37,473 nt of DNA from Candidatus Polarisedimenticolaceae bacterium (lineage in GTDB: Bacteria; Acidobacteriota; Polarisedimenticolia; Polarisedimenticolales; DASRJG01). Under the pieces are notes generated by a model, which worked only from the letters and a program-made list of their open reading frames with translations, was not told the DNA's origin and made no database searches. A program made the translations under genes and the position numbers. Every line of letters starts with the position of its first letter. Within the stretch, counting starts at the first letter, position 1. Below, one piece after another: positions 1 through 37,473 of the stretch. The stretch lies in assembly GCA_036376135.1 (NCBI GenBank), contig DASVAW010000114.1, forward strand, positions 1-37,473. Direction: 5' to 3'.

Positions 1-475
1 GGAAGGCGTCGAGGTCGAGCGTGCCGTCCTCGATGCGCATCGGTACGCGGCGCACGATCGCGCCGGCGGATTCCGCCGCGCGCACCCACGGAGTGACGTT
101 CGCGTCGTGGTCGAGGCGCGTGACGACGACCTCGTCCCCCGGGCCCCAGGTGCGGCAAAGCGCCCGCGCGAGCGCGAAGGTGAGGGTCGTCATGTTCGCC
201 CCGAAGACGACCGCCCCCGACCCCGGATCGCCGACGAACTCCGCCGCGGCCCGGCGGGCGCGTTCGACCATGGCGTCGTTCTCGATGCTGGTGACGAACG
301 ACCCGCCGTGATTGGCGTTCACGTGCGTCATCGCGCGCGCGACCGCGGCCGTCACGGAATCGGGGACCTGGCTCCCGGCGGGACCGTCGAGAAAGACGGC
401 CGGTCGGCCGTTCACCGTCCGGGCGAGTCCGGGGAATCGCGCGCGCCAGCGGTCGACGTCGAAGGGGGCGCTCAT
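1..475 (-). CDS. Cysteine desulfurase-like class V aminotransferase (partial, 3' end outside window)
   Basis: The first 158 codons of a PLP-dependent class V aminotransferase are present, and the window edge cuts the rest. The N-terminus reads MSAPFDVDRWRARFPGL, then FLDGPAGSQVP, NHGGSF and an ELVG-like FVGDPGS stretch, then FGANMTTLTFAL. That order is typical of the cysteine desulfurase-like branch of the NifS/SufS superfamily. The PLP-binding lysine and the catalytic cysteine lie beyond the edge, so desulfurase activity cannot be confirmed. The ATG overlaps the TGA of the upstream methyltransferase gene as ATGA, suggesting translational coupling. There is also a TATACT hexamer 9 nt upstream of the ATG and no close Shine-Dalgarno sequence, so an internal leaderless promoter is possible. 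The family call is by eye. Substrate is unknown. Confidence 0.8.
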   Translation of the reverse strand, partial: MSAPFDVDRWRARFPGLARTVNGRPAVFLDGPAGSQVPDSVTAAVARAMTHVNANHGGSFVTSIENDAMVERARRAAAEFVGDPGSGAVVFGANMTTLTFALARALCRTWGPGDEVVVTRLDHDANVTPWVRAAESAGAIVRRVPMRIEDGTLDLDAF

Positions 476-1275
476 GAGGGGGCGAGTATAAGCAGCTCCG
501 CCGCGATCGTGACCTGAAGCGACTCGACCCCTTCGAGCCTCGCCCGCTCGCTCCGCCGCGACCCGCGATAACTCATCGCGAGCGCGTCCTCGAGAGCGGC
601 ACGGTCGTGGAGCGCGCGCGATCGCCAGGTCGCCCGATCCCGGATGCGGAAGATCCCCTCGAACTCGCGCGCCACCCCGTCGACGCGGTCGCGCCGGGTC
701 GCGTCGCCCTGCGCCGCCTCGCGGAGCTCGATCAGGTCGTCCTGGGCGGGAACCGCGACGACCACGACGCCACCGGGCGCGAGCACGCGTCGCAATTCCG
801 CGAACGGGCGGCGGCCGAACAGCGAGATCGCCACGTCGACGCCGCCGTCCGCGAGGGGAAGGCCGCGGTCGGCGTTCGCGACCACCCAGGCGGCGTCGCG
901 GAAGGAGCGGGCGGCGAGCCGGATCGACGGGACCGAGAGGTCGATCCCCGCGACCTCGCCGGCGGGGAAGATCGCGCGGGTCAGCGACCCTTCGCCGCAG
1001 GCGACGTCGAGGGCGCGCGCGGGCCCGGGGAGCCTCGCGCGAACCGTCTCGATCAACCCGGACGCGAAGCCGCGCTCGATCCATCGGCGACGCGCGAGCG
1101 CCGCGCCGAGGGTGTCCCCGGCCCGGAGCGAGCGCCGATCCTGCGGCTGCGCGAGGTTCCAGTACCCTTCGCGCGCGCGGTCGTACGCGTGCCCCGAGGG
1201 GCAACGCGCGACGCGCCCCTCGATCGCGAGCGGGAGGCCGCAGGTGCGGACGGTGCAGAGGAGCTCGATCGCCAC
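472..1275 (-). CDS. rlmA: RlmA-like 23S rRNA (guanine-N1)-methyltransferase
   Basis: This 267-residue protein is about the length of E. coli RlmA. It starts with a zinc-finger-like segment: a cysteine pair in CTVRTCGLPL, then RCPSGHAYDRAREGYWNL. The spacing and the EGY-NL signature match the N-terminus of RlmA/TlrB enzymes, which methylate N1 of G745 or G748 in 23S rRNA. A Rossmann SAM-binding motif follows (LDVACGEGSLTRAI), then IDLSVPSI and a VVVAVPAQDDLIEL strand. I chose the GTG at 1275 because the zinc finger begins right after it. It has no Shine-Dalgarno sequence, but a CATAAT hexamer lies 6 nt upstream, consistent with a leaderless message. The stop overlaps the next ATG. The exact target guanine cannot be told from sequence alone. 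Confidence 0.82.
   Translation of the reverse strand: MAIELLCTVRTCGLPLAIEGRVARCPSGHAYDRAREGYWNLAQPQDRRSLRAGDTLGAALARRRWIERGFASGLIETVRARLPGPARALDVACGEGSLTRAIFPAGEVAGIDLSVPSIRLAARSFRDAAWVVANADRGLPLADGGVDVAISLFGRRPFAELRRVLAPGGVVVVAVPAQDDLIELREAAQGDATRRDRVDGVAREFEGIFRIRDRATWRSRALHDRAALEDALAMSYRGSRRSERARLEGVESLQVTIAAELLILAPS
485..490 (-). promoter_or_regulatory. Candidate -10 hexamer (TATACT) for the aminotransferase
   Basis: TATACT on the minus strand is followed by 9 nt and then the ATG at 475. It lies inside the 3' end of the methyltransferase gene. No convincing -35 box is seen at 16-18 bp spacing. The placement matches the hexamer before lgt, which also has a 9-nt gap, and would give a leaderless or nearly leaderless transcript. 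Confidence 0.35.
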
Positions 1276-1281
1276 CCGACG

Positions 1282-1287
1282 ATTATG
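1282..1287 (-). promoter_or_regulatory. Candidate -10 hexamer (CATAAT) for rlmA
   Basis: CATAAT on the minus strand matches 5 of 6 consensus bases and ends 6 nt before the GTG at 1275. That places the expected transcription start at the start codon. No clear -35 element is visible. Confidence 0.35.
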
Positions 1288-1293
1288 GAAGAG

Positions 1294-1312
1294 AATGGGG
1301 CCTGACCCCTTT
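1294..1312. repeat. Short REP-like palindrome between divergent genes
   Basis: GGGG-CCTGA-CCCC forms a small hairpin, flanked by AAT and TTT that extend the pairing around one mismatch. It lies in the 48-bp gap between rlmA and the divergent SDR gene. The GGGGTCAGGCCCC core resembles palindromes that recur across many GC-rich bacterial genomes, but only one copy is in this window, so a dispersed repeat is inference. Confidence 0.35.
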
Positions 1313-1323
1313 TCGAGGGTGGG

Positions 1324-2154
1324 ATGCCCGTCGTTCTGATCACCGGCTGCTCCTCCGGAATCGGCCGCGAGACGGCGCGCCTGTTCGCGCGCCGGGGATG
1401 GCGCGTCTTCGCGAGCCTGCGCGACCCCGGGCGACCCGAAGCCGAGGCGCTGCGAGCCGAGGCGGCCCGCGAGGGTTGGACGCTCGAGACCCCGCACCTC
1501 GACGTCACCGACGATGCGTCGGTCGACGCCGCCGTCGGGGCGATGCTGCGCGCCACCGGCGGAACGGTCGACGCCGTCGTCAACAACGCCGGCTCCCTCC
1601 TGAGCGGCCCCCTCGAGGAGATCCCCCCCGAGGCGCTGCGGGCGCACCTCGACACCCTCGTCGTGGGCGTGCACCGCGTGACGCGTGCGGTCCTTCCGGC
1701 GATGCGCGCGCGGGGACGCGGGCGCGTGGTCGTCGTCTCCTCGCTCGCGGGGCGCTCCGCGACCCCGATCCTCGGCGCCTATCACGCCGCGAAGTTCGGG
1801 GTCGAGGGGATGGCCGAGGCCTGGCGTTACGAGCTCGCCCCGTTCGGGATCGACGTCGCGATCGTGGCCCCGGGGCCTTTCGGCACCGAGCTGCATCGCA
1901 ACGAGCGACGGTACGCGGCGCCCGGCTCCCCCTACGCCGGCACGGTCGCGGCGTACGACCGCCTCGCGGGGCGGCTCACGCGGGGGGACGCGGGCCAGGT
2001 CGCGGAGGCGATCTTTCGAGCATCCTCCGGCGCCCGGCCCCCCCTGCGGCGGCGGGTCGGCCCGTTCTCGTTCGTCGGCGGCCGCCTGCCTTCCCTGATC
2101 CCGGACTCCTGGCGCGAACGGCTCCTCCGCCTGGCCTTCCGATATATGTCTTGA
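1324..2154 (+). CDS. Short-chain dehydrogenase/reductase (SDR)
   Basis: This is a 276-residue classical SDR. The N-terminal cofactor motif TGCSSGIG follows the first strand. NNAG is present, the catalytic serine is in VVVVSSLAG (about residues 139-140), and the active-site pair is Y153 and K157 in YHAAK. The cofactor loop reads ASLRDPGRPEAE, with an arginine after strand 2 that often goes with NADPH, but this is not decisive. The protein is longer than minimal SDRs. The extra C-terminal part (RRRVGPFSFVGGRLPSLIPDSW) resembles the tail of 17-beta-hydroxysteroid-dehydrogenase-like members. It is transcribed divergently from rlmA and sits upstream of the FAAL-reductase gene on the same strand. 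Substrate is unknown. A role in lipid or alcohol oxidoreduction is a guess from context. Confidence 0.85.
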   Translation: MPVVLITGCSSGIGRETARLFARRGWRVFASLRDPGRPEAEALRAEAAREGWTLETPHLDVTDDASVDAAVGAMLRATGGTVDAVVNNAGSLLSGPLEEIPPEALRAHLDTLVVGVHRVTRAVLPAMRARGRGRVVVVSSLAGRSATPILGAYHAAKFGVEGMAEAWRYELAPFGIDVAIVAPGPFGTELHRNERRYAAPGSPYAGTVAAYDRLAGRLTRGDAGQVAEAIFRASSGARPPLRRRVGPFSFVGGRLPSLIPDSWRERLLRLAFRYMS

Positions 2155-2180
2155 CAGCAATACCATTGTCGACGTAACAA
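2151..2180 (+). promoter_or_regulatory. Candidate promoter for the FAAL-reductase gene
   Basis: A perfect TTGACA lies at 2151-2156, overlapping the SDR stop codon, and is followed 18 bp later by TAACAA. The -10 match is poor. The stretch is AT-rich compared with its surroundings, and TGTC/GACA arms overlap the -35 box. The start codon is about 70 bp downstream. Confidence 0.35.
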
Positions 2181-2248
2181 CTCCCACCCCTGAGCCCCGA
2201 CGACTTGCCGCGCGGTCCGGCACCGCCGTGCGCCGGAGGACCGCCCGC

Positions 2249-5200
2249 ATGACCGCCGAGCGATTCCTGTCGCGCAGCCGTTCGATCGTGGACTTCGTGC
2301 AACGGGGCGCCGAGGCGCACCCCGATCGCTGCCTCTACCGCTTCCTGGACATCGACGGCGAGGAGCGCGACTCGTACACCTACCTCGGCTTTCACGAGCG
2401 GACGCGCCACCTGGCGGAGCACCTGTCGCAGTCCGGCCTGAGGCGCGGCGACCGGGTGATCCTGGTCTACCCCCCGGGGCTCGAGGTGATCGTCGCGTTC
2501 TTCGCCTGCGCGCGCATCGGCGTGATCGCCGTTCCCACCTACCCCCCGACGCCGATGAACTTCGAGACGGGCCTCGGGAAGCTCGCGTTCGTCGCGAAGG
2601 ACTGCGACGCGAAGGCCGCCCTGACGACCCGGGGATTCCTGCGCTCGTACCGGCTGCTGCTGGCCAAGCGCAAGCTCACCGCGCCCTGGCGGCGCGCCCC
2701 CGGCCTGCCGTCGCTCGAGTGGGTGACGACCGACGACGCGCGCGGCGTCGCCTCCGAGGGGTTCCGGGACGATCCCCACCCCACCCTGTTCCTCCAGTAC
2801 ACCTCCGGGTCGACGGCCGATCCCAAGGGGGTGATCGTCACGCACGAGAACGTGATCCACAACACGTTCGCCACCCTCGATCACGCGCCGACGCAGGTGT
2901 CGTGGCTCCCGCAGTACCACGACATGGGGCTCATCGGGTACTACCTCATGCCGGCGATCTCGGGGGGAACGACCTACGGCTTCTCCCCGCTGGACTTCCT
3001 CAAGCGACCCGCGTTGTGGCTCGAGACGATCTCGCGGGTGAAGGCGACGTACACGTCGTCGCCGAACTTCGGCTACGAGTATTGCCTGCGCGAGGACAAG
3101 CTCCCCGAGGCGGCGCTCGCGGGCCTGGACCTTGGCTCGCTGCGCGTGATGATGAACGCCGCGGAGCCCGTGCGCGCCGAGACCGTGGCGCGCTTCTTCG
3201 AGCGGTTCTCGCCGTACGGACTTCGCCCCGAGTCCCTCGTCGCCGCCTTCGGGCTCGCCGAGAACACCCTGTGCGTGTCGAACCACGGCCGGCACGTGGT
3301 GACGGTGAACAAGCGTCTCCTCCAGCAGCGCCGCCTCCACCTCGAGCCGGACCAGGCGCGCAACAACAACCAGAGCCGCATCGTCAGCTGCGGAAAACCC
3401 CTCGACGGCGTGCTCGTGCGGATCGTCGAGCCCGAGACGCGCGTCGCCCTGCGCGACGGGGAGATCGGCGAGATCTGGGTGGGCGGGCCGAGCCGGTGCT
3501 CCGGGTACTGGAACCGTCCCGAGCTCTCGCGGAAGGTGTTCGAGGGCGAGCTCGCCGTGGACGACGGCGAGCGTTACATGCGGACGGGCGACCTCGGCTT
3601 CGTCCACGAGGGCGAGCTTTACGTCTGCGGCCGGATCAAGGACCTCATCATCATCCGCGGGGTGAACTACTACCCCCAGGACATCGAGGGGATCGTCGAG
3701 GCGAGCTCGAGCGCGATCCGGACCGGCGGCGTGGCGGCGTTCGACGTCGAGGAGGAGGGCGAGGCCCTCGTGGTGATCGTGGAGGTGAGGTCTCCGAAGG
3801 ACCTCCCGGACGCGGCCGCGATCGCGCGCGCGATCCGCACGCAGTACTACATCGAGCCCCACACGATCGCCTTCGTGCCGCCGCGCACGATCGCGAAGAC
3901 GACCTCGGGGAAGATCGCGCGGGCGCGCACCCGCGAGAAGTGGCTGAACGGCGAGATCGAGCCGATCGCGCGGCACGTGAGCCTGCGCGAGCAGGAGCCC
4001 GCGGGGGACGTCTCGGGGCTGCGCGAGCGGTTCCAGTACATCGTGGAGCTGTACAACCTCACCGGCCGCGAGGAGTACTCCTTCGCCGAGATCGGCATCG
4101 ACTCCCTCACGATGGTGCGCCTCATCGAGGACATCAAGGGGCTGCTCGAGGAGCACGGCGCGGGCGAGCTCGTCCGGCACGTCGACGTGAAGCTCCTCCA
4201 GCGCCTGACGATCCAGGAGTTCTTCGCGCTGATCGATCAGTTCGAGAGATCCTCGGCGTCGCCGGTGGCGGCGCTGCGTTACGTCCTCCTCAAGGTCCAG
4301 CAGGAGCACGAGGAGTACGAGCGGGAGTGCATGCGGTCGGACGCCGCCCTCGAGCGGCTTCCGCGTCTCGAGATCGCGGAGCGCGACGCCCCGGTGACCG
4401 ACCTTCTGATGACGGGCGTCACGGGGTTCTTCGGCCCGTTCCTGCTCGAGAACCTCCTCCGGCAGACGCCGTACCGGATCCACGCCCTCGCGCGCGCGAA
4501 CGACCCGGTGCACGGGATGGACCGCATCCGCGCCGCGATCCGGCGGGCGAGACTGTGGACCCCCGCGCTCGAGGAGCGGCTCGAGCGCCGCGTGCACGTG
4601 GTGTGCGGCGACGTCTCCCGGCACAACCTCGGCCTGAAGTCCGACCAGTGGAAGTCGCTTTCCGCGAAGGTGCAGGCGGTCTGCCACAACGCCGCGCTCG
4701 TGAACTACGTCATGAGCTACGACGCGCTGCGCCCGCACAACGTGGACGGCACCCGCGAGGCGCTGCGCTTCGCCTCCTCCGGCGCCCGGAAGACGTTCCA
4801 CATGATCTCGAGCACCTTCATCTACGGCTGGACGGCCAAGGACGTCCTGTGGGAGACCGACGCGAATCCCGCGATGGAGAACCTCGACTTCGGCTACGCC
4901 CAGAGCAAGTGGGTCGCCGAGCAGCTCGTGCTCGCCGCGGAGAAGCAGGGTCTCGACGTGAGGATCTACCGCCCGTCCCTGATCTCGTCGTCGACCCACG
5001 GCGTGGGGAGCCGGGACGACATCGCCATCCGGCTGCTCGCCTTCATGATCCAGCACGGAGTAGCCGTGAGCTCCCGCAACCAGATCAGCTTCTCGCCCGC
5101 CGACGTCGCCGCGAACAACATCGTCGCGCTGATGCGGCTGCCGAAGGGCGAGGAGCGCACCTTCCACGTGACCGTGGACGACTACTACAACATGGCGGAC

Positions 5201-5527
5201 GTCACGCGCCGGATCACCCGCGACTACGGCTACACGTTCGCCTATTACGACATCGCGCGCTTCGTCGCCGAGATGACGCGGCGGAGCACGCGGGACGACC
5301 TGATCTATCCCCTGCTCGATTTCTTCAACCGCTCGCACGAGAAGCTCTCGGCGATGCAGCACAAGCGGTACAACAACGACGCCTACCGCAGGGCGCGCGC
5401 CAAGGCGCCCGACGCGCGCCCCGACCCGACGCTCGAGGAGACGGTCCGCTATCAGATGGAGTTCCTGCTCCGGGAGGGGATCATCCCGAAGCCGGACGCG
5501 ACGCGCAGGGAGAGCGACGCGGTCTAG
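2249..5527 (+). CDS. Fatty acyl-AMP ligase / acyl carrier / thioester reductase fusion
   Basis: This 1092-residue enzyme has three domains. The first is an adenylation domain of the FAAL type (about 10-580), with YTSGSTADPKG at 184-194 and the HDMG motif at 224-227 followed by LIGYYLMPAISGGTTYGFSP, typical of acyl-AMP ligases that load acyl chains onto carrier proteins. The second is an acyl carrier domain with GIDSL, the phosphopantetheine serine being S619. The third is an NAD(P)-dependent thioester reductase with TGVTGFFG from residue 722 and the catalytic Y883/K887 in YAQSK. This order resembles carboxylic acid reductases but with a FAAL in place of their usual adenylation domain. The likely reaction is activation of a fatty acid and reductive release as aldehyde or alcohol. 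I chose the ATG at 2249 over the GTG at 2228 because GGAGGA lies 8 nt upstream. The neighbouring SDRs and PAP2 protein suggest a lipid pathway. Confidence 0.88.
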   Translation: MTAERFLSRSRSIVDFVQRGAEAHPDRCLYRFLDIDGEERDSYTYLGFHERTRHLAEHLSQSGLRRGDRVILVYPPGLEVIVAFFACARIGVIAVPTYPPTPMNFETGLGKLAFVAKDCDAKAALTTRGFLRSYRLLLAKRKLTAPWRRAPGLPSLEWVTTDDARGVASEGFRDDPHPTLFLQYTSGSTADPKGVIVTHENVIHNTFATLDHAPTQVSWLPQYHDMGLIGYYLMPAISGGTTYGFSPLDFLKRPALWLETISRVKATYTSSPNFGYEYCLREDKLPEAALAGLDLGSLRVMMNAAEPVRAETVARFFERFSPYGLRPESLVAAFGLAENTLCVSNHGRHVVTVNKRLLQQRRLHLEPDQARNNNQSRIVSCGKPLDGVLVRIVEPETRVALRDGEIGEIWVGGPSRCSGYWNRPELSRKVFEGELAVDDGERYMRTGDLGFVHEGELYVCGRIKDLIIIRGVNYYPQDIEGIVEASSSAIRTGGVAAFDVEEEGEALVVIVEVRSPKDLPDAAAIARAIRTQYYIEPHTIAFVPPRTIAKTTSGKIARARTREKWLNGEIEPIARHVSLREQEPAGDVSGLRERFQYIVELYNLTGREEYSFAEIGIDSLTMVRLIEDIKGLLEEHGAGELVRHVDVKLLQRLTIQEFFALIDQFERSSASPVAALRYVLLKVQQEHEEYERECMRSDAALERLPRLEIAERDAPVTDLLMTGVTGFFGPFLLENLLRQTPYRIHALARANDPVHGMDRIRAAIRRARLWTPALEERLERRVHVVCGDVSRHNLGLKSDQWKSLSAKVQAVCHNAALVNYVMSYDALRPHNVDGTREALRFASSGARKTFHMISSTFIYGWTAKDVLWETDANPAMENLDFGYAQSKWVAEQLVLAAEKQGLDVRIYRPSLISSSTHGVGSRDDIAIRLLAFMIQHGVAVSSRNQISFSPADVAANNIVALMRLPKGEERTFHVTVDDYYNMADVTRRITRDYGYTFAYYDIARFVAEMTRRSTRDDLIYPLLDFFNRSHEKLSAMQHKRYNNDAYRRARAKAPDARPDPTLEETVRYQMEFLLREGIIPKPDATRRESDAV

Positions 5528-6237
5528 GAGGACGCGAACAGCACCCAGAACCCCGCGTACATCGCGGCGAGCAGCGCCAGGTAGGCGAGCACGCCCGGGG
5601 CCCCGTAGGTCCCCGGCTCGCCGGGGTCGGCGCGGTGGCCGCGCAGGAACGCCGCCCACGCCGCCACCGCGAGCGCGGCTCCCGCGACGCCGTCGACGAC
5701 GAAGTGCTGCTTGACGGTGCAGATCGACACGCCGATCGCCGCCGCGGCGGCGAAGGCGAACGCGCCGTAGACCCGCCGCGCCTCCCACGCCGCGAAGGCG
5801 GCGAGCCCCGCGACCGACAGGTGCAGCGAGGGGAACAGGTTGACCGGAGGGTCGAGGCGGTACAGGACGCCCACCGCCCACTCCGAGAAGGCGGACGGGT
5901 CGAGCGCGGCCGGTCCCGCGCGAAGGCCCCGGGACGTCACGGGGTAGGTCGCGAACACCACGAACGACACCGCCATCACCGCCGCGTACGCGACCATCGT
6001 GCGCGTGAACAGAGCGCGCGAGCGCACGACGAACAGCGGGAGGAACGCCATCGGGAACACCGCGAGGTAGATCCACACCGTCCAGGGGACGAAGGGGATC
6101 GCGGCGTCGAGCGCGGTTCCGAGCTCGCGCGCGGCCGACGGCGCGGCCGAAAGCCCGACGCCGAAGTACCCGCCGACGAAGAAGGCCGCGACCGCGAGCG
6201 TCCAGACCGCCTTCCATCCCGTGTCCCGCGCGCGCAC
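5524..6237 (-). CDS. PAP2-superfamily membrane protein (inositolphosphotransferase-like)
   Basis: This is a polytopic membrane protein of 237 residues with about six hydrophobic segments. It carries the PAP2 signatures PSLHLSVAG and, further on, KQHFVVDG. These supply the two histidines and the aspartate of the phosphatase/transferase site, in the arrangement of the Aur1/Ipt1-like PAP2 branch. Likely substrates are lipid phosphates or lipid head groups in the membrane. I chose the GTG at 6237, 7 nt after a TATCAT hexamer. A longer reading from 6288 would run into the divergent SDR gene. Its TAG and the TAG of the FAAL-reductase gene share the palindrome CTAG, so the two convergent genes have no terminator between them. 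A link to the FAAL product (a lipid phosphate or phospholipid) is inference. Confidence 0.8.
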   Translation of the reverse strand: MRARDTGWKAVWTLAVAAFFVGGYFGVGLSAAPSAARELGTALDAAIPFVPWTVWIYLAVFPMAFLPLFVVRSRALFTRTMVAYAAVMAVSFVVFATYPVTSRGLRAGPAALDPSAFSEWAVGVLYRLDPPVNLFPSLHLSVAGLAAFAAWEARRVYGAFAFAAAAAIGVSICTVKQHFVVDGVAGAALAVAAWAAFLRGHRADPGEPGTYGAPGVLAYLALLAAMYAGFWVLFASS

Positions 6238-6244
6238 GGCCGCA

Positions 6245-6250
6245 ATGATA
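6245..6250 (-). promoter_or_regulatory. Candidate -10 hexamer (TATCAT) for the PAP2 gene
   Basis: TATCAT on the minus strand matches 5 of 6 consensus bases and ends 7 nt before the GTG at 6237. The nearest GGAG is 15 nt from that GTG, too far for a usual ribosome site. The divergent SDR starts at 6264. Confidence 0.35.
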
Positions 6251-6263
6251 GTCTCCGCGGGGC

Positions 6264-7196
6264 ATGGATCTCGCCGGGAAGATCGCACTCGTTACGGGCG
6301 GGACCCGCGGCGTCGGACGGGGAATCGCGCTCGCCCTGGCCGAGTCGGGCGCCCGCGTCTGGGTCACCGGCCGCACCGTCGCCGACCTCGAGCGGGTCGC
6401 GGCCGAGGGCGGGGGCCGGGTGGTGCCGGCCCGCTGCGACCACGCCGACGACGCGCAGGTCGAGGCCCTGTTCTCGCGCGTCGCGCGGGAGTCGGCGCGC
6501 CTCGACCTGCTCGTCAACAACGCCTACTCCGGCGTCGCCGACATCGCGGCGACGGCCCACCGGAAGTTCTGGGAGACGGGGCCCGAGGTCTGGGACGCGA
6601 TGAACCGGGTGGGATTGCGGGGCGCCTACGTCGCCTCCCTCCACGCCGCGAGGCTCATGGTCGCGCGCCGCTCCGGCCTGATCGTGAACGTCTCCTCCCC
6701 CGCCTCCCTCGACTACCTCTTCAACGCCGCCTACGGCATCGGGAAGGCGGCGCTCGACCGGATGACGCGGGACCTCGCCTTCGAGCTCCGGGCCGACGGG
6801 GTCGCGGTGGTGTCGCTGTGGCCGGGGTTCGTGCGCACCGAGCTCACGGCGGAGGTCGCGCGGGAGGCCTCCCCCGCGTACCGGCGCATTCTCGAAGCCT
6901 ACGCCGAGACGCCGCGCGTCGCGGGGCGCGCGGCGGCACGGCTCGCCGCCGATCCCCGCGTCCTGAGGCGCAGCGGCACGATCGTGATCGCGGCGGAGCT
7001 GGCGCGACGGCACCGCGAGCGCGACGCGGACGGCTCGCTCGCGTTGTCGCCCCGCAGCCTCCGGCGGCTCGCCCGGGCGGCGGCTCCGGGCCTCGCGTGG
7101 CTCGTTCCCCCCGTCAACGTGCCGTTCTGGACGATCGGCCCGGTGCTGCGCGCGTTCTCGCGCCGTCTCAAGGAGCGGGGCGGCTTCCGCGTATAA
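6264..7196 (+). CDS. DHRS1-like SDR oxidoreductase
   Basis: This 310-residue SDR closely resembles the DHRS1 branch known from animals and bacteria. TGGTRGVGRG is the cofactor motif. NNAYSGV replaces the usual NNAG, followed by the diagnostic KFWETGPEVWDAMNRVGLRG. The serine is in NVSSPASLDYLF, and the catalytic pair is Y157 and K161 in YGIGK. SLWPGFVRTEL after the active site also matches DHRS1. The extra 60-residue C-terminus (WLVPPVNVPFWTIGPVLRAF) is hydrophobic and may contact membranes. Human DHRS1 reduces steroids and xenobiotics, but the bacterial substrate is unknown. It is transcribed divergently from the PAP2 gene, with lgt 10 bp downstream. Confidence 0.83.
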   Translation: MDLAGKIALVTGGTRGVGRGIALALAESGARVWVTGRTVADLERVAAEGGGRVVPARCDHADDAQVEALFSRVARESARLDLLVNNAYSGVADIAATAHRKFWETGPEVWDAMNRVGLRGAYVASLHAARLMVARRSGLIVNVSSPASLDYLFNAAYGIGKAALDRMTRDLAFELRADGVAVVSLWPGFVRTELTAEVAREASPAYRRILEAYAETPRVAGRAAARLAADPRVLRRSGTIVIAAELARRHRERDADGSLALSPRSLRRLARAAAPGLAWLVPPVNVPFWTIGPVLRAFSRRLKERGGFRV

Positions 7197-7197
7197 T
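7192..7197 (+). promoter_or_regulatory. Candidate -10 hexamer (TATAAT) for lgt
   Basis: A perfect TATAAT overlaps the stop codon of the upstream SDR and ends 9 nt before the lgt ATG. There is no Shine-Dalgarno sequence in between: the nearest AGGAG is about 32 nt away. No -35 box is evident. A leaderless or nearly leaderless transcript is likely. Confidence 0.45.
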
Positions 7198-7206
7198 CCC
7201 CGCTTC

Positions 7207-8034
7207 ATGCACCCCTTCCTCTTCCAGATCGGCTCGTTCCGGGTCCCCACGTACGGCGTGGTCTCGGTTCTCGCCCTGCTGGTCGTGATCGTCGTCGTCC
7301 GGTACTACGCGAAGCTCGAGGGACGCGACCCGTCGCAGACCACCGACGCGATGGTCCTCACGGTCGCGGTGGGGTACGTCGGGGCGCGCGTCTTCGAGGT
7401 GGTCGTCAACTGGGAGAAATACACCGCGAGCCCGCAGGCGGCGAAGCTCCTGCTCGTCTCGACCGGGGTGTTCGTCGGCGGCCTGATCGCGGCGATCCCG
7501 TTCGCGATCTGGTGGTTCCGGCGCATCGGCCTCCCCTACCTCCAGGGGCTCGACATCGTCGCCCTCGTGGCGTCGATCGCGGACGGCGTCGGGCGCTGGG
7601 GGTGTTTCGCCTCCGGCTGCTGCTGGGGGACCCCCACCGACCTGCCGTGGGCGGTGACGTTCCCCGAGCTCGCCCGCCGGATGCACCCGGACCTGCCGGG
7701 GGTGCCGCTCCACCCGACCCAGATCTACATGTCGGTCACCTCGCTGGCGATCCTGGGCCTTCTGATGCTCCTCTACCGGCGAAAGCGGTTCCACGGCCAG
7801 ATCATCGCCGCGTACCTCGTGGTCTACGCGATCGTCCGGTTCTGGCTCGAATACGTCCGCGGCGATGCCGAGCGCGGGTTCGTGCTCGGCGGCCTCCTGA
7901 GCACCTCCCAGTTCGTCGGGATCGGTCTCGCCGCGGCGGGGGCGGCGTTGTACCTCGTCCTCGACCGTCGGCACCGCGCCTCGGGTGCGCCCGACTGGAA
8001 GCCCGCGACCGCGAGGTCCAAGGGACGGCGGTGA
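7207..8034 (+). CDS. lgt: Prolipoprotein diacylglyceryl transferase, divergent Lgt
   Basis: This is a 275-residue membrane protein with about seven hydrophobic segments. The family transfers diacylglycerol from phosphatidylglycerol to the lipobox cysteine of prolipoproteins in the inner membrane. It has the Lgt core GRWGCFASGCCWG (129-141) followed by PWAVTFP, the HPTQIYMS segment, and EYVRGD near the C-terminus. By eye alignment to E. coli Lgt, R143 is kept as R130 and G154 as G141. N146 and E151 are replaced by C133 and C138, and the His of the FHGG motif is V90 (FVGG). Such cysteine-rich variants are found in other deep lineages, so it may be a normal local form. At least one lipoprotein (around 11.9 kb) would be a client. 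The end overlaps the next gene as GTGA. Confidence 0.82.
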   Translation: MHPFLFQIGSFRVPTYGVVSVLALLVVIVVVRYYAKLEGRDPSQTTDAMVLTVAVGYVGARVFEVVVNWEKYTASPQAAKLLLVSTGVFVGGLIAAIPFAIWWFRRIGLPYLQGLDIVALVASIADGVGRWGCFASGCCWGTPTDLPWAVTFPELARRMHPDLPGVPLHPTQIYMSVTSLAILGLLMLLYRRKRFHGQIIAAYLVVYAIVRFWLEYVRGDAERGFVLGGLLSTSQFVGIGLAAAGAALYLVLDRRHRASGAPDWKPATARSKGRR

Positions 8035-8315
8035 GCGCGCCGGACCTCCTCCGCCGCGCGATCGCCGCGGGCTGGTTCTGCGTGGCGGTTTCGATCGTTT
8101 TTCTCTGGCTCAGCCGTCCGACGGATCATGGCGCACCGCGGCAAGACATCGTCTTGTGGGCGACCTACCTGATGGTGGCGCGCCTCGCGGGGATCGGGTC
8201 GTTCGCGATCGGTTGCGTCTCGATCTACAACCGGCGCTGGAACCACGGCATGGCGCTGCTCCTGCTCTCCGTGATCCTCCCCTTCCTCGCCTTCCACTGG
8301 CACGGAACGATCTAG
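8031..8315 (+). CDS. Small three-segment membrane protein, unknown function
   Basis: This is a 94-residue protein starting with GTG inside the lgt stop (GTGA). AAGGGA lies about 6 nt upstream, so coupling to lgt is likely. It has three hydrophobic stretches: AAGWFCVAVSIVFLWLS, then LMVARLAGIGSFAIGCVSIY and MALLLLSVILPFLAFHW. I recognise no family. The tight overlap suggests it is co-produced with Lgt, but no functional link can be read from the sequence. Confidence 0.65.
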   Translation: MSAPDLLRRAIAAGWFCVAVSIVFLWLSRPTDHGAPRQDIVLWATYLMVARLAGIGSFAIGCVSIYNRRWNHGMALLLLSVILPFLAFHWHGTI

Positions 8316-8443
8316 CCGACATCGCCGACCCGCGCGCGGTTCCTTTCGTTCCCGTCACGGTGATGAGAATTTCGACGCGCGCCGCCGCCGCCGCCCCGTA
8401 TGGTGTTGTCAGGGGGTGGGCACGCACCGAGCGGAGGTGAGCG

Positions 8444-8869
8444 ATGACCAACCGGTGGATCCCCCGTACATGCGTCGTCCTCGCGGCGGCCCTCGCCCTG
8501 TCGCCCGTCTTCGGCCAGACGCGCGGCTCCTGCGTCGTCGTGGAGACCCCGTCCGACGTCCGACTCCCCGACGGAACGATCGCGGACCGCGGAACGCTCC
8601 GGCTGTGCGTGAATCGGACCTTTTCCCCCGTGACGGTGATGCACACGATCCTCGCGAACGGCATTCCCCTCGGGCTGTACTCCGCCCGCGCGGAGAGGTC
8701 CGAAGGCTCCGGCCTCCCCCACCCCCTCGTCGCGTTCACGTCGCGCGGCGACGGTACCCTCACGCTGTCGGGGTACGCCGAAGGAGCGGGGCGAACGGTG
8801 ACGTGCCGTTTCGCCTCCGCTTCGGCCGCCGACGCCAAACCGATCTGGCTCGCGGCGCGACTGGAGTAG
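8444..8869 (+). CDS. Small exported protein, unknown function
   Basis: This is a 141-residue protein with an N-terminal signal peptide (WIPRTCVVLAAALALSPVFG, probable cleavage after FGQ). The mature part is short and looks beta-rich, with three cysteines. GGAGGTGA, close to a perfect ribosome site, lies just before the ATG, and codon use looks like the neighbours'. I recognise no domain. The 128-bp region upstream holds no clear promoter. It stands alone, ending 22 bp from the convergent M48 peptidase gene. Confidence 0.65.
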   Translation: MTNRWIPRTCVVLAAALALSPVFGQTRGSCVVVETPSDVRLPDGTIADRGTLRLCVNRTFSPVTVMHTILANGIPLGLYSARAERSEGSGLPHPLVAFTSRGDGTLTLSGYAEGAGRTVTCRFASASAADAKPIWLAARLE

Positions 8870-8891
8870 TCGGGCTTTCTCCGATTCGCCC

Positions 8892-10553
8892 TCAGTTGCC
8901 GCGGCGCGAAGCCTCCTCGACCGCCTGCTCCTCCCCGAGCCGCGCCAGGTAGGGCATCAGCGGGGTGATCTGGAACGGCATCTTCTCGCGCGCGGACAGG
9001 AGCGGCGCGCGGGAGGTTTTCATCAGCTCGATCCGCGCGCTCCACGGATCGACCTTCACGCGGCTCCCGAGCGGGAGGGCCGCCGTCTGGTCGAGCGAGG
9101 CGAAGTCGAGCTCGGGGGCCGTCTCGACGATCTTCCCCATCCGGAACAGGCCGGTGTGGTTCGCCATGCGGTTCCCGAAGTGCGGACGGATGAGCGACGG
9201 CAGGTTCGCCGCCTTGAGCGAGAGCGCCTTGAGGAACAGGCCGGCACCGGCGAGCTTGTCCTTGTAGGGGGAGGCGGCGAGCAGCTCGACCGCCTTCTCG
9301 TCGGCCTCCGCCTCCTCGCCGGGGTCGCGCTCGAAGACGAACTCCTCGAGGGCCCGACGGTCTCCGACGAGCACGCGGTCGCCGAAGGCGTAGCGCGTGT
9401 CGAGGCGATGCCCCTTCAGGACGTGGCCGAGCTCGTGCGCGAGCACCATCGCCAGGCTCGCCTCGTCGGGGAGGACGTCGATCAGCCCGCGGCTGAGGAC
9501 GATCGTGCGGCCGACGGTGAACGACTCGAGCGGGGTCGTCAGCAGCACGCGGCAGCGCACCGGCGGGTCGAGCGCAAGCTGGTTCGTGACCTCGAGGTTG
9601 CCGACGACGGTCTCGAGGACGCGGTCGACCTCCCCGGGCGGGGCGAGCAGGCCCGATCGCTCGAGACGGCGGATCACGTTCGCCTCCGCCTCCCCCTGCC
9701 ACGCGCGCGCGCTCTCCAGCGGCGAGACCATCCCCGGGGACTCCGCGGCGTCGTTGGCCTGGCGGTCCTCGACGAGGACCTTCGTGAACTCGTCCTCGGC
9801 GGATTGGCCGCCCACGTCGTACCCCCAGATGCGCGTCTGGCCGCGGTGGGTGAGCTCGAGCTGCTTGGAGGCGCGCTCGGCCTCCTCCGTGTACACGTAG
9901 GCCGGAAGCCACAGTCCGGGCGCGAGGTTCATGCGCCAGCAGTCGAAGTGGAACCCCGGCGTCAGCATCGAGGCATACACGCCGTTGTAGCGGACGACGT
10001 GGTACTCCCGGTCCTCGACCCAGATCCGCCCGGTGAACCCGCCGTCGCGCTTGTTGCGCTGCACGCGGACCGGCTTCGGAGCCACGTCGAAGACGAGCGT
10101 GCGGACCTCCCCGAGGAACTCGGCGCGCACGAAGTCGAAGGCGTAGTTGTCGCGGTCGAAGTTCCCGCGGTCGAGGATCAGCATCCGCGCGAACCCCTCG
10201 GGCCGGAAGGTCTGCGAGTGGAACTCCTCGAAGAGGCTGAGGGTGTTCTTGCGCGGCTTCTTCCTCGGCCCCTCCTGCTGGGTGGCGGGCGTCGCGGGCG
10301 GCGCTCCGAGCTGGAGCCGACCGAAGAAGTAGTGGTCCCGGACCGGCACCGAGCCCAGCGTCGGGTCGGGCTTCACGGTCTGCAGGTAGGTCTCGACGAG
10401 CGGGTGATGCCGCTCGAGCGTCGCCGCGAGCTCGCGCTCGTGGGCGACCACGGCGTCGAGAACCTGGTCGAGACGGGATGCCGGCGCGGTGTCCGCGAGG
10501 GCGGGCGCGGCGCAGGCCAGGACGAGAAGGACGAATCGAGCCTTCGGGAACAT
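8892..10553 (-). CDS. Exported M48-family zinc metallopeptidase
   Basis: This 553-residue protein has a signal peptide (ARFVLLVLACAAPALA). The C-terminal half is an M48 peptidase with the zinc motif HELGH at 373-377 and the third ligand E416 in EADEKAVEL. The N-terminal half (about 100-270) is beta-rich with a bipartite RIWVEDREYHVVRYNGVY pattern, somewhat like lipoprotein-carrier folds, and may bind a substrate or partner. M48 enzymes of this exported type (BepA-like) often handle outer-membrane protein assembly. It is the last gene of the six-gene operon, and its AAGGAGG ribosome site overlaps the tonB stop codon. Quality control of the barrel encoded upstream is a plausible but unproven role. 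Confidence 0.82.
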   Translation of the reverse strand: MFPKARFVLLVLACAAPALADTAPASRLDQVLDAVVAHERELAATLERHHPLVETYLQTVKPDPTLGSVPVRDHYFFGRLQLGAPPATPATQQEGPRKKPRKNTLSLFEEFHSQTFRPEGFARMLILDRGNFDRDNYAFDFVRAEFLGEVRTLVFDVAPKPVRVQRNKRDGGFTGRIWVEDREYHVVRYNGVYASMLTPGFHFDCWRMNLAPGLWLPAYVYTEEAERASKQLELTHRGQTRIWGYDVGGQSAEDEFTKVLVEDRQANDAAESPGMVSPLESARAWQGEAEANVIRRLERSGLLAPPGEVDRVLETVVGNLEVTNQLALDPPVRCRVLLTTPLESFTVGRTIVLSRGLIDVLPDEASLAMVLAHELGHVLKGHRLDTRYAFGDRVLVGDRRALEEFVFERDPGEEAEADEKAVELLAASPYKDKLAGAGLFLKALSLKAANLPSLIRPHFGNRMANHTGLFRMGKIVETAPELDFASLDQTAALPLGSRVKVDPWSARIELMKTSRAPLLSAREKMPFQITPLMPYLARLGEEQAVEEASRRGN

Positions 10554-10563
10554 GGACCCCTCC

Positions 10564-11496
10564 TTACGCGAGCTTGAACACGATGCGCAGCGTCGCCTCG
10601 TGGTCGACGGGCCGACCCTCGCGGCGCGCGGACTGGAATTCGATCTTCTTGGCCGCCTCGATCGCGGCCTCGTCGAGGCCGTGGCCCAGCCCCTCCACCA
10701 CGCGCACGATCGCGACGCGGCCGTCGGCGTAGAACACGACCTCGAGGACGACCTCCCCCTCCACGCGCAGGCGGCGGGCCTGCTCGGTGTAGGCGGGACG
10801 CGGCTTGGAGACGATCTCGACCGGCGTGTCGGCGGCGTCGGCGCGGCGCGCGCGGGCGCGGGGAGCCGGAGCGTCCGCCTTCGCGTCGAACGCGGCCGTC
10901 TGCACGGACGCCCGCGTCGCGGTCGGGCGCGACGCCGGGGCGGCTTCGGACTCGAACCCGGTCGAGGCGACCGCGCGCGGCGCGCGCGTGGCCACCGCGG
11001 CGACGGCGGGCTGCACCTCGAACCCCGCCGACGCCACCGTCGCCTTGCGGGCGAGCGTGGGCGCCGGAGAGGCGGGCGCGTCGGCGAACAGACCCGTCAC
11101 GGGTTTGCGCGCCGGAGGCGGAGGGGGCGGCGGCGGCGTGACGCGCGCCACCTCGACGGGAGGGGGCGCCGGCGCCGGCTCCGGGGCCCGCGGTGGAGGG
11201 GGAACCACGGGACGCGGAACCGGCTCCGGCTTCGGAACGGGTTTCGGCCGCGGAGCCGGGGGCGGCGGCATCACCGCCACGGGCGACGGGGCCGGAGGCT
11301 CGGGGGCGAAGAAGACCACGCGCACGGCGTCGTCCATCGCCTCGCGGACCGGACTCGACTTCGGGAGCGCGAGCAACACGCCGACGACCGCGACGTGCGC
11401 CGCCACGCTCAGGACCGTGCGACGCGCGCGGTGTTTCGACGTCAGACGCGCGTCGAGCAGGACGTCCTGCGAGAAGAACTCCCGGCTCCTCCTCAT
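10564..11496 (-). CDS. TonB-family energy transducer
   Basis: This 310-residue protein has the TonB layout: a short cytoplasmic start, one membrane helix at about 27-44, a long proline-rich spacer (PPPPPPPP and repeated KPVPKPEP-type units), and a C-terminal TonB domain from about 225. That domain starts at PRPAYTEQARRLRVEGEV and includes LDEAAIEAAKKIEF. TonB proteins couple inner-membrane proton motive force to outer-membrane receptors. No ExbB/ExbD genes or TonB-dependent receptor are in this window. The ATG overlaps the TGA of the haem-type lipoprotein gene as ATGA. It sits between that lipoprotein and the M48 peptidase. Its partner receptor is unknown, and the barrel encoded two genes upstream shows no obvious plug domain. 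Confidence 0.85.
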   Translation of the reverse strand: MRRSREFFSQDVLLDARLTSKHRARRTVLSVAAHVAVVGVLLALPKSSPVREAMDDAVRVVFFAPEPPAPSPVAVMPPPPAPRPKPVPKPEPVPRPVVPPPPRAPEPAPAPPPVEVARVTPPPPPPPPARKPVTGLFADAPASPAPTLARKATVASAGFEVQPAVAAVATRAPRAVASTGFESEAAPASRPTATRASVQTAAFDAKADAPAPRARARRADAADTPVEIVSKPRPAYTEQARRLRVEGEVVLEVVFYADGRVAIVRVVEGLGHGLDEAAIEAAKKIEFQSARREGRPVDHEATLRIVFKLA

Positions 11497-11903
11497 CGCG
11501 CGCCCTGCTCGATCCAGGTCTCGATCAACGCGAGCTCCGTCGCGTTCAGCGGCGGACCCGACGCCGGCATCGGGTCTCCCTGGATGTTCGGGTCGCCGCT
11601 CACCTTACGGTAGAGGTAGGAGCCCGGCGCGTCGTTGGGCGCGACGCGCATCAGCGACGGAACCTCGGCGCTGGGGACGTCGACGGTGTTCGCCACCGAC
11701 GCGGCGACCGAACCGAGGTCGAGGTCCATCGGCGCCCCGATCCCCACGTGACACCCCGAAAGGGCGCAGCGCGGCGTGAACACGCGCGTCTGCACGTCGA
11801 GCGCCGACACGACTCCCGGCTGGCCGACGACGGCGTCGGCGGGGTCCCCCCCGCCGCAACCCGCCGCGAGGGCCGCGCAGCCGACGAGGAGGAGCCGTTT
11901 CAC
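11493..11903 (-). CDS. Cytochrome-like lipoprotein with a CX4CH site
   Basis: This 136-residue protein has a lipoprotein signal peptide (LLLVGCAALAAGC, lipobox LAAGC). The mature part has FTPRCALSGCH, a CX4CH rather than the usual CX2CH. A C-terminal stretch, GDPMPASGPPLNATELALIETWI, offers a methionine as possible axial ligand and is common in small planctomycete- and myxobacteria-type cytochrome-like proteins. Covalent haem at CX4CH is known from some cytochrome c3 sites, so haem attachment is plausible but unproven. The GTG at 11903 overlaps the barrel gene's TGA as GTGA, and another GTG lies just upstream at 11906. Its end overlaps tonB. Confidence 0.7.
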   Translation of the reverse strand: MKRLLLVGCAALAAGCGGGDPADAVVGQPGVVSALDVQTRVFTPRCALSGCHVGIGAPMDLDLGSVAASVANTVDVPSAEVPSLMRVAPNDAPGSYLYRKVSGDPNIQGDPMPASGPPLNATELALIETWIEQGAR

Positions 11904-13339
11904 CACGCCACCGCCGCCGAGAAGACGACCCGGTCGAGCTCGACCGTCCGCCGCGAGCCCGCGGGAATGCCCAGCGCCGGCGGGGTCAGCGCGATCTCCT
12001 CGCCGAAGACCCACGCGAGGTCGAACGTCACGTTCGCAAGGACCCCCTCGAGTCCGATCGCGTACTGGGCGGTGGACAACGTCCGCTCGTCCCGCTCGGC
12101 GCTCGTGTCGAAGATCGTGGCGGTCTCGGCCCGTGCGAGGTCGCCGCGGCCGGCGACGATCAGGCGGAGCTTGTCGCGGAAGAGCGGCTGCCGGACACCC
12201 AGCGTCACGCCCAGCTCGAGAAACGTGTCGTCGACCTCCTCGGTCACGGGGGTCCCGGCGGCGTCGACGACGGTCGTCCCGGCCACGGACTGCCACCCCA
12301 GGCGCGAGCCCGCGAACAACTCCGTCTCGCCGGCCATGAAGACCGTCTTCGCCGTTCCGAACAGGCGGGTCGTCGTGACCGGGTCCTGGCCGACCAGCGT
12401 GAGGGACGGGGTGACGACGCCCCCCGACTCGGAGTAGGAGAGGTCGTCGTTGCCGAGCTCGCGCTGCGACCACTCCAGGCCGCCGCGGAACTCGATCTCC
12501 CCGGGGCGGTCGGTGTGGAGGCGGCTGTACCCGCCGATGGCCGCGAGGCTCAGGTCGTCGAGCTCGAAGTTCTCGGTGGTGAACCGGTCGGTCACGACCC
12601 CCAGGTCGTCGATCGCCTCGCTCCTGGTCTCCTGCGTGGCGCTGCCGAACGCGGCGATCGCCTGGATCTCCCAGCTGGAGTTCCGGTCGAGGAACGTGCG
12701 CATCCCGGCGTCGAGCGCGAGTCCGAGCTGGTCGAAGCTCTCGACGCCGTTGAAGCCGCCCGTCCCCGGCTCGAAGCTCCGCTCGGTCACCTCCCGGGAG
12801 ATCTGGACGAGGCGCGCGCCGCCGCCCAGGACGCGGGCGTCGCTCATCCGCCACGCGACGCCGCCGCGCAGATCGATCCCGAGCAGATCGTCGCCGTTCT
12901 CGAAGACCGACGCCCCGCTGGAGTCGTCGCTGGACTCGTTCCCGGCGAGCACCGCCGCGGAAAGCCCCCAGGCGATCGCGCCGGTCTCGCGCCGGATCAT
13001 CGAGCCCTGGATCGCGTCGGCGTCGTTGTCCACGTTCGCCGCGCCGTTGTTGCCGATCAGCGCGTTGACGTAGCGGGCGTAGTCCCCTTCCTGGCCGGGC
13101 CACGGGGACAGGTCGGGATGCCGTCCGATGTTCGCGAAGAGCAGGTTGTACGGGCGGTTCTGCAGCTCGTCGAACGGGTCGCGATACGTCTCGTAGGTCA
13201 GCTGGTTCAGCACGGACTGCCCGAACGTCAGCCTCGCCGGGGAGAACCCCGCGATCTCGCGGGTCACCGCCCGGGCCGCGCCCCACGCCAGAACCGCCAC
13301 CGCGGCGGCCATCGCCGCCTTCCCCACCCCTCGCCTCAT
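11900..13339 (-). CDS. Probable outer-membrane beta-barrel protein
   Basis: This 479-residue protein has an N-terminal signal peptide (GKAAMAAAVAVLAWGAARA). The mature part is rich in alternating hydrophobic strands with aromatic ends. The last strand (VELDRVVFSAAVAW) ends in tryptophan, which suits the outer-membrane assembly signal. I recognise no named family. Strand repetition and about 450 mature residues suggest a barrel of roughly 14-18 strands. It lies between the DUF1501 gene (ATGA overlap) and the haem-type lipoprotein (GTGA overlap), with GGAGGGGG upstream as ribosome site. Co-translation suggests that these exported proteins work together, perhaps as a surface assembly. This is inference. 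Confidence 0.65.
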   Translation of the reverse strand: MRRGVGKAAMAAAVAVLAWGAARAVTREIAGFSPARLTFGQSVLNQLTYETYRDPFDELQNRPYNLLFANIGRHPDLSPWPGQEGDYARYVNALIGNNGAANVDNDADAIQGSMIRRETGAIAWGLSAAVLAGNESSDDSSGASVFENGDDLLGIDLRGGVAWRMSDARVLGGGARLVQISREVTERSFEPGTGGFNGVESFDQLGLALDAGMRTFLDRNSSWEIQAIAAFGSATQETRSEAIDDLGVVTDRFTTENFELDDLSLAAIGGYSRLHTDRPGEIEFRGGLEWSQRELGNDDLSYSESGGVVTPSLTLVGQDPVTTTRLFGTAKTVFMAGETELFAGSRLGWQSVAGTTVVDAAGTPVTEEVDDTFLELGVTLGVRQPLFRDKLRLIVAGRGDLARAETATIFDTSAERDERTLSTAQYAIGLEGVLANVTFDLAWVFGEEIALTPPALGIPAGSRRTVELDRVVFSAAVAW

Positions 13340-14817
13340 CGACGCCCCCCTCCGATCGCCTGTTTGTGCCGCCGCGGGAGCGCGGCGGCGTTCCTCGGAC
13401 TCCTCGACGACCTTGCCGTCGCCCCGCCCATGAAACCGATCGGCGGCGCGGACGAGCCCGGCGTCCAGAATCGACGGATGTTCGGCAGCACCGTCTCGAG
13501 GTCCGCCGTGGGGACCCCGAACCACAACGCAAGCTCCGCGAAATAGGCGTCCACCGACGTCGTCGGGATCAGCCGGCCGCGGCCCGTGTCGAGCGCGCTT
13601 CCGAGGTACAGGTCCGGAAAGCTCCCGTAGAGGTCGCCGCCGGCGACGGAACCGCCGATCACGAAGTGGTTGCCCCCCCAGGCGTGGTCCGAGCCTCGCC
13701 CGTTGGAGCTGAGCGTCCGCGCGAAGTCCGACGCGGTGAAGGTCACCACCTGCGTCGCCACGTCGAGCTCGTCGAGCGCCCGGTAGAACTCCCCCAGCGC
13801 CGCGCTCACGATCGGGAGCATCGCGGCCTGGTTGAGGAGCACCTCGTCGTGGTGGTCCCAGCCGCCGACCTCCACGAAGAAGGTCTGCCGGCGCATGCAC
13901 AACGTCTCGCGCGCGGCGATCGTCCGCGCGATCATCCGCATCTGGCGCGACAGGCGCGTGTCGGAGAAGACGGTCTGCAGCGGCGGGACGGCGTCGATCG
14001 CCGCCGAGAAATCCAGGTGCGCGTCGATCGCCCCGCGCATGCGCTGCGCGTAGACGCGCTCGAAGACGTGCTGGTACTGCAGGCCGAGCAGGCTGTCGAT
14101 CGCCTCGGTGCGGACCATCGACTCGAGGGAGGGATCGCCGTACCCGCGAAGGCCGGTGCTCCCGTCCTCGGTGATCGTGTAGTGGGCCGTGAGGGCGCCG
14201 GACTGGAAGACGTTGTTCCCCGACAGCGAGATGTTCATCGAGATGTTCGGGTTGCAGTTCCCCGTCTGGAGGACGTCGGCCATCCGTCCGGCCCAGCCCA
14301 CCGCGTTGCGGCGGTCGGGGACCGAGGTCTGCCACTGCATCTGCTGGTCGGAATGCGAGAACAGCCCGAGGGGCAGCCGCGCGCTGCCGTCGCGGAACTG
14401 CTGCATCGTCACCGGCTCGACGAGCGTCCCGACGTTCGACAGGAACGCGAGGCGCCCCTGGCCGAACAGGCTCGCGAGCTCGGGAACGCCCGGGTGGAGG
14501 CCGTATTCGCGGCCGTCGGGGGTGCCCGGCGTGATGGGAAGCAGGACGTCCGGCGCCAGCGCGAGATCCCCGCGGACCTGTGCGTACTCCGCGTGCTCCG
14601 CGGCGCCGCGCGGGACGATCAGGTTGAACGAATCGATCCCGCCGCCGAAGAACAGGCACACGAGGGCCCGGTAGTCCTCGCCCGGGTAAGCGAGGGCGTT
14701 GAACATCCCCATGTTGAGGACGGTGTTGAACATCGCCGTCGTCCCGACCGCGGCGCAGCTCGCCTGGCCGAGGAACGCGCGACGGCCGACGACCGGAGGC
14801 TGGGAAGGGGCCTTCAT
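13336..14817 (-). CDS. DUF1501 Tat-exported protein
   Basis: This 493-residue protein has a Tat signal (GRRAFLGQAS at about 11-20). The body shows the DUF1501 pattern: LVCLFFGGGIDSFNLIVPRG near the start, DGSARLPLGLFSHSDQQMQW, and near the end TASDFARTLSSNGRGSDHAWGGNHFVIGG. DUF1501 belongs to the alkaline phosphatase/sulfatase-like superfamily, but its biochemical role is not established. It almost always sits beside a DUF1800 gene, as here (8-bp gap). Its stop overlaps the start of the barrel gene. The Tat signal means it is exported folded, possibly with a metal. Confidence 0.88.
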   Translation of the reverse strand: MKAPSQPPVVGRRAFLGQASCAAVGTTAMFNTVLNMGMFNALAYPGEDYRALVCLFFGGGIDSFNLIVPRGAAEHAEYAQVRGDLALAPDVLLPITPGTPDGREYGLHPGVPELASLFGQGRLAFLSNVGTLVEPVTMQQFRDGSARLPLGLFSHSDQQMQWQTSVPDRRNAVGWAGRMADVLQTGNCNPNISMNISLSGNNVFQSGALTAHYTITEDGSTGLRGYGDPSLESMVRTEAIDSLLGLQYQHVFERVYAQRMRGAIDAHLDFSAAIDAVPPLQTVFSDTRLSRQMRMIARTIAARETLCMRRQTFFVEVGGWDHHDEVLLNQAAMLPIVSAALGEFYRALDELDVATQVVTFTASDFARTLSSNGRGSDHAWGGNHFVIGGSVAGGDLYGSFPDLYLGSALDTGRGRLIPTTSVDAYFAELALWFGVPTADLETVLPNIRRFWTPGSSAPPIGFMGGATARSSRSPRNAAALPRRHKQAIGGGRR

Positions 14818-14825
14818 GCCGCGCC

Positions 14826-16424
14826 TCACTTGCTCACGTTGTATTCGGGGGAAAGCGCGATCAGGTGGACCGCGAGGCGGGCCCGGGACGCCGGATCGTC
14901 GAGCCGCTCGAGGGCGCCGACGAGGATCCCGCGCATCGCGGCGCTCATCTCGCCGTGCATGAGGAGCAGGTCGAGCCGGTCGACGAGCTGTCGCGCGTCG
15001 GAGGCCGTGGCGATCTCGTCGGAGAGGTCGAGTCGCACCTCGAACACCTCGTCGTCGTCGCGGTTCATGACGCCGTCCACCTGGCTGCGCAGGTCGTTGG
15101 CGCTCGTGATCGCGGTGACCGCCGTGACGATCTGGAACTCCGGCGCGACGATGCCGGCGTCGGCGATCTCCCCGGTCGGCTGGTGGTCGGGGAGGAAGAA
15201 GTTGAACACCGTCGGCGAGCTCAGCGGCCGCTGGCCGAAGGCGACCGGCGCGCCGGGATCGGAGATGCGGTATTCCGCCGCGGGGCTGCGCGCATCGAAG
15301 GCGCGGGCGAGGTGCACGCGACGCAGGAACGACTCCTGGAGGCGCCCGCGCGCGACGTCCGACGAGCCGGGAGGCGTCGCGGCCTCCGGGTCCAGCAGGA
15401 TCGCCCGCACGACCGCCTTGAGGTTTCCGCGCACCCCGGCCCCGTCGTCCGCGAACACCGCCGCCACGCGCCCGATGTACTCGGGGCTCGGGTTGGAGGT
15501 GACCAGGCGCTGGATGAGCCGGCGCGAGAGGAAGGGCCCGACGTTGGGATGCTGGAAGAGATTGTCGATCGCGTCGTTCACGTCCTTCATCCCGGTCTGG
15601 CCGGCGGGGACGTATTTGCCGCGGAGCAGCCGCTTGGGCCCCGGTTCGTGGAACTCGTCGTGCATCCGCATCGGCTCCGTCCATACCTCGGTCCCGCGGC
15701 GGAAGTCGCGGCTCGGGCTCGCGAAGGACAGGCCGGTGAAGATCTTCGCGAACTCCGTGATGTCGTCGTTGTCGTAGGTGGGCATCGGCCGCCCCGCGCC
15801 GTCGAGCTTCAGGGTGCCGTCCGCGTTCAGCTGGAACAGCCCGATCGAGAACAGCTGCATGATCTCGCGCGCGTAGTTCTCGTCCGGGTAGCGCCCCGCC
15901 GCGGGGTTCGACCTCTCGTTGCGCAGGTGGCTGAGGTACGCGCCCATGACCGGGTGGAGCGTCACGTCGAGCAGGAGGTCCCGGTAGTTCCCGAACGCGC
16001 GGTCGAGCAACATGTCGTAGTAGTCGGCGAGCCCGATCGGGTTGTTGCCGACGGCGTCGTTCGCGTCGGAGACGACGAAGATCTCGCTCAGCGCGAGCGC
16101 GACCCGCTGGCGGAGCGGGTCGGGGCCTTCCATGACCTGCTCCCACCAGGACCAGCGGCGGTGCTCGGCGGTCACCTCGAGGCCCAGCCGGGACCGCGCG
16201 TCGAGGAAGGGTCGGTGGCGGCCCACCGGCTTCGCGAACTGCTCGTCGAGCCACGACGCGCGACCGAGCGTCGCGGTCCGATGGATCTCCTCCCAGTTCG
16301 CGCCGAGGGTCGCCTGCCCGAGGAACCGTGCGGAGTCCTCGGGCGTCATCGAGGCGCGGGACGGAAGCGCCATCGCCGCGAGGCAAAGCGGAGCCGCGAG
16401 TCGGATGAAGCGCCGTGCCGCCAT
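14826..16424 (-). CDS. DUF1800 exported protein
   Basis: This 532-residue protein starts with a signal peptide (FIRLAAPLCLAAMALPSRA). The DUF1800 landmarks are present: ARFLGQATLGANWEEI, WWEQVMEGPDPLRQRVALAL, the YPDENYAREIMQLFSIGL segment, and RPLSSPTVFNFFLPDHQPTG near the C-terminus. Function is unknown. These proteins pair with DUF1501 in Planctomycetes, Acidobacteria, Bacteroidetes and others. I chose the ATG at 16424 over the upstream ATG at 16478 because GGGAGGA lies about 5 nt before it and the signal peptide follows directly. It is the first gene of the operon, and the promoter should lie in the 286-bp divergent region. Confidence 0.87.
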   Translation of the reverse strand: MAARRFIRLAAPLCLAAMALPSRASMTPEDSARFLGQATLGANWEEIHRTATLGRASWLDEQFAKPVGRHRPFLDARSRLGLEVTAEHRRWSWWEQVMEGPDPLRQRVALALSEIFVVSDANDAVGNNPIGLADYYDMLLDRAFGNYRDLLLDVTLHPVMGAYLSHLRNERSNPAAGRYPDENYAREIMQLFSIGLFQLNADGTLKLDGAGRPMPTYDNDDITEFAKIFTGLSFASPSRDFRRGTEVWTEPMRMHDEFHEPGPKRLLRGKYVPAGQTGMKDVNDAIDNLFQHPNVGPFLSRRLIQRLVTSNPSPEYIGRVAAVFADDGAGVRGNLKAVVRAILLDPEAATPPGSSDVARGRLQESFLRRVHLARAFDARSPAAEYRISDPGAPVAFGQRPLSSPTVFNFFLPDHQPTGEIADAGIVAPEFQIVTAVTAITSANDLRSQVDGVMNRDDDEVFEVRLDLSDEIATASDARQLVDRLDLLLMHGEMSAAMRGILVGALERLDDPASRARLAVHLIALSPEYNVSK

Positions 16425-16530
16425 GGATTCCTCCCGAGCCGACGTGCCGGTCGGACATGGCAAATCGCGTTCCCGCATGAGTCGCGCGGGAAAACGGCGC
16501 CGAGGGGGAGTCGGGTCAAGAACGCGCGAC

Positions 16531-16550
16531 GCGGGCGTAATCGCGCCCGC
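16531..16550. repeat. Inverted repeat (7-bp arms) in the divergent region
   Basis: GCGGGCG at 16531-16537 pairs with CGCCCGC at 16544-16550 around a 6-nt loop (taatcg). It lies between DUF1800 and the glycine-tail gene. No T-run follows, so it is not a typical terminator. It may be an operator or simply part of a GC-rich region. Confidence 0.4.
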
Positions 16551-16592
16551 GCGCTTCGTGCTCGGCTCGCGCGGTGAATTGCAATCTGTCGG

Positions 16593-16604
16593 GGGCGATC
16601 GCCC
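16593..16604. repeat. 12-bp perfect palindrome GGGCGATCGCCC
   Basis: A perfect 12-bp palindrome lies about 107 bp upstream of the glycine-tail gene. It could be a dimeric regulator site or form a hairpin in the leader. No regulator gene lies next to it. Confidence 0.35.
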
Positions 16605-16662
16605 TCAGGAAGGGGACGCTTTCCGCGGTGTCGCGAAACCGTCGGCTGCGCGACCGACGGAG

Positions 16663-16704
16663 GGAGGCGAGGCCTCCTCGAGGAGTGTGAACTGTTCGAG
16701 GAGG
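16663..16704 (+). promoter_or_regulatory. Leader able to hide the ribosome site of the glycine-tail gene
   Basis: CCTCCTCGA at 16673-16681 is exactly complementary to TCGAGGAGG at 16696-16704, which contains the GAGGAGG ribosome site of the gene at 16711. The same CCTCC can instead pair with GGAGGC at 16663-16668 (stem GGAGGC/GCCTCC with a GAG loop), or within the palindrome CTCCTCGAGGAG at 16674-16685. The three pairings exclude each other, as in a translational on/off switch. A further perfect hairpin (CCGTCGG and CCGACGG, 7-bp arms) lies just upstream. I do not recognise a known riboswitch class. The signal for switching, if any, is unknown. Confidence 0.5.
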
Positions 16705-16710
16705 TCCCCC

Positions 16711-17049
16711 ATGAGCCCCACCCCCCTTCGAGCCACCGCACTCGCGGTCCTGCTCGCCCTCGCGAGCGGGGCCGTTCCGTCCCGCGCGGAACCCGCCCCG
16801 GCGGGTTCCGCAACCCCCGCCTTCCGGGCGGCGACCCCCGAGCTCGCCCTGATGCTCGCCGAGTTCGAGAAGGCGCGACGCGAAACGGCGATCCCGCTCG
16901 CCCCGGCGGCGGCGACCGAAGCCCCCGCGGAGCCCAAGCCCGGCTCCCGCAAGAAGACGTGGATCATCGTCGGCGTCGTCCTCGGCGTCGTCGCGATCGT
17001 GGCGCTCGCCGGCGGCGGAGGAGGGGGCGGAGGCGGAGGGGGTTATTGA
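16711..17049 (+). CDS. Small exported protein with a membrane helix and poly-glycine tail
   Basis: This 112-residue protein has a signal peptide (1-26, ending SRAEP), an Ala/Pro-rich linker with a charged helix (about 44-62), then KK, one membrane helix (TWIIVGVVLGVVAIVALA, 83-100) and a C-terminal run of 11 glycines ending in tyrosine. A basic pair before a C-terminal helix plus a short tail resembles sorting signals of the CTERM type, although here the tail comes after the helix. GAGGAGG lies 6 nt before the ATG. The gene is divergent from the DUF1800 operon. I recognise no family. Confidence 0.65.
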   Translation: MSPTPLRATALAVLLALASGAVPSRAEPAPAGSATPAFRAATPELALMLAEFEKARRETAIPLAPAAATEAPAEPKPGSRKKTWIIVGVVLGVVAIVALAGGGGGGGGGGGY

Positions 17050-17059
17050 GCCGCCCCCG

Positions 17060-17656
17060 TCAGTCGCCCATCTTCACGTGTCCCGGCTGCGCCGCCACGC
17101 GGCCGAGCCAGGCCCGCACCCCCGGGTGGCGGCCGAGATCGAATCCGCCCTCCTCCGCGACGTGCGTGTAGGCGTACAGCGAGATGTCCGCGATCGTGTA
17201 GCGCTCCGCGACGAGGAACGCGCGGTCCTTGAGATGGCGCTCCATCGCGTCGAGGGCGCGGTAACCGCCGATGTGCTTGGCGGCGAGGGCGTCGGCGTCG
17301 ATCGGCCCTTCCCGGTAGTGCAGCCAGAAGCGGGCGACCGCGATGTTCGGCTCGTGGTCGTATTGCTCGAAGAACTGCCACTGGAGGACCTGGGCCCGCT
17401 CGTAACGGTCCTCGGGGACGTACTTCGTGCCGTCGCCGAAGTACCAGAGGATCGCGTTCGACTCGGCGAGCGGCCGGCCGTCGTCGAGCACGATCGTCGG
17501 CACGCGCAGCGCCGGGTTCAGCCCGCCGAGCACCTGCGGGCGGTTCGTCCGATCGGTCACCGAGAGCTCCCGTCGCTCGAACGGAATCCCGAGTTGGGAG
17601 AGCAGCAGGCGCACCTTGTAGCAGTTCCCGGAGGGGCGGCTGTCGTACAGCAGCAT
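17060..17656 (-). CDS. Glutathione S-transferase family protein
   Basis: This 198-residue protein shows both GST domains. The N-terminal thioredoxin-like part is MLLYDSRPSGNCYKVRLLLS, with SGNC in the catalytic S/C loop position, followed by LNPALRVPTIVLDDG (cis-proline) and LAESNAILWYFG (glutathione gamma-glutamyl site). The helical C-terminal domain follows from about residue 90, with AERYTIADISLYAYTHVA, the conserved N-cap motif. Members conjugate or reduce electrophiles with glutathione. The substrate is not evident. The ATG has GAGGAGA upstream. It ends 10 bp from the glycine-tail gene (convergent) and is divergent from the DoxX gene. Confidence 0.88.
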   Translation of the reverse strand: MLLYDSRPSGNCYKVRLLLSQLGIPFERRELSVTDRTNRPQVLGGLNPALRVPTIVLDDGRPLAESNAILWYFGDGTKYVPEDRYERAQVLQWQFFEQYDHEPNIAVARFWLHYREGPIDADALAAKHIGGYRALDAMERHLKDRAFLVAERYTIADISLYAYTHVAEEGGFDLGRHPGVRAWLGRVAAQPGHVKMGD

Positions 17657-17684
17657 GGCGTTCTCCTCGTTTCGTGCCGACGGT

Positions 17685-17690
17685 TATACT
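17685..17690 (+). promoter_or_regulatory. Candidate -10 hexamer (TATACT) for the DoxX gene
   Basis: TATACT lies 27 nt upstream of the TTG start of the DoxX gene, leaving room for the GAGGAG ribosome site. No -35 element matches. It sits in the short divergent gap with the GST gene. Confidence 0.35.
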
Positions 17691-17717
17691 CCCACTCCTT
17701 TCGCGAGGAGATCCCCC

Positions 17718-18131
17718 TTGAAGCGCCGGCTCTTCGACCCCGGATCCCACACCGGCCCCGCGTCCCTCGGGCTGCTCCTCCTGCGCCTGGGCTTCGGCCT
17801 GTCCATGGCCCTCGGTCACGGGTGGGGGAAGCTCCGGTCGTTCGGCGAGCTCGCGGCCACGTTCCCCGATCCGCTCGGGATCGGCTCCCGCCTCAGCCTG
17901 ATGGGGGCGATCGGGGGCGAGTTCGTCTGTCCGCTGCTGCTCGCGCTGGGCCTCGGAACCCGGCTCGCCGCGATTCCCGCCGCGTTCACGATGGGGGTCG
18001 CGGTGTTCGTGATCCACGCCGCCGACCCGTTCGCGAAGCAGGAGAAGGCCCTTCTCTTCCTGGTCGCGTTCGCCGCCCTCGTCTTCACCGGCGCGGGGCG
18101 TTACTCGCTGGACGCCAAGCTGGGGAAGTGA
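17718..18131 (+). CDS. DoxX-family membrane protein
   Basis: This 137-residue protein has four hydrophobic segments. The DoxX pattern is LGLLLLRLGFGLSMALGHGWGKL, then GGEFVCPLLLALGLGTRLAA and AADPFAKQEKALLFLVAFAALVFTG. DoxX proteins are small membrane proteins, some being subunits of quinol-linked oxidoreductases or part of redox-stress responses. The exact role is open. I chose the TTG at 17718 because GAGGAG lies 7 nt upstream. A longer ATG reading from 17655 would overlap the GST start. Confidence 0.8.
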   Translation: MKRRLFDPGSHTGPASLGLLLLRLGFGLSMALGHGWGKLRSFGELAATFPDPLGIGSRLSLMGAIGGEFVCPLLLALGLGTRLAAIPAAFTMGVAVFVIHAADPFAKQEKALLFLVAFAALVFTGAGRYSLDAKLGK

Positions 18132-18155
18132 CCGGCCGTTCGCTGCGCGACGGAG

Positions 18156-18178
18156 CCGTCAGGCTTCAGCCTGGACGG
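18156..18178. repeat. REP-like hairpin CAGGCTTCAGCCTG
   Basis: The arms CCGTCAGGCT and AGCCTGGACGG pair around a 2-nt gap (TC) with a one-base bulge. It lies about 25 bp after the DoxX stop codon. No T-run follows. The core resembles a palindrome that recurs across many GC-rich bacterial genomes. It may act as a 3'-end stabiliser. Only one copy is in the window. Confidence 0.4.
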
Positions 18179-18230
18179 ATCTGACCGCTTCGGGGTTCGC
18201 GGCGGAGGCGTGAGGACCTAAATCCGGGGC

Positions 18231-20837
18231 GTGAACCCCCTCGTCCTCGCCCTCCTCCTGTCCGGCGCCGCCGCCCTCGTCCTCGAAGGGGTCTGGGCGC
18301 GCTGGCTGAGCTTCTCCCTCGGCGCCGGCGCCTACGCGACGACCGCCGTCCTCGCGACGTTCATGGCGGGGCTCGGCCTGGGCGCCCTCGCCGGGGGGCG
18401 CTTCGCCGCACGCCGATCAGCCGCCGCGAGCCTGCGCGCCTTCGCCGGGATCGAGCTCGCGAATGCCGCCTGGGCCCTGGCGTCGATCGCGTGGCTTCCC
18501 GGCGCGTTCCCCGAATCGGCGGTCGCGCTGGCGCGAGCCCTGGGGAGCGACGGCCTCCCTCCGCTCGCGCGATTCGCGCTCGCGTGCGCGGCGCTGTCCG
18601 TGCCGACCTTCCTGATGGGGATGACGCTCCCGCTCGCCGTCCGGGCCGCGGTCGAGGGGGCCGGGGACCGGGGGCGGCGCGCGGGGATCCTCTACGCCGC
18701 GAACACGCTGGGCGGAGCGGTCGGGGCCGGGCTTGGCGCCACGCTCCTCGTCGACCGGGTGGGGTTGTCGGGAGCCGTCGGCGCGGCGGCGGCGCTGCAG
18801 GCGATCACGGGGCTCGTCGCCGCGGCGCTTTCCCGTCGCGCGCCGTCGAACGCGCCGGGGCCGGAGCCGGACGCGCGCGCGGCGCGACCGGGACTCGCCG
18901 CCGCGGCGTTCGCGGCGAGCGGGTTCGCCGGACTCGCCTTGGAGGTCGGGGCGCAGCGGATCCTGTCGCTGCAGCTGGGCTCCACGGTGCACGCGTTCGC
19001 GACGATCCTCGCGGCGCTCCTCGCCGGGATCGGGATCGGAGGCGCGCTCGGCGCAGGCGCCACGCGGCGGACGAGCCCGGAGGCCGCGCTCGCCGTCGCG
19101 CTCGCCGCGCTCGGGGTCGGCGCCGGATGGGCGATCCTGGCCCTCGACCTCGGGACGTCCGGCGCGGGCTTCGTCCTGCTCCCCGCGGGGATCGCGCTCG
19201 GCGCGGTCGCGGGGATCGTCGGCCGCATGGCGGGGAGCTCACCCGGGACGATTCCCCGGCGCTTCGCGGGCGCGTACGCGGCGAACGCCGCCGCCTCCGC
19301 CGCGGGAGCGCTCGTCGCCGGGCTCGTGCTCGTCCCCGCGTTCGGCGCGACGGGCACGCTGCGGATCGCCGGCGCGATCGCCTTCTCCGCGTGCGCCCTC
19401 GTCCTCGTCGTCGCCGTGCCCGCACGAACGCTCCGGCTGGTGTGCGCGACCCTCGCGGTCGTCGCGATCGCGCTCGCGGCCGATCGCGAGCCGGTGCGGC
19501 GCACCTACGAGCGGTGGTTCGGCGCGTCGCGCCTCGTCGCGCTGCGCGAAGGGCCGGTGCAGGCGGTGGCGGTCACGGCGGAGAGCAACGACCAGCACCT
19601 CGACTATCGCCGGCTCGTCGCGCACCGGACGAGCCTTGCCGCCACCCACCTCGCCTCCCAGCGCTACATGCGCCTGCTGGGCCACCTGCCGACGATGCTC
19701 GCCGAAGGACCGAGGCGGGCCCTCGTGATCTGCCTGGGCACCGGAACCACGCTCGCCGCCGTCACCCGTCATCCCGAGCTCGAGCGCATCGACGTCGCGG
19801 AGATCTCCCCCGAGGTCGTCGATCTCGTGGGCGCGGTCCACCCCGACGGCGAGGCCGCGCTCGCCGACCCCCGCGTTCGCGTCCACGTCGAGGACGGTCG
19901 CCACGTCCTGCTCTCGGCGTCGGACCCGTGGGACGTGATCACCCTCGAGCCCCCGCCGCCGGGCGACGCGGGGGTGGTGTCGCTGTACACCGAGGAGTTC
20001 TATGCGCTCTGCCGCAGGCGGCTGTCGCCGGGAGGGGTGACCGCGCAGTGGATCCCCCTTCAGTCGGCTTCGCTCGACGACGTCCGGATGCTCGTCGGCG
20101 CCTTCGCACGCTCCTTCCCGCACGCCGTCGCCTTTCTTCCCCTCGAGCGCGACCTCGTCCTCCTGGGATCCGAGCGTCCGCTGGCCCGCTCCGCGGCGCG
20201 CTGGCGGGACGCCTTCGCGGCGCCGGGACCGGCGGCCTCGATGCGCGAGGTCGGCTTCGACTCTCCCGAGACGCTCCTGGCGAACGCGATCGCCGACCGC
20301 GAGGCGCTCCTGCGGTTCTCGCAGTCCGCCCCGGCGCTCACCGACGACCGGCCCCGCGTCGAGCGAAGGACCGCCGAGCGCCTCTCCGCCCTCCCCGACG
20401 TCCGCGAATTACGCCTCGCCCCTTCCCCGGCGCCCGGGCTGGTCCCGGACGGCGATGCGCACAGTGCGGCGAGGATCCTCGAGGCCCGGCGGGCGCTCGA
20501 CGTGCTGCGTGAGGCCGAGGACGCCCGCGAGCGCGGCGGGACACGGGCCGCGTCCGCGCTTCGCGAGGCCGCGTGGCGCGCCCGACCCTCGGACGCCTAT
20601 TTCCTCTGGGCGGCGCGGCTCAGCGATGCGCACCTCACGCGATTCGTCGCCGACGCGAGCCGGCGCGGCGACGATCCGCGCGCGTGGGCCTCGGTCGGCG
20701 AGAAGCTGCTCCTTCGCGGCGACTCGGCGGCGGCGCGCGCGGCCTTCTCCCGCGCGCTGCGCACCCTCCCCGCCAGGGACCCCGCGGCGGTGTCGATTCG
20801 CGCGTGGCTCGCGTCGACGGGCCCCGGACCGGTTTAG
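18231..20837 (+). CDS. Membrane protein fused to a spermidine synthase-like domain
   Basis: This 868-residue protein has two sets of hydrophobic helices (about 1-200 and 220-420), then a SAM-binding methyltransferase-like domain with CLGTGTTLAAV from 501, VAEISPEV at about 522-529 and VEDGRHVL at 553-560. The last 130 residues are helical and tetratricopeptide-like. Such membrane/polyamine synthase fusions are widespread in deltaproteobacteria, Acidobacteria and Planctomycetes. The catalytic aspartates of real spermidine synthases are not clear here: the usual D-DP region reads ITLEPPPPG. Polyamine synthesis is therefore doubtful and the substrate unknown. The GTG start lacks a good ribosome site. 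Its TAG overlaps the TAA of the convergent thioredoxin-like gene. Confidence 0.78.
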   Translation: MNPLVLALLLSGAAALVLEGVWARWLSFSLGAGAYATTAVLATFMAGLGLGALAGGRFAARRSAAASLRAFAGIELANAAWALASIAWLPGAFPESAVALARALGSDGLPPLARFALACAALSVPTFLMGMTLPLAVRAAVEGAGDRGRRAGILYAANTLGGAVGAGLGATLLVDRVGLSGAVGAAAALQAITGLVAAALSRRAPSNAPGPEPDARAARPGLAAAAFAASGFAGLALEVGAQRILSLQLGSTVHAFATILAALLAGIGIGGALGAGATRRTSPEAALAVALAALGVGAGWAILALDLGTSGAGFVLLPAGIALGAVAGIVGRMAGSSPGTIPRRFAGAYAANAAASAAGALVAGLVLVPAFGATGTLRIAGAIAFSACALVLVVAVPARTLRLVCATLAVVAIALAADREPVRRTYERWFGASRLVALREGPVQAVAVTAESNDQHLDYRRLVAHRTSLAATHLASQRYMRLLGHLPTMLAEGPRRALVICLGTGTTLAAVTRHPELERIDVAEISPEVVDLVGAVHPDGEAALADPRVRVHVEDGRHVLLSASDPWDVITLEPPPPGDAGVVSLYTEEFYALCRRRLSPGGVTAQWIPLQSASLDDVRMLVGAFARSFPHAVAFLPLERDLVLLGSERPLARSAARWRDAFAAPGPAASMREVGFDSPETLLANAIADREALLRFSQSAPALTDDRPRVERRTAERLSALPDVRELRLAPSPAPGLVPDGDAHSAARILEARRALDVLREAEDARERGGTRAASALREAAWRARPSDAYFLWAARLSDAHLTRFVADASRRGDDPRAWASVGEKLLLRGDSAAARAAFSRALRTLPARDPAAVSIRAWLASTGPGPV

Positions 20838-22651
20838 CGATCCGTGAGGCCGAGCGGGGCGAGCGCCTCGCGCACCTTCTCGTGGAGGTCCGGGGGCGCT
20901 CCGTAGAAGACCGCGCGGGCCTTCCCCTCGCCGTCGAAGAGGAACAGCGTCGGGACCGCGAGGAGGTTGCCGAACTTCATCGCGATCTCCGGGGTACCGA
21001 TCGCGACGGGAAGCCCGGCCGCGACCTTCGACGCGAGCTCGCGTACGTCCTTCTCCTCCGACTCGACCGCGAAGGTGACGACCGCCAGGCGGTCGCCGTG
21101 CCGTCGCTTGAGCTCCGAGAGGTACCCGAGGGTCGTCCGGCACGGCGGACACCACGTCGCCCAGAACTCGACGAGCACGGGACGCCCGGCGAGCGTGGTC
21201 CGATCGATCGGGCGCCCGTCGAGGTCGACCGCCGAGAACTCGGGGAGCGCCTCGAGCCGGGCGTCGGGGGTCGCGGCGGGCGCTCCCCCCGGCTCGCCGG
21301 CGAGCACCCGTCCCAGAAGCGCGGTGAGATCGGCGCGGAACCTCTCGTGGTTCGCGGGATCCCGCCACGGGGTGTACCTGCCGGACTTCGCGTCGCCGAA
21401 ATACCCGAGGTCCTGCGGGCCCGCGAACAACGACTCGTTCACGAACACCGCGGGGTAGCGGCGGACGCCCAGCCGGTCGGCGATCGCCGAGGCGCCCCAG
21501 TTCTCGACGACGTACCGGACCCTTCCCCCGAGCCCGTCCACGACCTGACGCACCAGCAAACTTGCCGGGTCGGAGAGATTTCAGGTGTACGGCCAACGGA
21601 CGAGGGTGACGGTCGCCTCCGCGCCCGCGAGGGGTTGTGGGCGGGACACGGAGGCGGCCGCGGCGGCGTCGGGGCCGACCCGCCGAACGTATTCGGGAAG
21701 CACGTCGTCGAGGATCGCCGCGGCGTTCGCGTGCGCCTCCGGCGACGAGGCGGCATCGTCGAGCATCGCCTCGGCCTTCTCGAGGAACAGGCGCGCGAGG
21801 CTGGAGTCGGCCGGCGTCGCGTCGAGGCGCGTGCGCCAGACGGCCGCCGACTCGCGCAGCGCCGTGGGCTCGGGCGCCGCGACCCCCGCGCGCAGGATCG
21901 GAGCGCCCAGCAGGCGCGCCCGCAGGATCTCGTACAGCGCCCCCTCGAGGCTCCCGGCGGCGAGCAGGTCGCGGGCCGTCTTGAGCGCCGCGGAGGCCGA
22001 GATGAACTCCCGGTGGCGATCCTTCGAGACCGGAGGGACGTAGGCGCGGACCAGCTCGCGCTCGAGGTCGTCGACGACTCCCTGGAGGGGAGCGATGCGC
22101 GGCGCGGGACCCGGCGGCCGGAACTGCAACGCGGCGTCGAACGCCGCGGCACGGGCGAGGGCGACCGCGCTGCCGACGTAGAAGACGCCGCCGAAGTAGT
22201 CGCCGTTCTCGCGCCACATCGGGGCGGTTCTCGCGTAGATCGGCGACTGCACCCGTGCGTCGTCCCGAAGCGCCCGCACCGCCGCCGGAAGGGCCGCCGA
22301 CGACGCGGCCTCGAGCTCGGCGCGACCGCGCTCGAGCTCCGCCCGCGCCTCGGCAAGCGCCCGGTCGAAGATCTCCGGGGTGACCTTGTCTGGCGACGGG
22401 GCCTTCGCGGAGACGAACCGCAGCGGGTCGAGCAACGTGCGCGCGAGGGTGAGCCGCTCGAGGGCGAGGAGGTCCCGCCCGACGGCGTGGGCCGACTCGG
22501 CCTTGGCCAGAAGCGCCATGCCGCTCTCCCACTCCCCCTTCACCGCCTCCATCGCGGGAGGGTCCCCCGCGCGCTGGGCGGCGATCGCCGCGCCGATCGC
22601 CTCGCCCGCCGGTGCCGCGAGGACGATCGGGAGGAGGAGATGGACGACCAT
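20834..22651 (-). CDS. Putative selenoprotein: helical domain, UxxS thioredoxin-like fold and TlpA-like CPPC domain
   Basis: Read through the TGA at 21583-21581, this is a 605-residue exported protein. Conventional gene calling would give two pieces: 21581-22651 and 20834-21559 (TTG start). Residues 1-18 are a signal peptide, about 20-340 are helical, and strand VTLVRWPYT ends at 356. The TGA is codon 357. It is followed by NLS, a helix (DPASLLVRQVVDGLGG), strand VRYVVENWG, and GVRRYPAVFVN with a cis-proline. This is a thioredoxin fold whose active-site position is the TGA, giving UxxS. From about 455 a TlpA-like domain carries WCPPC. The second piece alone has no ribosome site and would lose strand 1. 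A bacterial SECIS-like hairpin follows the TGA. Whether the genome has the selenocysteine machinery is not visible here; a nonsense mutation is the alternative. Confidence 0.7.
21553..21583 (-). promoter_or_regulatory. In-frame UGA with a bacterial SECIS-like hairpin
   Basis: Numbering from the U of UGA as 1, CCGGCA at 16-21 pairs with UGCUGG at 26-31 (one G-U pair) around the tetraloop AGUU. The loop begins 18 nt after the UGA and has a G at its second position. This meets the known bacterial SECIS rule: a hairpin just downstream of the UGA with a G among the first two loop bases, 16-37 nt away. A larger alternative, GACC (13-16) with GGUC (39-42), would expose GGU in its loop. The sequence also encodes the helix after the active site. 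Confidence 0.6.
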
Positions 22652-22690
22652 GCGGGCACGGTGCCGGGCCCCGTCCTCCGGATCAACCCG

Positions 22691-22708
22691 GACGCCGCGG
22701 GCGGCGTC
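22691..22708. repeat. Inverted repeat with 8-bp arms (GACGCCGC / GCGGCGTC)
   Basis: Perfect 8-bp arms flank GG in the 145-bp region between the divergent putative selenoprotein and mddA genes. It could be a dimeric operator. It is also GC-rich enough to arise by chance. Confidence 0.4.
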
Positions 22709-22796
22709 CTCCCTGCAGCCAACCCCCGGCCGACCTCGTGGCGGGATCGCTTCCGTTCTCCGTAGTAGCGGATCGAGGACCATGAAGGAGGCCCCC

Positions 22797-23537
22797 ATGC
22801 TCAAGAGGATCTCGTTCTTCATCTACGGCACGATCGCCTACGCGATCTTCTTCGGCACGTTCCTGTACGCGTGCGGCTGGGTGGGCGGTTTCCTGACCCC
22901 CACCCGCCTCGACGGTCCCGCGACCGAGCCCCTCGGCAAGGCGCTCGCGATCGACCTGGCCCTGCTCGCGCTCTTCGCGGTGCAGCACAGCGTCATGGCC
23001 CGGAAGGGGTTCAAGACGTGGTGGACCCGCTTCGTGCCCCAGGCGATCGAGCGGTCGACCTACACGCTGTTCTCCAGCCTCGCCCTGATCCTGATGTTCT
23101 GGCAGTGGCGGCCGCTGGGCGGCGTGATCTGGAACGTCGAGGCGACCGCGGGCCGTGCGGCCCTCTACGGCCTCTTCGCGTTCGGGTGGGGGCTCGTGCT
23201 GCTCTCGACCTTCCTGATCCACCACTTCGACCTGTTCGGGCTGCGCCAGGTGTGGCTGTTCCTCCTCGGCCGCCCGTACCAGCCGCTCCGCTTCGCGACC
23301 CCGGGGCCGTACCGGATGGTCCGGCACCCGCTGTACCTCGGGTGGTTGTTCGCCTTCTGGATGACCCCGACGATGACCGCGGCCCACCTCGTCTTCGCGA
23401 TCGCGACGACGGCGTACATCCTCCTCGCGATCCGCTTCGAGGAGCGGGACCTCGTCCACGAACACGGGGCGCTCTACGAGGAGTACCGCCGCCGCGTGCC
23501 CATGATCGTGCCGGCGTTCCGGCAGGCGGAGCGCTGA
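22797..23537 (+). CDS. mddA: Methanethiol S-methyltransferase (MddA-like)
   Basis: This is a 246-residue membrane protein with about five helices. It closely follows the MddA pattern: MLKRISFFIYGTIAYAIFF at the start, LLALFAVQHSVMARKGFKTW, FSSLALILMFWQWRPLGGV, TFLIHHFDLFGLRQVWL, the PGPYRMVRHPLYLGWLFAFW SAM-site segment, and FEERDLVHEHGALYEEYRRR. MddA methylates methanethiol to dimethyl sulfide using S-adenosylmethionine and belongs to the isoprenylcysteine methyltransferase (NnrU-like) superfamily. AAGGAGG lies 5 nt before the ATG at 22797. It is divergent from the putative selenoprotein and precedes a DUF4395 gene by 2 bp. The function is inferred from similarity recalled by eye, so other volatile thiols are possible substrates. 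Confidence 0.82.
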   Translation: MLKRISFFIYGTIAYAIFFGTFLYACGWVGGFLTPTRLDGPATEPLGKALAIDLALLALFAVQHSVMARKGFKTWWTRFVPQAIERSTYTLFSSLALILMFWQWRPLGGVIWNVEATAGRAALYGLFAFGWGLVLLSTFLIHHFDLFGLRQVWLFLLGRPYQPLRFATPGPYRMVRHPLYLGWLFAFWMTPTMTAAHLVFAIATTAYILLAIRFEERDLVHEHGALYEEYRRRVPMIVPAFRQAER

Positions 23538-23539
23538 CC

Positions 23540-24061
23540 ATGACACTCCGGCCGATCGACGTGCTCCGCCGCAGGATCGAGGCGCAGGGATTCTGCGGCT
23601 ACGACGACGCGGCGATCTCGGAGTTCGGCCCTTGGCTGCGCCTGACCACGGGCCTGTGCGCGGCGTGGGCGGCGGCGGCGACCGCGGACGGCTCGGTCTA
23701 CGGATTGTGGCTGCTCGCGGTCGTCGCGCTGCTCGGCGCCGCATTCCCCCACCACCCGTTCGACGCGATTCACGACCTGGCGATCCGGCGGTGGACCCAT
23801 GCGCGGCCGCTGCCTCCCAACGGCATCCCGCGGCGGTTCGGCTGCGCGGTGGCGGCCGCGTGGCTCCTGGCGGCGGGCGCGGCCTTTCGACTCGACGCCC
23901 CGGCGTCTGGCTACGGCCTCGGCTTCTCGCTCGTCGGCGCCGCGCTGGTGCCGACGCTCACCGACTTCTGCATCTCGTCGTGGCTCTTCGGGAGGTTGTT
24001 CGGCGCCCCCTGCCGCGCCCGTTCGAGCGCTTTCCTCGAACGCACCACGTCGGGGTGCTGA
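23540..24061 (+). CDS. DUF4395-like membrane protein
   Basis: This 173-residue protein has four hydrophobic segments. HHPFDAIHDLAIRR followed by PLPPNGIPRRFGCAVA and TDFCISSWLF resembles DUF4395, a membrane domain of unknown function often found near sulfur or redox genes. It starts 2 bp after the mddA stop and is probably co-transcribed. Its last 50 codons run antisense into the kinase gene: the stop lies 151 bp inside it. The domain itself ends near 24005, so the tail may be non-essential. A role in sulfur compound handling is only suggested by mddA. Confidence 0.65.
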   Translation: MTLRPIDVLRRRIEAQGFCGYDDAAISEFGPWLRLTTGLCAAWAAAATADGSVYGLWLLAVVALLGAAFPHHPFDAIHDLAIRRWTHARPLPPNGIPRRFGCAVAAAWLLAAGAAFRLDAPASGYGLGFSLVGAALVPTLTDFCISSWLFGRLFGAPCRARSSAFLERTTSGC

Positions 24062-26847
24062 TCGGAGAACGCCTTCGACGCGAGCCGCTCGGCCTCGACG
24101 GCGAGCCGCTCGGCCTCGTCGCGATTCCCCTGCGCGAGTCGCACGGCCGAGAGGCACACGAGCGTGTGGGAGAAGGCGGGGTGCCCCTCGCCCAGGGACT
24201 TGCGACGCAGCGCCATCGAGCGATCGAGTAGCTCCTCGGCCTCCTCCGTCCGGCCCTGGGCGAGCACGGTTTCGGCGAGGTAGTCGAGGAAGTCCGCGAT
24301 CTCGGGGTTCCCGGGGCTGAGCGCCTCCGTCTCGGCCATCGCCGCACGCAGCCCCGCCTCCGCCTCGGCGAACCGGCCGCGCGCCTGGGCCGCGAGCGCG
24401 ATGCCGTACCGGGCGCGGATGCCGTCCACGAGCCCCGCGCCGCCGACCGCTTCCATCGCGGCCAACGCGCGCCGGAAATAACCTTCGGACCGGTCGGTCC
24501 GGCCGAGTTGCCGCTCGAGCTCGCCGAGGCAGTTGAGGCACCACGCGACGCGCTCGCCTTTCGGCCCGGAGGCGGCCTCGAAGATCGCGAGCGACCGGTC
24601 GAGCTCCTTCCGCGCCTTCGTCGCCTCGCCGGTGGCGAGGTGCAGCGCGGCGAGGTTGGTGTACCCCTCCGCGGTCTCCGGGTGGTCCGGGCCGAAGAGG
24701 CGCTCCTTCATCTCCGCGGCACGCCGGTAGGCCGCCTCGCACTCGGCATAACGCCCCTGCCGGCCGTACACTCCTCCGAGGTTCGTGAGGGCCGTGGCGA
24801 GCAGGTTGTGGGGGTCGCCGAAGACCTTCTCCTGGATCTCGACCGCGCGCCGCGCGAAGGCGGCGGACTCGTCGTCCCGCCCGAGGCGGCCCAGACACGC
24901 GGCGAGGGTCGTCGTCGTCTTGGCGACCTCGTAGTGATCGCGACCGAGGGTCCGCTCCCGGATCTCGAGCGCCTTCCGGAGCGCGGGTTCCGCCTCCGCG
25001 TACCGCCCCTGCCGGAGCAGGCAGGTGGCGATCCCGTTCCAGGCCGACGCCACGGACGGGTGGTCCGCGCCGCGTTGCCGCACGAAGGCGTCGAGCGCCG
25101 CCCGGTAGAGCGCCTCCGCCTCCGCATAACGCTCGGCGCGACGGACGACGTCCGCGAGGTCGTGGCGGACGTCGAAGACCTCGACGTGATCCGGCCCGAG
25201 CGCCGCACCCAGGATCCGCTCCGCCTCCCGGAAGCTCGCCTCGGCGGCGACGTCGTCGCGCATCACGGCCTGGGCGCGCGCGAGGGCGTGGAGGGCCCGG
25301 GCCGTGTCGGGGTCGGAAGGACCGAGAAGCCGGCGCCGCGTCTCGACCGCGTCCTCGAGGAGCTCGCGCGCCTCCCGACCCGAGCCCCGCTTCGTGTAGA
25401 TGTCGCCGATGACGATCTCGAGGCGGGCCCGGACCAGCGGCTCGCCGGCCAGCTCCTCCCGGATCTTGCGGCGTCCCCGCTCGAGGAATTCGCGGGCCAC
25501 CGCGTCGTTCCCGCGCTCGGTGGCGGGATCCGCGGCCTCGAACAACCCGGCCAGGTACGCGGCGACCCGCTCGGCGGTCCGCGCCTGCTCGATCGCGGCG
25601 CGCTCCGCGTGCCGGGCGCGCACCGCCTGCCACGTCGCCGCCGCCGCCCCGGCGAACAGCGCGAGCGCCACCGCGACCGCGGCGGCGACCGCGATGCGAT
25701 GGCGCTGGATCAGCTTCGACAGGCGGTAGGTCGCGCTCGGCGGGCCCGCGACGACCGGCTCGTGCCGCAGGTGCCGCCGCAGGTCGTCGGCGAGGTCGTG
25801 GGGAGAGGAGTACCGCCGCCCGCGGTCCTTCTCGAGGGCCTTCGTGACGATCCAGTCGAGATCGCCACGCAGGCGCCTCGCGACGGCGGGGTCGGCGGCG
25901 CGGCGGCTCGGCCTGGGAGGATCGACCTCACGGATCCGGCGGAGCATCTCCGGGACCGAGGGGCGGCCGGAGGCCGTGTCCTCGAAGGGCCGGGTCTGCG
26001 TCAGCAGCTCGAACAACATCGCCCCGAGCGCGTAGACGTCGGCGCGCGTGTCGACGTCGTCTCCCGCGGCCTGTTCCGGGCTCATGTAGTCCGGCGTGCC
26101 GACGATCTGGCCGTGCTCGGTGAGCAGGGTGCGTTCGGACCCGGACGGGTCGACCGCGCGCGCGATGCCGAAGTCGATGATCTTCGGAACGACGCGGCCG
26201 GGAGTCTCGGACACCAGGACGTTCGACGGCTTCAGGTCCCGGTGGATGACCCCCTTGTGGTGGGCGTGCTCGACCCCGTCGCAGACGTCGAGGAACATCC
26301 GCAGGCGCTCGTCGATCCCGAGACCGAGCCGCCGCGCGTGCAACGTGATCGGTTCGCCGTCGACGAACTCCATGACGAAGAACGGGCGCCCGTCGCCGGA
26401 GGTCCCCGCGTCGTAGACCTGCGCGATGTTCGGGTGGCTCATCCGGGCGAGCGCCTGACGCTCCGACTCGAAGCGGGAGATCACCGCGGCGGACTCCAGC
26501 CCGCGGCGGACGAGCTTCACGGCGACGCGCCGGCGTACCGGGTGCGTCTGCTCGGCCTCCCAGACCTCGCCCATTCCCCCTTCCCCGATGCGCCGGATCC
26601 AGCGGTACCCTTCGAGGGCGACCGGGGGCGCGACCTCCCCGAGCGCGCCGAGGACCTCCTCGCGCAGCGCCCCCGCCTCCGGCAGGAACGCGTCGGCCGA
26701 GTCGGCGTGGCTGAGCAGGCGCGCCACGCGGGCCCGCACTTCCGGGTCCGGACAGTGGGTCTCGAGCCACGCGGGGCGCGCGGCCGGCTCGACGTCGAGC
26801 GCCGCCTGGAAGAGGGCGTCCGCCTTCGCCCAGCCGTCGTCGCTCAT
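23911..26847 (-). CDS. Ser/Thr protein kinase with TPR array
   Basis: This is a 978-residue membrane kinase. The N-terminal 80 residues are a helical prefix. The kinase domain (about 82-345) has the glycine loop GEGGMGEVW (88-96), K111 in AVKL, HRDLKPSN with HRD at 202-204 and DFG at 225-227, so it looks active. One membrane helix lies at about 385-405. The outer part has many tetratricopeptide repeats of the kinesin-light-chain type (repeat cores such as GRYAEAEALYRRAL and DHPSVA). The sigma factor gene overlaps its start (ATGA), typical of ECF/kinase modules in Acidobacteria and Planctomycetes. Its stop lies antisense inside the DUF4395 gene. Phosphorylation of the sigma factor is a known theme for such pairs, but is inferred here. 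Confidence 0.9.
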   Translation of the reverse strand: MSDDGWAKADALFQAALDVEPAARPAWLETHCPDPEVRARVARLLSHADSADAFLPEAGALREEVLGALGEVAPPVALEGYRWIRRIGEGGMGEVWEAEQTHPVRRRVAVKLVRRGLESAAVISRFESERQALARMSHPNIAQVYDAGTSGDGRPFFVMEFVDGEPITLHARRLGLGIDERLRMFLDVCDGVEHAHHKGVIHRDLKPSNVLVSETPGRVVPKIIDFGIARAVDPSGSERTLLTEHGQIVGTPDYMSPEQAAGDDVDTRADVYALGAMLFELLTQTRPFEDTASGRPSVPEMLRRIREVDPPRPSRRAADPAVARRLRGDLDWIVTKALEKDRGRRYSSPHDLADDLRRHLRHEPVVAGPPSATYRLSKLIQRHRIAVAAAVAVALALFAGAAAATWQAVRARHAERAAIEQARTAERVAAYLAGLFEAADPATERGNDAVAREFLERGRRKIREELAGEPLVRARLEIVIGDIYTKRGSGREARELLEDAVETRRRLLGPSDPDTARALHALARAQAVMRDDVAAEASFREAERILGAALGPDHVEVFDVRHDLADVVRRAERYAEAEALYRAALDAFVRQRGADHPSVASAWNGIATCLLRQGRYAEAEPALRKALEIRERTLGRDHYEVAKTTTTLAACLGRLGRDDESAAFARRAVEIQEKVFGDPHNLLATALTNLGGVYGRQGRYAECEAAYRRAAEMKERLFGPDHPETAEGYTNLAALHLATGEATKARKELDRSLAIFEAASGPKGERVAWCLNCLGELERQLGRTDRSEGYFRRALAAMEAVGGAGLVDGIRARYGIALAAQARGRFAEAEAGLRAAMAETEALSPGNPEIADFLDYLAETVLAQGRTEEAEELLDRSMALRRKSLGEGHPAFSHTLVCLSAVRLAQGNRDEAERLAVEAERLASKAFSDQHPDVVRSRKALERARQGAPNNLPKSHDEMQKSVSVGTSAAPTSEKPRP

Positions 26848-27401
26848 GCCGACAGCTCCTCGCGCAGCCAAGCCCGCGCGCGCAGCCAGTCCCGCTGGGC
26901 CGTACGCAAGGACACGCCCATCGCCAGCGCCGTCTCCTCCTCGCTCAGGCCGGCGAAGTAGCGGCACTCGACGACCCGCCCCAGCCGCTCGTCGTGCGCC
27001 CGCAGGCGGTCGAGGGCGCGGTCGATGTCGAGCAGCGCCTCGACCTCGAGCTCGCCGGCCGCGACGTTCTCGTCGAAGGTGACCCGTTCCCCGCCGCGGC
27101 GCTTCGCCGCCGCGCGCGATCGGGCCAGGTCGACGAGGACCTGCCGCATCGCGTGGGCGCTGACGGCGAGGAAATGGCCGCGGTCGTGGACATCGAGCCC
27201 CTGCTGGCCCGCCATCTTGATCCAGGCCTCGTGCACGAGCCCGGTGGTGTCGAGGGTTCGCCCCCCGCCCCGCCGGCGCAGGTGCGCGTGGGCCATCCCC
27301 CGCAGCTCGCCGTAGACGAGCGGCACGAGGCGGTCGAACGCCTCCCGATTCCCCGCCCGGATCTCCCGGAGCAGGAGCGTCACCTCACCCGGATCCTGCA
27401 C
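26844..27401 (-). CDS. ECF sigma factor (kinase-linked type)
   Basis: This 185-residue protein has the sigma-70 regions 2 and 4 of a small ECF factor. Region 2 is AFDRLVPLVYGELRGMAH plus TTGLVHEAWIKM and HFLAVSAHAMRQVLVDLAR. Region 4 is VVECRYFAGLSEEETALAMG then VSLRTAQRDWLRARAWL, the DNA-contacting helix. This matches the ECF group found beside Ser/Thr kinases (the TIGR02999/ECF43 type). I chose the GTG at 27401, with AGGGTGA as its ribosome site. Its TGA overlaps the kinase ATG. No anti-sigma gene is nearby, which fits control by the kinase. Confidence 0.9.
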   Translation of the reverse strand: MQDPGEVTLLLREIRAGNREAFDRLVPLVYGELRGMAHAHLRRRGGGRTLDTTGLVHEAWIKMAGQQGLDVHDRGHFLAVSAHAMRQVLVDLARSRAAAKRRGGERVTFDENVAAGELEVEALLDIDRALDRLRAHDERLGRVVECRYFAGLSEEETALAMGVSLRTAQRDWLRARAWLREELSA

Positions 27402-27441
27402 GGCGTCACCCTACCGCGAGAAACACGGGGAGAGGCTACTC

Positions 27442-30400
27442 TCACGCCGCCGTCGCGGGAAGCTCCTCGACCGCCTCGTCGGTTTCGGCGACCGCCGCTT
27501 CGTGTCTCCGGGCGACGAGCACGTAGATCGACGGCACCACGAACAGGGTGAACGCGGTGCCGATGATCATCCCGCTGACGAGCATGATGCCGATGCTGTT
27601 CCGGGCGCCCGCGCCCGGCCCCGTGGCGAGGATCAGGGGGAAGTGCCCCGCGACCGTCGCCGCCGTGGTCATGAGGATCGGCCGCAGGCGGGTTCCCGCC
27701 GCCTCGACGACCGCGCGCACCTTGTCGCGCCCCTGCTCCTGCAGGTGATTGGCGAACTCGACGATCAGGATCGCGTTCTTGGCGATCAGCCCGACGAGGG
27801 TGATGAGCCCCACCTGGCTGTAGATGTTGAGGGTCGTGAGCCCCAGGAACGAGAACATCAGCGCCCCCGATACCGCGAGCGGCACCGAGCCGGCGAGGAT
27901 GATGAAGGGGTCGCGGAAGCTCTCGAACTGCGCGGCGAGCACGAGGTAGATCAGGACCGCCGAGAGGAGGAACACGCCGAGGAACTTGCTCCCCTCCGTG
28001 CGCAGCTGCCGCGACTGTCCCGCGTAGTCGACCGTGAACCCGGCGGGGAGGATCTTCGCCGCCTCGTTCTCGAGGACCTTGAGCGCCTGGTCGAGCGGCA
28101 CGTTGGGCGGGATCGCCCCCTGGATGCGCACGGCGTTGAGCTGCTGGAAGCGCTTGAGCTCCCGAGGCTCGGTCGTCGTCTTGAGGGTCGCGAAGGTGGA
28201 CAGCGGCACGAGCTTGCCGCCGGGCCCGGTGACGTGGATCTGGGTGAGCTGCTCGGGGGTGAGCCGATCCGCCCGCTGGACCTGCGGGATGACCTTGTAG
28301 CTGCGTCCCTGGATGCTGAAGCGGTTCACGTAGTTCCCGCTGAGCATGGTCGAGAGGTCCTGGCCGGCCTGGCTGAGATCGACGCCGAGCGAGCGGACCT
28401 TGTCGCGGTCGAAGACGACCTCGGCCTGGGGCTGGTCGAACTTCAGATCGGCGTCGGCGAAGAAGAACATCCCGCTCTCGAACGCCTTGCCGACGAGCGC
28501 CCCCGCGAACTCCGCGAGGCGCTCGGGCTCCGCGGTCGAGGCGATCACGAAATCGACGGGGAAATCCCCGCCGCCGGGGAGCGCGGGCGGGGTCAGGGGG
28601 ATGACGCGGACGCCGGGGATCTTGGAGATCTCCGCCGCGGCCTCGACCTGGAGCTGCGCGGCGGTCTTCTCGCGCTCGCTCCAGGGCTTGAGGGTCATGC
28701 CCCCGAAGCCGCCCACGGGCGAGACGATCTGGAAGGTGTTCCCGGTCTCGGGGTAGGAGCGGAACACCTCGTCGACCTTCGCGGTGTAGAGCGTCGTCTG
28801 GTCGAGCGTCGCGTTCGGCGAAGCCTGCACGATGCCGAAGACGACCCCCTGGTCCTCGCTGGGCGCGAGCTCGTTCATGGAGAACAGGTAGAAGGGGACG
28901 GCGAGCGCCGTGAACAGGACCCAGAAGGTGAGCACCACCGGCCGGTACGCGAGCGTCCCCTCGAGCAGCGCCGCGTACTTCGAGCGCACGACGTCGAAGT
29001 GACGGTTGATCATCCCCGCGAACCCGCGGTGCGAGTCGCCGGCGCGCAGGAGCTTCGAGCCCATCATCGGGGAGAGGGTCAGGGCGACGATGCCCGAAAC
29101 GACGACGGCGCCCGCGAGCGTGAGCGCGAACTCGCGGAAGAGGGTGCCGGTGAGCCCGCCCTGGAGCGCGACCGGGGTGTACACGGCCGCGAGGGTGATC
29201 GTCATGGCGATGATCGGTCCGACGAGCTCGCGCGCTCCCAGGAGCGCCGCGCGGAAGGCCGTCTCGCCGCGCTGCAGGTGCCGTTCGATGTTCTCCACCA
29301 TCACGATCGCGTCGTCGACCACGAGGCCGACCGAGAGCACGACCGCGAGGAGCGTGAGCAGGTTGATCGTGAACCCCGCGACCGCCATGAGGAACACGGC
29401 GCCGACGAGCGAGATCGGGATCGCGACGACGGGGATGATCACCGAGCGCAGCGAGCCGAGGAAGAGGAAGATCACCACGACGACGATGAGGAGCGTCTCG
29501 AGCAGGGTGCTCAGGACCTCCTGGATGGCGTCGCGGATGTAGGCGGTGGAGTCGTACGGGATCCCGACCTCCATCCCGGCCGGGAGCTGGGCGCGGATGT
29601 CCGGGATCGCCTCGCGCACCTTGCCGATGACGTCGAGGGAGTTCGCGGTCGGCAGGACCCAGATCCCCATGAACGTGGCGGTCTGGCCGTTGAAGCGCAC
29701 GTCCTCGTCGTAGTTCTCCGCGCCGAGCACGACGTCCGCGATGTCGCCGAGCCGGACGACCCCGCCGGCGTCCTCCTTCACCACGAGGCGGCGGAACTCC
29801 TCCGCCGACTGCAGGTCGGTGTTCGCGACGAGGTTCACCGACACCATCGAGCCCTTGGTCTTGCCGAGGGCCGAGAGGTAGTTGTTCCGCGCGAGGGCGT
29901 CGCGGACCTGGGACGGGGCGATGCCGCGCGCCGCCATCTTGTCCGGGTCGAGCCACACGCGCATGGCGAACGTCCGGTCCCCGAGGATGTCGGCGCGCTG
30001 GACGCCGTTGATCGCGGAGAGCCGGGGCTGCACCACGCGGGTCAGGTAGTCGGTGATCTGGTTCTGGTCGAGGTCGGAGGACGCGAAGCCGATGTACATC
30101 GCCGCGAACTGGTTGTCCGCGGTCTCGAGCTCGATGATCGGCGCCTCGGCCTCGGGGGGGAGGTCGTTCCTCACCTGGGCGACCTTGGCCTGAATCTGCG
30201 TGAGCGCCGAGTCCGTGTCGTAGTTGAGCTTCAGGTGGACGGTGATCGTGCTCACGCCCTGGGCGCTCGACGACTCCATGTAGTCGATGCCGTCGGCCGA
30301 TGCGATCACCCGCTCGAGCGGCGTCGAGATGAACCCGCGCACGAGGTCGGCGTTCGCGCCGACGTACGCGGTCGTCACGCGGACGACCGCGATGTCGCTG

Positions 30401-30516
30401 CGCGGATACTGGCGGACCGAAAGCGAGCGGATCGACTGCAACCCCGCGATCAGGATCACGAGGCTGACGACCGCGGCGAGGACGGGCCGCTTGACGAAGA
30501 GATCGGTGATCTTCAT
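27442..30516 (-). CDS. RND efflux permease (HAE1-type)
   Basis: This 1024-residue inner-membrane proton-driven pump is of full length for AcrB-type permeases. The start MKITDLFVKRPVLAAVVSLV leads into TM1. The proton-relay aspartates D401 and D402 lie in VGLVVDDAIVMVENIERH (TM4), and the TM10 lysine K913 in GLIAKNAILIVEFAN. The periplasmic docking and pore domains are intact. It overlaps the adaptor stop codon as TGATG. Together with the adaptor and TolC genes it forms a complete tripartite pump. Substrates are unknown: the family exports hydrophobic drugs, lipids or toxins, and the heavy-metal signature of HME pumps is not seen. Confidence 0.95.
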   Translation of the reverse strand: MKITDLFVKRPVLAAVVSLVILIAGLQSIRSLSVRQYPRSDIAVVRVTTAYVGANADLVRGFISTPLERVIASADGIDYMESSSAQGVSTITVHLKLNYDTDSALTQIQAKVAQVRNDLPPEAEAPIIELETADNQFAAMYIGFASSDLDQNQITDYLTRVVQPRLSAINGVQRADILGDRTFAMRVWLDPDKMAARGIAPSQVRDALARNNYLSALGKTKGSMVSVNLVANTDLQSAEEFRRLVVKEDAGGVVRLGDIADVVLGAENYDEDVRFNGQTATFMGIWVLPTANSLDVIGKVREAIPDIRAQLPAGMEVGIPYDSTAYIRDAIQEVLSTLLETLLIVVVVIFLFLGSLRSVIIPVVAIPISLVGAVFLMAVAGFTINLLTLLAVVLSVGLVVDDAIVMVENIERHLQRGETAFRAALLGARELVGPIIAMTITLAAVYTPVALQGGLTGTLFREFALTLAGAVVVSGIVALTLSPMMGSKLLRAGDSHRGFAGMINRHFDVVRSKYAALLEGTLAYRPVVLTFWVLFTALAVPFYLFSMNELAPSEDQGVVFGIVQASPNATLDQTTLYTAKVDEVFRSYPETGNTFQIVSPVGGFGGMTLKPWSEREKTAAQLQVEAAAEISKIPGVRVIPLTPPALPGGGDFPVDFVIASTAEPERLAEFAGALVGKAFESGMFFFADADLKFDQPQAEVVFDRDKVRSLGVDLSQAGQDLSTMLSGNYVNRFSIQGRSYKVIPQVQRADRLTPEQLTQIHVTGPGGKLVPLSTFATLKTTTEPRELKRFQQLNAVRIQGAIPPNVPLDQALKVLENEAAKILPAGFTVDYAGQSRQLRTEGSKFLGVFLLSAVLIYLVLAAQFESFRDPFIILAGSVPLAVSGALMFSFLGLTTLNIYSQVGLITLVGLIAKNAILIVEFANHLQEQGRDKVRAVVEAAGTRLRPILMTTAATVAGHFPLILATGPGAGARNSIGIMLVSGMIIGTAFTLFVVPSIYVLVARRHEAAVAETDEAVEELPATAA

Positions 30517-31643
30517 CAGCTCTCCTGGGGCTTGGGCGCCGGGTCGTTCGACGGCTGCACCTGGTTGTTGACCTGGACGGCGGCGCCGTTGCGGAGCTTG
30601 AACGCGCCGGAGGTCACGACCTGCTCCCCGGCCTTGAGCCCGGACAGCACCGAGACCTGGTCGCCGCGGGCCGGCCCGAGCTTCACGAACTGCTGGCGGA
30701 CGCCGAGATAGGTGCCGCCCGTGGGGGCCTTCATCTCCTCGACGATGAACACGGAGTCGCCGTAGGGGGCGTAGAGGATCGAGGAGGCCGGAATCACGAG
30801 CGCCGAGCCGACCTGGCCGACCTCGATCCGGGTCTCGACGAACATCCCCGGGTGGAGCTTCCGGTCCGGGTTCGGGATCGTCGCCTGGACGCGGACGTTG
30901 CGCGTCGCCTCGTCGACGACCGAGTCGACCGCGTTGACGCGGCCGCGGACCTCGATCGGCGGGACGCCGTCCGAGCGCACGGCGACCTCGATCCCGAGCT
31001 TCAGGTGCTCGATCTCCTGCTGCGGGAGCGAGAAGTTGACGTAGATCGGGTCGAGCGACTGCAGCGGCACCACGGGGTCGCCGCTGTTCAGGTACTGGCC
31101 GAGGTTGACCTGTCGGATGCCCAGGACCCCCGAGAACGGCGCGCGGATCGTCTTGCGATCGATCGTCGCGCGGATCTCGCCCAGCCGCGCGTCGGCGGAC
31201 TTGAAGCCGGCCTCGGCGGAGTCGAGCTCGGCGCGCGAGGTGACCCCCTTGTCGTGCAGGCCGCGCACCCGCTCGAGGCTCAGCCGCGCGAGCTCGCGCT
31301 CGGCCTCCGCCGCGCGAAGCTGCGCCTGCTCCTGCTTGGTGTCGAGCTCGACGAGGACGTCCCCCTTCGCCACCACCTTGCCGGAGTCGAACGCGATGCG
31401 GGAGACGATCCCGGGGAGATCGGAGCTCACGGTGACGCCCTGCACGGCGGCGAGGCTGCCGATCGCGCTGAGCGACTCGTTCCAGGGCTCCTCCTTCGCG
31501 AGCAGGGTCGTGACCGCTTCGGGAGGGGGCGCGAAGGAGGCGGCTCCGGCGATCGCGGCCCGGATCTGCTGGTACTTCACGAAACCGAGCGCGACGGTGA
31601 ACACCCCCATCGCGATCAGCAGGATCATCATGCGCTTGGCCAT
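30516..31643 (-). CDS. RND periplasmic adaptor (membrane fusion protein)
   Basis: This 375-residue adaptor has an N-terminal membrane anchor (MMILLIAMGVFTVALGFV). The lipoyl half-motifs are DLPGIVSRIAFDSGKVVAKGDVLVELD and IRAPFSGVLGIRQVNLGQYLNSG, either side of an alpha-hairpin with AELDSAEAGFKSADARL. The beta-barrel and membrane-proximal domains follow (LHPGMFVETRIEVG, VIPASSILY). I chose the ATG at 31643 because AAGGAG lies 8 nt upstream and the anchor begins there; the upstream reading from 31694 is less likely. It links the permease to TolC in the periplasm. It lies 13 bp after the TolC gene and overlaps the permease by one base. Confidence 0.93.
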   Translation of the reverse strand: MAKRMMILLIAMGVFTVALGFVKYQQIRAAIAGAASFAPPPEAVTTLLAKEEPWNESLSAIGSLAAVQGVTVSSDLPGIVSRIAFDSGKVVAKGDVLVELDTKQEQAQLRAAEAERELARLSLERVRGLHDKGVTSRAELDSAEAGFKSADARLGEIRATIDRKTIRAPFSGVLGIRQVNLGQYLNSGDPVVPLQSLDPIYVNFSLPQQEIEHLKLGIEVAVRSDGVPPIEVRGRVNAVDSVVDEATRNVRVQATIPNPDRKLHPGMFVETRIEVGQVGSALVIPASSILYAPYGDSVFIVEEMKAPTGGTYLGVRQQFVKLGPARGDQVSVLSGLKAGEQVVTSGAFKLRNGAAVQVNNQVQPSNDPAPKPQES

Positions 31644-31656
31644 GGCTCTCGCTCCT

Positions 31657-33177
31657 TCACTCGACCCCGAGTGCTTCTTGCCACTCGATACCACGCTGTT
31701 TCAGCAGAAAACCCGTCACGCGTGCCAACTCCGTGCCCGCGATCTGGTAGTCCGTTCGCGAGGAGATCTCCGCGAGTCTCGCGCGGGCCAGGTCGTTTTG
31801 ACGCGTCAGCACCAGGAAATTCGTGGAATACCCGACCGCGAAGCGGTCCCTTTCCGCGCCGAGCTGCACCTCGGCCGACTCCCGCTCGGCCCGTGCCGCC
31901 TCGTGGCGCTGGAGCGCGGTGCGGACGGCGGCGACCGCATCCAGGACCTCCCCCCGGACGGAGTTGCGGGCGCTCGCCAGCTCCGCCTCGGCCCGGCGCT
32001 CGGCGCTCCGGGCGGCCAGGCTCGCCGCCTTCGCGGACCGGTTCCCCAGCGACACGGTCAGCGACAGCCCCACACGGGCGTCGTCGAGATCGCCGTCGCC
32101 GAGGACGGAATACGAGCGCCCGAGCCCGCCCTGGACCCGCTCGTTCAGGGAGGGGTTGAGTGCGGTCCCCGCGAGGCCGTAGCGGTCGTAGGAGACGAAG
32201 GCGTCGAGCGCGGGCTTCACCGTGTTCGCCGCGAACGCGGTCTCGGCCTTGCGCCGCTCGGCCGCCGCGGCGGCCTCCTCGAGCTCGGGGCGCGACGCCA
32301 GAGCCTGCTCCATCGCCGCGGCGACGTCGAGCTCCATCGGCCGCACGTCGGCGTGATCCGCGGGAACCACCGACCGGGTCCACGCGTCGGCGTCCGCGTC
32401 GGAGAGGATCAGCACCTTGAGCGCGCTCTCGAGGCGCGAGACGTTCTCCCGCGCCGCCAGAAGCTCCCCCCGGCGACGCTCGATCTCCGCCTTGGGCTGC
32501 GCCGCTTCGGTGACCGGCGCGGCGCCGTTGTCGATCCGGATCTTCGTGTCGGCGAGCTGCTGCTCGGCGAGGGCGAGGGATTCCTCGCGGACCCCCACTT
32601 CCTCCCGGGCGGCGACGAGCGACCAGTAGGCGCGCTCGACGGCGGCGACCGTCTCGATCACCTCGCGTCGGAGCGAGGCCCCCGCCCGCCCGCGCTCGGT
32701 GCCGGCGACGGTCAGCGCGAGGCGCGACTCGTCCACCTCCCGGCCCCGGAGCAACGGCTGCCGGAACTCCACTCCGACCGCGGTGTCGTAGGCCGGGGTC
32801 AGGAGGGTGTAGATGTCGTTGCTCGTCGTCCGGACGAGCGACGTGCGCACGACGACCGAGCCGCCGGACTTCAGCCGTTGTGTCACCGAAGCGTCACCGG
32901 AGACCGACTCCTGGGTCGACGCGAGCTCCCCTTCCGGGGCGCCTGTGAAGGAAGAATTCAGGGGTTCGCTGGCCTGGCGCCACGACGCGTTGGCGCCGAG
33001 GGTCGGATCGTAGGCGCCCTGCGCCCCGAGCAAGTCCGCATCCGCGATGGCGAACGACTCCCGCTCGACGCGGAGATTCTCATTCTTATGAAGGGCGCTC
33101 GCGACGGCGTCGGAAAGCGTGAGCGACCATGCAGTAGCCGCCGAAGAGGCAGCCAGGATCACACTTGCGGCAATCAT
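31657..33177 (-). CDS. TolC-family outer-membrane channel
   Basis: This is a 506-residue outer-membrane efflux protein. It has a short signal peptide (MIAASVILAASSAATAWS), then the repeated TolC pattern of two long helical hairpins joined by barrel strands: LTLSDAVASALHKNENLRVERE and RDPTL-like AYDPTLGANASW in the first half, and ELDVAAAMEQALASRPELEE and RRKAETAFAANTVKPALDAFV in the second. It forms the exit duct of the tripartite pump encoded with the adaptor and permease. I chose the ATG at 33177 for its signal peptide. An in-frame GTG at 33252 lies only 3 bp after the upstream cytochrome stop but has no good ribosome site. Confidence 0.92.
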   Translation of the reverse strand: MIAASVILAASSAATAWSLTLSDAVASALHKNENLRVERESFAIADADLLGAQGAYDPTLGANASWRQASEPLNSSFTGAPEGELASTQESVSGDASVTQRLKSGGSVVVRTSLVRTTSNDIYTLLTPAYDTAVGVEFRQPLLRGREVDESRLALTVAGTERGRAGASLRREVIETVAAVERAYWSLVAAREEVGVREESLALAEQQLADTKIRIDNGAAPVTEAAQPKAEIERRRGELLAARENVSRLESALKVLILSDADADAWTRSVVPADHADVRPMELDVAAAMEQALASRPELEEAAAAAERRKAETAFAANTVKPALDAFVSYDRYGLAGTALNPSLNERVQGGLGRSYSVLGDGDLDDARVGLSLTVSLGNRSAKAASLAARSAERRAEAELASARNSVRGEVLDAVAAVRTALQRHEAARAERESAEVQLGAERDRFAVGYSTNFLVLTRQNDLARARLAEISSRTDYQIAGTELARVTGFLLKQRGIEWQEALGVE

Positions 33178-33255
33178 GTGGGGGCCTGTCTCCGTCGGTG
33201 CGCGGAGTTGCGCACCACCAGCAAGACGTTTGGTGCACGGAGGTTTCGACACCCC

Positions 33256-34023
33256 TCAGCGAACTTCGTTGCGGTGGCACCTCTCGCACTCCCCGAGGGG
33301 GAACGCGACGCGACGATGGCAGGCCCCGCAGGACTTCCCCGAGGAGATCTCGAGCATCGACATCCGCTCGGCTCCGGCGCGGTTGGGGAAGATGTCCGGG
33401 TGGCAGACCTCGCAGCCGTTCCAGACGGCGTGCTTCAGGTGGGAGAACCGCACGTCGGTCATCCAGGCGCGCGACGCGATCGTGACGTCCTTGTCCATCT
33501 TCAGCGGGGGGCGCGGGATGGAGATCCCGTCCATGAAGTCGAGGGGACGGATCGACCCCGCCGCCTCCGCGGCTTCCCAGTCCACCGCCGACGCGACGCC
33601 CCGGCGGGGGAGGTCCCGCGCGAACGACTCGTAGTCCTGCTTCCTCCGTTCGGCGTCGCCGCGGGTGTGGCAACGTTCGCAGGTCGATCCGGAACCCGCC
33701 GCCGGGCGCTCCCCGCAGGAGGCGAACGCCGTCGTCCCGTTGTGGCAGGCGCCGCAGTGGAACCCGCTCCGGTTCGTCTCCGCGGTGATCCCGGTTCCCT
33801 TCACCTCCATCGCGAAGCCCACGTCCACGTGGCACAGGCGGCAGGTGTAGCGCGCGCGATGGCGCCAGTGGTCGAACTGGGCCGGCTGCATCCCCGCCTT
33901 CGCCGCACGCTGCTTGAGGACGACGCGGCCGTGGTCGGCCGGGTCCTCGAAATTCCACCCGAGGACGTCGCCGCCGACGACGGCGACGAGACCCGCCAGG
34001 GCGATCGTCCGCACCCCTCGCAT
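33256..34023 (-). CDS. Hexahaem cytochrome c (two triheme units)
   Basis: This 255-residue exported protein has six CX2CH sites (CRLCH, CGACH, CERCH, CEVCH, CGACH, CERCH), arranged as two triheme units with the same order. Other histidines (FDHWRHRARY in the first unit, RFSHLKHAVWNG in the second) are candidate sixth ligands. The layout matches the c7-type triheme domain of deltaproteobacterial and acidobacterial electron-transfer proteins. Periplasmic electron transfer is the likely role. It is clearly a paralogue of the hexahaem protein encoded two genes upstream: WNGCEVCHPDIF here, WNGCELCHPDIF there. A TolC gene follows. Confidence 0.92.
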   Translation of the reverse strand: MRGVRTIALAGLVAVVGGDVLGWNFEDPADHGRVVLKQRAAKAGMQPAQFDHWRHRARYTCRLCHVDVGFAMEVKGTGITAETNRSGFHCGACHNGTTAFASCGERPAAGSGSTCERCHTRGDAERRKQDYESFARDLPRRGVASAVDWEAAEAAGSIRPLDFMDGISIPRPPLKMDKDVTIASRAWMTDVRFSHLKHAVWNGCEVCHPDIFPNRAGAERMSMLEISSGKSCGACHRRVAFPLGECERCHRNEVR

Positions 34024-34027
34024 CGGT

Positions 34028-34342
34028 TCAGGGCTTCTGGCGCGCTTCGAGGACGTAGACGAACAACTTCCGGCACGCGTCGAGGCGCTTGCCGTAGACC
34101 TTGCGCTCGGTCTCGGAGAGCTTGTCGATCGTCGGCTTGAGGTCGTCGCTGCGCTTCACGAGCGCCTTGAGGTCCTGGTCGGAGAGTCCGCTCGCCTCCT
34201 GCGTCTTCGCGCAGATGTCCGCGAACTCCTCCTTCCAGTCCTTCGGTCTGGGCCTGGACTCCGACGCCGTCGGCGCGGGCGGCGGCGCCGCGCCGTCCGC
34301 CGCGAGCGAGAAAGCCGCGAGGAGCACGAGGGAGGCGGTCAT
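34028..34342 (-). CDS. Small exported helical protein between two cytochromes
   Basis: This 104-residue protein has a signal peptide (MTASLVLLAAFSLAADG), an Ala/Pro linker, and a charged helical mature part with two cysteines (DICAKTQ and LDACRKLF). I recognise no family. It overlaps the upstream cytochrome gene as ATGA and stops 4 bp before the next cytochrome. The conserved position suggests a partner or maturation role for the cytochromes, but nothing in the sequence shows this directly. Confidence 0.72.
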   Translation of the reverse strand: MTASLVLLAAFSLAADGAAPPPAPTASESRPRPKDWKEEFADICAKTQEASGLSDQDLKALVKRSDDLKPTIDKLSETERKVYGKRLDACRKLFVYVLEARQKP

Positions 34343-35148
34343 GGCGCCTGGGGCTTCACGTGGCAGCGCTGGCAGTCCTGGAGGGGGAACGCCACCGTCA
34401 CGTGACAGGCACCGCAGAACTTCCCGTCGAAGATCTCCCCCATCGTGTACTTCGTCGCTCCCTTCTTCACCGCGCCGAAGATGTCGGGGTGGCACAGCTC
34501 GCAGCCGTTCCAGACGGTGTGCTTCGCGTGGGAGAAGATGATGTCGGGCATCCCCCGCTGCTCGGGGGTGAGATCGAAGTCCTTCTGGGCGGCGAGGGTC
34601 GCCCGCGGCACCGACACGCCCGCGAGCACGTCGACGGGCGTCACCTTGCCGTCGGCCTCGGCCTTCTCCCAGTCCACGCCGTTGCCGAACCGCCCCTTCG
34701 GGAACCCCCGCGTGAAGGTCGCGAAATCGTAGGCACGCGCCACGTTCTTCCCGAGGGAGTGGCACCGCAGGCAGCTCGACTTCGGCGCGCGCGCGTCGCT
34801 CGCGTTGCACGACTCGAAGACCTTGTCGCCCCCGTCCGTCGTCTTCCCGTTGTGGCAGGCGCCGCAGTAGAACCCCGCGGCGTTGTCGGCGGCGGTGATC
34901 CCGGTCCCCCCCGGCGACATCGCGAAGCCGACGTCCACGTGGCACAGCCGGCACGTGAACTTCGCGCGGTGCAGCCAGTGGTCGAATACGACCGGCGCGA
35001 GACCGGCCTTCTCGGAGGCGTTGTTCAGGACGACGCGCCCGAACTCGTGCGGGAGCGGCCGGCGCTTCTTTCCCGCGCCCTGCTCGGCGCCGGCGGCGAG
35101 GGTGGCGAGTGCGAGGACGAGGATCCAGGCGAAACGTGGATGGTTCAC
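34339..35148 (-). CDS. Hexahaem cytochrome c (two triheme units), paralogue
   Basis: This 269-residue exported protein has six CX2CH sites (CRLCH, CGACH, CLRCH, CELCH, CGACH, CQRCH) in two triheme units. It starts with GTG; AGGGGG lies just upstream. The signal peptide is RFAWILVLALATLAAGA. FDHWLHRAKFTCRLCHVDVG is nearly the same as in the downstream paralogue, and there is one extra cysteine (ESCNAS). It is the first gene after the DtxR-type regulator on the same strand. Possible roles are periplasmic or outer-surface electron transfer, as for other c7-type triheme proteins. Confidence 0.92.
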   Translation of the reverse strand: MNHPRFAWILVLALATLAAGAEQGAGKKRRPLPHEFGRVVLNNASEKAGLAPVVFDHWLHRAKFTCRLCHVDVGFAMSPGGTGITAADNAAGFYCGACHNGKTTDGGDKVFESCNASDARAPKSSCLRCHSLGKNVARAYDFATFTRGFPKGRFGNGVDWEKAEADGKVTPVDVLAGVSVPRATLAAQKDFDLTPEQRGMPDIIFSHAKHTVWNGCELCHPDIFGAVKKGATKYTMGEIFDGKFCGACHVTVAFPLQDCQRCHVKPQAP

Positions 35149-35187
35149 ACGGCCCCCTGTCGGATGTGGAGGCCGACTGTAGCGGCG

Positions 35188-35204
35188 GGAGGGCGACCCC
35201 CTCC
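35188..35204 (-). terminator. Possible hairpin after the DtxR-family gene
   Basis: GGAGGG and CCCTCC pair around a 5-nt loop between the regulator stop and the first cytochrome. No T-run follows in either direction, so it is at best a weak attenuator. It lies 10 bp beyond the regulator's TGA. Confidence 0.25.
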
Positions 35205-35214
35205 GTGAGATCGG

Positions 35215-35712
35215 TCAAGCCGGCGTCGAGTGTCTCGGCGATGCCGCCAGGCACGTCGACGCGGCCTCACAATCCTCGCATCCGTGTTCTGCGGGGGTGC
35301 GGGCGTCGTCGGGGATGACGAGGCGGCCGGACCGAACGCGCTCGAGGAGCGCGATCATCCGCTTGACGGTCGCCGGGCTCGCGCCGTGCTCCATCATGCA
35401 GGCGTCCGCGGCCGCCGTGTCGGGATCGACGCCGAAGACCTCGACGAGGACGTCGCGAAGGGTGTCGTAGCTGCGGAGCAGGCACTCGGCGACGGCGACC
35501 CCCGCCGGGGTCAACGACACGACGCCGTAGGGCTCGTGATCGACCAGGTCGAGGTCCTTCAGCTTCTTGAGGACTCCGGAGACGGTCGCCGGGCTCACCC
35601 CGAGCGCCTCGGCAAGGTCCCGGGACTTCGCGACCTGGTGACGCCCGCGCACCTCGTAGAGCGTCTTCAGGTACATCTCGTGGGTCGAGGAGATCGGTTT
35701 TTCCCGGTGCAT
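35215..35712 (-). CDS. DtxR-family metal-dependent repressor (DtxR-type metal site)
   Basis: This 165-residue protein has an N-terminal winged helix (THEMYLKTLYEV, then VAKSRDLAEALGVSPATVSGVL) and a dimerisation domain, without the SH3 domain of DtxR. By eye its primary metal site is M13, C105, E108 and H109, matching DtxR M10, C102, E105 and H106 at a constant offset of 3. The Asp of MntR (D8) is absent, so iron sensing seems more likely than manganese. The ancillary-site residues of DtxR (H79, E83, H98) are not kept. The tail carries HGCEDCEAASTC, a possible extra metal or redox site. DtxR-type operator-like repeats lie upstream. The ATG lacks a ribosome site. Confidence 0.85.
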   Translation of the reverse strand: MHREKPISSTHEMYLKTLYEVRGRHQVAKSRDLAEALGVSPATVSGVLKKLKDLDLVDHEPYGVVSLTPAGVAVAECLLRSYDTLRDVLVEVFGVDPDTAAADACMMEHGASPATVKRMIALLERVRSGRLVIPDDARTPAEHGCEDCEAASTCLAASPRHSTPA

Positions 35713-35720
35713 GCAGGGTC

Positions 35721-35749
35721 ATGCTACGCCATGAGTTACGCGAAGCCAA
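35721..35749 (-). promoter_or_regulatory. Candidate promoter of the DtxR-family gene
   Basis: TTGGCT (minus strand, 35749-35744) and TAGCAT (35726-35721) are spaced by 17 bp, each matching 4 of 6 consensus bases. The -10 hexamer ends 8 nt before the ATG at 35712, consistent with a leaderless transcript. The DtxR-type repeat lies just upstream of the -35 box. An alternative promoter, TTGACC (35780-35775) and TAACTT (35758-35753) with a 16-bp spacer, has the repeat inside it. Confidence 0.4.
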
Positions 35750-35755
35750 ACAAAG

Positions 35756-35769
35756 TTAGGCAGCCCTAA
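35756..35769. promoter_or_regulatory. DtxR-type operator TTAGG-N4-CCTAA
   Basis: A perfect inverted repeat of 5-bp arms around 4 bp (TTAGG CAGC CCTAA) lies between the regulator and the outer-membrane protein gene. It matches the core half-sites of known iron-dependent repressor boxes. One candidate promoter of the regulator surrounds it, suggesting autoregulation. Confidence 0.65.
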
Positions 35770-35790
35770 ACATAGGTCAATCCGGCTATT

Positions 35791-35804
35791 TTCGGTGCAC
35801 CGAA
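35791..35804. promoter_or_regulatory. Second operator-like palindrome TTCGG-N4-CCGAA
   Basis: TTCGGTGCACCGAA is a perfect 14-bp palindrome with the same 5-4-5 layout as the DtxR-type site, its centre 35 bp away. It lies 39 bp upstream of the outer-membrane protein start, where it could overlap the promoter. It may be a second site for the same regulator or for another dimer. Confidence 0.5.
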
Positions 35805-35843
35805 CATTGGCTACGTTCCTCGCGGATCGGACGCGGAGGAACG

Positions 35844-36932
35844 ATGACCGCCCTCGCCAGCCTGGCCTTGATCGCGCTCACCTCGACGCACGCGGCCGCA
35901 CAGGAGCGGAGCACCATGGACGCCGGCCTCGACGTCGCGCTCCGTCTCGAGGGTGCGTCCGGGCCCCCGGAGCGTCGCGCCCTGACACGGATCCGCCCGA
36001 CGCTGACGATCCGCCCGGCGGACGGCTGGACGCTCGTGGCGCAGGGACAGCTGTACGGGGCTTCGGAGTCCGACACCCCGCGCAGCGCCGACCTCTATCA
36101 GGGGTTCGCGCAGCTCGCGCGGGAGCGCTTCGAGCTCCGGCTCGGCCGACAGGAGCTCGTCCTCGGCAGCGGCTTCCTCCTCGGCGCCGACGAGCGCTTC
36201 GACGGCGCCGCGTACGACGCGATCCACGCGATCGTCCGGCCCCGCCCGGGACTCGCCGTCGCGGCGTTTTGCGGCCGCTCGGTCTCGGCGCTCTCCCCGG
36301 AGCCGGGCGGGATCGTGGCGGGTGTCGTCGTCGGCGTCGCACGTGAGGGCAAGGGCGTCGAGGCGTATGCCATCGACGACGGCGGGGCCGCGACGAGCCT
36401 CGGGGCCCGTGCGGTCGCGCGGCGCGGCGCGCTCGCCGTCGAGGTCGAGCCGGTCTTCCAGTCCGGCGGGGCGTGGGGCGGCCACGTCGAGCTCACCTAC
36501 GCGCTGGAGCGCGGTGCCTTCCGCCCGCGCCTCACCCTGGGGCACGCCGTCGCGAGCCCGGCGTTCCTGCACCCCCGCCACGACACCTCACAGGTCGGCG
36601 ACATGGGAGTGATCCCCGACCTCTCCGGCTTCGCCGCGGGAGCGTCCGTCGCCAGGGGGCTTCGCGCCACCTCGCTCGCCGCGGAGATCCCGCTGGGATC
36701 GAGGGCCGGCTTGTCGCTCACCCTTCGTCGCTTCGGCGCCGCGGAGGTGACGGGAGCGTCGTCGCGCGACGTCGGCCGCGAGATCGACGCTGTGGCCACG
36801 GTGCGCCTGTCCGACGCGCTCGAAGTGGCGGTGAGCGTCGACCGGTTCGACGGAGGCGACTTCCAGCGTGAGGCGACCGGCGAGGGCCTGCGCGTTCGGT
36901 ACGGGTTCGCGGCGCTGCGCTGCCGCTTCTAG
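35844..36932 (+). CDS. Probable outer-membrane porin-like protein
   Basis: This is a 362-residue exported protein. The signal peptide is TALASLALIALTSTHAAAQ. The mature part alternates beta strands (RLGRQELVLGSGFLLGADERFDG resembles the alginate-export porin family) and ends in RCRF, a terminal phenylalanine typical of barrels. GGAGGAACG lies just before the ATG. It is transcribed divergently from the DtxR-type regulator with two operator-like repeats between them, so metal-dependent expression is likely. A role in metal or metal-chelate uptake is inferred only from this. Its TAG shares CTAG with the convergent TerB-like gene. Confidence 0.72.
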   Translation: MTALASLALIALTSTHAAAQERSTMDAGLDVALRLEGASGPPERRALTRIRPTLTIRPADGWTLVAQGQLYGASESDTPRSADLYQGFAQLARERFELRLGRQELVLGSGFLLGADERFDGAAYDAIHAIVRPRPGLAVAAFCGRSVSALSPEPGGIVAGVVVGVAREGKGVEAYAIDDGGAATSLGARAVARRGALAVEVEPVFQSGGAWGGHVELTYALERGAFRPRLTLGHAVASPAFLHPRHDTSQVGDMGVIPDLSGFAAGASVARGLRATSLAAEIPLGSRAGLSLTLRRFGAAEVTGASSRDVGREIDAVATVRLSDALEVAVSVDRFDGGDFQREATGEGLRVRYGFAALRCRF

Positions 36933-37453
36933 CCGCCGTTCTGCAGCGTCGCCAGGCGATCGCGGTAGGCACCTTTCACCGCGACGTACTCCGCGTGGTC
37001 GAGCATCAGCTCCGAGGCGATCTTCCCGATCGTGCCTTCCTCGGCCGACGAGATCACGTGGTCCGCCGCGGAGACCGCGAACAGGCAGTGCAGCAGCCCG
37101 ATCCGCTGCTCGACCGACGCGATCTCCCGGAACTCCCGGGTGACCAGGAAGTTCTCGACGCCGCCGAAGAGCAGGCTCTGGGTCTTGGCCATCTGCACGA
37201 CCATGACCGCCTGCTCCTCCGGGAGCGCCCCTTTCTCCATGACGATCCGCTCCATCGTCCGCGTCTCGTCCTCGCTGACCTTCAGATCGGCGGACGCCAC
37301 GCGGGTGAGAAGGTAGGCGAACGCCGCGAGGTAACGCGCGCGCTCGGGGTCGAGCCGGTCGAGCGACGCCGCGATCCGGCGCACGGTCTCGGTGTCCCCC
37401 GCCGCGGTCGCGGGCGCCTTCGCGCGGATGCCCAGCGTGTCGAGGATTCCCAT
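36929..37453 (-). CDS. TerB-like protein
   Basis: This 174-residue, mostly helical protein fits the TerB/TerB-like fold. LAAFAYLLTRVASADLKVSEDE is the acidic metal-binding-type stretch after the first helix, and LLHCLFAVSAADHVISSAEE is its internal repeat. TerB-like proteins bind divalent metals and occur in tellurite-resistance and membrane stress contexts. GGAGG lies just upstream of the ATG. There are no ter operon partners in the window, so tellurite resistance is not implied. Confidence 0.72.
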   Translation of the reverse strand: MGILDTLGIRAKAPATAAGDTETVRRIAASLDRLDPERARYLAAFAYLLTRVASADLKVSEDETRTMERIVMEKGALPEEQAVMVVQMAKTQSLLFGGVENFLVTREFREIASVEQRIGLLHCLFAVSAADHVISSAEEGTIGKIASELMLDHAEYVAVKGAYRDRLATLQNGG

Positions 37454-37473
37454 CGCGACCTCCGGGGTCAGTA

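Follow-up and report, generated by a model that had tools for sequence, protein, structure and literature searches.

A candidate selenoprotein family in Acidobacteriota and other phyla, combining a UxxS thioredoxin-like domain with a CPPC TlpA-like domain and a helical module

Selenocysteine (Sec) at the active-site turn of a thioredoxin-type fold is found in selenoprotein thioredoxins (UxxC form) and SelW-like selenoproteins, and annotation often cuts selenoprotein genes in two. A 2026 review tabulates 119 families and subfamilies of prokaryotic selenoproteins (PMC13188914); its Table 1 includes a peroxiredoxin-like selenoprotein, cd02970, which likewise has a UxxS motif in a thioredoxin fold. 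A TlpA/ResA-like domain is also part of the UGC-containing TlpA family selenoprotein, or ResA-like WAxxUGC protein (NF041054), in which, going by its name, Sec sits in the TlpA-type active site. Beyond selenoproteins, the ResA, TlpA and DsbE (CcmG) oxidoreductases have this same domain fold with a CxxC in the same position. Here we describe a gene from a Candidatus Polarisedimenticolaceae bacterium, located in a stretch of 37,473 nucleotides (contig DASVAW010000114.1, positions 1 to 37,473, hereafter the window), which shares single features with each of these systems and matches none of them as a whole.

Thioredoxin and SelW selenoproteins are of the UxxC or CxxU type, whereas the window's family has UxxS, and its sequence likeness to them is near noise (PDB matches at E 0.02-1). 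The Sec domain differs from cd02970 in its motif (WPYTUNLSDP), in the architecture around it and in matching neither the AhpC/TSA nor the Redoxin model of Pfam. Scored against NF041054 the family reaches 30 of 300 bits, far under the cut-off; unlike what that name implies, the window's protein has an ordinary CPPC in its TlpA-like domain and carries Sec in a separate domain. ResA, TlpA and DsbE have neither the Sec domain nor the helical module. When compared by descriptions of motif and architecture, no entry in the table of the review combines a helical module with a UxxS domain and a TlpA domain of the CPPC type (PMC13188914), and a text search of papers for WPYTU or WPYTC returned none. 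This agrees with a preliminary description of the locus, made from the sequence, according to which such an architecture is not known among described selenoprotein families. By motif and architecture the family thus appears to be absent from the 2026 catalogue, although a prior mention elsewhere is possible.

On the minus strand of the window, a first-start rule yields two open frames, 21581-22822 and 20834-21559, that belong to one common reading frame. Read from the ATG at 22651, this frame comprises 605 codons with a single TGA, flanked by the residues TLVRWPYT-U-NLSDPASLL, and continues for another 248 codons to a TAA terminator at 20834-20836; the YP and WCPPC motifs fall at residues 399-400 and 500-504 (Table 1). 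The arrangement of two same-frame pieces around one TGA, as first described, was thus borne out. Besides the ATG at 22651, several in-frame starts exist further upstream; the former gives a signal-peptide-like N-terminus, and the N-termini of homologues likewise resemble Sec, lipobox or Tat signals. At its 3' end the gene overlaps by four bases the end of a plus-strand gene for a fused MFS/spermidine-synthase-like protein (18231-20837).

Table 1. Features of the selenoprotein gene, with positions in the window and the evidence for each
Feature	Position	Strand	Evidence
Complete gene of the selenoprotein (605 aa, counting TGA as Sec)	20834..22651	-	Frame and TGA conserved, 41 distinct genomes
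Probable signal peptide MVVHLLLPIVLAAPAGEA, start codon uncertain	22598..22651	-	By eye
All-helical N-terminal module, residues 15-332	21656..22609	-	AlphaFold helices, pLDDT mostly >85
Sec-containing thioredoxin-fold domain, residues 344-450 (LVRWPYTUNLSDPA)	21302..21622	-	AlphaFold, structure matches
TGA within the frame at codon 357, taken to encode Sec	21583-21581	-	TGA in 40 genomes, TGC in one
Bacterial SECIS hairpin CCGGCAAGTTTGCTGG, RNA level	21553..21568	-	Published bSECIS model; E. coli fdhF core
Pro400, cis-proline position of the Sec domain (by position, not geometry), invariant	21452..21454	-	Alignment
ResA/TlpA-like thioredoxin domain, residues 467-603	20843..21253	-	Pfam Redoxin, AhpC-TSA, Thioredoxin
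CPPC redox motif, residues 501-504	21140..21151	-	Both Cys invariant, 37/37 aligned members

When 60 related genomes were searched with the read-through translation, seven full relatives were obtained, each with one TGA in the same aligned column; a scan of named genome contigs, with peptide patterns of which the TGA codon was no part, gave 32 strong relatives. The latter come from several classes of Acidobacteriota, from Planctomycetota, from one member of Armatimonadota and from one record filed under Eisenbacteria, which is truncated and does not include the start of the Sec domain. Within the phylum of the window's genome, the Sec domain was detected in 15/396 sampled genomes, each time with one TGA. 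After removal of duplicates the family comprises 41 distinct genomes, mostly Acidobacteriota, in which the codon at the aligned column is TGA in 40, TGC (Cys) in one, and no other. None of the relatives ends naturally at the position of the TGA. The Cys form belongs to Armatimonadetes SZAS-5 (L091:6031) and represents an exchange between Sec and Cys that occurred in nature, in a gene that does not have the hairpin described below; its placement in the tree is unsure, so that the exchange could have gone in either direction. This genome also has selA and tRNA-Sec, and therefore loss of the Sec system does not explain its Cys. More distant Armatimonadota matches (L163-L166) were rejected as small thioredoxin- or glutaredoxin-like proteins outside the family, and a plasmid search with the Sec domain returned zero matches.

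The AlphaFold model of the selenoprotein, computed with 37 sequences, has a pLDDT of 89.6. Residues 346-450 adopt a thioredoxin-type fold in it; residue 357 comes after strand beta1 (346-352) and ahead of the first helix (360-372), and Tyr399-Pro400 precedes the next strand of the Sec domain. The initial proposals that the TGA occupies the place of the active cysteine in a UxxS motif, and that the segment RRYPAVFVN holds the cis-proline, are both in line with this model and with the invariance of Pro400. Folded alone, the Sec domain has a pLDDT of 87.3 and matches thioredoxins best (Z up to 9.7), followed by SelW-type folds, the scores being modest; Foldseek matches of the isolated domain are weak (best E 1.6e-3). 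Neither Pfam nor NCBIfam release 20.0 (the NCBIfam scan covering 37 members) has a model that covers the Sec domain of the window's protein; DUF1525 gave a weak match to the domain (E 0.007) in 2/8 members. In scans of the window's protein with both libraries only the C-terminal domain was matched, with 49.1 bits for PF08534 against a cut-off of 26.6; together with structural matches to ResA and DsbE at Z 18-20, this upholds its earlier assignment as a WCPPC TlpA-like domain. The only invariant residues capable of redox chemistry across the 37 members are U357, C501 and C504.

Downstream of the TGA, nucleotide conservation is far above what the protein would need. Starting 15 bases past the first base of the TGA, all 40/40 TGA genes (39 compared, plus L077) carry the sequence CC[A/G]GCA-(GGTC or AGTT)-TGCTG. 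The alanine codon within it is GCA in 39/39 genes tested, in which GCA makes up 2-23% of all Ala codons, and for proline only CCA and CCG are used, both of which preserve the pairing with U. Wherever Gly (GGT) stands instead of Ser (AGT), the next Leu codon is CTG rather than TTG; the loop bases switch in pairs, A-U in 22 genes and G-C in 15, with zero exceptions. These changes amount to about three switches on the tree and concern one pair, too few for a sign test, and on the sequences compared the frozen silent sites are stronger evidence for a SECIS than this covariation. The published bSECIS model describes a stem-loop 16-37 nt after the UGA with a small loop, G in the first two positions, an upper stem of 4-16 bp and a minimum free energy (MFE) at or below -7.5 (PMC13188914). 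The family's hairpin agrees with it, having a 6-bp stem and a 4-nt loop at a distance of 18 nt, with G in one of the first two loop positions, the MFE of the 42-nt region being -9.4 to -12.4 kcal/mol in four members. For single sequences the fold energies are mostly unremarkable when compared with shuffled sequence, and the case for a SECIS rests on conservation.

In its GGTC form the hairpin is identical to the E. coli fdhF SECIS over GCAGGTCTGC, and the fdhF stem-loop core GCAGGUCUGC is that same form; fdhF is, however, a different gene, and the window's own copy carries AGTT in its loop instead. In the Cys homologue the corresponding site reads CCCGCGAGCCTGCTTG, which retains the protein motif and has lost the hairpin. 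A second match to a SECIS-like pattern in the window's genome (G000:C59) was set aside, as no TGA-interrupted gene is recognisable there, and an Rfam scan of the whole window gave nothing at gathering thresholds. The call of a probable selenoprotein in the preliminary description is thus supported; it missed the hairpin, the breadth of the family and the role of the helical module as a partner, discussed below.

The machinery for Sec insertion, which that description had recommended looking for, is present in the window's genome (G000; 97.6% complete, draft in 179 contigs), with selA (507 bits), selB (310.5), tRNA-Sec (71.9) and selD (370) all above cut-offs. Its selD gene (L060:1369-2307, G000:C135) has an in-frame TGA of its own, within SYASCAGU, and is probably itself a selenoprotein gene. 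Across the named genomes with the gene, selA was found in 30/32. One of the two others has tRNA-Sec, while the second (G074) has neither above the cut-off; the latter is a draft genome whose TGA gene (L079:6028) has an intact hairpin, and the missing selA and tRNA-Sec may reflect a draft gap.

An N-terminal helical domain had also been predicted from the sequence, and in the AlphaFold model this part of the protein is indeed helical throughout. Pfam gave no match on the window's module, including TPR or any other named repeat. In short-form lineages (e.g. L007, L008, L079, L080, L082) the redox protein starts with a signal peptide of its own, and a separate gene immediately upstream encodes the helical module. 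Separate phylum-wide searches with the Sec domain and with the helical module retrieved an identical set of 15 genomes out of about 390, the module being fused to the Sec protein in ten of these and adjacent in five. We conclude that, within the sampled genomes of the phylum, the Sec protein has a dedicated partner in the helical module. Residue 172 of the module (about 22136-22138, minus strand) is Cys in 19/30 members and Asp in the window's protein. Apart from the split helical module, no conserved neighbour gene was seen across the named loci. In the window, the divergent neighbour (about 22800-23537, plus strand) encodes the methanethiol S-methyltransferase MddA (NF045656, 338 bits against a cut-off of 270), which was not seen to be conserved beside the selenoprotein gene at other loci, and an AMP-binding plus thioester-reductase-type protein is encoded at 2228-5527 on the plus strand.

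We put the probability that the gene encodes a selenoprotein of an unlisted family acting as an envelope thiol oxidoreductase at roughly 85%, the internal relay considered below not included; that UGA codon 357 specifies Sec appears, from the sequence data, nearly certain. Were the TGA a true stop, the locus would hold two genes side by side, or encode a helical protein and, after it, a redox protein with a start of its own. The only point in favour of this is the stop codon, apart from the helical module being a separate gene in a minority of genomes; there, however, the break comes ahead of the redox protein's signal peptide and does not fall at the TGA. Further to that, the Cys homologue is read as one uninterrupted protein, and a stop would divide strand 1 from helix 1 of a single fold, so that the downstream piece would lose its first strand, as had been anticipated. 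The absence of a ribosome site for that piece likewise held up: within the first 90 codons past the TGA the window's gene has no in-frame ATG, only TTG and GTG codons that lack a clear Shine-Dalgarno sequence; the earliest of these codons lies within the RNA stem-loop. Given also the extra constraint on silent sites just past the TGA, we consider a true stop highly improbable. An assembly error or pseudogene could be suspected in a draft genome of this kind, but 40 distinct genomes from several phyla share this TGA, the frame is open on either side of it and the protein sequence is conserved, and this explanation is therefore already refuted, in accord with the original argument that the long open frame past the TGA does not look like a decayed gene.

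Insertion of a different residue, whether by general UGA reassignment or by leaky readthrough, is conceivable in principle, as near-cognate tRNAs can read through UGA. We hold it to be very unlikely here, because many long ORFs of the window stop at TGA, TGA is the terminator in 21/45 homologue ORFs, a SECIS is present along with the Sec genes, and in the sole homologue without the TGA the residue is Cys, which usually takes the place of Sec. The main rival to a relay between the two redox domains accepts the selenoprotein and changes its cycle: Sec would act as a peroxidase or isomerase resolved by an outside thiol, while the CPPC domain serves other substrates. In its favour are the UxxS motif without a local resolving residue, the likeness of the Sec domain to SelW-type folds as well, and the fact that thioredoxin-fold Sec enzymes include peroxidases. 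On the other hand, the Sec and CPPC domains occur together in every aligned member, whether of the long or the short form, which favours a shared cycle; we put a cycle with an outside thiol at somewhat worse than even odds.

In the reading that we prefer, SelB and Sec-tRNA would decode UGA 357 as selenocysteine, guided by the downstream hairpin, and Sec would take the N-terminal catalytic position of the thioredoxin-fold UxxS motif. The encoded protein is likely an exported thiol oxidoreductase, export being suggested by signals identified by eye. As Ser replaces the second Cys of the motif, the Sec domain has no resolving Cys and cannot form a local selenenylsulfide. Sec may attack an oxidised substrate (a disulfide, mixed disulfide or peroxide), after which the oxidised Sec could be reduced by the CPPC of the fused TlpA/ResA-like domain, itself recharged by an envelope thiol-reducing system of the DsbD/CcdA type. 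For this intramolecular relay, suggested by the architecture, we see an even chance. The helical module would act as the dedicated partner, perhaps in substrate binding or positioning.

The broader proposal, of a separate selenium-dependent redox system of the envelope in which a Sec-thioredoxin works only together with a helical partner dedicated to it and a TlpA reductase built into the protein, and persists almost solely in the Sec form, could equally well hold or fail. If it is true, homology pipelines that demand a Cys relative would miss such a family, with its ratio of 40 Sec to 1 Cys. According to its authors, deep-Sep may misidentify selenoproteins without Cys-containing homologues (PMC12013277); the ratio seen here fits that blind spot, and more such families may therefore exist. 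That both fused and split forms exist suggests a redox machine of three parts, based on selenium, in bacteria common in soil and sediment. Its selenoprotein gene is present in 15/396 genomes sampled from the phylum and also outside that phylum, yet appears to be missing from the 2026 catalogue, and its substrate can now be searched for.
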